From: Phycisphaerae bacterium
GTDB taxonomy: Bacteria; Planctomycetota; Phycisphaerae; UBA1845
Direction of reading: 5' to 3'
DNA: 64,000 nucleotides
Assembly (NCBI GenBank): GCA_028289375.1
Contig: JANQQK010000008.1
Location: 62,001-126,000 of the forward strand
Shown here: one piece after another, positions 1 through 64,000 of the stretch
How positions within the stretch are numbered: the first letter of the stretch is position 1
Layout of the letters: every line of letters begins with the position of its first letter
Made by a program: the position numbers and the translations under genes
The notes under the pieces: model-generated
Told to the model about the DNA's origin: nothing
What the model saw: the letters and a program-made list of their open reading frames with translations, nothing else
The model's database searches: none

Positions 1-131
1 GAATCGAAAGCACTGTCGTCAACCGTCGAAACACCGAATCACCCATTCAATGGCAAACCGACCATCACATCACAACCCATCCTCCCCACTATACCCACTC
101 ACAATACGCAACGATGTAACTTCCACACAAC

Positions 132-168
132 AAAAAAACGCCACAGCTCCCGCAGGAGAACCGTGGCG
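132..168 (-). terminator. Intrinsic terminator of the small secreted Cys-rich gene
   Basis: Read on the minus strand, CGCCAC pairs with GTGGCG around an inner CTCC/GGAG stem, followed directly by seven T residues (plus-strand A run 132-138). It lies about 75 bases past the stop at 243. Confidence 0.7.
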
Positions 169-242
169 TATCGGGGGCAATCACACGAATTGCCCATCAA
201 AGCGACCGAACGACAAATCGTCCAGCCGACGAGCCAATCACA

Positions 243-500
243 TTAATCACACGTCGTCTGAGGCCCCTGGAACTTCCCACCCCGCAAACGACAGATCGTA
301 TCCAGCGTCACCACGCAGTCACCGTTTGGCAGCGCGCATGCACCCGGCGGCACAATCGGCAACGGGAAGAACCGCGCATCCGACGACTCCTCCACCACCG
401 GCGCCGCAGGCTCCGCCGCCACCGGCGACATCATCATCGCACCACATACCACAGCCACACCCAGAATCACCAACCACGATCCAACCGTCCGTTTCAGCAT
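243..500 (-). CDS. Small secreted protein with Cys-rich C-terminal motif
   Basis: This encodes 85 residues. A hydrophobic signal peptide fills residues 3-28 and probably ends at a VAA/E cleavage site, so the product should be exported. The C-terminal 35 residues contain a pattern of the form GACALPNGDCV...C...GG.FQG..TTC, which resembles short Cys-rich modules (GACCLPDGxC...GGxFxGxGTxC) that I recall as frequent in secreted planctomycete proteins, usually near sorting tails. Here the module is nearly the whole mature protein. The start at 500 is preferred because AGGAG lies seven bases upstream; a GTG one codon earlier is possible. The function is unknown. It is followed by an intrinsic terminator. 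Confidence 0.7.
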   Translation of the reverse strand: MLKRTVGSWLVILGVAVVCGAMMMSPVAAEPAAPVVEESSDARFFPLPIVPPGACALPNGDCVVTLDTICRLRGGKFQGPQTTCD

Positions 501-991
501 CACGCATCTCCTCTTGGAAAATGACCACTAAAGACCCGCCACATATCTTGGCGTAATCCAATCTTCCAACAGGACACGGAAATTCCAAATTCCGACGATT
601 TCTTGGATGGACGTTCCGGAAGAGCTGTCGCCACATCATGTACCGCTCACGACACTCCGAATACCGGCCCCGTCGAACCGCCACGATCACATCAGCAGTA
701 GTCCAGAGAAGATCGACGCCAACATCGACTACAACCGCGACAGCACCTACAGCCACGACCTCGCCTGCACACTCCCCACTGCCTCCAATGCGCATGCGAC
801 ATTTGACGAATAGAGCAACCTAGTAGCGCCTTATCATGGTGCCACAAGCGCCAACGCGTCCACGCCTCAACACAAATCCAATCCACAATAACCTACATCT
901 CTTACTGCATCCCCATAACTGGGCCACGAATACATAATACATTATCACAACGCAAACCACTCAAGCCATTCACACAATACCACAAACACGA
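501..991. other. Stretch with no convincing gene
   Basis: Several overlapping ORFs exist on both strands, but they have low-complexity translations (Ala/Thr/Ser/Arg or Val/Gly runs), no clear ribosome binding site and no recognisable motif. The upstream signals of the 85-residue gene lie at its left edge, and the last 90 bases are AT-rich sequence downstream of the HD-Hsp90 gene. Confidence 0.5.
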
Positions 992-3961
992 CTACCATAT
1001 CGAAAAGAAACGACCTGCCCTGCCTGACGTAGAGCTCGCACCAAATCGTCGATCAAAGCCAAATGACAGCGCAGAAGCTATCTCATCCGGATTCTCAACG
1101 CCAGCCGCCAGCAATTGGCTCCGGAGCAAAGGCATCTGCGATTCCTCGATACCTCCTTCGTTCAACAGTCTTCCCAACCATTCTCCGAACTGCCGTTCAT
1201 CCGGCAACGCCCGATAAAGCGCGAGTAGCCCGCTACTTAATAAGAATAGCAAGATCCTATTTCGCCAACAAAGGATGTCATAGTCATCGCAACCGATTCC
1301 CACCTCAGCAGTCGTGGCGATACGAAAATCTCTCTCTCCAGTTTGCCTATAACCCCTCTGATCCTGAATCCTCTTCACTAGTTTCTCATCTAAGCATATC
1401 CAGCCACGAATCGCCTCTGTAGTCCAATCAACGTCGAGTCGATGACTTCTCTCGTCCTTAATCACACGCACACTCTGAATCTCTCGCCTTTCGAGGCCAC
1501 GCCAGCTTCGACCAACGAGCCGAGGCATCGGCAAGGGTGGATCCACCACGACTCCCAATGACTGAACCAACCTACCCGCTGGCATATCGATCCCAAGCGC
1601 ACCCGAGATATTCTCGATGCTGTCAATCACTCTTCCGTCTACGGTCCAAACGTGTGCTCTATCCTGCAACTGCATTACAGACTCGCACCTGCTGTTGACA
1701 CCATCCTCGATTACGCACAATCCAAGACTACTGACCGCCCGTTTGAACTCTGTGTGATGCGACAGCTTGCCTTTTTCGAGTCCAGAATGTATGAGAAACT
1801 CACCCTCCCATGCTGCCTCAGAAAGACCGACGCCGTTCGCGCGCATTCTGTTCATTTCGTTTTCTGCGTGACCGAGTATACCGACGTAGATCGTGTGCAT
1901 GCCCCTTGCCAACTCCGGAGACTGCTCTACATCCGACCGAGCGACATTTGTTCGCGGCGTGTCGCTACCCATAAAATTCGCAAGAACCCACGGCACGCCC
2001 CGCCGACCATCATATCCGGCGGCACCAGAACGCACACGAATTCCCTCGACGCATACTCCGGGCTCGAGATCCAACTCAGACTTCACTTGATCATGATACA
2101 CTGATCGCGTCTCAAAGTCCCAAACATCGGCAAATGACGAGCGCCTTACAATATACGATAAATCGACTCCATCTGTGCGAAATGTTTTTTCACACCACTC
2201 TTTAGGAAGCTTTCCTTCACTTGATTTCGTAAAATAATAGGACAGCGCCTCCCCAGTACTCGCGAACCCAATCGGAACCGCCTCGTCGTCATCTGTCTTA
2301 CAAGTCACACTACACCCGGGGATCACAACATAGTGTCGTACAAGATCCTCAACATTGCCAATTTCCGCGGAGCGGCGCACCTGAAGCCTCACTTCAGTGC
2401 CGTGTGCACCGATTTCATTTAGTTCAGGAGATCCCTTATCGATCTTCTTCACAAGATAGTCATTTACAACAGAAGGAAGTGTGAGCCGCCTCGCATACTT
2501 ATCGTCAGGGTGATTCGTCACGATTTCCACGCCGTCGGCAATCATAAAATATGATAAAATTCCAATACCAAAACGGCTAATTGGCGAAAACCCAGAATGC
2601 TTCTTTCGAACTAAGTCGCTTTGATAGTAACTCGCACCAACATTCAGTAGAAATTTTTCAATCATCTCCTGAGTCATGCCAGTTCCGCTGTCACGCACGA
2701 CCAATCTCCTTTGAGACGAGTCCCATACTACGGCGACACTACCCATTGGCTCAGATTCATGTAGGAATGATTGAAAGCGAACCGCATCAATAGCATTCTG
2801 AAGAACCTCTCTTACGGCGACACGCGAATCATTATATAGGGTATGCCCAGTTAATAACTTCAGTATTCTGCCTTGATCTAATTCAAACCGATAGGTCCTA
2901 CCCTCAAATCCACGAGGCTCAACTTGAGAATGATCAATCTCGTTCCACGGGAAGTGGAAAGAGGAACCTTGACGCATAGCCAATTCTGACCATTCGTAGC
3001 ACCTCTTGATTTCCTTACTTGCGTACTGCTGAAGGTATGCTATTAAGCCGAAGTATGCCGTCTCCTCTTCAAAAGATGCGTGCACTTCTATTTTTCCTGT
3101 TTCGCCATTCGTGGCCACCAGCACGGGCTTTACTGCCCGCACTCCGCTTTGTTTCGCCCACTCTTCCTGGCTCTTGGGGTTACTCGGGTCAATCAGCTTG
3201 TACAACACGGAAGGCACACGGCCGCGCTGGATTTGCAAGACATCCGCAGTTCGAAGAATGATCGCGGCATAATGAAGATTCGCCTGTCCGGCATCGTCAT
3301 CGCCGTATACGCGATTGATTCGATATTTCCCTAAGTCAAACAAATCATCTTCGTGGTGACTTAAGCATATCTTTGCAAGATCGTCTCGCACTACATCGTT
3401 CATCCCCGCGAGAAGCCCATTGATCGCATCGACGGCGGCACTGGCATCTCCGTATCGTGTGCTTTCAATTCCTGTGATCCAGTCGTGAATCCTTCTTGCA
3501 TGATTATCGCGAACAAACTCTTGATATAAGAATTCTTCCCGATCAATTTGATTTAGATTACGAAGGGCGTCATCGTAATCCACACCCTTGGTGTCCGCAA
3601 AGACCGTTTTCTTAAATTCGGCGAATTCAATGCAATTCTCTCTGCTGTCGAATTCGTCCTTGGTGACGAGCATACCAAGGTCATGAAAGTAGCATGAGAG
3701 CACAATCATGAGCCAATCGCCCGTTCTCATCAACTTCTTTGTTGGATCTGGGATGAGCTTGTCAACGAGACTGAGCACTAGATTAATGTGGTTTATGTCA
3801 TGCAGTGTGTACTCTCGAAAAATGCCATCGCGCCCGATAAGCTTTAAGACCTCTTCGATGTTCTGCCGAATATTGGTGAGGTTGATGGCACCGAAGAGTT
3901 GAGGGTAGTTCTCAGCTTCCTTTGCACGATGCTCAGCATCCGATTTGAATGGCGATGACAT
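992..3961 (-). CDS. HD hydrolase fused to Hsp90-like (GHKL) ATPase
   Basis: A 989-residue protein. Residues about 50-260 form an HD phosphohydrolase-like domain: HDINH at 54-58, HD at 93-94, HHED at 202-205 and a late Asp in LRTAD at 236-240, so the metal ligands look intact. Residues about 360-620 form a Bergerat-fold ATPase: N-box E385..N389, ATP-lid motif DSGTGM at 424-429 and FGIGILS at 464-470. The last 370 residues are unassigned. The start at 3961 has AGGGGAG five bases upstream; a longer frame to 4078 has no such site. The gene stands alone, is visibly richer in A and T than its neighbours and has its own promoter, all consistent with horizontal acquisition. HD plus Hsp90-like ATPase fusions occur among predicted prokaryotic conflict proteins; a defence role here is inference. 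Confidence 0.85.
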   Translation of the reverse strand: MSSPFKSDAEHRAKEAENYPQLFGAINLTNIRQNIEEVLKLIGRDGIFREYTLHDINHINLVLSLVDKLIPDPTKKLMRTGDWLMIVLSCYFHDLGMLVTKDEFDSRENCIEFAEFKKTVFADTKGVDYDDALRNLNQIDREEFLYQEFVRDNHARRIHDWITGIESTRYGDASAAVDAINGLLAGMNDVVRDDLAKICLSHHEDDLFDLGKYRINRVYGDDDAGQANLHYAAIILRTADVLQIQRGRVPSVLYKLIDPSNPKSQEEWAKQSGVRAVKPVLVATNGETGKIEVHASFEEETAYFGLIAYLQQYASKEIKRCYEWSELAMRQGSSFHFPWNEIDHSQVEPRGFEGRTYRFELDQGRILKLLTGHTLYNDSRVAVREVLQNAIDAVRFQSFLHESEPMGSVAVVWDSSQRRLVVRDSGTGMTQEMIEKFLLNVGASYYQSDLVRKKHSGFSPISRFGIGILSYFMIADGVEIVTNHPDDKYARRLTLPSVVNDYLVKKIDKGSPELNEIGAHGTEVRLQVRRSAEIGNVEDLVRHYVVIPGCSVTCKTDDDEAVPIGFASTGEALSYYFTKSSEGKLPKEWCEKTFRTDGVDLSYIVRRSSFADVWDFETRSVYHDQVKSELDLEPGVCVEGIRVRSGAAGYDGRRGVPWVLANFMGSDTPRTNVARSDVEQSPELARGMHTIYVGILGHAENEMNRMRANGVGLSEAAWEGEFLIHSGLEKGKLSHHTEFKRAVSSLGLCVIEDGVNSRCESVMQLQDRAHVWTVDGRVIDSIENISGALGIDMPAGRLVQSLGVVVDPPLPMPRLVGRSWRGLERREIQSVRVIKDERSHRLDVDWTTEAIRGWICLDEKLVKRIQDQRGYRQTGERDFRIATTAEVGIGCDDYDILCWRNRILLFLLSSGLLALYRALPDERQFGEWLGRLLNEGGIEESQMPLLRSQLLAAGVENPDEIASALSFGFDRRFGASSTSGRAGRFFSIW

Positions 3962-4053
3962 TAGCACTCCCCTATTGATTTGGTTCCGCATAACCCAGAA
4001 TAGTAGTTGGATACGTTCATTCTGGGGAGAGCAGTTTACCGATTGACTTGTGG

Positions 4054-4082
4054 AGTATATTGGCTTACATCCTTTCAATCAA
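4054..4082 (-). promoter_or_regulatory. Sigma-70-like promoter of the HD-Hsp90 gene
   Basis: On the minus strand TTGATT (plus 4077-4082) and TATACT (4054-4059) are separated by exactly 17 bases. Transcription would start near 4047, giving a leader of about 85 bases before the start codon at 3961. Confidence 0.6.
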
Positions 4083-4416
4083 GTCGTACTAAGTACTATC
4101 GCTAGCCAACCAGATCCAACGATGTTGTCTAAGCGCACAGGACCAAGTAAGTGGCGGCGGGAAGCATTTGCCGGGGCGAGTACAATCCCACACCCCAATC
4201 CCGTGGCCGATTTATCCGAACTATCTGCGAAGCCGCATACTCATGTCTCGACTACGCCGGCCAGGTCAGCTTCACGGACTTGGCCGCCTTCCAACGCCTC
4301 CACTCCCCCACCCCAACAGCCCGCAACGCCCCCCGAATACTGAATTCCGACCCCATCCTTGCCCTCAAAACCGTTTCGGGTATCCTCTTTTCACAGCCCA
4401 AGGCGCGGGAGAATGG
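4083..4416. other. Intergenic stretch, no gene seen
   Basis: The sequence lies between divergent genes. Its ORFs are proline/arginine-rich shadows without a start signal. It may hold the promoter for the 4417-5494 gene pair, but I cannot point to clear boxes. Confidence 0.4.
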
Positions 4417-5262
4417 ATGCACCCCATGGCCAAGTCGAGAAAAAACCCGACCCTCATCGAAGTCATCAACAAGACCCAGTCCACGCCCAAAAAACAGCCG
4501 GACACAAACGTCCCCGAGTGGTTCGGTAACGAAGCCAACCCCCCGTCGGCCCCAACTGTTACAACAGCCACCCCCAAACCGGCCGACACCACCACCGCCC
4601 CACCATCCCAACCAGCCAAGACCCGCAAGTCCCCCCCGATCTTCCGCATCGACGGCCCACGCGTCGTCCTGACCTTCTCCAGCGTCCTCGCCGCCATCGT
4701 GCTCTTCGCCGCCGGAGCAGCCCTCATCGCCGCCTACGAACTCGGCAAGACCCGAGGCGACGAGGCAGGTCACCAGCGCGGATTCCAGGCGGGCATGGCC
4801 TACGTCAAGAAGTCCACCGCCGACGAAATCGAGTCCGCCCGCAAAAGCCTCCCAAACCCCGACGTCCTCTCCAGACTCGGTACCAGTCCGGTCAAGAACC
4901 CCAAACCATCTCAGACGAACGCCAAATCTGCAGACAACAATGCTAAATCCGACAAAATCTGGGTCCGCGACCACACCTACATCGTCGTCCAGGACTTCCT
5001 CACTGCCGATCTCAACGACGCCCGCCACGCCCGCGATTTCCTCGCCGAAAACAGCATCGAATCCGTGATCCTTGATGCCAGCGGCAAATACGGGTATCGT
5101 CTCGTCGCGACCAAGGGGTTCAACTGCAGCGACCCCGATCAGAAACGCTGGTGTGACAAGTTCCACAAGCGGATCGCGAGTTTGGGCAAAGAGTTCAGAA
5201 AAGCCGGCGGCAGATACAACCTCGAAGGCTACAAGAAGAAAGCCACCGGCCAGAATTGGTAA
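4417..5262 (+). CDS. Single-pass membrane protein with C-terminal SPOR-like domain
   Basis: This encodes 281 residues. A Lys/Pro/Thr-rich cytoplasmic part (1-80) precedes one transmembrane helix (about 82-108). A Ser/Lys/Asn-rich linker leads to a folded region (about 181-281) beginning with YIVVQDF, followed by a helix with ARDFLAENSIESV. That strand-helix pattern recalls SPOR-type domains that monitor peptidoglycan, but I do not recognise the exact family. The start at 4417 has GGGAG five bases upstream; a second ATG at 4426 is poorly spaced. The next gene starts 13 bases after the stop, so the two form an operon. Confidence 0.75.
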   Translation: MHPMAKSRKNPTLIEVINKTQSTPKKQPDTNVPEWFGNEANPPSAPTVTTATPKPADTTTAPPSQPAKTRKSPPIFRIDGPRVVLTFSSVLAAIVLFAAGAALIAAYELGKTRGDEAGHQRGFQAGMAYVKKSTADEIESARKSLPNPDVLSRLGTSPVKNPKPSQTNAKSADNNAKSDKIWVRDHTYIVVQDFLTADLNDARHARDFLAENSIESVILDASGKYGYRLVATKGFNCSDPDQKRWCDKFHKRIASLGKEFRKAGGRYNLEGYKKKATGQNW

Positions 5263-5275
5263 GGAGTGACGCAAG

Positions 5276-5494
5276 ATGTCATTGGACAAATCCCTGAAAA
5301 GCAAGTCGGCCCTCTCCAGGCACCGCAATGTGCTCACCCGGGCCGAACGCGTCCTCAAGCTCCAGGATGAGGGCAAGTGGGACGAGGAAAATTCCTCTCC
5401 ATTCGGCATGCCCAAGGTCGGCCATCGCAAGCCCTCCGTCGGCAAGAAGTCCAGCAAGAAGAAGAAGGAAGAAGCCGCCGAAGAGAAGGAATAA
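5276..5494 (+). CDS. PVC-superphylum small basic signature protein
   Basis: This encodes 72 residues. The order MSLDKSLKSK, then RHRNVLTRAERV, then FGMPKVGHRKP, then a Lys/Glu-rich tail matches my memory of the small basic protein family defined from Chlamydiae, Verrucomicrobia and Planctomycetes. That family has been reported as a signature of the PVC superphylum and is thought to bind nucleic acid, perhaps in association with ribosomes; its exact role is unknown. AAGGAG lies nine bases before the start. The gene shares an operon with the membrane protein upstream and ends at a strong terminator. It is the best taxonomic marker in the window. Confidence 0.88.
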   Translation: MSLDKSLKSKSALSRHRNVLTRAERVLKLQDEGKWDEENSSPFGMPKVGHRKPSVGKKSSKKKKEEAAEEKE

Positions 5495-5538
5495 TCCGTC
5501 GGATCGCGGCAGCGGTTCAACGCAACACGATACGTCAG

Positions 5539-5569
5539 CGCCGCTGCTCATTGCAGCGGCGTTTTTTTT
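5539..5569 (+). terminator. Strong intrinsic terminator
   Basis: A perfect nine-base-pair stem CGCCGCTGC/GCAGCGGCG with a five-base loop is followed by eight T residues. It ends the 4417-5494 transcript and separates it from the aminotransferase. Confidence 0.92.
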
Positions 5570-5610
5570 GACATCAGACACCCGATTTCACGACTTCCAC
5601 GGAGCGCACC

Positions 5611-6732
5611 ATGTTTACCGGCGAACAATTCATTTCCGACCGCATCACCGCCATCGGCTCATCCGGCATCCGCAAGATCTTCGACCTCGCCGCCACCATG
5701 GAAAACCCCATCGACCTATCCATGGGCCAACCCGATTTCCCCGTCCCCGACCCCATCAAGAACGCCGCCATCGACGCCATCAAGAACGACAAGAACAACT
5801 ACACTGTCACCTACGGCCTGCCCGCCCTCCGTGAAAAAATCGCAGCCAAACTCAGCACCGAATTCGACGGCTGGGATCCGACCATCTTCGTCACCTGCGG
5901 CATCTCCGGTGCCCTCACCCTCACGATGATGTGCTGCCTCAATCCCGGCGACGAGGTCATCTTCGCCGACCCCTACTTCGTCTCCTATCCACACCTCACA
6001 CGCCTCGCCGGCGGCAAACCCGTCCCCGTCAGCATCTACGGCGACTTCAAACTCAGAAAAGACGCCATCGAATCCGCCATCACCGACCGCACAAGGATCC
6101 TCCTGCTCAACTCCCCGTCGAATCCCGCTGGCGTCGTCCACAAACCCGACGAAATCGAAGCCATGTGCGAATTGGCGGTAAAACACGATCTTCTCGTCGT
6201 CTCCGACGAAATCTACGACGAACTCAGCTTCGACGGTCGCCCCACCAGTCCCGTCTCCTTCATCCCCGACCGCACGCTCCTCCTCCGCGGCTACGGCAAG
6301 TCCTACGCCGTCACCGGATGGCGCATGGCCTACGCAGCCGGTCCCGCCGCCGTCATCCAGCAGATGGCCAAGCTCCAGCAGTTCACCTTCGTCTGCGCAC
6401 CCCAACCCGCTCAGGTCGGCTGCATCGAAGCCTTCGACTGCGACATCAGCCACAACGTCCGCAACTACCGCGCCAAGCGCGACCTCGCCGCCGACATCCT
6501 CAAAGACGCCTTCGACTTCGCCCCACCCGGCGGCGGTTTCTTCATCTTCTGCAAAGCCCCAGACGGATTCGACACCGGCACCGCCTTCGTCGAAAAAGCC
6601 ATCAAACACAACGTCCTCACCGTCCCCGGCAGCGCCTTCTCCGATCAGGACACCCACTTCCGCATCAGCTACGCCGTCAACGACGACATCCTCCGAAAAG
6701 GCTGCGAAATCCTCCGCAACATCGCCCGATAA
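5611..6732 (+). CDS. Class I/II pyridoxal-phosphate aminotransferase
   Basis: A 373-residue cytoplasmic fold-type I aminotransferase, probably acting on aspartate, alanine or a related amino acid with a 2-oxo acid acceptor. It has the NSPSNPAG motif at 167-174, the cofactor-ring Asp in SDEIYDEL at 198-205, the Schiff-base Lys230 in GYGKSYAVTGWR, and a late RISYA segment that should carry the substrate-carboxylate Arg. The length is normal. A CGGAG site lies eight bases before the start. It follows a strong terminator, so it probably has its own promoter. Substrate specificity cannot be read from sequence alone. Confidence 0.9.
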   Translation: MFTGEQFISDRITAIGSSGIRKIFDLAATMENPIDLSMGQPDFPVPDPIKNAAIDAIKNDKNNYTVTYGLPALREKIAAKLSTEFDGWDPTIFVTCGISGALTLTMMCCLNPGDEVIFADPYFVSYPHLTRLAGGKPVPVSIYGDFKLRKDAIESAITDRTRILLLNSPSNPAGVVHKPDEIEAMCELAVKHDLLVVSDEIYDELSFDGRPTSPVSFIPDRTLLLRGYGKSYAVTGWRMAYAAGPAAVIQQMAKLQQFTFVCAPQPAQVGCIEAFDCDISHNVRNYRAKRDLAADILKDAFDFAPPGGGFFIFCKAPDGFDTGTAFVEKAIKHNVLTVPGSAFSDQDTHFRISYAVNDDILRKGCEILRNIAR

Positions 6733-7065
6733 GCCCGCGATCGAATGACGCCCGTAACACCGTTGCCCCGTCCGTTCAGGCATCGCTGCAATCCCTTCCG
6801 GCGTCACTGAACCCCCTGAAAACGCGCCCAAATTTTCTTCCAGCCCAATGTCATGATCAGCCACAAGTTAGGCCAAGCGCTCAGAGATTCCCCACCACTT
6901 TTCTGACCGCCGCCACCAGCCACATTGTACCTTTATGGGGTGTTGATCGGTCCGCCGCCCGGCCAGGCACCGGCAACACAATGGGCGTCGCCATCTGCTG
7001 ACCAGCAAGCCCTCAAAGGCGACGCGGGAGAGAAGCAAACCACCAAGGCGGAGGAATCACCTACC
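6733..7065. other. Intergenic stretch upstream of a lipoprotein gene
   Basis: No gene is seen. An open frame from 6925 continues into the lipoprotein but would place a signal peptide and lipobox internally, so it is treated as untranslated leader. The region from about 6930 is GC-rich and could fold, yet I recognise no riboswitch class. Confidence 0.4.
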
Positions 7066-10000
7066 GTGCGATGGATCACCGTCATGAGCGCGACAGCGCT
7101 CACAGGGATGCTCTGTTTGATCGCAGGCTGCGGTCAGGGTCCACAGTCTGCCTCCGCTGAAACCACCGACGCCGCATCGTCCGAAAACCCACTCGCCCCC
7201 TTCATCGCCCAAGCAGCGGGCGGCTTTCTCGATCTGAACGATCTCCGCGTCGGCGACAGACTCGTCATCGATGTCCGACCACAAGCCAACGCAACCTTCC
7301 TCAGCAACAACGCCAACAACGATTGCATCTGCAACTGGATGATCAACCCCACCGTTTCGGGCTCCATCGAAACGTCCGATAGCTGCCTCGCCACGCTGAC
7401 CGTCAACACCGATGGTCCTGCCGATCTCGCCGTCGTTCGACGCTGCGGTACGGAGATCGAAACATTCGCACAGCAGATACTCGTCAGTTCGCTCGGCATC
7501 GCCGTCGCCGCATCCGACAAAGTCGTCGCCGACGCCGGTTCCGACATCACGGTCCGTGAAGGTGCCTTCGTGACAATCAACGGTTCACGCTCCCAAGGCC
7601 CGGACCGCGCCCCGCTTACCTACACGTGGAACCAGATCGCCGGACCGCCTGTCAACTTGTCGAGCGTCGACACAACAAACCCGTCCTTCCAGGCTCCCCT
7701 CACCGATACGCCGTTCGGCATCACCTTCGCCCTCACCATCAGTGATGGCCAACGCAGCGATACCGACCAGGTCACGATCCACGTGACACCACTGATCGAA
7801 GCGGTCGGCGATCTCGCAGCAGACGCCGGGCCGGACCAAACCGTCGCACCCGGCAGTGATGTCATCCTGGAAGGCAGTATCAGCCGGCTGTCCGGCGGCA
7901 ACGTTCGTTACGCGTGGACCCAGGTAGCAGGTCCAACCGTCACCGTGCGCGACGGCGATGCCGAGCGTGCAACCTTTACCGCGCCGCAGATTGACGAATC
8001 CTCCGTTGTGCTCGTGTTTGAATTCACCGCACGTACGGCGACCGCCGTTGCCCTCGACGAAACGCGCATCACGATCGAGTCCGCATTCGATCCCGCGTCA
8101 CTCGACGTCACGTTTGAAGAAGGTGATGAGCTCACGGACGCTGACGACCAGACGAACGACAACGACGACCCATCGGACAGCGACGATGATGACGATGACA
8201 TGCCCGAATCAAGCGAGGCGCCCGTCGTCGTTGATGCCGAGTTCATCACAAGCGTCGGCACGCCCATTCCCATTCTGCTCCGCACAAGCCCCGTCGGCGG
8301 CCCCGCCGAGCAGTTTCGCATCGACGTCGATCCCTGCAACGGTCAGGTCTCCACGCCAACCACAGTCTCCCCGACGACGGGCCGCGTCATGTACCTGCCA
8401 GATCCCGGCTTCCGCGGCGTCGACCGTTTCAACTTCGTCGCCTTCAACAACACCGGCGTTTCAACCGAAGCAACCGTCACCGTTACCGTCGGCAGCCCAC
8501 GCAACATGCGCGCCATCTGGGCCAACGAAGACATCGACGATCTCGTCGACGCCAACGGAAACGGAGTCCTGCCCGAACTGCTTGATCGCGGCGTGAAGGA
8601 CTTCATCATCAAGCTCAACCTCTTCGACGACCCCATCCACTGGTCCACCCGCCTCCGCCTAGAAAAGTGGGCCGCCTACCTCCGCGACACCGACGCCAAA
8701 CTCTGGCCCATCTTCAATTTCTACGCCGCCAACGACACAGGCTTGACGCCCTACCTCGAACCGTACGTCAACAGTGACGGACAAACCCTGGCCAACACAC
8801 CCTGCCCGACCGATGTCGTATTCTGGCGTCGCGCCGTCACGAAACGCATGCTGCATCTTGTTGATCTCGCCGGCTTCAATCCCAACTACGACGAACCGGT
8901 TCCGCATCTGAACGACGTGGTCGGTGGCATCCTTTTCGATGTCGAGCTTTATGCGTCGGAAGTCCGTCGCTGGGACACGCCATGCTACTGCGACCAGTGC
9001 TTCGCCTCGTTTGTTGCAGCCCAGGGCATTACGGGCGCCGTTCCCATCGATGCAGCCGCTCGCCATCCGTTCCTGGTCGCCAACGGACTCGACGACGACT
9101 ATGAGGACTTCGAGCAAAACGCGATTCGCGAACTCGCCGCCGCCACCCGCGAAGCGGTTCACGCAATCAATCCGTGCATCACCATCGGCGGCACGGCACT
9201 CGTTCGCGAGCTGACGCACTACCGTGGCATCTCCCAGGGACTTGGCAGCAAGCGCAAACCATTCGTCGAGCTGTCTCAGCAGCAGTTCTTCGACGGCTAC
9301 AACGATGCGGTTCCCGCCATGCAGGCGTTCATCGAAGCGCAGAACATTCACGCAGACCTCGTGCCGGGGCTGTGGTTCCGCTTCTTCCCGCCGACGAACC
9401 TGCAGGACCATTTCTACACTGCCGCAGTCGAAACCGAAGGTGTCTGGCTGAACCGCACCTCCAGCTTTGAACACCCTGGCGAACTCTGCCACGACGCCGA
9501 CGAATACTACGCGGCCATCGGGTTCGCCAACGACGAACTCGAGCGGTTCGAAGCCAATCCGAACCACGTCAGTCCACTGGACGCCGCACCCTTCGCGCCC
9601 GCCTGTTTCGAACAGGAGCCGTACGAAACCGATCCAACACTGATGCAACTCGAACCGGGGCCCGCCGTGCAGACCGGCATGTGGATCCGCAAGGAAACGG
9701 CCTATCTGCTCGACGCATCCGTCGGTGAAACGATTGCGATGGATGTCGAATTCAGGCGTATCGGCAGCAGCGACTTCGGTGACGGTTGGTGGATTCTGCT
9801 CGATCCCGAAGGCCAACAGGTCGCCTCAGGAGCATTGGCGGAAGCACAGATCGGACATGTCGATCACGCTGTGACAACAACCGGCATTCACACGTTGGTG
9901 GTCAACGCCTCATTTGTTCACGCATTTCGCATCAACAACGCCTCGCACCCGGGCAGTTATCAGCGCACTGGCGACAACCCGCGTGTGAACACGTGGAAAG

Positions 10001-10341
10001 GCATTTTCATCGATGAGCCCCAACTCTACGCCTACATGCAGGATGGCGAGACACAGTTCCGCATTTCGGTGGAAGCAGCCGGCGGTGAACCGACGCAGGT
10101 CATCGTTCGCGACGCACGTCAGCCAGGCAACCACCTGTTTGACGAAATCGTCGGTGACATCACCGGCGGCGATGAACTGATCGAACGTGACATCACGCTG
10201 CCGATCGCCAATCCGAACGGCACGGTCCTTGAGGTCATCCTTCGGAATCCGGGCGGTGCGGACGATCTTGAGATTCGCATCGATGGCGGTGCGTTGCCCT
10301 ATATCTCGCAGACCCGCAGCGGGTTGCTCCAGTACCGCTGA
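7066..10341 (+). CDS. Large surface lipoprotein: PKD-like domains plus glycosidase-like domain
   Basis: A 1091-residue predicted lipoprotein. The GTG start at 7066 is chosen because GGAGG lies 11 bases upstream and it gives a compact signal peptide ending in the lipobox LIAGC. Two PKD/Ig-like domains follow (each opening with DAGSD or DAGPD and containing YTWNQ/YAWTQ), then an Asp-rich linker (residues about 360-385), a third beta-sandwich (GFRGVDRFNF), and a long region from about residue 485 starting with RAIW whose alternating strands and acid clusters resemble a TIM-barrel glycosidase. The C-terminal 200 residues look like further beta-sandwich. A role in binding or cutting polysaccharide outside the cytoplasmic membrane is inference. 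It ends just before a terminator. Confidence 0.75.
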   Translation: MRWITVMSATALTGMLCLIAGCGQGPQSASAETTDAASSENPLAPFIAQAAGGFLDLNDLRVGDRLVIDVRPQANATFLSNNANNDCICNWMINPTVSGSIETSDSCLATLTVNTDGPADLAVVRRCGTEIETFAQQILVSSLGIAVAASDKVVADAGSDITVREGAFVTINGSRSQGPDRAPLTYTWNQIAGPPVNLSSVDTTNPSFQAPLTDTPFGITFALTISDGQRSDTDQVTIHVTPLIEAVGDLAADAGPDQTVAPGSDVILEGSISRLSGGNVRYAWTQVAGPTVTVRDGDAERATFTAPQIDESSVVLVFEFTARTATAVALDETRITIESAFDPASLDVTFEEGDELTDADDQTNDNDDPSDSDDDDDDMPESSEAPVVVDAEFITSVGTPIPILLRTSPVGGPAEQFRIDVDPCNGQVSTPTTVSPTTGRVMYLPDPGFRGVDRFNFVAFNNTGVSTEATVTVTVGSPRNMRAIWANEDIDDLVDANGNGVLPELLDRGVKDFIIKLNLFDDPIHWSTRLRLEKWAAYLRDTDAKLWPIFNFYAANDTGLTPYLEPYVNSDGQTLANTPCPTDVVFWRRAVTKRMLHLVDLAGFNPNYDEPVPHLNDVVGGILFDVELYASEVRRWDTPCYCDQCFASFVAAQGITGAVPIDAAARHPFLVANGLDDDYEDFEQNAIRELAAATREAVHAINPCITIGGTALVRELTHYRGISQGLGSKRKPFVELSQQQFFDGYNDAVPAMQAFIEAQNIHADLVPGLWFRFFPPTNLQDHFYTAAVETEGVWLNRTSSFEHPGELCHDADEYYAAIGFANDELERFEANPNHVSPLDAAPFAPACFEQEPYETDPTLMQLEPGPAVQTGMWIRKETAYLLDASVGETIAMDVEFRRIGSSDFGDGWWILLDPEGQQVASGALAEAQIGHVDHAVTTTGIHTLVVNASFVHAFRINNASHPGSYQRTGDNPRVNTWKGIFIDEPQLYAYMQDGETQFRISVEAAGGEPTQVIVRDARQPGNHLFDEIVGDITGGDELIERDITLPIANPNGTVLEVILRNPGGADDLEIRIDGGALPYISQTRSGLLQYR

Positions 10342-10349
10342 CAGCATTC

Positions 10350-10380
10350 AAAAAAAGCCCTCCGCAGGACGCGGAGGGCT
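10350..10380 (-). terminator. Bidirectional terminator between convergent genes
   Basis: AGCCCTCCGC and GCGGAGGGCT pair perfectly over ten bases with an AGGAC loop. The seven-base A run at 10350-10356 gives the minus strand a T tract, so it mainly ends the PEP-CTERM gene; the plus strand has only a short T run. Confidence 0.85.
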
Positions 10381-10412
10381 TTGCACAGGCAGGTAGGATT
10401 CCGAAGTCGTTC

Positions 10413-11138
10413 TTAGTCGCGTCGACGGCGAACGTAGGACGTGAAACTCAGACCCATCAGGCCCATCAGGGCAGCCGCCGGCTCGGGAACCACGGTGCCT
10501 TCGATCTTGCCGCCCGAATAAGTTCCATCCACGCCGAGCAGTGCGTCCAGCGATGATGCGCCGGTATTGAACTGCAGGGCAAAGAGCGAGCCGCCGTCGT
10601 ACTGCGCGGCGTTGTCGACCGTGACCGACGAGAACTCGCCGTCATACGTCCAGTCCGGGCCACCCGTCGGGCGATTGACCAGAATCGGGCTGCTGCCCGA
10701 CATCACGCCCTGAACCTCGAGCGTCGTGCTGCCGGCAGCCATGCTCACCGATGTGCTGGTGAAGTCAGCAAGAAACGCCGGCGTCGACGTGTCGGTGTCG
10801 GTCAGCATGAAGGAACCGGTGGCTGTCCAGTTACCGGACGTGTTCCGCACGAGGTCGAGATCAAGCTCGAGGTCGAAGTCGAGACCGTCCATGTTGGCGT
10901 TGCTGATCATCGCGAAATCGAGCAGCGGGCCTCCGACTTCCTGCGAGATGATCTCCACCGTGGACAGGCCTGTATCGGAAATCACCATATCCGCCGTCGT
11001 AGCCGACGTGCTGGTGATGCTGCCTTCCAGGGTGGGATTGGTGTTGAACAGAACGGCGATGTCGGCGTTGGCCGACTGGGTCGCGCCGAAGGTCAACATG
11101 CCGACGGCGAGCAGAAATGAAATACCTTTTGCGAACAT
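10413..11138 (-). CDS. PEP-CTERM sorting-domain protein
   Basis: This encodes 241 residues. A signal peptide (1-25, ending in ANA/D) is followed by a beta-rich, Ser/Thr/Asp-rich mature part and a tripartite tail: PEP at 218-220, a hydrophobic helix, and RRRRD at the very end. That tail marks substrates of the exosortase sorting system, which removes it and places the protein on the cell surface or in exopolysaccharide. The mature part is not assigned to a family. AGGAGG and AAGGAAG lie upstream of the start. The exosortase itself is not in this window. Confidence 0.9.
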   Translation of the reverse strand: MFAKGISFLLAVGMLTFGATQSANADIAVLFNTNPTLEGSITSTSATTADMVISDTGLSTVEIISQEVGGPLLDFAMISNANMDGLDFDLELDLDLVRNTSGNWTATGSFMLTDTDTSTPAFLADFTSTSVSMAAGSTTLEVQGVMSGSSPILVNRPTGGPDWTYDGEFSSVTVDNAAQYDGGSLFALQFNTGASSLDALLGVDGTYSGGKIEGTVVPEPAAALMGLMGLSFTSYVRRRRD

Positions 11139-11385
11139 CTTCTTCTTCCTTCCTCCTGAACCCTCCGCGCACTTGCGTGGTGATGCGGAATAGTATCCCG
11201 CAGATCAACGCGTTCCATGGAAATCGATTTTGATAACCTGCACGGACGTTGGGCGTTATTGGGCTGGTGAAAAGTTGCCGCTGTGGGTGAAACACCGTCT
11301 GATAACCGCGGCGAGCCATTTGCGTGGACGTCGTCTGTGCAACTACACTGCGGTTCGTTCCTGGCGCAACCATGGTGATGGTCTC

Positions 11386-12732
11386 ATGACAACGCGAAGT
11401 ATCGTTCTCGCGATGTGTTGGATTGGTGTGGTCGTTCATACGCCGGTGATGGCGGAGACGCCGCTATCGGACCTGCTGACGGCTTACTTCCGGAATCCCG
11501 ATGCCAAGGAACGAACCCATTTGCTCAACGCGATCGAACTGCGCAAGGATGCCACCTTGCCGGTCGTTGGCGATCTGTTGGCGACGCTGCCGTTGTGGGA
11601 CGCCAAACCAGCGGGCATGTCTTCGTTCGAACTCGAAACGCCGCGCGGGCACAGCACAACGGTGCACGTCCACGTTCCACATGACTACGACCCGGGCAAG
11701 GCCTATCCACTCTTGCTGGCGTTGCATGGTCAGGGTGGTCGTGGGGAGGGGTACATCCGGTTCGCGCTTGCACTGCTTGGTGCGCGGATGCACGAGTACA
11801 TCGTGGCTGCACCGACGGACTACAAAGGCTGGTGGGTCGGGTCGACGCTGGCGGAATCGGGCGACCCTGTGCTGCTTCTGCGCCGACTCAAGCAGTTGTA
11901 TCACGTTGATTCCGACCGCGTGTACGTGAGTGGTTACTCGATGGGCGGGCACACGTCGTTCTTGGCGGCGGTGCTGCACACCGATCAATTCGCCGGGGTT
12001 GTGCCGTTGGCTGGTTCGCTGATGACGCAGTTGGGTTGGGAGGCAGCGGAGCTGATGTTGCCGAACGTGCGTCACCTGCCGATGCTCGTCGTGTGGGGCG
12101 ACGGCGACATTCATGATGCGACGGGCAAGGTGGACCAGGTCGGCAAAGGCATCCACGGGTCCAACTTGCACGTGCGCGGCGTGTCGAAGCGACTTGATAT
12201 CGGGCTGGACATGGTTGAACTGAAGGGTGTCGGGCACCATGGGGTCAAACCGCCGCCGGAGAAGTTTTTTGATGTCCTGCAAAGGCGTCGTCCGCATGCG
12301 GTCCGGAATTTCGACCACTGGTTCCGATATCCGTCGCAGGGGCGAATGTGCTGGCTGCGGCAGGCGGAGTACCAGGGGCCACCGTGGGCGGGCAAGCATT
12401 TCGTCGTGCGTCTGAAGGGCGATGAGGATTACTCGGCGGCTGCGCTGCGGACGATGAAGACGCGGCTGGCGTATGTCGGTGGCGAGATTGACGGTCAGAC
12501 GATTCGTGTGACCACGCGCAAGTGCAAGAGCATCGACATTGTGCTTCATGAGGGGCTGATTGACTTCGGTCAGGATATCTCGGTGACGTGGAAGGGCAAC
12601 GAGGTGTTCAACGGCAAGGTCACGCCGAGCGTGCGAACGATGCTCGAAGTTGCCTACGAGGATTGGGATTTTCAGCGGCTCTTTCCGGTACGACTGCATG
12701 TCAAGCGAGGTCAGCCTGCGGTTGAGCGGTGA
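11386..12732 (+). CDS. Secreted alpha/beta-hydrolase (esterase/peptidase-like)
   Basis: This encodes 448 residues. The start at 11386 opens a signal peptide (1-23, VMA/E). The serine-hydrolase core spans about 70-300: oxyanion strand LLLALHGQGGRG, nucleophile elbow GYSMGG with Ser185, an acidic residue in WGDGDIHD (Asp239 or Asp241) and His284 or His285 in GVGHHG. This pattern fits secreted PHB-depolymerase-like or feruloyl/acetyl-xylan esterases and S9-like peptidases. A C-terminal region of about 150 residues, rich in beta strands, recalls tails on planctomycete hydrolases of this kind. The substrate is unknown. The next gene begins about 110 bases downstream with a possible promoter between. 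Confidence 0.85.
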   Translation: MTTRSIVLAMCWIGVVVHTPVMAETPLSDLLTAYFRNPDAKERTHLLNAIELRKDATLPVVGDLLATLPLWDAKPAGMSSFELETPRGHSTTVHVHVPHDYDPGKAYPLLLALHGQGGRGEGYIRFALALLGARMHEYIVAAPTDYKGWWVGSTLAESGDPVLLLRRLKQLYHVDSDRVYVSGYSMGGHTSFLAAVLHTDQFAGVVPLAGSLMTQLGWEAAELMLPNVRHLPMLVVWGDGDIHDATGKVDQVGKGIHGSNLHVRGVSKRLDIGLDMVELKGVGHHGVKPPPEKFFDVLQRRRPHAVRNFDHWFRYPSQGRMCWLRQAEYQGPPWAGKHFVVRLKGDEDYSAAALRTMKTRLAYVGGEIDGQTIRVTTRKCKSIDIVLHEGLIDFGQDISVTWKGNEVFNGKVTPSVRTMLEVAYEDWDFQRLFPVRLHVKRGQPAVER

Positions 12733-12738
12733 GTTTTG

Positions 12739-12768
12739 TTGGTGAACTGCGCACACTTTCGCTACACT
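12739..12768 (+). promoter_or_regulatory. Possible promoter of the sugar dehydrogenase gene
   Basis: TTGGTG and TACACT are spaced by 18 bases. The boxes are imperfect, so this is a weak call; the leader would be about 65 bases. Confidence 0.35.
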
Positions 12769-12840
12769 TATGGCCTTGGGGCAGGCAGCGACACGGGGAG
12801 TGGTCGCGACAATCTCAAGGATGCATCAGGAGTGGAAACG

Positions 12841-14265
12841 ATGAATTGGCGCATGTGTGGGACGGTGGTTGTGTTGGCGTTGACGGTGTCAGCCAGCGGC
12901 GTTTTCGCTGGCGGCGGGTTGCCGGCCTTGACGACAGTGCGCGTGGCGAATGGGCTGGACGATCCGTTGTTCGTGACGCACGTGCCGGGTGACTTCGATC
13001 GCGCGTTTGTGGTGGAGCAGCCGGGGCGGATCCGCATTCTCGATCTGACGACCGATACGCTGATTGGGACTCCGTTCCTCGACATCACCGGGATTGTGCG
13101 CGACTCGGGGAATGAGGAAGGACTTCTTGGGTTGGCGTTTCACCCGGATCATCAATCCAATGGGTTGTTTTACGTTTTCTATGTTGATAGCCCGTTCCCA
13201 GCGAGCAACGGAAACCTCGTCGTCGCAGAGTACGGCCTGACCGGAAACCCGAACGTGGCGGACGCCGGCTCGGCCAATATTCTGCTGACGATACCCCATC
13301 CCTCGTTCGGCAATCACAACGGCGGGTGGATCGGGTTCGGTCCCAACGATGGCTATCTGTACATCGCGACCGGTGACGGCGGGTCGGGGTGTGGCCCGAA
13401 TGAGCGGTCGCAGGACATCACGAACGAGCTGCTTGGCAAGATACTGCGAATCGACGTGGGCACGGGCGGTGGTTACACGAATCCGCCGGACAATCCGTTT
13501 GTCGGTGTGACGGGCGATGATGAGATCTGGGCGTATGGGTTGCGGAATCCATGGCGATGTGCATTTGATCGCGAGACGGGCGACTTCTACATCGCGGATG
13601 TCGGGCAATTTCAGATCGAGGAGATCAACTTTCAGCCTGCGTCGAGCACGGGTGGCGAAAACTATGGGTGGGATTGTCGAGAGGGCAACGAGTGTGCGTC
13701 GGATAATGGTTGCACCGGGGCGGCAGGCTGTGCTTGTGGCGATGGGTCGCTGGTTGATCCACTGCGCGTGTACAACCACAGCCTCGGCTGTTCGATTACG
13801 GGCGGAGAAGTGTATCGCGGATGCGCGATCCGGGAGCTGCAGGGCACATACTTTTTCGCGGATGTCTGCTCGAATCGGATCTGGCGAACCACGCTTCCTG
13901 GCGGCGGCCTGACGAGCTATACGCAGATCCAAAACGAACTGGATCCGCCGGGTTTCTCCATCTCATCGATCACGAGTTTCGGTACGGACGCTTACGGCGA
14001 GATCTACATCGTGGATCGCGGCGGTGAGGTATTCCGAATCGTGCCGGAGTTCGGGCCATTCAATGACTGCAACACGAATACCACTGAAGACGCATGCGAA
14101 ATCCTTGATGGCTCTGAAGCGGATGTGGCGCCGATGAATGGTGTGCCGGACACTTGCGAGGCGGGCATTCCGACGGTGTCGCAATGGGGTACGGTGATGC
14201 TGACGCTGTTGCTGGCGGTGGCGGGGACGCTGGTGTTTCGGTCGCGGGGGTATGTGCCTGCGTAA
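12841..14265 (+). CDS. PQQ-dependent sugar dehydrogenase-like protein with IPTL-CTERM tail
   Basis: This encodes 474 residues. A signal peptide (1-22) leads into a six-bladed propeller of the glucose/sorbosone dehydrogenase family, recognisable by FHPDHQSNGLFYVFY, NHNGGWIGFGPNDGYLYIATGDGG and YGLRNPWRCAFDRETGDFYIADVGQ-type segments. Members oxidise sugars in the periplasm with pyrroloquinoline quinone. After the propeller comes an Asp/Asn/Cys stretch (DCNTNTTEDACE, GVPDTCE) like thrombospondin-type calcium repeats, and then IPTVSQWG at 443, a hydrophobic helix and FRSRG, an IPTL-type sorting tail. AGGAG sits eight bases before the start. The cofactor and substrate are family inference. Confidence 0.88.
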   Translation: MNWRMCGTVVVLALTVSASGVFAGGGLPALTTVRVANGLDDPLFVTHVPGDFDRAFVVEQPGRIRILDLTTDTLIGTPFLDITGIVRDSGNEEGLLGLAFHPDHQSNGLFYVFYVDSPFPASNGNLVVAEYGLTGNPNVADAGSANILLTIPHPSFGNHNGGWIGFGPNDGYLYIATGDGGSGCGPNERSQDITNELLGKILRIDVGTGGGYTNPPDNPFVGVTGDDEIWAYGLRNPWRCAFDRETGDFYIADVGQFQIEEINFQPASSTGGENYGWDCREGNECASDNGCTGAAGCACGDGSLVDPLRVYNHSLGCSITGGEVYRGCAIRELQGTYFFADVCSNRIWRTTLPGGGLTSYTQIQNELDPPGFSISSITSFGTDAYGEIYIVDRGGEVFRIVPEFGPFNDCNTNTTEDACEILDGSEADVAPMNGVPDTCEAGIPTVSQWGTVMLTLLLAVAGTLVFRSRGYVPA

Positions 14266-14317
14266 CAATCTTGCCATCTGGTCACCCACCAGGGGCGACG
14301 CAACAAAGGATCAAAAT

Positions 14318-14346
14318 AAGGCTGCCCCGTTGGGGCAGCCTTTTTT
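14318..14346 (+). terminator. Bidirectional terminator between convergent genes
   Basis: GGCTGCCCC (14320-14328) pairs with GGGGCAGCC (14332-14340) over a three-base loop, followed by six T. The left side carries A and T residues that also serve the convergent minus-strand selenoprotein gene. Confidence 0.9.
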
Positions 14347-14372
14347 CGTCGTGGATCAACAACGCCTATGCT

Positions 14373-15311
14373 TTACTTGGCGTTGAGGCGGTCGAATTCG
14401 GCGATGATGGCGTCCCATGAGGGGCGAGCGTGGATGATCATCGGGAAGACCTGGCGGACGACGCCCTCGGGATCGATGTAGTAAGCCGTCGTGCGATGGT
14501 AACGTTCGGTGGCTTCGCGGTTGAGGTCGGCCACGACGTCGAACGCGCGGTCATCGGAGAGCTTGCGCAGGATTTGGCCATGCTTTCGCAGGTCCTTGTC
14601 TTCCTGGGCAATGGCGATGACGTGGATGCCGCGGTCTTTCATCTCGTTGTAGCTTTCGTGCAACTGAACCAGTTGCGTTGCGCAGAATGGTCACCAATGG
14701 GCGCGGTAGGTGGTGACGATGACGTGCTTGCCTTTGAAGTCGGCGAGGCTGACCTTTGTGCCGTCTGCTTTGGGAAGCGTGAAGTCTGCGGCGTTGTCGC
14801 CAATCTGGAGATAGTTGTGGTCGGTGCCCCATGAGGAGTCGGCTGCGTCGGCGAATTCCGATTTGGACTTGGGTGCGACGGGCAGATGGACTCGGCGACG
14901 GATGAAGGACTTTTCGCTGCCATCCTTGCTGTTGACGTAGGCGGCGACGCTGATGCCGATGACGTCGTCACGGCCGGGTTCGTCGACGAGTGTGAACGGG
15001 ATCGTGAGGACGTTCTTGTCCATCATCACTTCGTACGGTGCGTGCAAGAACTCGTTCTTGGCGAGTTCGCGATGGTCGGTGAGGACCTTGCCGTCGAGTT
15101 TGATGCAGGACGGGACGTCGACTTGCAGGATGGGGTTCGGCATGCCGGCGCCGTCTGCTTTCAATCCGCGATCGAGCTTGGCTTTGACGACGATTTCGTA
15201 AGACTCACCTTTCTCGAGCTTTTTGGCGCGAATCTTGGCCTGGACGTCGAGCGCGTCCTGTGGGATGGCGGCGAGCACGGGGATCGTGCACGCAAGCAGC
15301 GTTGCGATCAT
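14373..15311 (-). CDS. Secreted peroxiredoxin-like selenoprotein (in-frame TGA = Sec207)
   Basis: The gene reads as 312 residues if the TGA at 14691-14693 is selenocysteine; ordinary gene calling splits it into two ORFs. Residues 1-16 are a signal peptide. About 20-165 form a beta-sandwich reminiscent of the DsbD N-terminal domain. About 175-312 form an AhpC/TSA thioredoxin fold: DFTLPKADG, then VTTYRAHW, then U-P-F-C at the catalytic site, then conserved peroxiredoxin segments to the end. Both halves are in the same frame with no gap. The TGA sits exactly where the family has its attacking cysteine, with the resolving Cys three residues later, and a hairpin typical of bacterial SECIS elements follows. 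GGAG lies nine bases before the start. A role in reducing peroxides or disulfides outside the cytoplasm is inferred. Confidence 0.87.
14660..14676 (-). promoter_or_regulatory. SECIS-like hairpin directly after the in-frame TGA
   Basis: On the mRNA, GCAACUG pairs with CAGUUGC over a GUU loop, a perfect seven-base-pair stem. It starts 14 bases after the UGA, so the loop G is about 22 bases downstream. Bacterial SECIS elements are coding-region hairpins about 16-37 bases after UGA with a G at the start of the apical loop, and this fits. Confidence 0.7.
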
Positions 15312-15409
15312 GGGGGTTCTCCGTTTTCGTAACTCTGACGAATCTTCCGGCTCGCGACAGCGAGTATAGCGGTTGGGTGCGTTGGTTGCACGTCGACGGG
15401 GACGGCGTG

Positions 15410-16375
15410 CTATTCCTTCGTGATGCGCGTGCCGATGACGCCGCGGCAGACGTCGGCGGCGTGGTGAAGCGGACCGATGCGGACTTCGGCGTCGGGACTG
15501 GTGGCGTGTTGAAGAAAATAGATCGCCCCCTGGACCTTGGGCCCCATCGAGCCGGCGGGGAACTGCCCCTCTTCAAGCCACTGAATGGCCTGATTGAGCG
15601 TCATGTGCTCGATGTCTTGCTGGGTCGGGGTACCGAAGTCGATGGAAACGTGGTCGACATTCGAAAGAATCATGAGCATGGATGCATCGAGAGACACGGC
15701 GAGCAGTGCGCTTGCGAGGTCCTTGTCGACGACGGCGTGAATGCCTTCAAGTTCGTGCTGTGCGTTGCGTACGACCGGTACCCCCCCGCCACCGCACGCG
15801 ACGACGAGGTGGCCTGCGCCGACCAGGGTCTTGATTGCGTCGGTTTCGATAATTTCGACGGGGCGTGGCGACGGTACCAATCGTCGGAACATGCCCGGTC
15901 TGACCTGCTTGACGGTCCAGTCCTCGGCACCCATTGCCTGTTTTGCCTGTTCGACGGTCATCAGTCCGCCGATGGGCTTGGTCGGCACCTCGAACGTCGG
16001 GTCCGTTCGATCGACGATGACGGTGGTGACAATGCTTGTGACTATGCGCGTGGATCCTCGCGCATAGATCTCATTCATCATTGTCTGGGCGATCATGTAG
16101 CCCATGCCACCCGAAACGCTGGCCGCGACAGATGGCATTGGGAGCGGCTTTGTGTTGTTGACTGTGGCGGCCGTGCGATTTCGGATGAGCGCGTTGCCGA
16201 TTTGCGGACCGTTTCCATGGGTGATGACGATGTCGTAACCCATATCGATAAGGTCATGCAACTGGTGCGCCGTGATGCGCGAGTTGGCGAACTGCTGTTC
16301 GACGGTGCCTTCCTCGTCGGGTCGGGAAATGGCGTTGCCGCCAAGGGCGGTGACGATGAGATGTCGGTCGGCCAT
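15410..16375 (-). CDS. arcC: Carbamate kinase
   Basis: A 321-residue member of the amino-acid-kinase fold. It interconverts carbamoyl phosphate plus ADP with carbamate plus ATP. The N-terminal VTALGGNAI, the ITHGNGPQIGN loop near residue 52, GGMGYMI and the ACGGGGVPV phosphate-binding segment are all characteristic of carbamate kinases. The length is typical. AAGGGGA lies four bases from the start. It lies downstream of argF with a 128-base gap, so carbamoyl phosphate is likely passed between the two enzymes. Arginine deiminase, the usual partner, is not in this window. Confidence 0.93.
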   Translation of the reverse strand: MADRHLIVTALGGNAISRPDEEGTVEQQFANSRITAHQLHDLIDMGYDIVITHGNGPQIGNALIRNRTAATVNNTKPLPMPSVAASVSGGMGYMIAQTMMNEIYARGSTRIVTSIVTTVIVDRTDPTFEVPTKPIGGLMTVEQAKQAMGAEDWTVKQVRPGMFRRLVPSPRPVEIIETDAIKTLVGAGHLVVACGGGGVPVVRNAQHELEGIHAVVDKDLASALLAVSLDASMLMILSNVDHVSIDFGTPTQQDIEHMTLNQAIQWLEEGQFPAGSMGPKVQGAIYFLQHATSPDAEVRIGPLHHAADVCRGVIGTRITKE

Positions 16376-16503
16376 GGTATCCCCTTCTGTCTTGCCGCGG
16401 GCGATGGAGCTGTCAGCCCGCCTGGTTGTGATCGCTGTCCGAACCGGCCCGGTGGGTCAGCGGAGAATCGGGAAGTATAGCAGCGCCGGCGTTCGACGGT
16501 AGA

Positions 16504-17427
16504 TCACTTGAGCAGTTCGACCATGAGCGCCTTTTGGGCGTGCATGCGGTTTTCGGCCTGGTCGAAGATGGCGCTGTTGGGCAGTCGCGATGTTTCGTAG
16601 TCGATCTCGTCGCCGTAGTGGGCGGGGAGACAGTGGAGGATGATGGCGTCGGGTTTGGCGCGTTTCATCGTGTCGGCATCGATGCGGTACTTCTCGAAGA
16701 CGGACTTGCGGGAGTCGGCTTCGGATTCCTGGCCCATGGATGCCCAGACGTCGGTGTAGAGGACGTCGGCGTTTGCAGAGGCTTCGATGTCGTTGGAGAC
16801 GGTGATGGTGGCGCCGTTGGTGGCGGCGATTTCGGATGATTCCTTGAGCACATTCGCGTCGGGTTCGTAGCCGGATGGGGTGAGGATGACGGCGTTCATG
16901 CCGACGCGGGCGGCGCCGAACATGAGCGAGTGGGCGACGTTGTTGCCGTCGCCGATGTAGCAGAAGTTGAGGCCTTCGAGTTTGTACTTGCGTTCGATGA
17001 TGGTCTGGAAGTCGGCGAGGATCTGACACGGGTGCTCGTAGTCGGACAGGCCATTGATGACCGGGACGCCGGCGTGCTTGGCGAGGTCGACGACGATGTC
17101 GTGGCCAAAGACGCGGGCCATGATGATGTCGACATAGCGTGAGAGGACAAGCGAGATGTCCTCGGTGGTTTCGCGTTTGCCGAGGCTAATGTCGGTCGGG
17201 GCGAGATAGATGGCGTGGCCGCCGAGCTGGGTCATGCCTGTTTCGAAGGAGACGCGGGTGCGGAGCGATGGTTTCTGGAAGATCATCGCGAGGGTCTTGC
17301 CTTCGAGTTCGTCGCGGTACTTTTTGGGGTCTTTCTTGACCTTGGCGGCGGTCTTGAGGACTTTGGCGATCTCGTCGGATGAGAAATCGAGCATTGAGAG
17401 GAAGTGTCTGCCTTTGAGGTCTGACAT
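16504..17427 (-). CDS. argF: Ornithine carbamoyltransferase
   Basis: A 307-residue cytoplasmic enzyme that joins ornithine and carbamoyl phosphate to give citrulline, or runs in reverse in catabolism. The carbamoyl-phosphate loop SLRTR is at 54-58, HPCQILADFQT follows in the middle, and HCLPA at 265-269 is the ornithine-side signature. The start at 17427 is chosen over longer frames because AGGAG lies eight bases upstream and the protein then begins as the family does (MSDLKGRHFLSM). The preceding zinc-ribbon gene stops 11 bases upstream. Whether the enzyme is biosynthetic or catabolic cannot be read from the sequence; arcC and rocD nearby lean toward catabolic or reversible use. Confidence 0.93.
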   Translation of the reverse strand: MSDLKGRHFLSMLDFSSDEIAKVLKTAAKVKKDPKKYRDELEGKTLAMIFQKPSLRTRVSFETGMTQLGGHAIYLAPTDISLGKRETTEDISLVLSRYVDIIMARVFGHDIVVDLAKHAGVPVINGLSDYEHPCQILADFQTIIERKYKLEGLNFCYIGDGNNVAHSLMFGAARVGMNAVILTPSGYEPDANVLKESSEIAATNGATITVSNDIEASANADVLYTDVWASMGQESEADSRKSVFEKYRIDADTMKRAKPDAIILHCLPAHYGDEIDYETSRLPNSAIFDQAENRMHAQKALMVELLK

Positions 17428-17438
17428 CGTTGTGGCTC

Positions 17439-17852
17439 CTATAGGTTTTGATCTTCGTTGCCCGTTGTCTTGGCCGGACTCAGATCTTCTTGACGGAATC
17501 TTGTGCCGCATTCGGGGCAGCGTGATGCTTCTGCTTGTGATAAGTCGTATCCGCACTCGTGGCAATACGGCCGGTTGCCCGGAATCGCCAACCCTGCAAT
17601 CCACTCTCCACCGAAGAACAAGTAGAGACCGATCGCCAAACGGCACGCGTACCAAGCACCATTTGAGATAGACCAATGGGCCATCTGTTCTGACCACCCG
17701 GATTCCGAAACAGCACGCAGAATCGTGTGGGTACCTGTATAGAACAATCCAAGAATGCCGTTTACTGCGAGCCACACTCCAACAAGCTTCAAAAGTGTGC
17801 GAAAGAGTGTCTTGTAGCGCACAATGTCACCATGTCTCCTCGCCACCCACAT
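17439..17852 (-). CDS. Small membrane protein with C-terminal zinc ribbon
   Basis: About 137 residues. Two or three hydrophobic segments (about 15-40, 60-95) are followed by a zinc ribbon, YCHECGYDL...RCPECGTRF, at about 107-127. Both CxxC knuckles are intact. This ribbon, with the word GYDL between the knuckles, is common in planctomycete membrane proteins of unknown function. The gene lies between rocD and argF on the same strand, so it is co-transcribed, but nothing ties it to ornithine metabolism. The start is uncertain: the ATG at 17852 lies in the loop of a hairpin and has no clear ribosome site; a GTG about ten codons later is possible. Confidence 0.7.
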   Translation of the reverse strand: MWVARRHGDIVRYKTLFRTLLKLVGVWLAVNGILGLFYTGTHTILRAVSESGWSEQMAHWSISNGAWYACRLAIGLYLFFGGEWIAGLAIPGNRPYCHECGYDLSQAEASRCPECGTRFRQEDLSPAKTTGNEDQNL

Positions 17853-17896
17853 GGGGTGGCGCTATAGGATCACCGAGCGACGTTGCGGGACCGTCG

Positions 17897-19123
17897 CTAC
17901 TCGCTGAGAACTTTTTCGAAGCGGTCCATGGCCCAGTCGAGTTCTTCCTTGTTGATGCTCAGCGGCGGTGCGATGCGGATGCACTGTTCGTGGGTGTCTT
18001 TGCAGAGGATGCCTTCTTCGCGGAGCTTGTAGCAGAAGTCGCGGGCAGTGCCGGAGGACTTGGGTACGTCGATGCCGGCCCACAGGCCGCGACCGTGCAC
18101 GTCCTCAACGTGCTTGCTCTTGATGGCGTTGAGGCGGTTGAACATGTGCTCGCCGAGGTCACGCGAGTTTTTCTGGTAGCAATCGGTCTTGAGAATCTCG
18201 ACGACCTTGCGGGCAATGGCGCAGGCGAGCGGGTTACCACCGAAGGTGCTGCCGTGCGAACCCGGCGTGAAGACGCTGAGAATCTCGCGACTTGAGACGA
18301 TGGCGGAGACGGGCATGACGCCGCCTCCGAGGGCTTTGCCGAGGATGTAGATGTCGGGTTTTACGTTTTCATGGTCGCAGGCGAAGGTGTGACCGGTGCG
18401 TCCGAGGCCTGACTGAATTTCGTCGGCGATGAAGAGGATGTTCTTCTCGGTGCAGACCTCGCGGACCTGGGTGAGGAATCCTTCGGGTGGCACGATGATG
18501 CCGGCTTCGCCCTGGATCGGTTCGACGAGGAAGGCGACGGTGTGGTCGTCGATGGCGTTGCGTAGTGCGTCGATGTCGCCGTAGGGGATGGACTCGAAAC
18601 CCGGCGTGAAGGGGCCGAAGTTCTCACGGCAATCAGGATCGTTGCTGAAGCTGACGATGGTGGTGGTTCGGCCGTGGAAGTTGTTGTGGCAGACGATGAT
18701 CTTGGCGGTGTCGGCGGGGACGCCCTTCTTGGTGTATCCCCAGCGGCGGGCGGTCTTGATGGCGGTTTCGACGCCCTCGGCGCCGGTGTTCATCGGGAGG
18801 ATCGCTTCCATGCCGCAAAGCTCGGCCAACTCATGTGCGAATGGACCGAGCTGGTCATTGTGGAACGCGCGGCTGGTGAGCGTGACCTTTTCGAGCTGCT
18901 CGCGGGCGGCGTTGAGAATGCCTTCGTGTCCGTGGCCGAAGTTAACGGCGGAGTAGGCGGCGAGCATGTCCATGTACTTGTGTCCATCGGCATCCTCGAC
19001 CCAGACGCCGTTGGCTTTGCTGACGACGATGGGGAGCGGGTGGTAGTTTGGCGCGGCGAACGTTTCGACCATATCGATGTGCTGTTTGCCGGTCATCTCG
19101 ATGGGGGGTGCCTGTGCGTTCAT
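17897..19123 (-). CDS. rocD: Ornithine aminotransferase
   Basis: A 408-residue class III pyridoxal-phosphate aminotransferase that moves the delta-amino group of ornithine to 2-oxoglutarate, giving glutamate semialdehyde. The N-terminal APNYHPLPIVVSKA segment and NTGAEGVETAIK near residue 122 are typical of ornithine-oxo-acid transaminases rather than acetylornithine enzymes. Asp234 (IADEIQSGLGRTG) contacts the cofactor ring and Lys263 (LGKALGGG) is the Schiff-base lysine. It heads the run rocD, zinc-ribbon protein, argF, arcC. Together these genes could split citrulline into ATP and ornithine and send ornithine to glutamate and proline. Confidence 0.92.
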   Translation of the reverse strand: MNAQAPPIEMTGKQHIDMVETFAAPNYHPLPIVVSKANGVWVEDADGHKYMDMLAAYSAVNFGHGHEGILNAAREQLEKVTLTSRAFHNDQLGPFAHELAELCGMEAILPMNTGAEGVETAIKTARRWGYTKKGVPADTAKIIVCHNNFHGRTTTIVSFSNDPDCRENFGPFTPGFESIPYGDIDALRNAIDDHTVAFLVEPIQGEAGIIVPPEGFLTQVREVCTEKNILFIADEIQSGLGRTGHTFACDHENVKPDIYILGKALGGGVMPVSAIVSSREILSVFTPGSHGSTFGGNPLACAIARKVVEILKTDCYQKNSRDLGEHMFNRLNAIKSKHVEDVHGRGLWAGIDVPKSSGTARDFCYKLREEGILCKDTHEQCIRIAPPLSINKEELDWAMDRFEKVLSE

Positions 19124-19437
19124 GAAGTAGCCTTCTCAATCTTGACGTTCGCAATGCCGACCTGCCGGAACGACCGGCGGCGGAAGGTGGTCCGAAAAGC
19201 GGACGACGATCGGTGATCGTGCGCGCACTATATGCCAAGTGTTTCGACTAAATCAACCCGTCGGGCGAGGTGGCGGGCGGGTATTTGCAGGGCCGATCCG
19301 TGCGAAAATCGACACGCCATAAAGAGTTGTTTTCCAATGGGTTACGGAAGCACTCACAGGCGGCGACGGCGAGACACTCGCGACACTGAACCGAGAACAT
19401 CTTCGGGCGTGGCGTGTGGCGACTTCTGCGCGCGAAT
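19124..19437. other. Intergenic stretch between dnaE and rocD
   Basis: No gene, tRNA or clear terminator is seen. It must contain the rocD promoter on the minus strand, but no convincing box pair was found. Confidence 0.4.
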
Positions 19438-22986
<3,549 letters not shown>

Positions 22987-23011
22987 GGGTTCAAAATTCG
23001 GTTTCGAGTGA

Positions 23012-23039
23012 ATCGTACGTCAATTGAATGCGCGGTCAA
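23012..23039 (-). promoter_or_regulatory. Possible dnaE promoter
   Basis: On the minus strand TTGACC and TACGAT are spaced by 16 bases, ending about 26 bases before the dnaE start codon. The match is moderate and the leader would be very short. Confidence 0.35.
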
Positions 23040-23125
23040 TCTGACTGGCTGTCGCGAGCGTACGATCAATGAAAACAGTGGTTGCAGCTACTGTGAAACA
23101 AATCTGATTTCTCGGATAAGTTCTG

Positions 23126-24001
23126 ATGAGCCAAGACTTTCGCTTTGATGAGGGGGAAAGTGTCGATTGCGGCTCGGCGACCGACGTGATCTCGACAGTC
23201 GACGCACGTTGCCTGAGATGTTCTTACTGCCTGAAACTGTTGCCCGTTCGCGGCCATTGTCCGGAGTGCGGATTCGCGTATGTCGTGCATGAGCCCGATC
23301 CCGATGCGGCATTTGCTTCGTACCTGAGCGTCTTTCGCCTTTGGCAACGTCTCTTCGTTCCGAGAAAACTCAGTGCCGAAGACCGTACGTTTGGTCTTGC
23401 TCCTGGGATCGTGTGTTGCGGTTTGTTCTTCGTGATCGGCCACATCGTCGTGACTCACCTGGCCGCCAGTTTCGGCTCGTCGAACCGCAGCGCTGTGAAC
23501 TTTATCACTCGGTTTGACGCGGGACGAAACGGTGTAGCGCTGCAAGTAGACGGGTTCGCACTTGTCCGGCACTTCACTTGGGCGGTGATCGCTCAAGTCC
23601 TGATGGCGATCGTGCTCCACTGCTGGTACTCATTCCGACTTTGGCGACTCGGCTGCGGAAGAAAAATTGGGCGACAGTTTTGCGCACTGGCTGTCTCAAC
23701 TGTGCCTTCGGTTCTTGCCATCCCGATCGTGGCATCCCTGGTATGGCAATACATCAATACGCGAATACGATTGCCGTACACACGATTGCCGGTGATTTCC
23801 AAGTTCATACGGTCGATTGACTTCGGCGTTGACGATATCGGAAGCTGGTGCGGAAATTCGCGTGTGTATGCCTACGAATACGCGTTCATCGGCATCGTGC
23901 TGATAACGATCCCTGTTTGCATTGCGTTCGTACGGCAACACCGACGCTTCCTGGCGGCGTTGGAATCGTCACTTCTCTCAGTTCGGTCTGATGATCAGTA
24001 A
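23126..24001 (+). CDS. Polytopic membrane protein with N-terminal zinc ribbon
   Basis: This encodes 291 residues. A zinc ribbon of the form CLRCSYCL...HCPECGF occupies about residues 29-50. Four hydrophobic segments follow (about 90-115, 150-172, 185-208, 252-272). It belongs to the same broad planctomycete ribbon type as the protein at 17439-17852, with the ribbon at the other end. I do not recognise a transporter or enzyme family. It converges on nadE with 22 bases between stops, and lies divergently from dnaE. No strong ribosome site precedes the chosen ATG, so the start is uncertain. Confidence 0.7.
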   Translation: MSQDFRFDEGESVDCGSATDVISTVDARCLRCSYCLKLLPVRGHCPECGFAYVVHEPDPDAAFASYLSVFRLWQRLFVPRKLSAEDRTFGLAPGIVCCGLFFVIGHIVVTHLAASFGSSNRSAVNFITRFDAGRNGVALQVDGFALVRHFTWAVIAQVLMAIVLHCWYSFRLWRLGCGRKIGRQFCALAVSTVPSVLAIPIVASLVWQYINTRIRLPYTRLPVISKFIRSIDFGVDDIGSWCGNSRVYAYEYAFIGIVLITIPVCIAFVRQHRRFLAALESSLLSVRSDDQ

Positions 24002-24022
24002 TCACGACCAGCTGCGACCGGT

Positions 24023-25672
24023 TCATGGGTACCTCGCGGCGATGGGCATGCGCCAGCCGCTGCCGAATGCGCGGGATGTGACCTTGAGACCCGTGGCAGC
24101 TTGTTTGCGTTTGTATTCGTTGCGGTCGACCTTGCGGATCACATCGCGAACGATCGGTTCGTCGAACCCGGCGGCGGTGATCTGTTCCACGCATTGCTGT
24201 TTTTCGACGTAGCGTTCGAGGATGGCGTCGAGCACGTCGTATTCGGGCAGGCTGTCGCTGTCGCGCTGGTTTTCGCGCAGCTCTGCCGATGGCGGTTTGG
24301 TGATCGTGCGCTCGGGGATCAGTTCGGTGTCGGCACGTTCGTTGACGTAGCGGGCCAACTGGAAGACGAGCGTTTTGGGAACGTCGCTCAGGACGGCCAA
24401 TCCGCCGCACATGTCGCCGTACATCGTGCAGTAGCCGACGGCCAGTTCGCTCTTGTTGCCGGTCGTGAGCAGCAGCCAATTGAACTTGTTGGACAACGCC
24501 ATCAGGACTGATCCGCGTGCCCGGGCCTGGATGTTCTCCTCGGTGACGTCGGCTGTGGTATCGGCGAAGTGGGTCTGGAGCACGCCTTCGGTGGCGGCGT
24601 GGATGTCTTCGATCGGGATGACGCGGTAGTCGGTGCCGAGCGCGTCGGCCAACGCCTGGGCGTCTTCGAGGCTGTGGCGACTGCTGAATCTGGAGGGCAT
24701 GGCGACGCAGTGGACGTTGTCGCGTCCGAGGGCGGCAACGGCGATGGCCGCGGTGACGGCTGAGTCGATGCCGCCAGAGACGCCGATCACGACCTGCGAG
24801 AATCCACACTTGTGGACATAGTCGCGTGTGCCGAGGACGAGGGCTTCGTAGAGCGCGGTTTCGTCGGCGGGCAGTTCGTCGATGCGCGATTCCCTTGCTT
24901 CGAGATCGACAATCAGAAAGTCCTCATCAAATGATCGCGCCTGGGCGAGCAGGTGGCCATCGGCAGCGAAGGCACCGCTGGCGCCGTCGAAGATGAGGTC
25001 GTCATTGCCGCCGACCTGATTGACGAAGACCATCGGGGTGACAGCCTGTGTCGCTTTGGCGTGGAAGAGTTGCATCCGTCGCTGCGGTTTGGCAAGAGCG
25101 AACGGTGATGCTCCGACGTTGACGAGCAGGTCGACGTTTGCGGCGGCCAGGTCCGCCACCGGGTCGACATCGTACAGTCGCCTTGAGAAGTAGAGATCAT
25201 CGGTCCAGATGTCCTCGCAGATTGTCAGTCCGAGTCGGACCGCGCGGCCGCGCAGCGCGACGCTGCAGACGCCAGGTGTTGTACCCGCATCGAAGTAACG
25301 CGATTCGTCGAACACGTCGTAGGTCGGCAGGAGTCGCTTGGCGTAGGTGTGCACGACTTGGCCGCCTGTGCAAACGGAAGCAGCGTTGTAGATACCCTTT
25401 CCGAGGGCGGCGTCGTTGAGCGCGACGTGGCCGACGATGACGGCGACGTTGGTCGAGGCGTGGGCGATATTTCGGAGGGCGTCGAGATTGCGTTCGATCA
25501 GCGTGCGTTTGAGCAGCATGTCCTTTGGCGGATAGCCCACGATCGACAGTTCCGGCAGGACGACCAGGTCTGCCTTGTGTCGCGCAGCTTCCGCGATGGC
25601 GTCGCAGATTTTCTTTTCGTTGCCACCGATGTCACCAACGACGGGGTTGATTTGTGCGAGGGCGATCTTCAT
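24023..25672 (-). CDS. nadE: Glutamine-dependent NAD+ synthetase
   Basis: This encodes 549 residues in two domains. The N-terminal nitrilase-type glutaminase has the triad Glu41 (LPELSIVGYPP), Lys112 (YAKRLLP) and Cys151 (LTICEDIW). The C-terminal ATP-pyrophosphatase domain has SGGIDS at 289-294. Ammonia released from glutamine is used to amidate nicotinic acid adenine dinucleotide in the last step of NAD synthesis. The length is typical of the two-domain bacterial form. It is divergently arranged with the small membrane protein at 25751, and an inverted repeat lies between them. Confidence 0.95.
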   Translation of the reverse strand: MKIALAQINPVVGDIGGNEKKICDAIAEAARHKADLVVLPELSIVGYPPKDMLLKRTLIERNLDALRNIAHASTNVAVIVGHVALNDAALGKGIYNAASVCTGGQVVHTYAKRLLPTYDVFDESRYFDAGTTPGVCSVALRGRAVRLGLTICEDIWTDDLYFSRRLYDVDPVADLAAANVDLLVNVGASPFALAKPQRRMQLFHAKATQAVTPMVFVNQVGGNDDLIFDGASGAFAADGHLLAQARSFDEDFLIVDLEARESRIDELPADETALYEALVLGTRDYVHKCGFSQVVIGVSGGIDSAVTAAIAVAALGRDNVHCVAMPSRFSSRHSLEDAQALADALGTDYRVIPIEDIHAATEGVLQTHFADTTADVTEENIQARARGSVLMALSNKFNWLLLTTGNKSELAVGYCTMYGDMCGGLAVLSDVPKTLVFQLARYVNERADTELIPERTITKPPSAELRENQRDSDSLPEYDVLDAILERYVEKQQCVEQITAAGFDEPIVRDVIRKVDRNEYKRKQAATGLKVTSRAFGSGWRMPIAARYP

Positions 25673-25692
25673 CTACGGTATCATAGACGCGT

Positions 25693-25704
25693 GTGAATGT
25701 TCAC
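25693..25704. promoter_or_regulatory. Inverted repeat in the nadE divergent region
   Basis: GTGAA-TG-TTCAC is a perfect five-base dyad with a two-base centre, partly extended on both sides. It lies 20 bases upstream of nadE. A regulator site is possible but unproven. Confidence 0.3.
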
Positions 25705-25750
25705 GCACGCCTCTGCCGACGATGCGTCATTGACTCTAGAATATCAGCGG

Positions 25751-26209
25751 ATGCCAACAGACGAAAACAAGATCAACAAAGCAGACAAACCAACGGTGAC
25801 GACGTTGTCTGTCGCGTTGCAGCAACGGCGGCAGGCGTTCGTGATGTCGCTGATGTGGGGCCTGCCGATTGTCATGCTCGAGTTGCTTGGTCCGGTGCTG
25901 CAATCGAGCGACCCCGGCGCGCATGTGTGGTGGCGTGTGATGCAGGGGTTATTGTGCGGGATGGTGCTCTATTCGCCGGCGGGCGGTCCGTTGCTGGCAG
26001 AGGGGGTGGTGGCGATGCGGGCAGGCTCGCCGTCGGCGGCAACGCTACTGGCCGCTGCGGTGCTCTTGCTGTTCGCCATGAGCGTGCTGGCCATTGTGAT
26101 ACCAGCCTTGCGGACGAATGGCTTCTGGCTGATCGCGGCGCTGCTTGCGGTGGTGCAGTACGTGTTGCTTCGGCGTGCGCAGCGTACACTGGATGCCGCC
26201 CGTGCTTGA
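25751..26209 (+). CDS. Small hypothetical membrane protein
   Basis: This encodes 152 residues with the start at 25751; an upstream ATG at 25697 would add 18 residues but overlaps the inverted repeat. Four hydrophobic segments are visible (about 35-50, 65-82, 95-115, 120-140), with a positively charged N terminus and an Arg-rich end. No motif is recognised. It is followed 31 bases later by a lipoprotein gene on the same strand and may be co-transcribed with it. Confidence 0.6.
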   Translation: MPTDENKINKADKPTVTTLSVALQQRRQAFVMSLMWGLPIVMLELLGPVLQSSDPGAHVWWRVMQGLLCGMVLYSPAGGPLLAEGVVAMRAGSPSAATLLAAAVLLLFAMSVLAIVIPALRTNGFWLIAALLAVVQYVLLRRAQRTLDAARA

Positions 26210-26240
26210 TCGGTCACCCGTTTGATCCTACCGTCAGAGT

Positions 26241-27599
26241 ATGATGATGCGACAAAATTCAGGCTTCACCGTGACGTTTCGCTTCTCCCTCGTGGCGACC
26301 ATGCTCCTTGGATTGGCTGCGTGCGTGCCGATGACACCCGCACCGCCTGATGACGGCATGCCGCCGACCGACGAGATGCCCGACGATGGCATGAACGTCG
26401 GCGACGACATGGATGGCGATATGCCCATGGACGGGGACGATACTGACGATGTCAACGATGGCGCCCCGGACGGTTCGATTCTGATCGACTTTGCGCGACA
26501 GACGATCGACGACACGATCCTGCGTGGTCAATCCGTGCGCATGGGCGACGTGGATGTCGACGGCGATGTCGACATCGTCGTGGCTTCGTCATTGCTCGAT
26601 GCGGTGATTCTGTATGTCAACGGCGGCGACGGCCAGAGCTTCACGCGGGTCAACGTGTCAGGTGATGGCACTCTGGTGGCCGCCGACATGGTGATCATCG
26701 ATGTCGATCTGGACGGTGACGGCGACATTGTGGCCATCGAGCAATTCAGCAGAGCATCCGGAACGAACTCAGCCGGGCGCGTCGTGCTGTTTCGCAATCC
26801 GGGGACGCCAACCGGACCGTGGTCATTCGAGGCGCTCACCGAATCGAACATCGCCGGACCATCGGTGATCACGGCGGCGCCGCTATCGGGAAGTGGCCGA
26901 TCCGACCTGGTCGTCGGCACGAACGGCGGGGTCGGAACCGTGGCAAGTCTGTTGTACCTGGTCAACCTTGGGGGCACATTCGACGCGCCGATCTCCATTG
27001 ATGCCGATCCGGGCACAATCACCGCGATGCTGGCACACGACGTGGATGCGGACGGGCTGACGGATCTGATCGTGGTCAGTCGCTCGACAGGCGAAGTTCG
27101 CTGGTACAAGCAATTCGCACCGATCGGGCAGGCAACACTGCCATCTTTCGCGCCGTTTCTGATCGCACCGGTCGACGGTCCGAACGACATCGCGTTGGGG
27201 CAGTTTGATGATGATGCGGCGTTGGAACTGGTGGTCGCCACGGCAGACGCATCAAGCGGGTTGATCCTGTTGTTCGATCCGCCGGCCAACCCGCAGGCTC
27301 CATGGACGCGTAACACGATCGATCCGGCGTTCGGGGTCGGGCAGAACAGCCGCGTTGTGGCGGGCGACTTCAATCAGGATGGATTCACCGAGATTGCGGC
27401 GCTGAGCAACGAGTTGGGCGTGCTGCAACTTTACACCAACAGCCGTGATGGATTCGTGAGATCGACGTTGGCGGAGATCGTGGGGTTGTTCGACATCGAG
27501 GTGGCCAACCTGACCGACGACCGTCGGCCTGACCTGATGGTCACGACGTTGGACGGCGGTCTCTTCGATACGGTCACGGTCTTCCGGAACACACCGTAA
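26241..27599 (+). CDS. Lipoprotein with FG-GAP/VCBS-type propeller repeats
   Basis: This encodes 452 residues. The signal peptide ends in the lipobox LAAC near residue 28. A Met/Asp/Pro-rich low-complexity linker (about 32-72) follows. The rest contains several repeats with Asp-rich loops such as DVDVDGDVDIVVAS, DVDLDGDGDIVA, DVDADGLTDLIVVS and DFNQDGFTEIAALS, the calcium-binding loops of FG-GAP/VCBS beta-propellers. The product should sit on the periplasmic or outer face as a ligand-binding or structural propeller. The gene ends eight bases from the convergent DUF481 gene with no visible terminator. Confidence 0.82.
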   Translation: MMMRQNSGFTVTFRFSLVATMLLGLAACVPMTPAPPDDGMPPTDEMPDDGMNVGDDMDGDMPMDGDDTDDVNDGAPDGSILIDFARQTIDDTILRGQSVRMGDVDVDGDVDIVVASSLLDAVILYVNGGDGQSFTRVNVSGDGTLVAADMVIIDVDLDGDGDIVAIEQFSRASGTNSAGRVVLFRNPGTPTGPWSFEALTESNIAGPSVITAAPLSGSGRSDLVVGTNGGVGTVASLLYLVNLGGTFDAPISIDADPGTITAMLAHDVDADGLTDLIVVSRSTGEVRWYKQFAPIGQATLPSFAPFLIAPVDGPNDIALGQFDDDAALELVVATADASSGLILLFDPPANPQAPWTRNTIDPAFGVGQNSRVVAGDFNQDGFTEIAALSNELGVLQLYTNSRDGFVRSTLAEIVGLFDIEVANLTDDRRPDLMVTTLDGGLFDTVTVFRNTP

Positions 27600-27606
27600 G
27601 ACACGG

Positions 27607-28707
27607 TTAGCTGTCGAGGAACTTGAACACGAGGTTCGCGTAGTAGGTGTTGTCCAGCCGATCGTTGCCCTGCACCGGTCGCGAGTTGTACTCGTTGCGG
27701 ATACCGAATTTCAGGCTGAAACGCTCGTCCTTGAGCGGCACGAGCATGGCTGTATCGAGGAACAAGCGGTAATCAGCGAAGTCATCCCATGCGGGATTCC
27801 ACGTGGTGGTATGCGTGAACTGTGCCCACGTCGCAATGTCGAGTCGATAATCAAAGCCAAGCTCGATAATGGCGTCGTCGCGTGAGTTACCGTCATCAAA
27901 CGACTCATGCCGGTAACCCAGACCTGCGCGGGGCTTCAACTCGTGGCCCTCTTCCTTGATCAACCAATACCCCAGACCCGTCGCGGCTGTGACACGAAGG
28001 TCGAGATCCTCAAACTCGTCAAACTCCAGTTCGGTACGGGCGAACCATGAGAGCCTTTCGGTGACGTCGAGATCGTAACGAATACCACCGCGATACTCAT
28101 TCTCAGTCCGCACGTCGAATTGTTCACCAAAATCGGCGGCCAGATAGAAATGCAGCAGGTCTTCGTCCGTCTTGCGTTTGAGATCGAACCGTCCGCGTGC
28201 TTCGAGGCGATCGGTGTTACCTTCGGTCGCGAGGATTCCCGCTTCCAAAGCAGCCGACCACTTCGGTGTCAGCGCGGCGATGCGTTCGTCCATTTCCTTC
28301 TCGTAGGCGGCGCGGGCATCTTCCGCCTGCTTGCGAACCATGATCACTTCGGGGCTTTCCTCGCCCTGCGGCCAGATCGACGTCACCTTGTCGGTGTCGA
28401 CTTCGATCTCACCGATGGCGGTTTTGATCATGGAGGCGTTTTCCTTCGGTGTGATGCCAACGGTACCGACGAGACGATCGCCCGACTCGAATTCGAGATT
28501 GACGTTGCCCTCGATCTCCATGCCGGTGATCTGGAGCGCATCAAGCTCGATCGTTCCGGCAATGCTCGTCTCAAGAACGAGTCGGCCATCGTGAAGTCGA
28601 ACGACCTTGCCGACAAGACGGCTGCCGTCGGCTGTGGTGACGACATCGGCGCGGGCAGTGCCCATCAGCAGAACACCCGCACAGCACATGATTTGTAGCG
28701 TTTTCAT
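27607..28707 (-). CDS. DUF481 (YdiY-like) outer-membrane beta-barrel protein
   Basis: About 366 residues. The start at 28707 is preferred, with GGGTGG just upstream and a signal peptide of 20 residues (ending ARA/D). A small beta domain (about 20-110) has repeats like DGSRLVGKVVRLHDGRLVLET and GDRLVGTV. A short coiled coil with Lys/Glu/Ala (about 118-140) leads to the C-terminal barrel of about 220 residues: WSAALEAGILATEGNTD, GGIRYDLDVTERL, GLGYRHESFDDG and a last strand ending in FKFLDS. This matches the DUF481 salt-induced outer-membrane protein family. Its function is not known. Confidence 0.85.
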   Translation of the reverse strand: MKTLQIMCCAGVLLMGTARADVVTTADGSRLVGKVVRLHDGRLVLETSIAGTIELDALQITGMEIEGNVNLEFESGDRLVGTVGITPKENASMIKTAIGEIEVDTDKVTSIWPQGEESPEVIMVRKQAEDARAAYEKEMDERIAALTPKWSAALEAGILATEGNTDRLEARGRFDLKRKTDEDLLHFYLAADFGEQFDVRTENEYRGGIRYDLDVTERLSWFARTELEFDEFEDLDLRVTAATGLGYWLIKEEGHELKPRAGLGYRHESFDDGNSRDDAIIELGFDYRLDIATWAQFTHTTTWNPAWDDFADYRLFLDTAMLVPLKDERFSLKFGIRNEYNSRPVQGNDRLDNTYYANLVFKFLDS

Positions 28708-28772
28708 TCCACCCGCCAACCTGCCACACCGGCGCACGCCACGCCGATGCGACTCAAAGGAACTGCGTTTGT

Positions 28773-29018
28773 CTAGTTGTCGTCGCGATCGTCGATTGCG
28801 TCGAACGCGGTGTTGACCCCTTCGGTGACGAAGATGTCAATCGGGGTGATGATGGCTTCACGGATCAGGCCGACCAGAACATCGCGGATGTCCACGGTTG
28901 CGGCAGACGCCACCGTGATCTCGCTCAGGTCCAGTCTGCACCCGCCAAATTGCAGTGCCATCGCTCCGGCACACACACTGAGAATGCCACGTTGAACTTT
29001 CCGTTTCATCGCTCGCAT
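28773..29018 (-). CDS. Small predicted lipoprotein
   Basis: This encodes 81 residues. The basic start MRAMKRKVQRG is followed by a hydrophobic stretch ending in FGGC near residue 27, compatible with lipid attachment. The mature part is short and hydrophobic (VRDVLVGLIREAII-like pattern, then FVTEGVNTAFDAI) with an acidic end. GAGGAG lies nine bases before the start. It resembles in size and layout the 59-residue protein at 58963-59142. It lies about 65 bases upstream of the DUF481 gene on the same strand, so the two may be co-transcribed. Confidence 0.7.
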   Translation of the reverse strand: MRAMKRKVQRGILSVCAGAMALQFGGCRLDLSEITVASAATVDIRDVLVGLIREAIITPIDIFVTEGVNTAFDAIDDRDDN

Positions 29019-29223
29019 GGAAGTCGTCTCCTCTGGCTGACGTCGCAGCGGCCAGTTTGCAAACTAGCGACGCTTCATACCACTGTCAACCGAACCGATC
29101 ATGCTCGACGCGACCGATTTGAACGTATCTCAAAACAACCCGGCGATGGATTGGCGTCGGAGGTGTGTCACGGTTAATCTGGAGTTCTGAACTATCAATT
29201 TCTTCGCGAATCGGGATGAATCG

Positions 29224-29757
29224 ATGCGTGCACATTCGACGTATGTTCTAGGCGTCACGTGGTTGGCGACGACGATGTTGATGTTGTTGGGTGGATGTGC
29301 GACGTCGCAGGAATCGGACGTCGTCGAAATCAAACAGCAGACCCAACCGCAGCAGCAGCAACCACGGGAAAAACCGGTGACCCTGCGGTTTCTCATCGCA
29401 TCAGAAGCTCAGGACACCACCTTCACGCAGCCAATCAAATTCCGCAATCGCTCGTACTACGCCATGCCCAAAGCGATCGCCGACGAACGGGATGTCGTGG
29501 ACACAAAGGCCATCACGCTTCGCAACGGGCGGCCTGCGTTGCACGTGACGTTTTCGGAAGTTGCAGGCGATCACATCGTTGGCCAGACGAGTGCCAATTT
29601 GGGTCGCTACATCGCGATCACGATCAACGGGGAACCCGCAAGCGTTCCGAAAATCAGCTCGGCCGTCGGCCGCGAAGCTCACATTACCGGCGGATTCTCC
29701 ATGGAACAGGTTCAGCAATGGTCCGACGCGATGCAGCGCGCGATTGCGTCGCGCTAG
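29224..29757 (+). CDS. Lipoprotein with SecD-head-like domain
   Basis: This encodes 177 residues. The signal peptide ends in LLGGC near residue 25, and a Gln-rich linker (about 36-48) follows. Residues about 50-176 resemble the periplasmic P1 head of SecD/SecDF: PALHVTFSEVAGD, NLGRYIAITINGE, a short VGREAHITGGFS strand pair, then a terminal helix QVQQWSDAMQRAI. In SecD this segment helps pull translocated proteins outward. Here it is detached from any transporter and anchored by lipid. Family membership is by eye and the function is unknown. Confidence 0.7.
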   Translation: MRAHSTYVLGVTWLATTMLMLLGGCATSQESDVVEIKQQTQPQQQQPREKPVTLRFLIASEAQDTTFTQPIKFRNRSYYAMPKAIADERDVVDTKAITLRNGRPALHVTFSEVAGDHIVGQTSANLGRYIAITINGEPASVPKISSAVGREAHITGGFSMEQVQQWSDAMQRAIASR

Positions 29758-29915
29758 CCGACGTCGAACGCCCGCTTCACGAAAATCTGCGCTCTCCCCA
29801 TTTTTGCTGAAATCCCAATCCGAATCCCGCCGATGCAAAAGCGTCGGAAGGCGTTAACACCTCTTCGGCCAACTTGAGCAATTCGGGTTTTGAAGGCGAT
29901 GATGGGGATTCAGTG

Positions 29916-30050
29916 ATGAATCGACGGGTGGTGTTCGTACTGTTGTTCCTGGCGATCGGATGCGGATCAATGGCGGTTTGGGCGACGCAACATGCGAACG
30001 CCGCACCAGATTTCGGTGTGATCACGCGTGGCGGAACGATGCTTCGCTGA
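29916..30050 (+). CDS. Very small predicted lipoprotein or secreted peptide
   Basis: This encodes 44 residues. It starts MNRRVVFVLLFLAIGC, a compact basic-hydrophobic signal with a lipobox-like LAIGC, and leaves a mature peptide of only about 29 residues. GGGGA lies roughly nine bases before the ATG. It lies between two clear genes in an otherwise empty 350-base gap. The call rests only on the signal-like start and could be wrong. Confidence 0.4.
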   Translation: MNRRVVFVLLFLAIGCGSMAVWATQHANAAPDFGVITRGGTMLR

Positions 30051-30111
30051 CGTGGTCGGACGGGCATCTGGAACACCCGTTCTGCCTGTCACTTTCCTGC
30101 CGACAGACTCC

Positions 30112-30600
30112 TCACGGCTCCTGCCTGCTATTGGAATTCGCACTGTACACACCCTGCTCGCACGCCACCGAAAATTTCTCCGCAGACGATTTCAACTGCT
30201 CCCAGGATTGACGAATGTGCTTTGATTCGTCCTTCTCGATGAATCCGTCATCCTCGATGGAGCGCGTCACGGTGGAGAGCAACCGGCTGAATTCCTCCAC
30301 GAGCTTCTGCGTCTCGGTGAGCATTTCGAGATTCAACGACTCTCCGGGCAGATCGGGATTCTCCACGAAGAAACCGCCCGCCTGGTGGCAAAGCCAGTTG
30401 ACCACGTCGGTGCTGCCCGTGACGCGGACGATGTCTGCCAACCGGTCGAGCGGATTGCGGGCACCGCTGGCATCGGGATCGTCGCGGTTGGACTCCTGAC
30501 ACCACTTGTACACCATGGCCGACGAAAGCCGCAGCTCCGCCGCCAACGCCTTCACGCCGATGCCGTCAGCCGCCTGACGCAGAACTTCGTACGATTCCAT
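30112..30600 (-). CDS. Phage CII-like helix-turn-helix regulator
   Basis: This encodes 162 residues. The first 35 residues form a helix-turn-helix (GVKALAAELRLSSAMVYKWCQE), with a layout similar to the phage CII-type regulators of the CP76 group: VYKWCQ, then a loop with NPLDRL, then ADIVRVTGSTDVVNWLCHQAGGFFV. The second half is a helical region with Glu/Lys heptads, possibly for oligomerisation. No other phage genes are nearby, so this is probably a domesticated regulator. It is divergent from rsmA, with about 140 bases between them. Confidence 0.75.
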   Translation of the reverse strand: MESYEVLRQAADGIGVKALAAELRLSSAMVYKWCQESNRDDPDASGARNPLDRLADIVRVTGSTDVVNWLCHQAGGFFVENPDLPGESLNLEMLTETQKLVEEFSRLLSTVTRSIEDDGFIEKDESKHIRQSWEQLKSSAEKFSVACEQGVYSANSNSRQEP

Positions 30601-30739
30601 CGCTCTTCGCTCACTCTTGACGTGCCGTCACCTCGATCCGCCCAACGCCCGAGGTTGGACCGCGGGTACTATAACCGCATCGCCGGCCTGCACCCAGCCA
30701 CGATCGACAGGCGGCCCGACGGACCGATAATGGCACCCC

Positions 30740-31627
30740 ATGACCCGGCACATCCAAACGAAAACCGAGGTTGCCGCGATCCTTCGCTCGGCCGGCCATC
30801 GTCCCAATCGACGCCACGGTCAGAATTTCCTGATCGACGGAAATCTGATGCGACGGCTGATCGACTCGGCGGAAATCGCCGCCAACGATATTGTGTTGGA
30901 AGTCGGTTGCGGCACGGGGGCGTTGACCGAGCATCTCGTCCAATTGGCCGCCCGCGTCGTTTGTGTCGAGATCGACCCACCGCTCCACGCCATCGTGGCC
31001 AATCGCCTCGCCGACGCCGACAACCTCACCCTGCTCAATACCGACGCCCTCGCCAACAAGCACACCATCCAACCCGACGTCCGGACCGCCCTGTCAGACG
31101 CCGCCGCGGCGGCCAACGGTCAACGCATCCTCGTCGCCAACCTGCCCTACAACATCGCCACCCCCCTGCTGGTCGATCTGCTGCTCGATCCACTCGGGTT
31201 TTCCCGATTCTGCTTCACCGTTCAGAAGGAGGTCGGCCAACGACTGGTCGCCACGCCGGGCACGCGCGACTTTGGCCCTGTCAGCATCGCCCTTCAGGCC
31301 ACCTGCCGGATCGACATCCTCGCCCACCTGCCGCCGCACGTTTTCTGGCCACCGCCGAAGATCGACTCGGTCATGATTCGCGCCGATGTCGTCGCCAACC
31401 CGCTTGGGTCGCTGAACCGTCTTCAATCGTTCGTCGAATTCGTCCGGCGATGCTTCACGCACCGCCGCAAGACACTTCGCCACAACATCGCAAAGCTCGC
31501 GGACGCCGACACTTGCACCAAAATCGCCAATGACCACGACCTGGCCCGTCGCCCCGAACAGATCCCCGTCGATGAGTGGATCGTACTATTTGGGCGAACC
31601 GAGCCGGACAACCCCCCGGACGTTTGA
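30740..31627 (+). CDS. rsmA: 16S rRNA dimethyladenosine transferase
   Basis: A 295-residue S-adenosylmethionine-dependent methyltransferase that dimethylates two adjacent adenosines near the 3' end of 16S rRNA during small-subunit assembly. RRHGQNFLID (24-33) opens the family pattern, GCGTG at 56-60 is the cofactor loop, VEIDPPL follows, and NLPYNI starting at residue 134 is the catalytic motif. PPPKIDSVMI is also typical. It is about 70 bases upstream of ispG on the same strand. Confidence 0.95.
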   Translation: MTRHIQTKTEVAAILRSAGHRPNRRHGQNFLIDGNLMRRLIDSAEIAANDIVLEVGCGTGALTEHLVQLAARVVCVEIDPPLHAIVANRLADADNLTLLNTDALANKHTIQPDVRTALSDAAAAANGQRILVANLPYNIATPLLVDLLLDPLGFSRFCFTVQKEVGQRLVATPGTRDFGPVSIALQATCRIDILAHLPPHVFWPPPKIDSVMIRADVVANPLGSLNRLQSFVEFVRRCFTHRRKTLRHNIAKLADADTCTKIANDHDLARRPEQIPVDEWIVLFGRTEPDNPPDV

Positions 31628-31699
31628 CACCCCAAGTGCCTATCCTTCTAATGACGGCGAAATCGAGGAATGGACACCCACCAGTAGCGGAAAACCAGC

Positions 31700-32905
31700 A
31701 TGACACCGCGTCGGAAAACGCATCAAATCAACGTTGGCGGCGTGCTCATCGGCGGCGATGCACCCGTGGCCATCCAGTCGATGACCAGCACCTACACCTA
31801 CGAGATCGACAAGACCGTCGAGCAAATCCGCAACCTCGCCGAAGCCGGCTGCGACGTCGTCCGCGTGGCGGTTCCCAAGAAGGAGGACACCGACGCCCTT
31901 CCAGCCATTCTCGAACAGTCGCCAATTCCGATCGTGGCGGACGTGCACTACCACTTTGAGCGTGCATTGGAAGCCATCGACGCCGGCATCCACAAGATTC
32001 GTCTCAACCCCGGCAACATCAAGGACCGCAAGCAGGTCGATCGCGTGATCGCCGCATGCAAGGATCATGGCACCCCGATCCGTGTCGGCGTCAACGAGGG
32101 CAGTGTCGTCGAGCGTCAGGACAAGGATCTTCGGGCAGCTCAGCAGCAGCAATTGTCCGAGAACCCACGCGAGCGACTCGTCCAACTTATGATCCACACG
32201 CTCGAGGATTACCTGCGCATCTTCGACGAAAATGACTTCCGCGACGTCTGCCTGTCGCTCAAGAGCATCGACCCGACCATCGTCATCGACGCCTACCGGG
32301 CTGCCTCGGAGCGTTTCGACCTGCCCTTGCACCTCGGTCTGACCCATGCCGGTCCGCCGGAAACCGGTCGCATTCGCTCGATCGCCTCGCTGGGCACGCT
32401 GCTGGCTGAGGGCATCGGCGACACGGTGCGCATTTCGTACGCAGCCGACCCGGTTTACGAGGTTGAGGACGCCAAGGAATTGCTCTGCTCGCTGGGGCTG
32501 CGAAATCGCGTGGAGCCTGAGTTGATCGCCTGCCCGACGTGCGGGCGGATCGAGATCGACCTGATCCAACTGGTGGCCGACGTGCGGCAGAAGCTGGCCA
32601 CGATCAAGACGCCGGTCAAGGTGGCGGTCATGGGCTGCGTGGTGAATGGTCCGGGTGAAGCGGAGGGTGCCGACGTGGCCATCTTCGCCGGCAAGGGCCG
32701 CGGGATCATCTACGTGCAGGGCGAGCAGACGCGAACGGTGACCGAAGCTGAGATGATGGACGCGTTGTACGAGGAGTGTCTCGATTTCGCCGCCCGCGTC
32801 GAACGTGGCGAGGTCGAACTGTCCAACGCGGCCGTCAACATCGCCCCGCCCGACCCGCTGCCAAGATCAGATGGTTCGATCCCGCTGACCGTCGTCAAGA
32901 ACTGA
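31700..32905 (+). CDS. ispG: 4-hydroxy-3-methylbut-2-enyl diphosphate synthase
   Basis: A 401-residue iron-sulfur enzyme of the methylerythritol-phosphate route to isoprenoids. The N-terminal barrel has the family's NVGGVLIGG, IQSMTSTYTYE and RVAVPKKEDTDAL segments. The 4Fe-4S ligands Cys278, Cys281 (CPTCGR) and Cys313 (MGCVVNGPGEA) are present and correctly spaced, with the usual Glu a few residues further. The length is in the normal range for the short bacterial form. It likely forms a transcript with rsmA. Confidence 0.95.
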   Translation: MTPRRKTHQINVGGVLIGGDAPVAIQSMTSTYTYEIDKTVEQIRNLAEAGCDVVRVAVPKKEDTDALPAILEQSPIPIVADVHYHFERALEAIDAGIHKIRLNPGNIKDRKQVDRVIAACKDHGTPIRVGVNEGSVVERQDKDLRAAQQQQLSENPRERLVQLMIHTLEDYLRIFDENDFRDVCLSLKSIDPTIVIDAYRAASERFDLPLHLGLTHAGPPETGRIRSIASLGTLLAEGIGDTVRISYAADPVYEVEDAKELLCSLGLRNRVEPELIACPTCGRIEIDLIQLVADVRQKLATIKTPVKVAVMGCVVNGPGEAEGADVAIFAGKGRGIIYVQGEQTRTVTEAEMMDALYEECLDFAARVERGEVELSNAAVNIAPPDPLPRSDGSIPLTVVKN

Positions 32906-32964
32906 TCGCAGCCCCGGTTTTCGGCCGACGGGATTTTTCCAGGACTCTGTTACGTCCGCGCATG

Positions 32965-32988
32965 AAAAAGGCCCGCAAAAGCGGGCCT
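32965..32988 (-). terminator. Terminator between ispG and the pseudopilin operon
   Basis: AGGCCCGC and GCGGGCCT form an eight-base-pair stem around AAAA. The T tract is on the minus strand (A run 32965-32969), so it best serves as the end of the pseudopilin operon; for ispG the tail is only CTCTT. Confidence 0.75.
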
Positions 32989-33086
32989 CTCTTGATCCCT
33001 TGATCCCCCTTCCCTCGATCCCTCCCTTTGTCCCTTCGCCTCCCGGCGCGCGGGGATCCCTCTGTCCCTCGCGGGCAACGCCCGCG
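32984..33086. repeat. Dispersed GATCCC/palindrome repeat, copy A
   Basis: It contains tandem CTTGATCCC-type units (from 32990), a near-palindrome CCCGGCGCGCGGGG (33042-33055) and a hairpin CGCGGGC-AAC-GCCCGCG (33070-33086). It ends at the base before the stop codon of the GspK-like gene. It shares about 25 bases around the CTCTTGATCCC unit with copy D, and its overall order with the reverse complements of copies C and E. Confidence 0.7.
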
Positions 33087-36000
33087 CTACTCATCCCCAA
33101 CCTGAGCATAGGACCCGACGACGCGTCGGCCGATGAACTTCGGCAGCTTCCGCGGGTTGAGCACACTTGGCAGCCGATCGACCGTCTCCTGGAACCGGAT
33201 GGCCCGTTGATCGACGGCTTCCTTCTGCCCTGCACCACGCAGGGTTCCATAGACCGTGAAGACGTCCGACCGCGTCGTGACCCAATCGCCGAGCGCGACG
33301 AGGACGGCCACAGCCTGGACATAGTCTGGTCCGTTGTAGCCGGTGAAATTCGCAGATCCATCGATAACGCCGGAATCGATGCTCCAGAAGTCACCTGTTC
33401 CAGAGTTTCCGGTTGCCATCGGATCATCATTCACACGCACATTGGCCAATTCACCCACAGTCAAGAACCCCGTAGGAAGATTCGTGGCATCGTACCGAAG
33501 CCGCTGCTCTGTTTCGAAATCCGGAGAGGCATCGCCAGACGGATCCACGATCTGACGCGACTCGCGATAGGCCACGATTGATCGGGCAATAAATGGCCCA
33601 AGGCTTCCCGAAACATCCGGCTGTGGTGGGCTGCCTCCATAAATCGATTGGGAAATCTTCGGTCGAAACGCCAACGGAATATCAATCATGGGGACATAGG
33701 GCAACCCGGAAAGCACCGTCCAGGGAGCCGAATTGATGTCAACACGGCCATGGACGCGCAGGCCGTTCATGTCGATTTTGGGCGTCATGTCGACCTCGAC
33801 CTCGTCGGCTCGAGAATGCTGAAGTGGCAATGCCGTGAAATAGTCGAAGACAAGCTGGCCCCACGGGATACTGAGCGTTGTCGGATTATCCGGGATCGCA
33901 GCGAGCTTCGTTTGATCGAATACAGGCATGCGACCGTTGTCAATCACATTGAAACCACTCAGCAGGTTACTGTTGAATGGTGTACCCGTGTCATTGGCGA
34001 ACTGGCTCAACAGCAACAGCATGCCCGTTGTCGGGAATGCAGTTGTCAGATCACCGGTATTGGCGAACTGGATTTCAACCGGAAGGAGATCTGCAATGAA
34101 TGCGTTTGTATTTGCAGCCCCAAGCGTCCCCGGACCACTGAACTCGCGAGCACGCGGAACGACGCAAGTCCACACATTGTCGTCTGGAGACGTCACCGGA
34201 CCCGTCATCCGCTGAAGCGAATTCTCTTCGCCATCATTCGTACTCCCAAAGTTCGGACTAGAGGTTTCCGCATGACTCACAGCGAACACATCGCAAACAA
34301 CATCAGTACTACCCGCGATGTCGACGTTCGGCACATTACGGATCAACTGAACTACTGAATTTTCACTCAACGCCCACTCATCACCTTCTGGCGCCGAAGC
34401 ACTATCAATCTCGCTGAATGTTCGACCAGCAATACTGCCACTCAGGTTCAGATCGATCACACCATAGCCGGTGTTGTCTGCCCGAAGATCAATGAGTTTG
34501 AAATCCGAAAGGTCAATTGATTCTTCGTAGGGATTGAACAACTCAATGCTACAGATCGGCGGATCGGCATGTTGATAATACAACTCCGTAATGAACGGCT
34601 GACGTTCCAAGCCGTAAACAACGGGCCCTCCGCCAATACCGCTCAACGGGTTTCTCAATTCGACACGCGTCGGCACATCATCGCTATCTGCAAAGTCAAT
34701 CAAATTCGCTGTTAACGTGGCAGCGATTCGACCCTTCTCGGATCCGAGGACGGCGCCATTGTTATCTACCGAATGCAGCATCATCAGGAAACCATCCTGA
34801 ATCGTGCGGATAAAGCGGTCACGAATCTCCTGCGGCAAGCCGGTATCCGACAATACCCCAAGTGGATCGTCATCGTACTCACCCGAATTATCATCCGTAA
34901 AAAACGTTGAGCCAGCAGACTTCAAAACCACATTCTGAAGATAAGGCAGGCTGACCTTCAATCGACCATTCAACGGCGGAAGCGGCGCAGCCTGGTTAGC
35001 GCGGTTTTCCGGGTAATCATCGATCGAGAATTCGACAGCATGACCATTGGCGATCAACTGCTGCAGCCGATCCTGCTGAGCCATCGGATCTGTCGGCATC
35101 CGCATCAACTGATCGTCGTAGCTGACGGTCGTCAGCACATGTCGAAAGTCATACTCGAGATCGGCTGGCGTGCCCGCGCCGTAATTCGACGCATCGAACT
35201 TCTTGAGCCAATCGTCGCGGACTTCGCCAGACGGACTATCCGCGTCGGCGGTGTTGTACAGCCACCAGCGCGGATTGGAACCATCCATGCCGCCAGTGAG
35301 GAAGGTGTCGCTGACGCCGCCGTCGAGAAACCTTGCATAAAGCGCTTCGGCGATATCGCCTACGTCGAGCGTGTCGATGGGACGACTCTGCAGGCTGCTC
35401 AACGGCAGTTCACGCGGCGGCAGCATGAAACGATTGCGCAGAACAGGCTCCTCACTCTCCGGGGCGTAAGGGTCGCTGGAGAGGGAAATGTTGTCCGGCA
35501 CCACCATTTCACTGAACACGGCTCCCAAGAGCGTATTGTGCGCGTAATTGAGATTCACCATCGCGCCGTGCGGGACCACGCGGATGCTGTAATAGAGATC
35601 GTCGTCCGATTGACCGGGGCCGGCTACGAAATCAGGGTCACGAAGCCTCTCGGCCAAGTCGCCACGAACGCTCTTGGGATAGCGCGTTTCACTCAGTTTG
35701 TAGGTATATGAGTCCCAAACCCCGTCGCCATCGGCGTCACGTCTGAATATCGCTGCCGACGAGTCACCTTCCGACATCTCATCTGGATTGACCGTGGCCA
35801 ATGGCACGTCAATTTCAAACGACGTATCGATTGCGGAATCACCAAGCGTCGCCTTCAGATCGCTCGTCGCGAAGAACTGCGCGTTCTCCGTACCCATGTC
35901 GAATCCATCCGGATCATACGGTTCAAAGCTGGCGATCAGCGGATGCACGCCGGGGATTTCGCCGTAGCTGTCGATGCCGATGGCCGACGCGGTGTCCTGG

Positions 36001-36347
36001 TTGAACGGCAAGCCGTCGCTGCCGAGCATGCTGTCTTTCAAGGCCTGACGAATCTCGCGGGAAATCGTGTCGACCACGCGGTCCTGGGTTTTCTGACGCT
36101 TGGCACCCTCGATGGCCGAACCCTCGAACGACACCGTCGCCAGAAAGGCCGTCCCGACCACGAACAGCATCGACAGCATGGCCACCACCATGACCATGAC
36201 GGTCGCAGCCCGCTTGCCGCCGCAGGTTCCACCGAGACGGGCCCGAATTCCTTCGTCCCTCGGTCCCTGAGTCCCTGAGTCCCTGCCATTCTGCCGCGCT
36301 CGCGTGGCAGAATCTGTTGGGTTTGAATTGTTCAAGTCTCGTTTCAT
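33087..36347 (-). CDS. Giant GspK-like pseudopilin with lamin-tail-like insert
   Basis: A 1086-residue protein at the end of the pseudopilin operon. After a 45-residue charged leader come one hydrophobic helix (about 48-70, no Glu at position +5) and a helical SAM-like part. Near residue 870, VDINSAPWTVLSGLP is the helix-hairpin-helix signature of GspK, the pseudopilin that tips the type II secretion fibre. Around residue 600, IELFNPYEESIDLSDFKL resembles a lamin-tail domain. Typical GspK proteins have about 300 residues, so two thirds is inserted material, probably exposed domains. Repeat copy B encodes part of the leader and copy A abuts the stop. The call as GspK rests on the hairpin motif, lack of Glu+5 and gene order. 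Confidence 0.78.
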   Translation of the reverse strand: MKRDLNNSNPTDSATRARQNGRDSGTQGPRDEGIRARLGGTCGGKRAATVMVMVVAMLSMLFVVGTAFLATVSFEGSAIEGAKRQKTQDRVVDTISREIRQALKDSMLGSDGLPFNQDTASAIGIDSYGEIPGVHPLIASFEPYDPDGFDMGTENAQFFATSDLKATLGDSAIDTSFEIDVPLATVNPDEMSEGDSSAAIFRRDADGDGVWDSYTYKLSETRYPKSVRGDLAERLRDPDFVAGPGQSDDDLYYSIRVVPHGAMVNLNYAHNTLLGAVFSEMVVPDNISLSSDPYAPESEEPVLRNRFMLPPRELPLSSLQSRPIDTLDVGDIAEALYARFLDGGVSDTFLTGGMDGSNPRWWLYNTADADSPSGEVRDDWLKKFDASNYGAGTPADLEYDFRHVLTTVSYDDQLMRMPTDPMAQQDRLQQLIANGHAVEFSIDDYPENRANQAAPLPPLNGRLKVSLPYLQNVVLKSAGSTFFTDDNSGEYDDDPLGVLSDTGLPQEIRDRFIRTIQDGFLMMLHSVDNNGAVLGSEKGRIAATLTANLIDFADSDDVPTRVELRNPLSGIGGGPVVYGLERQPFITELYYQHADPPICSIELFNPYEESIDLSDFKLIDLRADNTGYGVIDLNLSGSIAGRTFSEIDSASAPEGDEWALSENSVVQLIRNVPNVDIAGSTDVVCDVFAVSHAETSSPNFGSTNDGEENSLQRMTGPVTSPDDNVWTCVVPRAREFSGPGTLGAANTNAFIADLLPVEIQFANTGDLTTAFPTTGMLLLLSQFANDTGTPFNSNLLSGFNVIDNGRMPVFDQTKLAAIPDNPTTLSIPWGQLVFDYFTALPLQHSRADEVEVDMTPKIDMNGLRVHGRVDINSAPWTVLSGLPYVPMIDIPLAFRPKISQSIYGGSPPQPDVSGSLGPFIARSIVAYRESRQIVDPSGDASPDFETEQRLRYDATNLPTGFLTVGELANVRVNDDPMATGNSGTGDFWSIDSGVIDGSANFTGYNGPDYVQAVAVLVALGDWVTTRSDVFTVYGTLRGAGQKEAVDQRAIRFQETVDRLPSVLNPRKLPKFIGRRVVGSYAQVGDE
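36251..36313. repeat. Dispersed repeat, divergent copy B, inside a leader
   Basis: Four units of the type GTCCCTGA/CGTCCCTCG run from 36255 to 36285, followed by an ATTCTGCC/GGCAGAAT hairpin (36288-36313). It encodes leader residues about 12-32 of the GspK-like protein. It follows the unit-plus-hairpin layout of copies C and E but lacks the central 14-base palindrome. Confidence 0.5.
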
Positions 36348-36590
36348 CGCCTCTAAACCGCTGTTGAGCCGTCGGTTAGGCTCGGTTTCTCTTTACCGTC
36401 GGCATTGTAGGGGGAACCAGATGTCTTCCAACGGTAAATGGCCGCGAACCAGCGATTTCGCAACTGAGAACGCGGATTTTCGGACGTATTGGCATCGATC
36501 CTGCTCGGATCGGTGACCGTTTCGCCATTGGCCGGGCCGATGCGTGTTGTTGCGGTGGGCGTCGTGGCGAACTGGGTCGGCTGGCGAAGA

Positions 36591-37973
36591 TCAGGGGTCG
36601 CCAACCGGCAGAATCATTACATGCCGCACAGGCCGCTCAAACCGATCGTTGTCGTCGAAGAGGTCGACCGTGATGCGGAGGGCACGGGGGAAAATCGGGG
36701 TCGAATTGTCGAACTGGTGCAAATTCGCATTTGCTGCAGTGGGGTCGAACGCGCCGCCAGCCTCGAAAAGATCAAGCGGAACCTCTCCCGGCATCAATTC
36801 GAATGGCTCGCCGCTCAACTGCATGACCACTGAACCTGCGATGTCGCCCGGGTCTACCCAAACTACTTGGGCATTTCCGGCGATCGCAGGATCTTCCAAA
36901 GCCCACTCGACCTTGAAACTCGCGCAGTTGTTGAGAAAGAAATGACCAAGTCGATCTGCGTATCGACCGGGCGGGTCCAAATCGAGACGACTTCGGGCCA
37001 TCCATGCTTGAATCGCGATAAGCGAGATGTTGGCAGGTTCCTCAACAATATTCACGTTGAAATCAAATCCCGGGTCAACACTGGAAATGAAGTCAATCTC
37101 GCCATTGATCAGATCGTCGGCTTCGTCATCGTCAAGCGAGATGGGCGGCGCGAGCCAGTCCGGAATCGGGTTCGCGTTGCCTTCGATTACGGCTTGCAAC
37201 GCTGCGACCGGCGACTCGACGAGCGCGATGCTTCGCCGGGCGAGGTGCCAGTCTTGGGCCGGAACGGGAAAGTAGTCTGTGGGGTTGGTGACGAAGTCGG
37301 GATAAGCGTTGGCGACCGTTAGCGCTCCGTTGGGGTCAGTCGGGTCAATCTCGCCGAGTTCGGCGTGGCCGTAGACGACCTGGGCCTGGTCGGCGAAGAC
37401 CTGGGGGTAGTTGCTGCTGCGGGTGCGGCGGGCGGTGAAAAACATAAGGATGTCGGCGCGGGGGTCTTCGAGGCGGAACGGTGGTGGGCTTCCCGCGATG
37501 CCAGCGATGGCGCCCGTCGTCATGTCGTTGTCTTCCCGTTCGGGGTCGGGGTTGTGGATGTACCCTTGTGTGGGATTGCCGCTTGCGGGGTCGATTTCCT
37601 GTTGGGCGCGGGTCCAGTAGGCGTTGATGGGCTGTGACCAGATGACGAGCATGGATCGTTCTGGGTCGACGCCGGCGAGGTCCTCGCGGAGGGTTTCCTC
37701 GAGCATGCGGACGGACTGGTTGATGTCGATGATGGCGGTGGCTTCGCCGGTGGAGTCGATGGAGATGGAGAAGATCTGTCCGGTGAGTGCGATCATGACG
37801 GCGAGGATGCCGATGGCGACGACGAGTTCGACGAGGGAGAAGGCACGCGACGCTGCACGTCGCGAGGGATCGAGGGATCGAGGTCCCGGCGCGCCGGGAG
37901 AAGGATCGAGACCGCACGATGTCGGGGGGTCATGACGCAATGGCAGATTCTTGTTCTGTTTGATTCGTTTCAT
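36591..37973 (-). CDS. GspJ-like pseudopilin
   Basis: About 460 residues from the ATG at 37973; an ATG at 38012 would add 13. A long Arg/Pro-rich leader ends at the prepilin peptidase site A/FSLVE, with Phe at +1 and Glu at +5, followed by the hydrophobic helix ELVVAIGILAVMIALTGQIFS. The next segment (INQSVRMLEETLREDLAGV) is typical of GspJ, which also has a large C-terminal beta domain. The leader contains the translated repeat copy C (DPSPGAPGPRSLDPS). The order before GspK and after a GspI-like gene supports the GspJ call. It is 243 bases from the GspK-like gene. Confidence 0.8.
   Translation of the reverse strand: MKRIKQNKNLPLRHDPPTSCGLDPSPGAPGPRSLDPSRRAASRAFSLVELVVAIGILAVMIALTGQIFSISIDSTGEATAIIDINQSVRMLEETLREDLAGVDPERSMLVIWSQPINAYWTRAQQEIDPASGNPTQGYIHNPDPEREDNDMTTGAIAGIAGSPPPFRLEDPRADILMFFTARRTRSSNYPQVFADQAQVVYGHAELGEIDPTDPNGALTVANAYPDFVTNPTDYFPVPAQDWHLARRSIALVESPVAALQAVIEGNANPIPDWLAPPISLDDDEADDLINGEIDFISSVDPGFDFNVNIVEEPANISLIAIQAWMARSRLDLDPPGRYADRLGHFFLNNCASFKVEWALEDPAIAGNAQVVWVDPGDIAGSVVMQLSGEPFELMPGEVPLDLFEAGGAFDPTAANANLHQFDNSTPIFPRALRITVDLFDDNDRFERPVRHVMILPVGDP
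37846..37910. repeat. Dispersed repeat, copy C, in frame inside a pseudopilin leader
   Basis: The order is hairpin CGCGACG-CTGCA-CGTCGCG (37846-37864), two GGGATCGA units, perfect palindrome CCCGGCGCGCCGGG (37885-37898), then GGATCGAG. Copy E has the same order and nearly the same sequence. It encodes part of the leader before the prepilin cleavage site. Confidence 0.8.
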
Positions 37974-38039
37974 GCGTCTCTGCTTCGGGCGTGCACCGCC
38001 GATTGGAATCATGGACGGCGACGCACCATCGGCTGGGCC

Positions 38040-38072
38040 ACTCTTGATCCCTTGATCCCTTCATCCCTTCCC
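38040..38072. repeat. Dispersed repeat, partial copy D
   Basis: Three TTGATCCC/TTCATCCC units end at the base before the stop codon of the GspI-like gene (38073-38075). The left part matches copy A closely, including the preceding GGGCC.CTC. Confidence 0.65.
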
Positions 38073-39452
38073 CTACGGTGTAAAGACCATCTGGCGGACT
38101 TCGATGCCGACGACGGGTTGTTGGCCGTCGAAGAACGGGAACTCGTCGTCTTCGGTGGCGCCGCGATCGACCGGCGGCGGGAAGACCCAGAATTCCCGTT
38201 GGTCGCTTGCTGGCGAACCTGGGGCGCCGAGTATCAACATGTTGCCGTTCCAAAACTCTGACGCGAGGACTTCGCGATCCAGCGTGATTCGTGCTTGTTG
38301 ATCATAGTTGTTCCCGTCCCCTATGAACTCGGTCCTCTTGGCTGTGAAAATACTGCCTGTAATACGCTCAACGAGGACCGAGCCAGGCTGAATCATCCTT
38401 GCAATCAATTCACCGCCTGTAAGCAACTCGGGATTCGCGATCGCATCTGAAGGCACACCCCGTGGGTCCGCATTTGGCACACCGGTCACAGGATCCCAGT
38501 TCCCCAACACCTGTAGACTTACGAGCCACGGGACCGGAAGTTGCATGTCCTCGCTCGCTGCCAGTGCTCTTGGCGCCGCGGTCATCGTGTTCGGTGTTGG
38601 GGGCAAGTCCTGATCATCCTGTCTTGCAAAGCGCTGCCCGCTCCCAGACAACCTGAGCGTGAAAACATAGAACGTCATAACACGCGGAGCCGTTGGGCTT
38701 GTCACCTCAGCGAAATTCTGCAGTCGGTGAAGTGCCGACCACGCAAAACGGCGCGACGCCAGTCGGGCGTCCCACTGATTGTCCGGTGGACCATTGACAT
38801 CGGGGCGTGCGGGCAGCGGCGGCAGGAATCGCTCATGAAATGCGACTTGAGGTGGCGGCGGATTCAACGGCATCGTGGAGTTTGTTAACCACTGATTCAA
38901 AATGGGATTCACAATCCGCACTTGATCTGCCTGCGCGGCAGTACTCATCGGATCGAAGTCCTTCAGATGCAACTCACCCCACGTATCAAAATTGTCACCC
39001 CCTGTGACGACGCCGCGGTCCGCATACGCATTTTCCATGTGGAGCGGTTGGACGAACCGACTGGATGTAATCGCGGTGACGCCCATCGGAGCGTAGTCAC
39101 CAAGAAAGCTCGTCATTCCGGCTGGTGTCGCGTCGGTCGGCGATTGCACCTTCGTGAGCAATCGTAATGTCGTTTCGGCGGAGTTGGCGGCGGTGGATTG
39201 GCTGGTGAATTCGGCGAGTTCGCGGGCGCGGGTCCAGGCGACGGGGAACATGACGGCGGCCATCAGCAGTCCGATGCCGAGGATGACGATGGCGATCATG
39301 AGTTCGGCCATGGAGAAAGCGCGGCGCGACGCTTTGCGTCGCGGGGGATTACGGGATCGAGGTCCCGGCGCGCCGGGAGAGGGATCGAGAGGGGCCGACG
39401 GTCGTCGGGTTTGGGGGACGAAAACAGCCTGTTGATCGGTTGGATTGATCAT
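38073..39452 (-). CDS. GspI-like pseudopilin
   Basis: This encodes 459 residues. A leader of about 47 residues, mostly encoded by repeat copy E, ends at the cleavage site A/FSMAE. A hydrophobic helix MAELMIAIVILGIGLLMAAV follows, then WTRARELAEFTSQSTAANSAETTL, the helical stalk expected for a minor pseudopilin. The C-terminal 380 residues are much longer than usual and have no recognised domain. Its start codon overlaps the stop of the preceding pseudopilin gene by four bases, so translation is coupled. GspI is the best fit from operon order. Confidence 0.75.
   Translation of the reverse strand: MINPTDQQAVFVPQTRRPSAPLDPSPGAPGPRSRNPPRRKASRRAFSMAELMIAIVILGIGLLMAAVMFPVAWTRARELAEFTSQSTAANSAETTLRLLTKVQSPTDATPAGMTSFLGDYAPMGVTAITSSRFVQPLHMENAYADRGVVTGGDNFDTWGELHLKDFDPMSTAAQADQVRIVNPILNQWLTNSTMPLNPPPPQVAFHERFLPPLPARPDVNGPPDNQWDARLASRRFAWSALHRLQNFAEVTSPTAPRVMTFYVFTLRLSGSGQRFARQDDQDLPPTPNTMTAAPRALAASEDMQLPVPWLVSLQVLGNWDPVTGVPNADPRGVPSDAIANPELLTGGELIARMIQPGSVLVERITGSIFTAKRTEFIGDGNNYDQQARITLDREVLASEFWNGNMLILGAPGSPASDQREFWVFPPPVDRGATEDDEFPFFDGQQPVVGIEVRQMVFTP
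39325..39389. repeat. Dispersed repeat, copy E, in frame inside a pseudopilin leader
   Basis: The hairpin CGCGACGC-TTT-GCGTCGCG (39325-39343) is followed by GGGATTACGGGATCGAGG, the perfect palindrome CCCGGCGCGCCGGG (39364-39377) and AGAGGGATCGAG. The order matches copy C base for base in most positions. Confidence 0.8.
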
Positions 39453-40486
39453 GGTTCGGGGGTTTCGTTTTCGCCGAGGGGGCCTGTGATGACGGCGCCG
39501 GTCTGGGGGACGACGTAGAGGGGTCGGCCTGTGCGGATGAAGATGTCGCGACGCTGTTCGTCGAAGAAGCTGCCCGTATCTTCATTCACGGGAATCTCGG
39601 CGAAGATCGACTCGTCGTAGAGCAATGCGCCGGCGACGCTTGGGAAATTCAGGGCGACCCGGTTGCTACCGTCGTCAGCGACGACGAGTCTTGTGACCTC
39701 GCCACCAGATGGATCGGCGGGATCAATCGGCGCATCGTGGTCTGGCATCGCTGGAGTGTCTTGCAGTTGTTTCACACTGACTTGGGCCAACGGCAGACCG
39801 GTGACGATACCGGCTTCAACGTCTGCGAATCCGAAGGCGATGCTGTTGGGCCATTGATCCTCAATGTAGACATCGCGTCCGACCTGGAGTCGGCCATCCT
39901 TGGAGAAGAGCATGGTGAAGAAATTGCGGTGGTTTTGGGCACCGTCTCGGTCAACGACGTAGTCTTCCGTGCCATCGGGATCGAACATTTCGCTCACCGT
40001 CGTGCGCACTTCTTCATCATCCCAGAGGAACGAATCCGGATCATTCGGATCTTCCAGTTGGATGATGTCCAGCGGGGCGACGCGGAATGGTGGGGAGATG
40101 GTCGTGATGGTGTCGGGCAGGATGCGGAATCGATCGGCGTAGGCGGCTTCGGAGGCGGAGTAGAAAACCGGCTGGACGCTTGTGTCGCCATCGTTCCGTT
40201 CGCGTGGGTGGGCTTCGATGATGACGCATTTCTGGACGTCGTTGTCGAGGTAGAAGAAGAGGCCTCTTTCGGCGTTGTTGAGTGCTTGCATGCGTGCGGA
40301 ACGGAGCAGGCCTGTCATGGCGTTTTCGAGTTCGGCGCGGCTGTTGTCGGCGGTCATGCGTTGGACGGCAGGAACGGTGATGCCGACGAGGATGACAATG
40401 ACGCCGACGCTGACGACCAACTCGACGAGGGTGAAGGCCGGGCGCGTCCGGCGTGCGGTTTGGTGTGGCCTTCGTTTGCGGGTCAT
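39449..40486 (-). CDS. GspH-like pseudopilin
   Basis: This encodes 345 residues. A short basic leader (MTRKRRPHQTARRTRP) ends at the cleavage site A/FTLVE with Glu at +5. The helix ELVVSVGVIVILVGITVPAV is followed by RAELENAMTGLLRSARMQAL, the usual GspH/FimT stalk. The rest is a large beta-rich domain. The gene begins one base after the end of the previous pseudopilin gene region (stop at 40488) and overlaps the next by four bases, so it sits in the middle of a tightly coupled operon. Confidence 0.82.
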   Translation of the reverse strand: MTRKRRPHQTARRTRPAFTLVELVVSVGVIVILVGITVPAVQRMTADNSRAELENAMTGLLRSARMQALNNAERGLFFYLDNDVQKCVIIEAHPRERNDGDTSVQPVFYSASEAAYADRFRILPDTITTISPPFRVAPLDIIQLEDPNDPDSFLWDDEEVRTTVSEMFDPDGTEDYVVDRDGAQNHRNFFTMLFSKDGRLQVGRDVYIEDQWPNSIAFGFADVEAGIVTGLPLAQVSVKQLQDTPAMPDHDAPIDPADPSGGEVTRLVVADDGSNRVALNFPSVAGALLYDESIFAEIPVNEDTGSFFDEQRRDIFIRTGRPLYVVPQTGAVITGPLGENETPEP

Positions 40487-40487
40487 G

Positions 40488-41444
40488 TCAGTTCGTGCCT
40501 GGCTGATAGATGCGCTCGTTGAGCGTTTGGTCCAGATAAACGTTGTCGGCGTTCAGTGGATTGTTGATGACACTAGCTGTCGTGTCATCATTTCCCGCGA
40601 AATCCTGGATGAGATCGGGCGGTTCGTTGCCGCTGGCGATCCGGAAATCGGTTGAAAATTGATCCTGTCCGTCCGGCCCGTAGGAGACGAGGAGCGGTTG
40701 GGCGCGATTCTGCTGGACGAGGTAGGTGGAGGCGATGAGGCGATCGTTGGTATTTGCGGCAGAAGCGGCGGCGAGATTGTCCGGTGAATTGAAAAAGGTA
40801 GCGGGATCCAGCGGGTCGGCGAACTTATCGCGAACGGCGAAGTACTGAAGCGGCGTGCCCCAGGTATCGACGTAGTAGGTTAGGACGACGTCGTCGGGGT
40901 CGGGCATACCACCGGTATTCATGCCATCGCGGTCGAGGAACTCATCCCCAGCCACGCGTTGGTATCGACCCGGGATTTTGTCGAGGATGGATGAGGCTGC
41001 GTCGCTGTAGAGCCTGATGGCGAGGACCATGGCTTTGATGTCTGCGTTTTGGACTTCGGAAACGTTGGTCACATTGAGCAGGGTGAGGGTCGCTGGTTCC
41101 GTGACGAGGAATCGGTCCGTCGCTGGTACGCCTACCCTTCCGGGGATGCCGAATCCTTGATCGAAGCCTTCCAATTCGTCGGGCGGATTGGAACCGAAGC
41201 GTTCGTCGTAGATCCGGACTTGGTCACCGCCTGCACTGTACGATATCTTGCCAAATGTCGATTCGCTGGCGAATTGCTCGATGGCGAGGTTGAGGGTCTC
41301 CATCACGGCGCGGGTTTCGTTGACTCGGCTGCTGGTGATGGCGCTCCCACCGACGCGGACGAGAACAGAGATAAGCAATGCCACGATGGCGATGACGATG
41401 ACGAGTTCAATGAGGGTGAAGGCGTTGCGACGCGGTTTCCACAT
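40488..41444 (-). CDS. Type IV pilin-like pseudopilin
   Basis: About 318 residues from the ATG at 41444; a GTG at 41456 would add four. The leader MWKPRRNA ends at A/FTLIE, with Glu at +5 and the helix ELVIVIAIVALLISVLVRVG. The stalk TRAVMETLNLAIEQFASE is followed by a globular region that includes VSYGPDGQDQFST, a weak echo of the calcium loop seen in the two GspG-like neighbours. It starts just like the next upstream pseudopilin (MWK), which suggests duplication. Confidence 0.8.
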   Translation of the reverse strand: MWKPRRNAFTLIELVIVIAIVALLISVLVRVGGSAITSSRVNETRAVMETLNLAIEQFASESTFGKISYSAGGDQVRIYDERFGSNPPDELEGFDQGFGIPGRVGVPATDRFLVTEPATLTLLNVTNVSEVQNADIKAMVLAIRLYSDAASSILDKIPGRYQRVAGDEFLDRDGMNTGGMPDPDDVVLTYYVDTWGTPLQYFAVRDKFADPLDPATFFNSPDNLAAASAANTNDRLIASTYLVQQNRAQPLLVSYGPDGQDQFSTDFRIASGNEPPDLIQDFAGNDDTTASVINNPLNADNVYLDQTLNERIYQPGTN

Positions 41445-41520
41445 GTTCTGGCTCACTTGTGCGTCTTGTCACAGTAATGTGTTCGGATTCGTCTTACACG
41501 AGTGATTTCCATTGACCACA

Positions 41521-42579
41521 CTAGTCTTCGCGATCCCAGTTGGTCACATCATCTTGTGTTCCGTAGACGGCATCTTGGCCCGCACTTATGAGCAAGTACG
41601 ACTTGCGATTGACTGGTGCATTTCGGTTGGTGATACCACGATCCAAGATGAAACGCGCAAAGGAATCATCGAATCTCTCATCCGTTGCAACATCGATTCC
41701 GCCTGTCCCCGTGACGTTTACCGGCGTGGATAGGTCCATCTGTGCGATACGACTGCGGAAGCCGTTGACCAGAGGAGGCCCGAAGTCCATACCTCCTATG
41801 CTGCCTAGGTCCGACGTACCTGTGAATTGAAAATTGTCGCGTTGGTCGTAAATGCCAATGTTTCCGGTTCCCCTTTCACTCACCATCAAGCGAGCACCTC
41901 GTGAGGCCCTGTAATAGAGGATCGGCCGTCCCCATGAGTCTGTGAAGAAGGGCATGGCTTGCATCGGCACGAGGTTGGGCAGCGCGTTCTCGTCGATCGT
42001 TCCATTGTTTAGAAGATCCTGCAGGTTCTGCACACTTTGCTGCGTGGCCTGATCGACGAATGAACCACCAACTGACGGATATCTGGGATGAATTGGTTCA
42101 AAGCTTTGTTGGGTGCCTGCTTGGTCAATCGCGTATAGACCTGGCGTTTGCCCCTGATCGTCAGCGGTGAGATTGTCCCACCAGCCAGGATCTCCCCCGA
42201 GATCGCGGAATCCGGCGGTGCCCAGACGGTCAGCGCCGACCAAGCCAAAGGCGAGCAGATTGGCTCCCATCACGGGAACTTCAACCAGCGAATTTGCATC
42301 GAACGGATTAACGATGTAGTAGTCTTGGAGATTCCCCAGCTTCTGCTTGTCCGAACGTGATGGGGGGTAAGCGCCACCCAGCGCCTTTTCATTGTTGTAG
42401 CTCTCAAGCCCTTGCGAGATCGATGCGAAACGAGCGTCTGTCGCTACGCGCTTCGCGTTGGTACTGACTGCCTGAAAGGTTGGCACAAGCACACCGATCA
42501 GGACGATGATGATGCCGACGGCGACCATCAACTCGACGATCGTGAACGCATGCCGGGTCGGGGAGTTAAACTTCCACAT
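41521..42579 (-). CDS. GspG-like pseudopilin with calcium-loop tail
   Basis: About 352 residues from the ATG at 42579, four bases after the stop of the preceding gene; frames to 42618 overlap that gene. The leader MWKFNSPTRHA ends at the cleavage site A/FTIVE with Glu at +5. The C terminus reads AGQDAVYGTQDDVTNWDRED, close to the GPDG..GTDDDI.NW calcium loop of GspG, the main pseudopilin of type II secretion. The central part is enlarged compared with a normal GspG of about 145 residues. Confidence 0.8.
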   Translation of the reverse strand: MWKFNSPTRHAFTIVELMVAVGIIIVLIGVLVPTFQAVSTNAKRVATDARFASISQGLESYNNEKALGGAYPPSRSDKQKLGNLQDYYIVNPFDANSLVEVPVMGANLLAFGLVGADRLGTAGFRDLGGDPGWWDNLTADDQGQTPGLYAIDQAGTQQSFEPIHPRYPSVGGSFVDQATQQSVQNLQDLLNNGTIDENALPNLVPMQAMPFFTDSWGRPILYYRASRGARLMVSERGTGNIGIYDQRDNFQFTGTSDLGSIGGMDFGPPLVNGFRSRIAQMDLSTPVNVTGTGGIDVATDERFDDSFARFILDRGITNRNAPVNRKSYLLISAGQDAVYGTQDDVTNWDRED

Positions 42580-42583
42580 CAAA

Positions 42584-43603
42584 CTAATCGAAGTTCTTGA
42601 TGTCATCTTCTGTTCCATATAGCCCGTCGTCGCCGGGGCTTACGAGAATGAAAGTATCGGGGTTGACTGGCCTGATCGTACGGGCGTTGGATTGCTGTGC
42701 GATGTCACGGTTGTAAATGAAGCTGGCCCAGGTATCGTTGGCTTCCAGACCATCGAGATTATCAGGGCAGATCTGCTGAATCTGATGTCCAGCCGTCGCC
42801 TTGAATCGCCATCCCGCGAAATTGCCATTCTCAATAGAACCGGTAAACCCCTCATTGTCAGCGTGGATGTAGGTGAGACTCTCCTCCACGTTGTTTCCCA
42901 CCCAATTTGCTGCACAAGCGGCCGCATTGTCCGGGAGATTCGCATTGGCTCCGGAAATCGTCCGCGGGAAGCTTGACGACGCGTAATAAAGAATGGGAAA
43001 GCCGAACGGATCGACGAAGACCGGCAACGTGGAAGCCGGATCGTTCCCATCATTGAAATCCCATCCGCGAAAAATATCATTGTTTACGTTTGGCGCCTGT
43101 CCCCGAAGCTCGTTGGTCGGCGTGATTTTCACATTGTTGGTTGAAACATAAAGTGGCAGCCCGTCGACGCGATCCGTCACGTTCGCAGGGTCGAGTCCGT
43201 ACCATCGCAGTTCTTCGCCATTGACCGGCCCACCCATGTATTCCGCCGTCTCGGGAACATTGCGCCGCGGGATGTAGCCATTCAGATCACGGCCGAGCAT
43301 GTAGCGTACAAGCCAATGGGCACCGTACATGCTCTGCTGGCCCAGTGTCGCGGGATCCTCACGGTATGCGGAGGAGGGGTAGCCGTTGGTACGCCGGTTC
43401 TGCTTGGGGTTGTCGGCTTTGAAATTCTCCAGACCCTCGGTAATCGACTTGATCGATGCTGCCCCGGCGGCGTTCTTGGCGGATCGCCGTGCACCGCGCA
43501 TGGCCGGCACGGCGATGGTGATCAGCAGCGCGATGATCGAAATGGTCACCAGCAGTTCCACGAGGGTGAATCCGCGGCGTCCGGTTCTCTGCATTCGATT
43601 CAT
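42584..43603 (-). CDS. GspG-like pseudopilin with calcium-loop tail
   Basis: About 339 residues. The start at 43603 is chosen because GGGAGG lies seven bases upstream; the frame extends to 43639, overlapping gspF. The leader MNRMQRTGRRG ends at G/FTLVE with Glu at +5, the textbook prepilin peptidase site, followed by ELLVTISIIALLITIAVPAM. The C-terminal SPGDDGLYGTEDDIKNFD is a GspG-type calcium loop. It is the first pseudopilin after GspF in the operon, the usual place of the major pseudopilin. Confidence 0.85.
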   Translation of the reverse strand: MNRMQRTGRRGFTLVELLVTISIIALLITIAVPAMRGARRSAKNAAGAASIKSITEGLENFKADNPKQNRRTNGYPSSAYREDPATLGQQSMYGAHWLVRYMLGRDLNGYIPRRNVPETAEYMGGPVNGEELRWYGLDPANVTDRVDGLPLYVSTNNVKITPTNELRGQAPNVNNDIFRGWDFNDGNDPASTLPVFVDPFGFPILYYASSSFPRTISGANANLPDNAAACAANWVGNNVEESLTYIHADNEGFTGSIENGNFAGWRFKATAGHQIQQICPDNLDGLEANDTWASFIYNRDIAQQSNARTIRPVNPDTFILVSPGDDGLYGTEDDIKNFD

Positions 43604-43631
43604 CCCGATACCTCCCATGCGACTTCGGCGA

Positions 43632-44900
43632 TCATGCACCCGACGAGACAGACTGAATCAGCGTCACCATCGGCAGGAACAATGCGATAACAATGAAACC
43701 CACGATACCACCAAGGATGACGACCATCACCGGTTCGAGCAAGGCCACCAATGAACCGACAAGCGTTTCGACCTCATCGTCGTAGTTGTCGGCCACCTTG
43801 ATGAGCATCTTGTCGAGGTCACCGGTTTCCTCGCCAACCTCGATCATGTTCGTGACGATACCATCGACCACTTTCGACGCGCGCAGCGGATCGGCGAATG
43901 TGTCGCCCTCGCGGATCGAGTCGTGCACGTTCTCCAGTGCACGGGCGATCACTTCGCTGCCGGCGGTTTCCTTGGTGATGTTGATGGCTTCGAGAATGGG
44001 AACGCCTGCGTTGATCAGTGTGCCCAGCGTTCGGGTGAAACGGGCAACGCCCGTCTTGCTGACGATGCCGCCGAGCACGGGAATACGGTTGATCGCGACG
44101 TCGGAGACGTAGCGCCCGCCCTTGCTCTTGCGCAGCAGTTTGAAGAAAACCAGAAACGCAATCGGCGAGAGGAGCATGACCGCCCACCCGGGTGGCGTTC
44201 CGCCAACGACCCAACTGGAGAAACCGATCAGCATTTCGGTCACGCCGGGCAGCTTGGTTCCGAAGTCGGCAAAAATTTCCTTAAACTTCGGCACCACGAC
44301 GATCATGATGCCCGTGACGATACCGGCGGCGAACGCAATGACCACGATCGGGTAGATCATGGCACCGATGACCTTGCGTTTGAGGCGCTCGGACTTTTCC
44401 ATGAACTCGGCCAATCGCTGGCAGATAACGTCCAACACACCGCCCGTTTCGCCGGCGGCGATCATGTTCACGTAGAGTCGGTTGAAGGCTTTGGGATGCT
44501 TGGCGAACGCTTCGGAGAGCGTTGCACCACCTTCGACATCGTCGGCGACCTGGTGGAGCGTGTTTTTCATCACACCGGGTTTCTGCTGATCGGCGAGAAT
44601 CTGGATGCTGCGGAGGATGGGCAACCCTGCGTCCTGAAGCGTCGACAGCTGGCGGGTGAACTGCGTGATGACTTTCGTCTTCACACCACCAATCGATATG
44701 GTGATTGCGCCGCCTTTTTTCTTCTTGGCGACGGCCCCACCGCCGGCGGCTGCTTTCTTACCGCCCTTTTCGCGGATGCGGGTTGGGAAATAGCCGAGGC
44801 TTCGGATCTTGGCGAGAGCGTCCTTGCTGGACGGTGCTTCGATCTCGTCCTTGACCTCCTGGCCGGCCTGGTTCATCGCTTCGTATACGAATTTCGGCAT
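43632..44900 (-). CDS. PilC/GspF-family inner-membrane platform protein
   Basis: This encodes 422 residues with two copies of the GspF domain. The first has FTRQLSTLQDAGLPILRSI and YPIVVIAFAAGIVTGIMIVVVPKF; the second has RFTRTLGTLINAGVPILEAI and ends with LLEPVMVVILGGIVGFIVIALFLPM. Three transmembrane helices are visible. A Lys/Gly/Ala-rich insert (about 48-65) separates the N-terminal domain. The protein anchors the assembly ATPase in the membrane. GAGGA sits seven bases before the start. It lies 44 bases after the second PilB/GspE gene. Confidence 0.94.
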   Translation of the reverse strand: MPKFVYEAMNQAGQEVKDEIEAPSSKDALAKIRSLGYFPTRIREKGGKKAAAGGGAVAKKKKGGAITISIGGVKTKVITQFTRQLSTLQDAGLPILRSIQILADQQKPGVMKNTLHQVADDVEGGATLSEAFAKHPKAFNRLYVNMIAAGETGGVLDVICQRLAEFMEKSERLKRKVIGAMIYPIVVIAFAAGIVTGIMIVVVPKFKEIFADFGTKLPGVTEMLIGFSSWVVGGTPPGWAVMLLSPIAFLVFFKLLRKSKGGRYVSDVAINRIPVLGGIVSKTGVARFTRTLGTLINAGVPILEAINITKETAGSEVIARALENVHDSIREGDTFADPLRASKVVDGIVTNMIEVGEETGDLDKMLIKVADNYDDEVETLVGSLVALLEPVMVVILGGIVGFIVIALFLPMVTLIQSVSSGA

Positions 44901-44944
44901 AACCTGATCCTCGTCGGGGAATCTCGTCGCGAACTGCGCGACGC

Positions 44945-46684
44945 CTAATCCTCCGTAATCGTCTCCTTGACCACTTCCTCGATCGTCGTGACGCCGTCAT
45001 AGATCGCCCGCAGGCCCGATTCGCGCAGGGTTCGCATCCCGCGTTTCATGGCTTCGGCGCGCAGCACGTTGGTGGAAGCGCGACGCATGATCAGATCCCG
45101 CAGCGTATCGTCCATGACCATGATCTCGAACAACGCGGTTCGGCCTCGGTAGCCGGTGTTGTTGCAGAAGTCGCAACCCTTTCCATAGTAAAGGGTTCGG
45201 TCGCCAATGTCGTCCGGGGTGAGGTTCAGCTCCATCAGAAGCTCTTCGGTTGGCTCGAAGGGTTGGCGGCAGTTCTTGCAAATACGCCGCACGAGCCTCT
45301 GAGCCACGATGGCTTCGATGGTGGCGGTCACCAGGAACGACTCCAGCCCCAGATCCAGCAAGCGCGCAATGGAAGACGGGGCATCGTTCGTATGCAAGGT
45401 CGAGAAAACCAGGTGTCCGGTCAAAGCAGCCTGGACGGCGATCTGGGCGGTTTCAAGGTCACGAACCTCACCCACGAGGATCACGTCGGGGTCCTGACGG
45501 AGGAAACTGCGAAGTGCCTTGGCGAATGTCAGGCCAACTTCCGTTCTCACTTGAACTTGTACAAGGCCATCGATGTCGTACTCGACCGGGTCCTCGGCCG
45601 TGAGAATCTTGGTATCCGGGGAATTCAGGGTGTTCAGGGCGGCGTAGAGTGTGGTCGTTTTACCCGAGCCGGTGGGTCCGGTGACCACGACGATGCCGTT
45701 GGGCTTGCGGATGAGCTGGTTGAAGACGTGCTGGTCGTCTTCGCGCAGGCCGATCTTGTCGAGGTCGAGCTGGACATTGGAGCGGTCGAGCACACGCATG
45801 ACGACGCTCTCGCCGAACATGGTGGGCAGCACGGCGACACGAAGGTCGACCGGGTTGCCGCCGACAGACAGCTCGATGCGACCATCCTGTGGAAGACGTC
45901 GTTCGGCGATGTCGAGGTGGGACATGACCTTCACACGAGACGCGATGGCCATCGCGATGTACTTGGGCGGCGGGATCATGTCGTAGAGAACACCGTCGAT
46001 GCGGTAGCGCATCTTGAATTCGTCTTCGAATGGCTCGAAGTGGATGTCACTGGCTTTGTCCTTGATGGCCTGGAGCAGGACGAGGTTGAGCAGACGCTTG
46101 ACGGGGTTGGCGTCGGCGAGGCCTTTGAGTTCGTCGAGGTCGACGGATTCGCCGCGGTCAGCGAATGCGGCGAGATCGGTGTCGGACTCGATTTCGTCGA
46201 TGATGCCGGTGATCGTCTCCATGGCGCCTTCGGGGTAGTACTTGTCGAGGGCTTTTTGGAGCGATTCGGAGTCGCTGATGGCGGCTTTGACCTCGAACCC
46301 CATGAGGGTGTTGAGGTCGTCTGTGGCGCGGAAGTTGTCCGGGCTGCACATCGCGACCGAGAGTACGTTGGCGTTTGGATCGTAATCGAAGGGGATGATC
46401 TTGTACGTGTTGGCCATCTGAGCCGGCACGCGATCGATGACCTCTTGTGGGATCTCAATGCTGTCGAGACTGACCGGCTCCATGCCGACCTGGCAGGCGA
46501 GGGCGAGATTGAGTTGATCATCCGTGATGTGGCCTGCTTCGACGAGGATGGCGCCGATGGGCCCACCTCGCTGTTTTTGGATCGCAAGGGCGTCCTGGAC
46601 GTCCTTGCGTTTGAGCAGGCCCATCTTGATGAGGACACGGCCTATCTGACGGCCTCTTAGTTGTTCGATGGGTGGGATCTTCAT
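44945..46684 (-). CDS. PilB/GspE assembly ATPase (second copy)
   Basis: About 579 residues from the ATG at 46684, which has AGGAAG directly upstream; an ATG at 46705 would add seven. The N-terminal MshEN-type domain (GRVLIKMGLLKRKDVQDAL) is followed by the ATPase: Walker A GPTGSGKTTT, Asp box TAEDPVEYD, Walker B DVILVGEVRD and the His box STLHTNDA. The zinc-binding cysteines CKNC...CDFC are present near the C terminus. It powers fibre assembly with GspF. It is one of two paralogues in the operon, with pilT between. Confidence 0.93.
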   Translation of the reverse strand: MKIPPIEQLRGRQIGRVLIKMGLLKRKDVQDALAIQKQRGGPIGAILVEAGHITDDQLNLALACQVGMEPVSLDSIEIPQEVIDRVPAQMANTYKIIPFDYDPNANVLSVAMCSPDNFRATDDLNTLMGFEVKAAISDSESLQKALDKYYPEGAMETITGIIDEIESDTDLAAFADRGESVDLDELKGLADANPVKRLLNLVLLQAIKDKASDIHFEPFEDEFKMRYRIDGVLYDMIPPPKYIAMAIASRVKVMSHLDIAERRLPQDGRIELSVGGNPVDLRVAVLPTMFGESVVMRVLDRSNVQLDLDKIGLREDDQHVFNQLIRKPNGIVVVTGPTGSGKTTTLYAALNTLNSPDTKILTAEDPVEYDIDGLVQVQVRTEVGLTFAKALRSFLRQDPDVILVGEVRDLETAQIAVQAALTGHLVFSTLHTNDAPSSIARLLDLGLESFLVTATIEAIVAQRLVRRICKNCRQPFEPTEELLMELNLTPDDIGDRTLYYGKGCDFCNNTGYRGRTALFEIMVMDDTLRDLIMRRASTNVLRAEAMKRGMRTLRESGLRAIYDGVTTIEEVVKETITED

Positions 46685-46732
46685 GCTTCCTAGGGCGGTG
46701 CTCATGGTGCGTGCGCTGTTTCGTTTGCGGTT

Positions 46733-47878
<1,146 letters not shown>

Positions 47879-47933
47879 TCAGTCGGTTCCTGTTTGCGTT
47901 ATCGATTTCGTTGGTGCTGCTCATTGTTCACGG

Positions 47934-49661
47934 TTACTCGGCCTCGGTTTCCGCTTCAACGACGCCCTCTGCCTGGGTGATGCGTGCGACTTCTTCGGCA
48001 GTGGTGATGCCCTTGAGGACTTTCAACTTGCCATCATCGGCGAGTGTGTACATGCCGGTGGCTCGGGCGGCGCGGCGCAATTCGCTGGTTGGCGCACGAT
48101 TGAACGCCAGTTCGCGCAATTCGTTGTTCATCTGCAGCATCTCGAAGATGCCCTGTCGTCCTTTGTATCCGCTGCCACCGCAACGACCGCATCCGGCGCC
48201 TTTGTAGAACGTTTTTCCGGTCCACTCATCGTCGGTGAAGCCGATCATGCGCATTTTGAACTTGTCGGGCTTGGGATCCTCAACCTTGCACTCCTTGCAG
48301 ATCGTGCGGACCAGTCGCTGGGCCATGATTGCCTGGATCGAACTGGCGACGAGGAACGGCTTGATGCCCATGTCGATCAAGCGCGTGATGGCCGACGGCG
48401 CGTCGTTGGTGTGCAGCGTGCTGAACACAAGGTGACCGGTGAGGGCGGCCTGAATGGCGACCTCGCCGACCTCTTTGTCACGAATCTCACCGACAAGGAT
48501 GATGTTGGGTGCCTGTCGCAGCATGGAGCGGAGGATGCGTGCGAAGTCGAGCCCGATGTCCTCGCGGACCTGACACTGGTTGATGCCGGGGATGTTGTAC
48601 TCGACCGGGTCTTCGGCGGTGATGATCTTCTTGTCGGGTCGGTTCAGATCCTGCAGCGCGGAATAGAGCGTGGTCGTTTTGCCGGAACCGGTTGGCCCTG
48701 TGACGAGGAAAATGCCATTCGGACGTCGAATGATCTTCTGGAACTTCTTGAAATCATGCTCTTCGAAACCGAGGGCTGTAATACCGACGGTCACGTTCTC
48801 AGGCCGGAGAATACGCAGGACGATGCTCTCGCCGTGGTAGCTTGGGCAGGCGGATACACGGAAGTCGATAAAGCCGCTGCCGATTTTCATCTTGATACGG
48901 CCATCCTGCGGGATGCGCTTCTCGGCGATGTCCATACCCGAGATGATCTTCATGCGGGTGGTGACGGCTGACTGCATGTTCTTGGGGATGTCGTCGCGCA
49001 CGTGGCAGACACCGTCGATGCGGTAGCGAACGCGGACGCGGTTGCCCATCGGTTCGATGTGGATGTCACTGGCGCTGGATGTCACGCCCTCGACGATGAT
49101 CAAATTGATGAGGCGAACAATCGGGGCGTCCTCTTCGCTGTCGTCGGCGAGCTTGAGGGCTTCGTTTTCCTCGATGTCGGGCGCATCGTGGTCGATGCTG
49201 GCCATCGTCTTGGACATCTCTTCCGTCATGGGGTTGACGAATTTCTCGATGAAGTCCTTGACGCGGTTGGCCGGTGCGAGGGCGGGGATGAGTTCCTTGT
49301 TCAGGCGGAAGCGGAGCAGGTCGAGCGTTTCGAGATCGAGCGGATCGGTGATGACGACTTTAAGGCGACCTCCCTCTTCACCGAGTGGGACGACTTGATG
49401 CTGGCGAATGACGTCCTCTGGGAGCAATTCGAGCAGTTCCTGGCCGACCGATTCGCTGTCGAGTTCGACGTAATCCATGCCGAACTGGCTGGCGAGGGCG
49501 CGATAGACGTTGTCGTCGTCCGTGAAGTCCAGCTCGACGAGGGCTTCGCCAATGCGTTTGTGGTGGTCTCTTGCGTAATTGAGGGCTGTTTCGAGCTGTT
49601 CGGCGGTGATGACCCCGTCTTTGAGGAGGATCTCGCCGAGTTTGTACTTGCTTCTTGCCAC
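47934..49661 (-). CDS. PilB/GspE assembly ATPase (first copy)
   Basis: A 575-residue ATPase that heads the pilus/secretion operon. The N-terminal domain (YKLGEILLKDGVITAEQLETAL) resembles MshEN domains, some of which bind cyclic di-GMP; I did not check the binding motif. The ATPase core has Walker A GPTGSGKTTTLYSAL, TAEDPVEYN, NIILVGEIRD and STLHTNDAPSA. The zinc knuckle CKEC...CGRCGGSG is complete. The start is a GTG at 49661 with only a weak ribosome site. Its promoter must lie in the 270-base region shared with ppdK. Confidence 0.92.
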   Translation of the reverse strand: MARSKYKLGEILLKDGVITAEQLETALNYARDHHKRIGEALVELDFTDDDNVYRALASQFGMDYVELDSESVGQELLELLPEDVIRQHQVVPLGEEGGRLKVVITDPLDLETLDLLRFRLNKELIPALAPANRVKDFIEKFVNPMTEEMSKTMASIDHDAPDIEENEALKLADDSEEDAPIVRLINLIIVEGVTSSASDIHIEPMGNRVRVRYRIDGVCHVRDDIPKNMQSAVTTRMKIISGMDIAEKRIPQDGRIKMKIGSGFIDFRVSACPSYHGESIVLRILRPENVTVGITALGFEEHDFKKFQKIIRRPNGIFLVTGPTGSGKTTTLYSALQDLNRPDKKIITAEDPVEYNIPGINQCQVREDIGLDFARILRSMLRQAPNIILVGEIRDKEVGEVAIQAALTGHLVFSTLHTNDAPSAITRLIDMGIKPFLVASSIQAIMAQRLVRTICKECKVEDPKPDKFKMRMIGFTDDEWTGKTFYKGAGCGRCGGSGYKGRQGIFEMLQMNNELRELAFNRAPTSELRRAARATGMYTLADDGKLKVLKGITTAEEVARITQAEGVVEAETEAE

Positions 49662-49845
49662 GGTTGTCCGCTCGATCGCTTTGCTGGCCCGACGCCCGGC
49701 GTCGTGGGCACGGGTCGGGAGGTTCTGAGGTTGTTCGTGTCCGGCCTGCGGCGCACGCTGCTGACTTCAAGTTTACCGCGATGCAACGCACCCACGCAAG
49801 CATATGCCCGGCAGACGTCGCAGGTCCACCAGAGTGTACAATTGA

Positions 49846-49874
49846 TTGACACGTCAAAACCCGACTTTTATCAT
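49846..49874 (+). promoter_or_regulatory. Sigma-70 promoter of ppdK
   Basis: TTGACA (49846-49851) and TATCAT (49869-49874) are separated by exactly 17 bases, a near-consensus pair. The start codon is about 60 bases downstream. Confidence 0.75.
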
Positions 49875-49935
49875 CGCAGCGAATCCCCGGAGACACAGGT
49901 ATCACGCCCCAGTTCTGAGCTGGCAGGAAAGGACG

Positions 49936-52900
49936 ATGACGATGGCCTCGGCGACAAAACGGGTCTACTTCTTTGGTAATGGCAAGGCGGAAGGTCGCGG
50001 CGATCAGAAGGCGCTGCTTGGCGGCAAGGGAGCCGGGTTGGCTGAGATGACCAACATCGGTCTGCCTGTTCCGGGTGGCTTTACCATCACAACCGAAACG
50101 TGCGAAGACTACTACCGGCATCATCATAAGTGGCCTGGCGGTTTCGAGGAGGAAATCGTCAAGAACCTGAAGAAGCTGGAGAAAGCGTGCAAGAAGAAAC
50201 TCGGTGACGCAAACGATCCGCTGCTGGTGTCGGTGCGTTCGGGTGCGGCGGTGTCGATGCCGGGCATGATGGAGACGATTCTCAACCTCGGTCTGAACGA
50301 TGTGAGTGTTGAGGGGCTGGCGAAAGTCAGTGGAAATCGGCGATTCGCGCTCGATGCGTATCGACGGCTGATCATGATGTACGGGGCGACCGCGAAAGGC
50401 GTTGATCGTCTGAAATTCGATCACGCATTCGATCAGGTCAAGGATGAGCGGACACGCGGGCGTCTTGGCATTGCCCCCGATGCGAAGGTGAACGATACCG
50501 ACGTCAATGAGGCCGAACTTGAGGACGTCGTTGAACGTTTCAAGCAGTTGTACGCCGACGAAGTGAACGAGCCGTTCCCGCAGGAACCGATGGAGCAGCT
50601 TCGCGGATCGATCAACGCGGTGTTCGAGAGTTGGAACGCCGAGAAGGCGGTCACCTATCGTCGCGTCGAGAAGATCACCGGCGTGCATGGAACGGGTGTC
50701 AACATCTGCCAAATGGTGTTCGGCAACATGGGGGACGACTCGGGGACGGGCGTCTGTTTCACACGAGACCCGAGCACGGGTGAGAACGAATTTTACGGCG
50801 AGTTCCTCATCAACGCACAGGGTGAGGACGTGGTGGCGGGTATTCGCACGCCGCTGAAGATCCACGAAATGTCGCATCGTCTGCCGACCGCATGGGATCA
50901 GTTGCTGGCGGTGCGGGCGATGCTTGAGCTGCACTACGGCGACATGCAGGATCTGGAGTTCACCGTGGAGCGTGGCAAGCTGTACATGCTGCAGTGTCGC
51001 ACGGGCAAGCGGTCGCCGGGGGCGGCGTTCCGCATTGCGGTGGAGCAGGCGACGCTGCCGCTGCTGACCGACGAGGAAACGAAGCGGCTGATGAAGGCGA
51101 AGTACCTGCCGGCCAAGTACGGCAAGCTGGCGACCAAGCCGGTGATCAGCAAGCGTCAGGCGGTGATGCGGATCAAGGCGAGCGACATCGAGAAGCTGTT
51201 CTCGCCGGTGATCGATCCGAGTGTTTCGGTTTCGGAGTTGGACGAGCGTCGGCTGGGGACCGGAATCAATGCGGTGCCCGGGGCGGCATCGGGGACGGTC
51301 GTGTTTCACGCTGCCGATGCCGAACGTTTGGCCGCGGAAAATCACCAGGTCATTCTTGTCCGCAACGAAACATCACCCGAAGACGTTGGCGGCATGCACG
51401 TTGCTGCTGGCATTCTAACGGCGACGGGCGGCAAGACGTCGCACGCTGCCGTCGTGGCACGTGGCTGGGGCAAATGCTGCATCGTGGGGTGTGATGCACT
51501 TCGGATCGACGAGTCGGCCAAAACGCTACGGGTCAACGGACATCAGTTCAACGAAGGCGATCCGATCACGCTGGATGGATCGACCGGACATGTTTACGAA
51601 GGCGAACTGCCGCTCGATCGGCCCGGTGCACCGAACGAATACGGCACGATTCTCGAGTGGGCCGATGAGATTCGCCGTTTGAAAGTGCGAACGAATGCAG
51701 ACACGCCGGCCGACGCTGCCAACGCGGTGAGCATGGGTGCGGAAGGCATCGGACTTTGCCGGACGGAGCACATGTTCTTCGATACCGAGGAGCGGCGTCT
51801 GGCGATGCAGGAGATGATTGTCGCGGACGACGTGGAGGCACGCGTACGGGCGCTCGACAAGTTGCAGCCGTTCCAGAAGCAGGATTTCTTCGGGATATTC
51901 GAGGCGATGAACGGCAAGCCGGTGACGATCCGTCTTGTCGACCCGCCGCTGCATGAGTTCCTGCCGCATGATGACGAGGGCATCGAGCGCTTGGCCAACT
52001 ACACGGGTCTGACGGTCGATCAGATTCGTGATCGGACGCGGCAATTGCACGAGTCGAATCCGATGCTGGGGCATCGTGGTTGCCGGTTGGCGATCACGTA
52101 TCCGGAGATTCTCGACATGCAGGTCAGCGCGATCATCGAGGCGGCGGTTCAGGCCGCGCGGGAAGGCGTGACCGTCCTGCCGGAGATCATGATTCCGCTG
52201 ACGATTGATCCGCGCGAGCTGCAGATTCTTGTTGAGCAGACGCGTGCGGTGGCGGACGCGATTCTCGATGATGCGGGCGTGAAGCTCGACTATATGGTCG
52301 GGACGATGGTCGAGACACCGCGTGCTGCGTTGCGTGGCGATGATATCGCGAGCGTGTGTCAGTTCATCAGCTTCGGCACCAACGACCTGACGCAGACGAC
52401 GATGGGCCTCTCGCGTGATGACGCGGGTCGTTTCCTGCCGGACTATGTCGACGAGGCCAAGCATGGCATCTTCAAGGAAGACCCGTTCAGCACGATTGAT
52501 GTTGGTGGTGTCGGGATGCTGGTCGACTGGGCGGCAAGCAAGGCGCGCGAGGTCGACAAGAAATTCAAGCTCGGCGTGTGCGGTGAGCATGGCGGCGACC
52601 CAGAGAGCGTGGACTTCTTCCACAACGTCGGGCTGGACTACGTGTCGTGCAGTCCGTTCCGTGTGCCTGTCGCACGGTTGGCTGCGGCACAAGCGGTGGT
52701 TCGCGAGAAGGACGTGCAGAAGACGGGTCGCAAATCGACAGCGTCCGCTTCGCGCGTCAAGAAGAACGGTGCCGCGAAGTCCGCGAAGAAAGCAACCGCC
52801 AAGAAGGCAACGAAGAAAAAAGCCAAAGCCAAGAAGGCGAGCAAGTCCAAGGCGGCCAAGTCCGCGAAGAAAAAGACCACCAAGAAGGCGAAGTCGGCCA

Positions 52901-53031
52901 AGAAGAAGACCGCCAAGAAAGCCAAGTCGAAAAAGGCGACGGCCAAGAAATCCAAGAAGAAGACTGCAAAGAATTCAAAGAAGACGACCGCCAAGAAGAA
53001 GGCCGGCAAGAAGAAGAAATCGCGACGCTAA
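49936..53031 (+). CDS. ppdK: Pyruvate phosphate dikinase with histone-H1-like C-terminal tail
   Basis: This encodes 1031 residues. It interconverts pyruvate, ATP and phosphate with phosphoenolpyruvate, AMP and diphosphate. The N-terminal ATP-grasp has KGAGLAEM and RSGAAVSMPGMMETILNLG. The swivelling domain carries the phosphorylated His503 in GGKTSHAAV. The C-terminal barrel has EGIGLCRTEHMF and catalytic Cys882 in VCGEHGG. The enzyme core ends near residue 928, the normal family length. The last 100 or so residues are almost only Lys, Ala, Ser and Thr in AKKxxAKK words, as in histone H1-like proteins such as chlamydial Hc1. The frame is continuous, so this is a genuine fusion. AGGA motifs lie before the start and a strong promoter lies upstream. 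Confidence 0.95.
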   Translation: MTMASATKRVYFFGNGKAEGRGDQKALLGGKGAGLAEMTNIGLPVPGGFTITTETCEDYYRHHHKWPGGFEEEIVKNLKKLEKACKKKLGDANDPLLVSVRSGAAVSMPGMMETILNLGLNDVSVEGLAKVSGNRRFALDAYRRLIMMYGATAKGVDRLKFDHAFDQVKDERTRGRLGIAPDAKVNDTDVNEAELEDVVERFKQLYADEVNEPFPQEPMEQLRGSINAVFESWNAEKAVTYRRVEKITGVHGTGVNICQMVFGNMGDDSGTGVCFTRDPSTGENEFYGEFLINAQGEDVVAGIRTPLKIHEMSHRLPTAWDQLLAVRAMLELHYGDMQDLEFTVERGKLYMLQCRTGKRSPGAAFRIAVEQATLPLLTDEETKRLMKAKYLPAKYGKLATKPVISKRQAVMRIKASDIEKLFSPVIDPSVSVSELDERRLGTGINAVPGAASGTVVFHAADAERLAAENHQVILVRNETSPEDVGGMHVAAGILTATGGKTSHAAVVARGWGKCCIVGCDALRIDESAKTLRVNGHQFNEGDPITLDGSTGHVYEGELPLDRPGAPNEYGTILEWADEIRRLKVRTNADTPADAANAVSMGAEGIGLCRTEHMFFDTEERRLAMQEMIVADDVEARVRALDKLQPFQKQDFFGIFEAMNGKPVTIRLVDPPLHEFLPHDDEGIERLANYTGLTVDQIRDRTRQLHESNPMLGHRGCRLAITYPEILDMQVSAIIEAAVQAAREGVTVLPEIMIPLTIDPRELQILVEQTRAVADAILDDAGVKLDYMVGTMVETPRAALRGDDIASVCQFISFGTNDLTQTTMGLSRDDAGRFLPDYVDEAKHGIFKEDPFSTIDVGGVGMLVDWAASKAREVDKKFKLGVCGEHGGDPESVDFFHNVGLDYVSCSPFRVPVARLAAAQAVVREKDVQKTGRKSTASASRVKKNGAAKSAKKATAKKATKKKAKAKKASKSKAAKSAKKKTTKKAKSAKKKTAKKAKSKKATAKKSKKKTAKNSKKTTAKKKAGKKKKSRR

Positions 53032-53042
53032 GTGATGATCGC

Positions 53043-54356
53043 TTAGGATTCGCCCGACCTGTTTTCGGCCGCGATGCAGTAGAGGTAGTTGTCCGAACGG
53101 ATGAACAACTCTCCGTCGCTGACAGCAGGCGATGAACTGAACGCGCCCTTGTCGCCGTCAAAGGCCGGGTTGTGCGCGACAAGCTTGAACGTGTCGGCGG
53201 CTTCGATGACGTAGCTTTCACCGTTTCGGGTAAACTGAATGATCCGGTTGCCGACCGCGACGGGCGAGGAGTAGTCGGCGTTTGGGAATCCGCCGGTTGG
53301 CCCGCCGAGACGCGGGAGTCGTTCCTTGTAGACGTTCTCGCCGTCGGACAAACGGGCTGCCTGGAATATTCCGCCCGTCGACCAGTACATCCTGTCGCCG
53401 ACGATCACCGGCGTGCAAATGCCCGAACGCATGCGCTTGTTCCAGACCGCGTGCGATTCGGTCACATCGCCTTTTCCGTCATATCGAACAGCCATTCCGT
53501 GCCCTGCCCTGCTGCCCATGAGGAAGGCGACGTTGTTCTTCGTGACGATGCTTCCGCAGCTTGCGTCATCCAACGGCGACGTGGCCGACCAGATGATATC
53601 ACCATTTGCCGGGTCGAGGCCCATGACCTTGAAGGGCACGTGGACGAGCACTTGTGGTTTTCCGTCGACGTGCACATCTGTCGGGGTGGACCATGAGTTC
53701 GTGTAGGACGGGTCCTTCACCGACCAGCGCTGTTTGCCCGTTTTCTTGTCGATGCCGACGAAGTGATTCCCAAGTACGCCGGCGTCCACGACGATCACGT
53801 CGCCAACGATGATCGGGCTGGAGCCGTCGCCCCATCTGGCGGGGTCCGATTTCTGCCCCAGCTCGGCGTGCCACAGCTTTTTCCCGTCTTTGTCGTAGGC
53901 GTACATCCCCGACTTGCCAAGAATCGCGTAGACGTGTTGACCGTCCGTGACGGGTGTGCTGCTGGCGTAGCCATGCTGGGTGATGAATCCCTGATAGCGG
54001 TCCTCGTCGGCGGTCGACGGTACCGATGCCCGCCAGAGTTCCTTGCCCGATTCACGGTCGAAGGCAAGCAGATGGCGGACGAGTTTCTTCGGATCGCCGG
54101 GGTTGGCCATGTCCAGACCGTAGCCGGTGTAGGCCGTCAGGTAGACGCGGTCCCCGCTGACGACGGGTGACGATGCCCCCATGCCAGGCAGTGCGGTTCG
54201 CCATTTCAGGTTCTTTGCGGAGGACCATTCGACGGGGATCGATGCATCGTCAGCGTGTCCTGAACCGCTTGGACCGCGGAATCGCTGCCAGTCGGCGGCG
54301 AGGACCGTTGCGGTGGTGAGTGCGAGGATGATGGCGGTGTGGCGAATGTGCGTCAT
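53043..54356 (-). CDS. Secreted PQQ-like beta-propeller protein
   Basis: This encodes 437 residues. A signal peptide (1-20, VLA/A) precedes DWQRFRGPSGSGH, a phrase I associate with planctomycete outer-membrane/periplasmic propellers related to BamB. The body has repeated blades with W at the end of each repeat: LLAFDRESGKELWRA, MYAYDKDGKKLWHAE, GIDKKTGKQRWSV, GLDPANGDIIWSA. Such proteins either bind partners at the outer membrane or, if PQQ is bound, oxidise alcohols; I see no dehydrogenase catalytic evidence. It converges on ppdK with 11 bases between stops and no clear terminator. Confidence 0.85.
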   Translation of the reverse strand: MTHIRHTAIILALTTATVLAADWQRFRGPSGSGHADDASIPVEWSSAKNLKWRTALPGMGASSPVVSGDRVYLTAYTGYGLDMANPGDPKKLVRHLLAFDRESGKELWRASVPSTADEDRYQGFITQHGYASSTPVTDGQHVYAILGKSGMYAYDKDGKKLWHAELGQKSDPARWGDGSSPIIVGDVIVVDAGVLGNHFVGIDKKTGKQRWSVKDPSYTNSWSTPTDVHVDGKPQVLVHVPFKVMGLDPANGDIIWSATSPLDDASCGSIVTKNNVAFLMGSRAGHGMAVRYDGKGDVTESHAVWNKRMRSGICTPVIVGDRMYWSTGGIFQAARLSDGENVYKERLPRLGGPTGGFPNADYSSPVAVGNRIIQFTRNGESYVIEAADTFKLVAHNPAFDGDKGAFSSSPAVSDGELFIRSDNYLYCIAAENRSGES

Positions 54357-54496
54357 GTCCGGGGCTCCATTGTGGCTGAACGACGAGAATCATAGTAGAC
54401 CGGTGGCCCATTCGGCGCGTGACACGCTCGTGTCGTTCAGGATTCGCACTTGTGGGCGGGCTGGATTCAGAAATCGGCCTTGAACAACCGGGGACG

Positions 54497-55534
54497 TCAT
54501 GCGGTCGTGTTGGCGGGTCTGCCGGTCTTGTAGTTCAGTCCCTGCCGCAGAATCTTCTGGATCAGATCTTCATACGGGATGCCAACGGCGTTGGCAGACT
54601 CGGCGAAATCCTCGTCGTAGGCCATGTCGGGATTTGGATTCGACTCGAGCAGGTAGATCTTTCCCTCTTCCGACAGTCGGAAATCCATCCGGCCATAACC
54701 GGTCTGGTTCAGGACGCGGTAGGTGCGTTTGGCGAGTCGGGCGGCGTATTCCTCGACGCCGTCGGGCAGGTTCTTTGCTTTGCTGGTCTTGATCTTGGCG
54801 CGCTCCTGGTACTTCAGGTTCCATTTGACGCGCTCTGTGGCGATTCGCGGTGCACCGGCTGACAATCCGCCAAAGTCGATCTCCCAGACGGGGAAGGTCT
54901 GAAGTCGGCGATTGCCCATGACGCCGACGTACAGCTCGCGGCCGTCGATGAATTCCTCAACGAGCGCGTCGGATTCCATCTGCTCGTGCATGAAGGCCAC
55001 GCGGTCGATGAGCTTTTCGTCGTCGTGCACCACGGAGGCCTGCGAGATGCCGACCGATCCGTGCTCGGTCGCGGATTTGACGATCATGGGGTACTTGAGT
55101 CGCGGCGATCGGCGGACCCGGCGTCCGCGCGGATAGACCACGAACTCGGGCGCGGGAATGCGGTGGTGACGCAGGATCTTCTTGGCCATCACCTTGTTGG
55201 CTGCGAGCATCATGCCGTAGGGATTGCAGCCGGTGTACTTCTTGCCGATCAGTTCGAGGTAGCCGAGCACAAACGGGACATACGCCCCGAAACCGCGAAA
55301 CTCCTCGAGGAGATTGAAGACGATGTGCGGTTTGAATTCCTGCAGACCGTCGCGGATTTCGCCGAGTTCATCCGAGACGCCCAGCGCCTTCGCATCATGG
55401 CCGAGATGCTGAAGCGCGGTCATGACGTCGTACTCGGTCTTGCATGGGGCGATATCCTCATGCTTCATGCCATCCGCGTCGGGCGGCGGGACGAAGTCCT
55501 CGATCATCAACACCAGTACCCGCAGCGATCTCAT
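54497..55534 (-). CDS. ATP-grasp ligase of the D-alanine-D-alanine ligase type
   Basis: This encodes 345 residues. The three parts of an ATP-grasp ligase are visible: an N-terminal Rossmann-like part (LRVLVLMIEDFVPPP, HIVFNLLEEFRGFG), a central lid with YPMIVKSATEHGSVGIS and ALVEEFIDGRELYVGV, and the metal-binding end GRMDFRLSEEGKIYLLESNPNPD. Such enzymes join amino acids or peptides through acyl phosphates. It differs from housekeeping Ddl in its N-terminal half. Its start overlaps the stop of the metallopeptidase gene by four bases (ATGA), so the two proteins are translationally coupled. The substrate is unknown. Confidence 0.85.
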   Translation of the reverse strand: MRSLRVLVLMIEDFVPPPDADGMKHEDIAPCKTEYDVMTALQHLGHDAKALGVSDELGEIRDGLQEFKPHIVFNLLEEFRGFGAYVPFVLGYLELIGKKYTGCNPYGMMLAANKVMAKKILRHHRIPAPEFVVYPRGRRVRRSPRLKYPMIVKSATEHGSVGISQASVVHDDEKLIDRVAFMHEQMESDALVEEFIDGRELYVGVMGNRRLQTFPVWEIDFGGLSAGAPRIATERVKWNLKYQERAKIKTSKAKNLPDGVEEYAARLAKRTYRVLNQTGYGRMDFRLSEEGKIYLLESNPNPDMAYDEDFAESANAVGIPYEDLIQKILRQGLNYKTGRPANTTA

Positions 55535-56589
55535 ACCATCACCCTGTGTCTGCCTGAGTGCAGGTAGTTGACGGTTTGCAGCGTGAGGAGGATGACGGCT
55601 TCGAGCTTGGCTTGATCGTCCGATCGGTCCATGCGGAGCTTGAGCTCACGCGAGCGATTGATCATCCCCGAGAGCACCTGGTCGATGGTGTACTGGTGTT
55701 CGCCGGTCCACTTGGACACGAGTCGGCGTATCTCCGGTTTGACGCGTTTGAGAAACGTGGACGCGAATTCACCCTTCTTAAGTTTATCGGAGAAGAGGCG
55801 TCTGAGATCTCGGTCATAGAAGTCCGGATATTCCTCGCCATACCATGCTCGCTTGCGCTTGTAGTGATCGCGCAGTCTGGTCTTGTTGGTACGCAGGGTG
55901 TCGACATGCTGACGGTTTCGGACGGGCGGTTTCTGATCCTGAATCTCGGCCATCAGTTCATCGACGTAGAGCAGTTTCTTGAGTGCAGGCCAACCCTGGT
56001 AGCGACGTCGCCACATCGAGCGCGGGTTCAGCCAGACGGCGAACGTCTCGGCGAAGTCTTCGGACGGGTGACTCTGGGCGTACCACATGTCGAGATGCAG
56101 GACGTATTTCTTGCTGTAGGGACGCGGCAGGTAGTAGTCGGGATACCGCTTGGATGCCCGGCCAAACAGCTCGCGATAGCGTTTCTTTCGATGAAATCGG
56201 TAGGCGTTGTCGAACGCGTGGCCCACTTCGTGACGCAGCAGTCGCAGGCAGCTCTCCTTGGTTCCGCCTTCGACGTCAAGCATCTGGGCACGTTCGAGGC
56301 GGATCAGCCGCGGATGGGCCAGGTAGAACGGAATGGCCACGCCGGGAACGCCATCGGGTGAGAACCACTCTTCGCTGATCCAGAAGTGTGGACGAAAGCA
56401 CAGGTTCTTGCGTTCGAGGTCGACACGAATACGGTCGATGCGATGCTCGACCATCGTGCCCTCGAGCTTCACACCAAGGTCGCAAAGACGAAGGTTGAGC
56501 AGTTCCTCATCGCTGGAACAAACCCACTCGGGTTCTCCACGACGTTTTCGAGACGTCGCCTGTCGGGATTTGGTTAAGCGCGTCGGCAT
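55531..56589 (-). CDS. Putative zinc metallopeptidase paired with the ATP-grasp ligase
   Basis: This encodes 352 residues with no signal peptide. The zinc motif HEVGH is in LLRHEVGHAFDNAYRF near residue 165, and a third ligand region follows with SHPSEDFAETFAVWLNPRS. The segment YLPRPYSKKYVLHLDMWYAQ between them is characteristic of a putative zinc-binding metallopeptidase family. The C-terminal 130 residues are helical and charged. The coupled ATP-grasp gene suggests that one enzyme makes and the other trims or protects a small peptide; that is inference. An Arg/Lys-rich N terminus precedes EWVCSSDEELLNLRLCDLG. Confidence 0.82.
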   Translation of the reverse strand: MPTRLTKSRQATSRKRRGEPEWVCSSDEELLNLRLCDLGVKLEGTMVEHRIDRIRVDLERKNLCFRPHFWISEEWFSPDGVPGVAIPFYLAHPRLIRLERAQMLDVEGGTKESCLRLLRHEVGHAFDNAYRFHRKKRYRELFGRASKRYPDYYLPRPYSKKYVLHLDMWYAQSHPSEDFAETFAVWLNPRSMWRRRYQGWPALKKLLYVDELMAEIQDQKPPVRNRQHVDTLRTNKTRLRDHYKRKRAWYGEEYPDFYDRDLRRLFSDKLKKGEFASTFLKRVKPEIRRLVSKWTGEHQYTIDQVLSGMINRSRELKLRMDRSDDQAKLEAVILLTLQTVNYLHSGRHRVMV

Positions 56590-56801
56590 GACTATTCTGA
56601 CACCGTGGTTTCAGGCACGTCCGATCCGACCCTTCTCCGCGTGCAGCAACAGAGCACATAGACATCATGCCTCGTCGGCCTGTTGCCCGCAAGACAAGCT
56701 GTATATCGCCCGATTGGTCGGGTTGGCAATACAAAATCGAAACGCGTGATGACTCTGGCCACGATGTCTTGGGAATGACTTTGCAGAGGCGACGCGTGGG
56801 G

Positions 56802-57752
56802 TTAACGCTCCACGACAACAACCGTCGTCGACTTGCCGGTGGCGAGATCAACTTGTGTGATACGTGGGCCTCGAGACTTGCTTCCTGCTTCGAGAACGAA
56901 CAGATCGCCATCGTGAAGAACGACGCCAACAGGCGACCAAGGCCGGGTGGTTCGATAGACTTCCTTGACGTTCCGATCCGGGCCGATGCGGAGAACCCGC
57001 CGACCGGAGTGATAGGCGACGTAAATGTGCCCGTCTTCCGAGACCGTAAGACCGTAAAGGCGATTGATCGTGGTCGGCGGTCCGAATCTCTGCGGTGGGT
57101 CGGACAACCTTTCGTCCAGCAATTTGGGTGACACCGTGGACACCTGCCCATCCCGGTTGAGCCGGCGGACGCGATCGCGGTCCGTGAGGTAGACGACTCC
57201 GTCAGGTCCCATCGTCATGCTGGTCACCATGCGCAGTGTGGATTTGTCGACGGGACCGTCCCCAAACAACTCGCCGCTTCCCTTCCCGGCGACCACGCGG
57301 ACATCCCCGGATGGGGACCGATTCAGAATGTATCCACGCTTGGGTCCGCGCGGGGTGTGGCTGAACAAGACGTGGCCTTTGGAATCAATCACGAACGGCG
57401 CTCCGGCGAACTTCATGCGATCCAGCTGGGGTTCGATGAGACGGACATGTTCACCTTCGGGGGTCATCTTCCACAGCGAGCAAGGCCACGCTTCACCGCG
57501 CTGCACTTCACGTTCGTAGTAGAGCGTTCCGTCACTTGCCAGGAACAGGCCGTGGGTCCACGAGTTTTGCCGAAGCTCCGACAGAACGCCGTCTGGTGAC
57601 AACTTCCAGATCGTTTCCCGCGCAACGTCCGTGAAGTAGATCGTCCCATCGCGTCTCATCACAATTCCGTCGCCCGGGTGCGCATCGGCAGGTGAAACGA
57701 AATTGATGGCCGCGAACAGAATCAGAATGGCGCCCGACCGTTCGGTCTTCAT
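56802..57752 (-). CDS. Secreted NHL/SMP-30-like beta-propeller protein
   Basis: About 316 residues. The start at 57752 gives a signal peptide (1-25, ending ADA/H) and has GGAGATG about ten bases upstream; the frame extends to 57836 without a signal. Blades contain IVMRRDGTIYFTDVARETIWKL, MGPDGVVYLTDRDRVRRL, and LTVSEDGHIYVAYHSGRRVLRI-type segments, typical of six-bladed NHL/SMP-30-like propellers. The substrate or ligand cannot be deduced. It lies 127 bases after gpsA on the same strand and is followed by a 212-base gap in which I see nothing. Confidence 0.75.
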   Translation of the reverse strand: MKTERSGAILILFAAINFVSPADAHPGDGIVMRRDGTIYFTDVARETIWKLSPDGVLSELRQNSWTHGLFLASDGTLYYEREVQRGEAWPCSLWKMTPEGEHVRLIEPQLDRMKFAGAPFVIDSKGHVLFSHTPRGPKRGYILNRSPSGDVRVVAGKGSGELFGDGPVDKSTLRMVTSMTMGPDGVVYLTDRDRVRRLNRDGQVSTVSPKLLDERLSDPPQRFGPPTTINRLYGLTVSEDGHIYVAYHSGRRVLRIGPDRNVKEVYRTTRPWSPVGVVLHDGDLFVLEAGSKSRGPRITQVDLATGKSTTVVVVER

Positions 57753-57879
57753 GATGCGTTCATCTCCACTGGTTTGGCCAACGCGTCTTTCTCCGCGAAC
57801 TTGCTGACGGGACGTGTATTGTCGCAATTGGCGCATCGGTGCGGCAAGAATCTTCTCTGCAGAAGTCTCACAATTGAGA

Positions 57880-58887
57880 CTATTCGGACTTGAGTTGCCG
57901 CGTCATGAGATCGTGGATGGCCGACGTGGGCGACTGTTCCTCGAAGAGCACGCTGTAGATCGCCCGCGTGATGGGCATTTCCACACCAAATCGTTTGGCC
58001 AACTGCAAGACACTCCGCGTGGACTCGATCCCCTCGATGACACCGTGCGACGTGGCGATGACATCGTCGATGCATTGGCCTTGTCCGATCTTGACGCCTG
58101 CTGCGTGGTTGCGACTCGCCAACGACATGCAGGTGGTCATCAAATCGCCGACGCCGGCCAATCCGGCAAACGTCTCCGCCCGTGCACCAAGAGCGACACC
58201 GAGGCGGGTGATTTCGACGATGCCGCGGGTCACCAAGCCAGCTTTGGCGTTGCAGCCCATGTTCATGCCATCGTTGATACCCGCTGCGATGGCGATGACG
58301 TTCTTGACGGCTCCACCCAATTCAACGCCCACGACGTCGTCATTGGTGTAGACGCGGAACAAGGGAGATGAGATCGTCGCCTGCAATCGTTCAGCTGCCG
58401 CACCTTCGGCGGACGCAACCACCGCAGCCGTTGGCAAACCGGCAGCAATTTCACCCGCGATGCACGGTCCCGACAGGGTCATGACCGGGAAGGCGTCGCC
58501 CACAACATCGGCGATGATCTGTGTCGGGCGAAGCAGCGTGCCAACTTCAATGCCCTTGGAAACACTGACAATCGGCCACCGAGCGTTGTTTCGGTCGACG
58601 ATGCCCATCCAGGTTTCACGCATGAATTGGCAGGGGATGGCGCTGATGACCACGTCGGGCGAGGCCAACGCCTGTTCGATGTCGCTCGTTGCGGTGACAC
58701 GATCGTGAAGCTGGTGTCCGGACAGGTAGCGCCGGTTTTCGCGGTTATTCTGGATCTCGTCGGCGAGGGCGGCGTCGCGTGCCCACAGCGTGACGTTCAC
58801 GCCACGCTCAGCCAGCAGCATCGAGCAGAGTGTGCCCATCGCCCCGGCACCAATGACTGCAGCATGGGAATAGATCGCGTTGGACAT
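57880..58887 (-). CDS. gpsA: Glycerol-3-phosphate dehydrogenase (NAD(P)+)
   Basis: A 335-residue cytoplasmic enzyme that reduces dihydroxyacetone phosphate to sn-glycerol 3-phosphate for phospholipid synthesis. The Rossmann loop VIGAGAMG is at 11-18, SKGIE (about 110-114) and LSGPCIAGEIA follow, and the catalytic lysine lies in GAVKNVIAIAAGINDGM, with the GLAGVGDLMTTCMS motif later. The length is typical. It is 75 bases downstream of the tiny lipoprotein gene in a minus-strand run. Confidence 0.94.
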   Translation of the reverse strand: MSNAIYSHAAVIGAGAMGTLCSMLLAERGVNVTLWARDAALADEIQNNRENRRYLSGHQLHDRVTATSDIEQALASPDVVISAIPCQFMRETWMGIVDRNNARWPIVSVSKGIEVGTLLRPTQIIADVVGDAFPVMTLSGPCIAGEIAAGLPTAAVVASAEGAAAERLQATISSPLFRVYTNDDVVGVELGGAVKNVIAIAAGINDGMNMGCNAKAGLVTRGIVEITRLGVALGARAETFAGLAGVGDLMTTCMSLASRNHAAGVKIGQGQCIDDVIATSHGVIEGIESTRSVLQLAKRFGVEMPITRAIYSVLFEEQSPTSAIHDLMTRQLKSE

Positions 58888-58962
58888 GGACGCTCGGGCG
58901 AAACGTTGGGGCGTATCAAACCCTCAACGGCATGTTGAGCGATGCATCACGCATCCAACAGC

Positions 58963-59142
58963 TCAGAACGGTGTTACGTTGAGCTGTGCGTTGACAAAGT
59001 TGTTGATCGCGAAATTCACGAACAACGTCAGGAATTCAGAAAGCAATGCCGTCGAATCGACCGTGCATCCGTTCATCTGAAAGATGGTTCCGACGGTGGC
59101 GACAGCGGTCAGCCTCTTGATCGATCGGGTCAATCGTTGCAT
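58963..59142 (-). CDS. 59-residue predicted lipoprotein
   Basis: This gene is short enough to be missed by length cut-offs. The start MQRLTRSIKRLTAVATVG is basic then hydrophobic, and FQMNGC at residues 22-27 provides a cysteine for possible lipid attachment. The mature part is hydrophobic (LLSEFLTLFVNFAINNFVN). AGGAGG lies 11 bases before the ATG. It starts 15 bases after the stop of the SH3-domain gene, so it belongs to that operon. In size and layout it resembles the protein at 28773-29018. Confidence 0.65.
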   Translation of the reverse strand: MQRLTRSIKRLTAVATVGTIFQMNGCTVDSTALLSEFLTLFVNFAINNFVNAQLNVTPF

Positions 59143-59157
59143 TTGTTCACAAACCTC

Positions 59158-60435
59158 CTACGGCTCGTTTGAATCGAGAACCACCAGTTCCTGAGCAACA
59201 TAGATCACGACCGGATCGACATCGCCGGTCTGCAGTCGCTTGTCCCGCGCTCGCACGCCGACCTTCCTGCCGAGGTACTCCTGCATGTCCAATGATAGCG
59301 CGTCTGGAATCTCCACGTAACCGATCGTGCGGGGTTTCTCACCGGTGGAGACAAGACGGAACCGCTTCGGGCTTGACGCGGTGCCATACAGCATGCTCAC
59401 GCGCAGTTCCCCGACGGCATCGAATCCGCGACCGATGGGACGGGGCGGCGGCTTGATCAGCGTTCGCTCACGCATGGCTTCGTTCCGGTCGGACGAAAGA
59501 TCTTCGCCCATCGCCCGCAGTTCCAGAAGCGACTTCTGGGCTGCGGCCGCGTGCTCAAGCTGCATGATGCGTGACTTGGCGACCGCACGAGCCTGATCGC
59601 TCGTGTCCTTGTCTGCAATGCGTTTGAAACCCTCGATAAGGCGATCGTAGTCGCGGTGCTCGACCGGCTTTTCGATCTCCTCCTTCAGCGACGCCTCCAT
59701 CACCGACAGGCCCGTATGACCGCTGACATCCTCAGATTTACGTCCGCCGTCGCGCGATGCGGATGACGTCCCACCTGGCTGCTTGACGGTGCGGTCCGCT
59801 GTCTTCGGATTGGCCGCATTCTGTTTGGGTTGCGATGCCGGCGACGTTTGCGATGTCGGCGACGGATTCGGTTTGGCAGGTTCGGGATCGCCGGTCAGGG
59901 CGGCGATGGTCATATCCAGATTGCCATCCGCCACGTGGGCAACGAGTTTCTCGCTGACGTACAGATGCGCTCCGGTCGGTGGGACGATGCGCAGGTAGTC
60001 ATCATTGTGCGATCCGAGCACCTGCACCTCGTCGCCGCGATTGAGCTTTAGCTGGCGAGCGTACAAATCCGCGGTCAGCGACGACCCCGCCCGCACCAGG
60101 ACCTTTTGGCCATTGATCACGCCCGGTGTGCCCTCGGCACCTACGTCCACAAAATTGCGATGGACGAGGCTGAAGCAGCCGAGTGGTGGATCGATTTCAC
60201 ACCAGCCGTTGACCACGCGGTGCACCTGAACTTTCGTGCCGGCATCAAGCTTTGTCACCGGGTAGTGGTTCGTGCTGGGCCCGCTGCGAACGTACACATC
60301 GTTACCGGTGATTTCGCCGACGTAGCGCTTGACGGTCGGTTCGGGCGTCTCCGAGACGGTCTCCTGCGCAAACAACGCCCCCGCCATCGCCACCACGCAC
60401 ACAGCCGCCATCAATCGACCCTGATGCCGATACAT
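59158..60435 (-). CDS. Secreted protein with two bacterial SH3-like domains
   Basis: This encodes 425 residues. A signal peptide (1-23, LFA/Q) leads to two SH3b-type domains: one with NDVYVRSGPSTNHYPV (about 45-100) and one with QKVLVRAGSSLTADLYA (about 108-165). SH3b domains often bind peptidoglycan. A Pro/Ser/Gln/Lys-rich linker (about 185-235) is followed by a helical part and, near residues 350-420, another small beta domain (GELRVSMLYGTASSPKRFRLV). GGGAG lies seven bases before the start. The tiny lipoprotein and gpsA follow. A cell-envelope role is likely; the exact job is unknown. Confidence 0.8.
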   Translation of the reverse strand: MYRHQGRLMAAVCVVAMAGALFAQETVSETPEPTVKRYVGEITGNDVYVRSGPSTNHYPVTKLDAGTKVQVHRVVNGWCEIDPPLGCFSLVHRNFVDVGAEGTPGVINGQKVLVRAGSSLTADLYARQLKLNRGDEVQVLGSHNDDYLRIVPPTGAHLYVSEKLVAHVADGNLDMTIAALTGDPEPAKPNPSPTSQTSPASQPKQNAANPKTADRTVKQPGGTSSASRDGGRKSEDVSGHTGLSVMEASLKEEIEKPVEHRDYDRLIEGFKRIADKDTSDQARAVAKSRIMQLEHAAAAQKSLLELRAMGEDLSSDRNEAMRERTLIKPPPRPIGRGFDAVGELRVSMLYGTASSPKRFRLVSTGEKPRTIGYVEIPDALSLDMQEYLGRKVGVRARDKRLQTGDVDPVVIYVAQELVVLDSNEP

Positions 60436-60491
60436 GACTACACTCCCTTACCTCACGTTCAATGCGGACAAGCAAAAATTGCAGAGATGCG

Positions 60492-60520
60492 ACACTATCC
60501 GCCCCAACAGACGGTGTCAA
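60492..60520 (-). promoter_or_regulatory. Possible promoter of the SH3-protein operon
   Basis: On the minus strand a perfect TTGACA is followed after 17 bases by TAGTGT. The second box is poor. The leader would be about 50 bases. Confidence 0.4.
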
Positions 60521-60539
60521 TCAGCGCTGTGACGGACGA

Positions 60540-62177
60540 TCACTCGGCGATGGGCGTGATCTGTACGTTGTTGTAGTCGAGGAGGGTATCCTTCGCACGT
60601 TCAAGGGCGGCGACGGCCACCTGGTACGTGATCAACGCTTCCAAAAGTCCACGCCGCGAGAGGGCCAGCGAACGTCTTGCACCCAATTCCTGATTCAACG
60701 TCAGGAAATCCTTTCGCTCGGCTCGCGCGATGATGGCCGCAACCTGATCTGCGTTGGCTTCGGCCGACTGGAGACTCGGTTCAATTTGAAGATAAGACGT
60801 GTCGATCGCCCTGGCCGCGAAATTAACCTCACGAATCACGTCTTCGATCTGCAGTTTCAGCGACGCGATGGCCTGGGCATGTTCAAGCTCACTTCGTCGC
60901 ACTTCGGCTTTGCGAGAGCGATTGCCAACCGGCACTTCAAACCGCAATGTGACCAGGTACTGCATAAAGTCCGATTGGGTCACCTGATCGAACGCATCGT
61001 CGAAATTCGACCCCAGACCATCCACCGTGTAGGTGAAACCGAGATCCAACTGCGGCAGCGCATCGTTCTTGGCCACACCAAGTTCGAGTCGCGCGACGTC
61101 GATCGCCCAGCGTGCTTCGAGTAGCTCACTGCGACGATCGAGGGCGGTCTGCACTTCGGCGAGTCGATCAATCTTCAGTTCGACGGCGGACGGGAAATCA
61201 GTCGTGATGATCTCGATATCCTCGGAGAGATTCAGCTCGGGATCATTGAGCAGGGCCAGCAGACGATCCTCCGAATCACGAACGTCGTTCAGAACCCGAT
61301 AGAAGTTGGCTAGCTCCGTTTGCAGGTCCGCCTGAGTCTGGGAAAGCTGGATCATGTAGACGTCGAAATCCCGACGCTTGTAAAGGTAGTCGTAAATCTT
61401 CTCGAAATCGCTCACCAGCCGGGCCGTGATGGAAACTTGCCGACGAGCACCCACCAACTCCCAGTACCGCTGCTCGACATTGAACAGAATCTCGCGAACC
61501 TGCCGCTGAAACGACTGCCGGCTGATGTCCAGCCGCTTCTGCGCGATCCGGATCGGCGCGAGGTTGCGATCAAGACCGGCACCGCGGAGCAATGGCTGCG
61601 TGATGCTGGCCGTGAAGGCACTCGTGTATTCGGGATTGAGCAACTGGAACTGCAGGTCGATAAACTGACGCTGAATCTGGAGGGTCGTCTGCACCGTCGC
61701 ACCGGTCGCCAGCCGTTTGCCCACGCCGCCCTGCAGCACAAAGATGTCGAATTCCGTCGGTGCAAGCTGCGAAGCGCTCGGCACGTCGCGGACGTCTTTC
61801 GACAGGTTCATGAAATACACGGCGTCGAAAATCGCCTCAGCCTGCACCACCGCCGTGGTGCTGATCGCTGGCAGATAGCTTTGCACACGAATGGCGTAGC
61901 TGTTCTCCAGAGCGCGCCGAATCGCGTCCTTCAGCGACAGTTCCTTCTGAATCGGAAGCTCGACCGATTCAAGGCGCTTGAGCAACGCCTTCGCATAGTC
62001 GCGATCTCGGTCCTTCTCGGCGGTCTGCATCTCACCCTGCAGCCACGGTGTGGCGACATTCGGGTCGACCACATGCCAGTTGACCGGTTCGATGTTGTCG
62101 GGGCGTCGCTCATACTTGGACACCTCGTTAAATTGCCCGAACACCGCACACGCCGAAATCACAGCTGTTGTGAGCAT
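60540..62177 (-). CDS. TolC-family outer-membrane efflux protein
   Basis: About 545 residues. The ATG at 62177, with AAGGTG upstream, gives a plausible signal peptide (LTTAVISACAVFG); an ATG at 62213 adds 12 residues. The body shows two OEP repeats: LKDAIRRALENSYAIRVQSYLPAI and, after a beta segment (FTASITQPLLRG), long helices with RQVREILFNVEQRYWELV, then LLEARWAIDVARLELGVAKNDALPQLDLGFTYTV in the second half. TolC trimers form the outer-membrane duct for efflux or type I export. The matching inner-membrane parts are not in this window. The mature N terminus is about 60 residues longer than usual. Confidence 0.85.
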   Translation of the reverse strand: MLTTAVISACAVFGQFNEVSKYERRPDNIEPVNWHVVDPNVATPWLQGEMQTAEKDRDRDYAKALLKRLESVELPIQKELSLKDAIRRALENSYAIRVQSYLPAISTTAVVQAEAIFDAVYFMNLSKDVRDVPSASQLAPTEFDIFVLQGGVGKRLATGATVQTTLQIQRQFIDLQFQLLNPEYTSAFTASITQPLLRGAGLDRNLAPIRIAQKRLDISRQSFQRQVREILFNVEQRYWELVGARRQVSITARLVSDFEKIYDYLYKRRDFDVYMIQLSQTQADLQTELANFYRVLNDVRDSEDRLLALLNDPELNLSEDIEIITTDFPSAVELKIDRLAEVQTALDRRSELLEARWAIDVARLELGVAKNDALPQLDLGFTYTVDGLGSNFDDAFDQVTQSDFMQYLVTLRFEVPVGNRSRKAEVRRSELEHAQAIASLKLQIEDVIREVNFAARAIDTSYLQIEPSLQSAEANADQVAAIIARAERKDFLTLNQELGARRSLALSRRGLLEALITYQVAVAALERAKDTLLDYNNVQITPIAE

Positions 62178-62414
62178 GACACCTTCATCAAGGAGGGACG
62201 TTGCGTCCGCCATCGTGGATGCCGCCGCCGCGCCGCGGACCGCATCATCAATCCGAAGTCTAATCCAGTCGCTCCGCAGCCGTCAATTCGCGATTCGCCG
62301 CACAACACGTGATCAGACATCCCCACAGTCCGGCTGGTTCAGCGGTAGTGGCCTGCAACGCTTTGTGATACCATCCGTCCGTAAGCGTGAAGGGATGCGG
62401 AAAAGCCACGAACC

Positions 62415-62564
62415 GTGCAATCGATCAACGAATACTACAGATTTTGCCCCGACAACGTCGACGTGAAGATATCAGACGCGGTCTGCGTGGGCAGACGACG
62501 GGCCAACTACCCGCATTGCCCCGGCTGCCAGTTCAACGATGACGAAAAGGATGGAAGGAGCGAC
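62415..62564 (+). other. Possible Cys-rich N-terminal extension of phosphomannomutase
   Basis: This stretch is open and in frame with the gene at 62565, with a GTG at 62415. Translated, it contains FCPDN and then CVGRRRANYPHCPGCQFNDD, with cysteines spaced C-x10-C-x2-C, like a small zinc site. No good ribosome site precedes the GTG. It may be a real extension or chance. Confidence 0.35.
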
Positions 62565-63980
62565 ATGTCCACGCAAACCAACACCCTGGCAGAGGACAAG
62601 GAACGCATTCAAAAAGTCTTCAAAGCTTACGATGTGCGCGGCGTCTACCCCGATCCGCTGAACGAGGAGGTCGCCTGGCGCGTGGGCCACGCAACCGCGC
62701 TCTATTTTCGCCAAATCGCCCCAGCAGCCCATCGCACCGACACCGGCAAAATGACCATCGTCGTCGGACGCGACATGCGCAAGAGCAGTCCGTCGATGGC
62801 CGACGCGTTGATCGACGGCATTCGTGCAACGAGCACGCCGGTGATCGACGTTGGCATGATCGACACCTCGCAGCTTTACTTCGCTGTGAACCACTTTGAC
62901 ACCATTGGCGGTATTCAGACCACCGCCAGCCACAACCCCGCCCAATACAACGGTTTCAAGATTTGCGGCTATCGCGGCGCTCCCATCGGCGAGGACACAG
63001 GATTGGGTGAAATCCGGCACATCGCCGAAAACATCGGCCAACACACGACCGGTCAGACCGGCGACTTGTCGTCTCACGATCTCACCGACCCCTACCGCGA
63101 ATTCATTCTTGGCTACATGAATTCCGTCCGCCCGCTCAAGCTCGCCATCGACGGCAGCAATGGCATGGCCGGCCCATGGGTGCCGAAGATCTTCGACGGC
63201 GTGCCGAACCTCGAACTTGAATGCATCAACATGGAGACGAACGGCGAATTCAACCATGATCCGAACCCGCTGGTCGATGCCAACCTTGATCAGGTCCGCG
63301 AACTCGTCCGCAAGACCGACGCCGACATGGGAGTCTGCTTCGACGGTGACGCCGACCGCTGCATGCTCGTCGACGAAAACGCCGACATCGTCCGCTGCGA
63401 CATCCTCACCGCCCTGCTCTCCCGTTACTTCCTGCGAAAATATCCGAGCGCCACGATCGTCTACGACCTGCGCTCCAGCCGCGTCGTCGCAGAGGAAATC
63501 GAACAAGCCGGTGGCACGCCGTGTCGGCAGCGCGTTGGCCACGCTTTCATGAAGAAAGAGATGAAGGATCGCGACGCCGTCTTTGGCGGCGAGCTTTCCG
63601 GTCATTTCTACTTCAAGGACAATTACTACTGCGACTCGGGCATGCTCGCTTTGGTACACGTGCTCAACGTCCTGACCGAATCGGGTCAGCCGCTCAGCGA
63701 ACTGATCGATCCGCTCACACGCTTCCACGCCAGCGGCGAACGCAACTTCGAGACCGCCGACAAGGACGGCGCCATCCAAAAGCTGCACACGCTCTATGCC
63801 GACGCGCAGATCGACGATCTCGACGGTGTCACCGTGCAGTACAAGGACTGGTGGTTCAACGTCCGCAAGTCGAACACCGAACCGCTGCTGCGCTTGAACC
63901 TCGAAGCCAATTCCGCCGATCTGCTCAATGAAAAGCTCGCGGATGTCTCCCAGCATCTGGGCACACCGGTCGAACATTAA
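62565..63980 (+). CDS. Phosphomannomutase/phosphoglucomutase
   Basis: A 471-residue enzyme that moves phosphate between the 1 and 6 positions of hexoses, supplying sugar nucleotides for exopolysaccharide and envelope. The phosphoserine loop TTASHNPAQYNG holds Ser122, the metal loop DGDADR is at 260-265, and the sugar-binding GGELSGHFYF and the C-terminal phosphate loop RKSNTEPLLRLN are present. The start at 62565 has AAGGAG four bases upstream. An in-frame Cys-rich stretch precedes it (see 62415-62564). The gene ends 20 bases before the window edge. Confidence 0.93.
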   Translation: MSTQTNTLAEDKERIQKVFKAYDVRGVYPDPLNEEVAWRVGHATALYFRQIAPAAHRTDTGKMTIVVGRDMRKSSPSMADALIDGIRATSTPVIDVGMIDTSQLYFAVNHFDTIGGIQTTASHNPAQYNGFKICGYRGAPIGEDTGLGEIRHIAENIGQHTTGQTGDLSSHDLTDPYREFILGYMNSVRPLKLAIDGSNGMAGPWVPKIFDGVPNLELECINMETNGEFNHDPNPLVDANLDQVRELVRKTDADMGVCFDGDADRCMLVDENADIVRCDILTALLSRYFLRKYPSATIVYDLRSSRVVAEEIEQAGGTPCRQRVGHAFMKKEMKDRDAVFGGELSGHFYFKDNYYCDSGMLALVHVLNVLTESGQPLSELIDPLTRFHASGERNFETADKDGAIQKLHTLYADAQIDDLDGVTVQYKDWWFNVRKSNTEPLLRLNLEANSADLLNEKLADVSQHLGTPVEH

Positions 63981-64000
63981 CACAAGGGACATGATGTCAA

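Follow-up and report, generated by a model that had tools for sequence, protein, structure and literature searches.

A 16-bp palindrome in two pseudopilin leaders of a Phycisphaerae bacterium, a probable exchangeable tip of palindromic repeats

Two adjacent pseudopilin genes of a Phycisphaerae bacterium carry the same palindromic insert in frame within their leaders, which raises the question of what this insert is and how it came to lie there twice. The window analysed here is a 64,000-nucleotide stretch of contig JANQQK010000008.1 and belongs to a 5.0-Mb genome of 94 contigs. Both genes are reverse-strand open reading frames with an N_methyl domain (PF07963): one of 473 aa (36591–38012; domain at residues 54–76; leader of 44 or 57 aa), with relatives in 51 of 60 genomes, and one of 459 aa (38073–39452; residues 42–66; leader of 45 aa), which begins within the stop codon of the gene ahead of it (ATGA). 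Their prepilin cleavage sites are A/FSLVEL and A/FSMAEL.

A repeat search returned the insert as one ungapped 66-nt pair, 37846–37911 in the 473-aa gene and 39325–39390 in the 459-aa gene, both on the reverse strand and 88% identical. Outside it, ungapped identity falls to 35% and 38% over 60 nt per side. Both copies are composites with the same order of parts: a hairpin CGCGACG-N5-CGTCGCG, octamer units, the 14-mer CCCGGCGCGCCGGG and then GGATCGAGA. The first comprises hairpin CGCGACG-CTGCA-CGTCGCG (37846–37864), the units AGGGATCG AGGGATCG AGG (37865–37883) and a palindrome TCCCGGCGCGCCGGGA (37884–37899); the second has hairpin CGCGACG-CTTTG-CGTCGCG (39325–39343) and the same palindrome, also exact, at 39363–39378. 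Each encodes LDPSPGAPGPRS right ahead of A/FS. The places, the element order and the shared peptide given in a preliminary description of this DNA are therefore borne out. No in-frame ATG, GTG or TTG lies between insert and cleavage site in either leader, and if the protein possesses any leader, the insert must hence be translated.

Octamer repeats recur around these genes. One tract (GGGATGAAGGGATCAAGGGATCAAG), free of the palindrome, lies between the two pseudopilin genes (38043–38069, reverse strand), and another (AGGGACTCAGGGACTCAGGGACCGAGGGACGAAGG; 36249–36285, reverse strand) is coding, in the N-terminal segment ahead of the membrane helix of a third gene of the operon (33087–36347, reverse strand); the counterpart of this segment in a same-genus relative is different and has no octamer tract. 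The third copy of the palindrome in the window is decayed (TCCCGGCGCGCGGGGA, one mismatch; 33041–33056) and sits inside a further octamer tract (about 32990–33075).

In most orthologues the distance from ATG to cleavage site is 19–25 aa, so that the insert roughly doubles leader length here, with no visible harm to either gene. Both orthologues in the same-genus genome G001 are insert-free, with leaders of 20–22 aa, roughly what is left here once 22 codons are subtracted; the insertion therefore postdates the split from this relative. The nearest named relative found, the metagenome-assembled Phycisphaerae bacterium OFTM371, has the same locus sequence as G001. Simple duplication of a pseudopilin gene as the origin of the two leaders was rejected on the same ground, both genes being insert-free in the same-genus relative. 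The CGCGACG hairpin occurs, genome-wide, in these two leaders only; copying from one leader to the other is therefore the probable course, and two separate insertions are less likely. The left flanks of the two leaders align better than shuffled sequence, and a wider, older similarity between them is possible.

The conserved part of the composite is the 16-bp palindrome, which we refer to here as P16. Its 14-mer core has 35 copies in the genome against none for a reversed control, so that the motif, for which a genome-wide count had been proposed, is dispersed; its absence from the rest of the genome, named beforehand as a refuting result, is thereby contradicted. When the 35 copies are aligned with their flanks, TCCCGGCGCGCCGGGA is exact in 31 and little else is held in common. 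Only two are clear coding copies; the remainder lie mostly in REP or octamer repeats, and the other open reading frames that overlap copies are at most putative genes. A 0.95-Mb sample, which is enriched for P16 places and whose native-to-replaced ratio is not a genome-wide one, holds 31 exact copies, eight with one mismatch and nine with two, almost all of them in the same settings. For 12 random control palindromes matched in composition, there was no exact match, and the copies of any one of them, at one mismatch or at two, never exceeded one. Flanks read by eye show no consistent target-site duplication, though some octamer sites could show 1–2 nt. ARAGORN and Rfam found no tRNA beside the P16 copy at C37:3859.

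By their flanking repeat the copies sort into four sets, F1–F4. F1 is a GTAG-headed hairpin, GTCAGGTC...GACCTGAC, and F2 is GGTGGCCCA...TGGGGGAGTCGA; F3 and F4 are octamer tracts (for example, GGCACGAA and GGGATCGA), which are not hairpins and which P16 interrupts. In the REP hairpins the tip is swapped, GTCAGGTCAA-GCGAAGC-GGACCTGAC becoming GTCAGGTCAA-P16-GGACCTGAC, and F1 loses GCGAAGC as it gains P16. Within this one genome, in the 0.95-Mb sample, native GTAGGTCAGGTCAA-GCGAAGC-GGACCTGACG coexists with GGTCAA-P16-GGACC, and native GGTGGCCCACCGCTT-CAGCG-GTGGGGGAGTCGA of F2 with CCGCTT-P16-GTGGGGG. A strict F2 pattern has 23 copies genome-wide, 16 native and seven with P16, and none for the control. 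From F2 either CAGCG or a longer inner stretch is lost, and the several different junctions of this set make more than one acquisition likely. In F1 the heads are GTAG-like and a single junction is common to the copies, two of which adjoin the RAYT-flanking REP type GTAGCGCCACC. The host REPs are headed; P16 itself carries no GTAG/GTGG-type head, and the octamer-tract copies, both leaders included, are also headless. No half-P16 ends were found beside F1 arms except in decayed copies. A flank-pairing test of P16 flanks against re-dealt flanks was not positive, a result of little weight, since flanks of one family pair among themselves.

Among 59 relatives, ten have 18–64 copies of the 14-mer core and most have 0–2, the same-genus genome having none; some of these copies, in GC-rich coding DNA, may be chance. 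Each of 391 genomes sampled from the rest of the phylum has at most one copy of the 16-mer. P16-rich relatives house it in other repeats; in G032, for instance, it lies in a hairpin of the sequence GCCGCAGGCTT, and in G047 in ATCTGCTAAAT...AAAGTC. The compared genomes are mostly draft and all divergent, and for that reason no high-identity pair with one locus filled and empty was seen.

A sister hairpin, TCCCGANNNNTCGGGA (TCCCGA-N4-TCGGGA), is enriched in the P16-rich genomes (p=1e-5). It is common in G047 (tetraloops CTTG/CAAG) and G032 (TCTA/TAGA), the tetraloops being genome-specific. In a tandem array on viral-collection contig L194 (860–1190), tRNA-Asn fragments lie beside an intact tRNA-Asn. 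Three fragments have GGCAGAGCAG-CGGACTG-TTAATCC altered, two to P16 and one to TCCCGATCCATCGGGA; the exchanged segment is the 5′ half of the anticodon arm, and the intact neighbouring tRNA keeps CGGACTG. Matches to ATCCCGANNNNTCGGGAT in viral-collection contigs were mostly AT-rich terminator-like hairpins and were set aside as evidence, except for a 9-kb contig (L319) with three TCCCGA-N4-TCGGGA hairpins (2323–3535), of which the one at 2323 sits within an TCATTGCGAGG...GCGGCAATCTC-type repeat.

P16 is thus dispersed in this genome, patchy among related genomes and decaying in place, and native and tip-replaced versions of one REP exist side by side. It is best read as taking the place of the apex in other palindromic repeats, which include two or more REP families of this genome and others in relatives, and as entering also between octamer units. 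We consider it reasonably probable that P16 is a propagating hairpin tip, a minimal, non-coding element exchangeable between palindromic repeats. Hairpins would extrude in single-stranded form, on the lagging strand for instance, and open near the tip; the gap would be refilled by copying from another P16-bearing hairpin; and P16-tipped REP copies may afterwards spread in the usual REP manner. At the present locus, once the lineage had diverged from the same-genus relative, one leader would have acquired, in frame, an octamer tract with P16 and the local hairpin. The other leader, 1.5 kb away, would then probably have received a copy. On this reading the insert is tolerated because prepilin peptidase removes the leader. 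A broader version can be put forward only tentatively: a general bacterial process would swap tips, with TCCCG/CGGGA-armed palindromes (P16 and TCCCGA-N4-TCGGGA) copied into REP loops, repeat arrays and tRNA arms, the tip being the unit of inheritance.

Should the tip itself be immobile, P16 would be the inner stem of several ordinary REP subfamilies amplified by RAYTs. The heads and single junction of F1, with its two copies beside a RAYT-flanking REP, fit this explanation, and published work on E. coli TnpAREP (PMC8266576) counts in its favour. We nevertheless regard it as unlikely, since the same 16 bp occur in REPs whose stems are unrelated, within tracts of octamers and in a tRNA array, since F2 has junctions of several types, and since the RAYT loci fetched are all P16-free. 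The linked transposase that the preliminary description had suggested looking for did not appear: the three Y1_Tnp genes of this genome are all bordered by other REPs that lack P16, it is absent from 30 RAYT loci in relatives, RAYT number and P16 number are only weakly related (Spearman 0.31), and no enzyme was found linked to P16. Three RAYT-like genes (L060, L061 and L062) each have their own REP type, GTAGCGCCACCC, GGTGGCCCACG and GTAGGGTGGGCA. P16 could instead be a selected binding site, an operator or chromosome-organising site, that is housed in repeats. A perfect 16-bp palindrome is the typical site of a dimeric protein, and exact copies outnumber decayed ones; yet P16 is missing from the same-genus genome and most of the family, lies inside leaders, REPs and tRNA fragments, and alternates with TCCCGATCCATCGGGA in one array, and we hold such a role to be improbable. 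That an assembly or library artefact was placed in repeats would suit the all-or-little presence per genome and the location of the copies. It is made less likely by decayed copies in the same settings, by in-frame copies in two genes and by the presence of P16 alike in a single-contig genome (G024), fragmented genomes and viral-collection contigs, and its probability is close to negligible.

It had also been proposed that the leaders were recruited to serve, for instance, in mRNA folding or in timing translation. Relative to shuffled sequence, folding is more favourable for the leader of the 459-aa gene (z-score −2.33) but not for that of the 473-aa gene (+0.77); in relatives the leaders are short or hold other repeats, and the element is dispersed rather than tied to pseudopilin genes, all of which makes recruitment very improbable. 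Nor did mapping of the copies reveal a preference for prepilin genes: 33 of the 35 lie outside the two leaders, and seven of eight prepilin-type genes have no flagged repeat, these eight having been picked out of the 0.95-Mb sample by a motif that misses the second leader. In or shortly ahead of the same pseudopilin leader, relatives carry unrelated hairpin repeats (L068 and L072, in which a shorter start within the repeat or downstream of it is possible), a tandem repeat (L070) or a palindromic CCCCTCTCCCTTGCAGGGAGAGGGG (L083). Such unrelated repeats are what would be expected of a tolerant site. The earlier interpretation stands in part: P16 is a dispersed palindromic element in a leader that export removes, and relatives have other repeats at this place, whereas a linked RAYT, recruitment for RNA folding and a preference for prepilin genes find no support. 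The hairpin portion of the composite is not dispersed. Because the leader is removed, its length varies in relatives, its folding points to no shared RNA function and most P16 copies are elsewhere, the composite is best seen as a neutral insert, the leaders being a tolerant landing place for repeats.

If the tip moves apart from the hairpin, it would be a selfish DNA unit below the size of a complete REP or MITE, and unrelated repeats would have a route for the exchange of parts. The leaders illustrate how a discarded peptide can absorb insertions, a cheap entry of repeats into coding DNA.

In a literature search that left most subscription journals outside, no paper describing the 14-mer, the sister hairpins or loop replacement was found, and none reporting so small a palindrome shared at the apex by REP families that are otherwise unrelated. 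In form, the octamer tracts (GGGATCGA, GGGACTGA and their variants) are like the short tandemly repeated repeats of cyanobacteria, the unit length of which is 7; the present unit is 8 and the phylum another. P16 differs from MITEs in having, on flanks read by eye, no terminal inverted repeats with a fixed-length target-site duplication. With REPs it shares its shortness, palindromic form and many dispersed copies, and its hosts resemble REP/RAYT (TnpAREP) systems in being short hairpins headed by GTAG- or GGTGG-type motifs, of which one kind adjoins a RAYT-flanking REP; unlike REPs, P16 is common to unrelated families, occurs outside them, is headless and lies at no examined RAYT locus. REPs inside coding regions, and alternative or variable REP loops, have been described (PMC3733652). 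Rickettsia palindromic elements are likewise inserted in frame in protein genes (PMC10969869), as is the P16 composite, but they are about 150 bp and mostly coding, whereas P16 lies mostly in REP or octamer repeats, and the likeness is by description. The GC clusters of yeast mitochondria are short, GC-rich palindromes, mobile without coding capacity, which are reported to merge and shuffle (PMC4478555). P16 is similarly short, GC-rich, mobile on our reading and non-coding. Its patchiness between genomes and the tip-exchanged REPs inside one genome, seen with no same-locus strain pair, may or may not correspond to the presence/absence polymorphism and shuffling of such clusters; GC42, however, is 42 nt long with an AG target-site duplication, whereas P16 is 16 bp, bacterial, replaces hairpin tips and leaves no consistent duplication. 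REPs in coding DNA, in-frame palindromic insertions and shuffling palindromes are each already known in other systems.

Follow-up and report, generated by a model that had tools for sequence, protein, structure and literature searches.

The window (the whole 64-kb stretch of DNA that was analysed) contains a gene for pyruvate phosphate dikinase (PPDK), a widespread enzyme of sugar metabolism, whose reading frame continues past the enzyme into a polycationic tail. The open frame runs uninterrupted from 49846 to a TAA stop ending at 53031 on the forward strand, and the ATG at 49936 is most likely its start. The features are:

49936..52698, forward strand: PPDK catalytic core (TIGR01828, Pfam domains, solved PPDKs, model pLDDT), comprising an ATP-grasp part, a phosphohistidine swivelling domain (GGKTSH) and a PEP/pyruvate barrel (CGEHGG)
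52720..53028, forward strand: polycationic C-terminal tail of 103 residues, predicted to be disordered (composition, pLDDT, conservation)
53029..53031, forward strand: TAA stop of the fused frame

Judged by its sequence, the core is an ordinary, complete PPDK, and PPi- and AMP-dependent activity is predicted for it. It passed the equivalog model TIGR01828 at 1241.4 bits (cut-off 843.45), with the alignment stopping at residue 951 of the 1061-residue frame, at about window position 52698; PF01326, PF00391 and PF02896 each scored above cut-off in the Pfam search. Solved PPDK structures, e.g., 5jvn and 1kbl, matched the core, which has all three of their domains. The catalytic histidine motif (T-S-H) is present, in GGKTSHAAVVARG, as is the C-terminal cysteine motif CGEHGG; in an alignment of 34 PPDKs, S502, H503 and C882-G887 were invariant and T501 nearly so. 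An AlphaFold model, built with an alignment of 34 full-length PPDKs, gave the core pLDDT values mostly between 80 and 97.

The 103 codons of the tail specify 47 Lys, 23 Ala, 12 Ser, 11 Thr, 4 Arg, 3 Gly, 2 Asn and 1 Val, with neither acidic residues (Asp or Glu) nor Pro. Over the six frames of the window, 126,579 stretches of 103 codons held a mean of 2.3 Lys (s.d. 2.0), and the richest stretch away from the tail held 20. TIGR01828 and this composition together confirmed the earlier note's description of a complete dikinase core followed by about 100 in-frame residues of Lys, Ala, Ser and Thr. Lysine codons were used in the same ratio in both parts (AAG:AAA of 37:10 in the tail and 37:10 in the core), as expected if the two are translated together. 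In the model, pLDDT fell below 50 at residue 933 (about 52732) and stayed there up to the last residue, 1031; the tail is thus predicted to be intrinsically disordered. Chlamydial Hc1 is a protein of Lys/Ala composition, and the proposed likeness to Hc1-type histone-like proteins held for composition; it did not extend to homology, as a Pfam and NCBIfam search of the tail matched no family. The tail shares Lys/Ala composition with Hc1 and the histone H1 C-terminal domain but, unlike them, is fused to an enzyme.

We looked for PPDK and its C-terminus in 60 genomes of the host's order (an order of Phycisphaerae, Planctomycetota), the host genome (G000) included. A PPDK match of this kind was present in 56 of them, the exceptions being G008, G022, G037 and G041; G027 has a second, truncated copy (C70), which the tail reading did not include. 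The earlier note had proposed looking for the tail in the dikinases of related genomes, and all 56 order PPDKs carried a basic C-terminal tail, extending 12-141 residues beyond the core. Net charge ranged from +4 to +69 (median +20.5, n = 56), reaching at least +10 in 45 of the tails and lying between +4 and +9 in the other 11; the shortest had as few as 12 residues and a charge of +4. Median charge varied by family, from +26.5 in f1 (34 genomes) to +8 in f8 (6 genomes). As the basic tail is common to every PPDK read in the order, we conclude that the fusion is real and not an artefact.

Two other accounts of the fusion were rejected. An assembly error, frameshift, chance or recent fusion was ruled out by the in-frame tails in 56/56 order PPDKs; the earlier note had said that relatives lacking the tail, with signs of a recent frameshift or assembly error, would undo its reading. 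Nor is the tail likely to be an independent gene, since an internal start is not conserved: in just 3 of the 56 do the first 25 tail codons include a start codon preceded, at the usual spacing, by a Shine-Dalgarno-like stretch. In the window itself, an in-frame GTG at 52714 is directly preceded by a purine-rich stretch.

Across the order the letters of the tail change fast and its composition is kept. The pooled tails (3450 residues) contained 30.0% K, 18.8% A, 11.6% R, 8.6% T, 8.3% S, 2.1% E and 0.5% D, i.e., 41.6% K+R against 2.6% D+E. The rapid change of letters, and of length from 12 to 141 residues, is what would be expected of neutral low-complexity drift, or of DNA slippage past an old stop codon; we nevertheless consider such an origin extremely unlikely, because positive charge was kept in every tail with so few acidic residues, while neutral extension should also have produced ends that are not basic, as well as losses. 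The codon usage of the tail, which matches that of the core and mixes codons for Lys, Ala, Thr and Ser, also argues against it.

Outside the order, tails with a charge of at least +10 were uncommon. Among the 43 best-scoring (not randomly drawn) loci from other orders of the class or phylum, 5 reached at least +10, 15 lay between +4 and +9, and 23 were lower. A named outgroup of 79 loci from many phyla, again the best-scoring ones and not a random draw, showed the typical PPDK condition, in which the chain ends soon after the core (a median of 4 residues past the reference point, with a charge of +1), compared with 109 residues past the same point in the window PPDK. Nine of these loci had charges of at least +5 and four of at least +10, the four being from Phycisphaerales UBA5793, two Bacteroidales and one Treponema; a further locus, L112, had been dropped from this set, leaving the 79, as it lies on the same contig as order member G057:C20 and has the same tail letters. 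The Treponema PPDK (isolate Lab288P1bin11; L172:2021-4870, forward strand) carries a 67-residue KKPAA-type tail with a charge of +21, apparently an independent gain. In each of two short loci, L091 and L123, a pair of PPDK C-termini was read, probably from tandem copies. Viral contigs, scanned with the tail and the C-terminal portion of PPDK, yielded no relative.

We built a quick tree from the C-terminal domains of 117 PPDKs, representing 34 of the 56 order genomes and every second named outgroup locus (40). It placed the order's enzymes in a 50-row group (SH-aLRT 98), in which 32 rows had long tails, 12 had short ones and 6 had none. Long tails were strongly clustered: the whole tree required 9 changes, where shuffling gave a mean of 30.2, and there were separate tail origins elsewhere at L127/L139 and L097. 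Of the 114 inner branches 45 were weak, and other orders contributed five rows with long tails, lying in or outside the 50-row group. None of the six tail-less rows of that group (L067, L068, L083, L085, L109 and L113) belongs to the order; it looks as though the tail travelled with the host, and the pattern fits a trait maintained by something in the host. The best explanation is selection on the tail for charge and flexibility, not for exact sequence.

To place the tail in the context of its own genome, we sampled 20 stretches (329,474 bases), which with the window made 393,474 bases and 307 crude non-overlapping ORFs. A C-terminal 50-mer with a net charge of at least +15 was found in one of the 307, PPDK itself. 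The tail used as a protein query against the genome matched only itself, probably because such sequence is down-weighted, and DNA patterns were used instead: KK[AT][AT]KK, a narrow pattern that may miss other basic tails, gave nine matches in five proteins over the whole genome, PPDK included. Among the remaining four is a DksA/TraR-type zinc-finger protein (L198:895-1833, reverse strand; G000:C89) whose N-terminal part, some 170 residues long, is Lys-rich and histone-like; proteins of this type act at RNA polymerase. A small protein (L197:1282-1686, forward strand; G000:C74) has a C-terminal part consisting nearly entirely of KKA repeats, and is possibly a histone-like protein. The third (L189:847-1536, forward strand; G000:C31) belongs to no Pfam family, has a Lys-rich C-terminal half and lies directly upstream of a peptidase-like gene, and in the last, an OmdA/DUF1801 protein, the Lys-rich stretch is a short linker.

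The tail could be a regulatory or physical add-on with no role at nucleic acid, affecting charge or solubility, sensing acetylation, or contacting a membrane or an acidic partner. The 11 order members with tails of only +4 to +9 suit this idea, as does a review of topoisomerase I (TopA) that speculates on probable acetylation of the enzyme's lysine repeats (PMC7398561). Still, we think it unlikely, for many members have charges between +20 and +69, which would seem to be more than solubility requires, and no sampled ORF besides PPDK has a comparable C-terminus.

The explanation we prefer, which we regard as evenly poised between right and wrong, is that the tail may tether the enzyme electrostatically, and regardless of sequence, to nucleic acid: nucleoid DNA, and possibly RNA too. 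A disordered polycationic tail would hold PPDK on nucleic acid by analogy with the Lys-rich tails of actinobacterial topoisomerase I, and a similar tether role has been proposed for the tails of AlgP and PhaF. We infer such binding, and the resulting localisation, from (i) the basic tails in 56/56 order PPDKs, (ii) the predicted disorder of the tail, (iii) the clustering of long tails on the PPDK tree, (iv) the rarity of such tails in the genome, and (v) the DksA/TraR-type identity of one of the four other pattern-matched proteins, although this companion is one protein in one genome. Counting against a tether, the short tails of some order members (down to 12 residues and +4) could hardly hold an enzyme strongly; moreover, unrelated PPDKs of Bacteroidales and Treponema also finish in short K-rich stretches, so that a more general role is possible.

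The lysine repeats of Streptomyces TopA stabilise the enzyme on DNA (PMC7398561); actinobacterial topoisomerase I is an enzyme held on DNA by a Lys-rich tail, but DNA is its substrate and is not a substrate of PPDK. A metabolic parallel is PykA of Bacillus subtilis, a glycolytic enzyme of the PEP/pyruvate step that likewise acts at DNA (PMC9009071, PMC10143966) and binds DnaE on primed DNA (PMC10143966). Unlike the tailed PPDK, it contacts DnaE through its catalytic domain, and the available portions of these papers describe no basic tail. AlgP and PhaF of Pseudomonas likewise have a long, disordered, Lys/Ala-rich C-terminus that has been compared to H1; AlgP is, however, a DNA-binding protein and not a metabolic enzyme, and its repeats are of KPAA type (PMC9239181), whereas the PPDK tail is free of Pro.

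Instead of the nucleoid, the tail might bind RNA or ribosomes, or drive condensates with RNA. Disordered tails rich in positive charge bind a wide range of nucleic acids, the tail sequence itself does not distinguish DNA from RNA, and tRNA charging is another source of PPi. The sole annotated nucleic-acid-linked companion in the genome, the DksA-like protein, is linked to transcription and points weakly the other way; on balance we regard an RNA or ribosome target as possible but rather unlikely.

Binding to polyphosphate, the alternative raised in the earlier note, would place PPDK on polyphosphate granules. It was a good first candidate, because the H1-like tail of AlgP acts on such granules, its KPAA repeats being required for granule spacing in Pseudomonas (PMC9239181), and histidine ammonia lyase of Trypanosoma cruzi binds polyphosphate electrostatically and has a Lys-rich C-terminus (PMC8561398); PPi is, in addition, part of PPDK chemistry. 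The genomes weakened this alternative. PPK1 was found in 5/60 order genomes and PPK2 scored over cut-off in 11/60, with neither in the host genome (PF02503, PF03976), and tails accompanied by a PPK were if anything less charged than the rest (median +12, n = 12, vs +24, n = 44; p = 0.02, confounded by family). With polyphosphate kinases missing from the host and most of its relatives, we consider a polyphosphate tether very unlikely.

Returning to the nucleic-acid tether, its proposed benefit would lie in pyrophosphate. A PPDK kept at the nucleoid would be a PPi-consuming, ATP-forming enzyme (PEP + AMP + PPi -> pyruvate + ATP + Pi) placed at the sites of PPi release by polymerases, in cells most of which appear to have no soluble pyrophosphatase of families I and II. 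Family I was not found in the host genome, nor in 45 of the 60 order genomes overall (the host included), and family II was absent from all 60; a membrane pyrophosphatase was present in 56/60. The lack of both soluble families in the host fits, but does not show, the use of nucleoid-made PPi by PPDK. PPDK could then be one of the main soluble consumers of PPi in these cells, and a position at the nucleoid could put it at the source.

We also compared tail charge between order members with family I pyrophosphatase (median +15, n = 15) and those without it (+23, n = 41). The difference was not significant (p = 0.07) and is confounded by family; hence the PPi step gains no comparative support of its own, and we dropped a link between tail charge and the absence of family I as support. 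That PPDK, tethered to the nucleoid by its histone-like tail, serves as a local sink for the PPi of DNA and RNA synthesis, converting PPi and AMP to ATP and tying replication and transcription to the supply of PEP, is thus a tentative proposal that we consider more doubtful than the tether itself and, on present evidence, rather unlikely to hold.

The core is known and its tail is what is novel. In the portions of the open-access literature that a search returned, we found no report of a tailed dikinase, in keeping with the earlier note, which knew of no characterised one, nor any of Lys tails in Planctomycetes. If it is a true tether, an order-wide histone-like tail on a central metabolic enzyme would connect PPi/PEP metabolism directly to the chromosome, through a part that can be separated genetically. 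Two questions thereby become testable: how bacteria without soluble pyrophosphatase clear the PPi released in nucleic-acid synthesis, and whether enzymes of central metabolism sit at the nucleoid. A longer PPDK chain is also seen in the solved structure 2x0s (913 residues), which we take to be the Trypanosoma brucei PPDK with a glycosome-targeting C-terminus; the C-terminus of that enzyme is a short targeting signal and is not polycationic.
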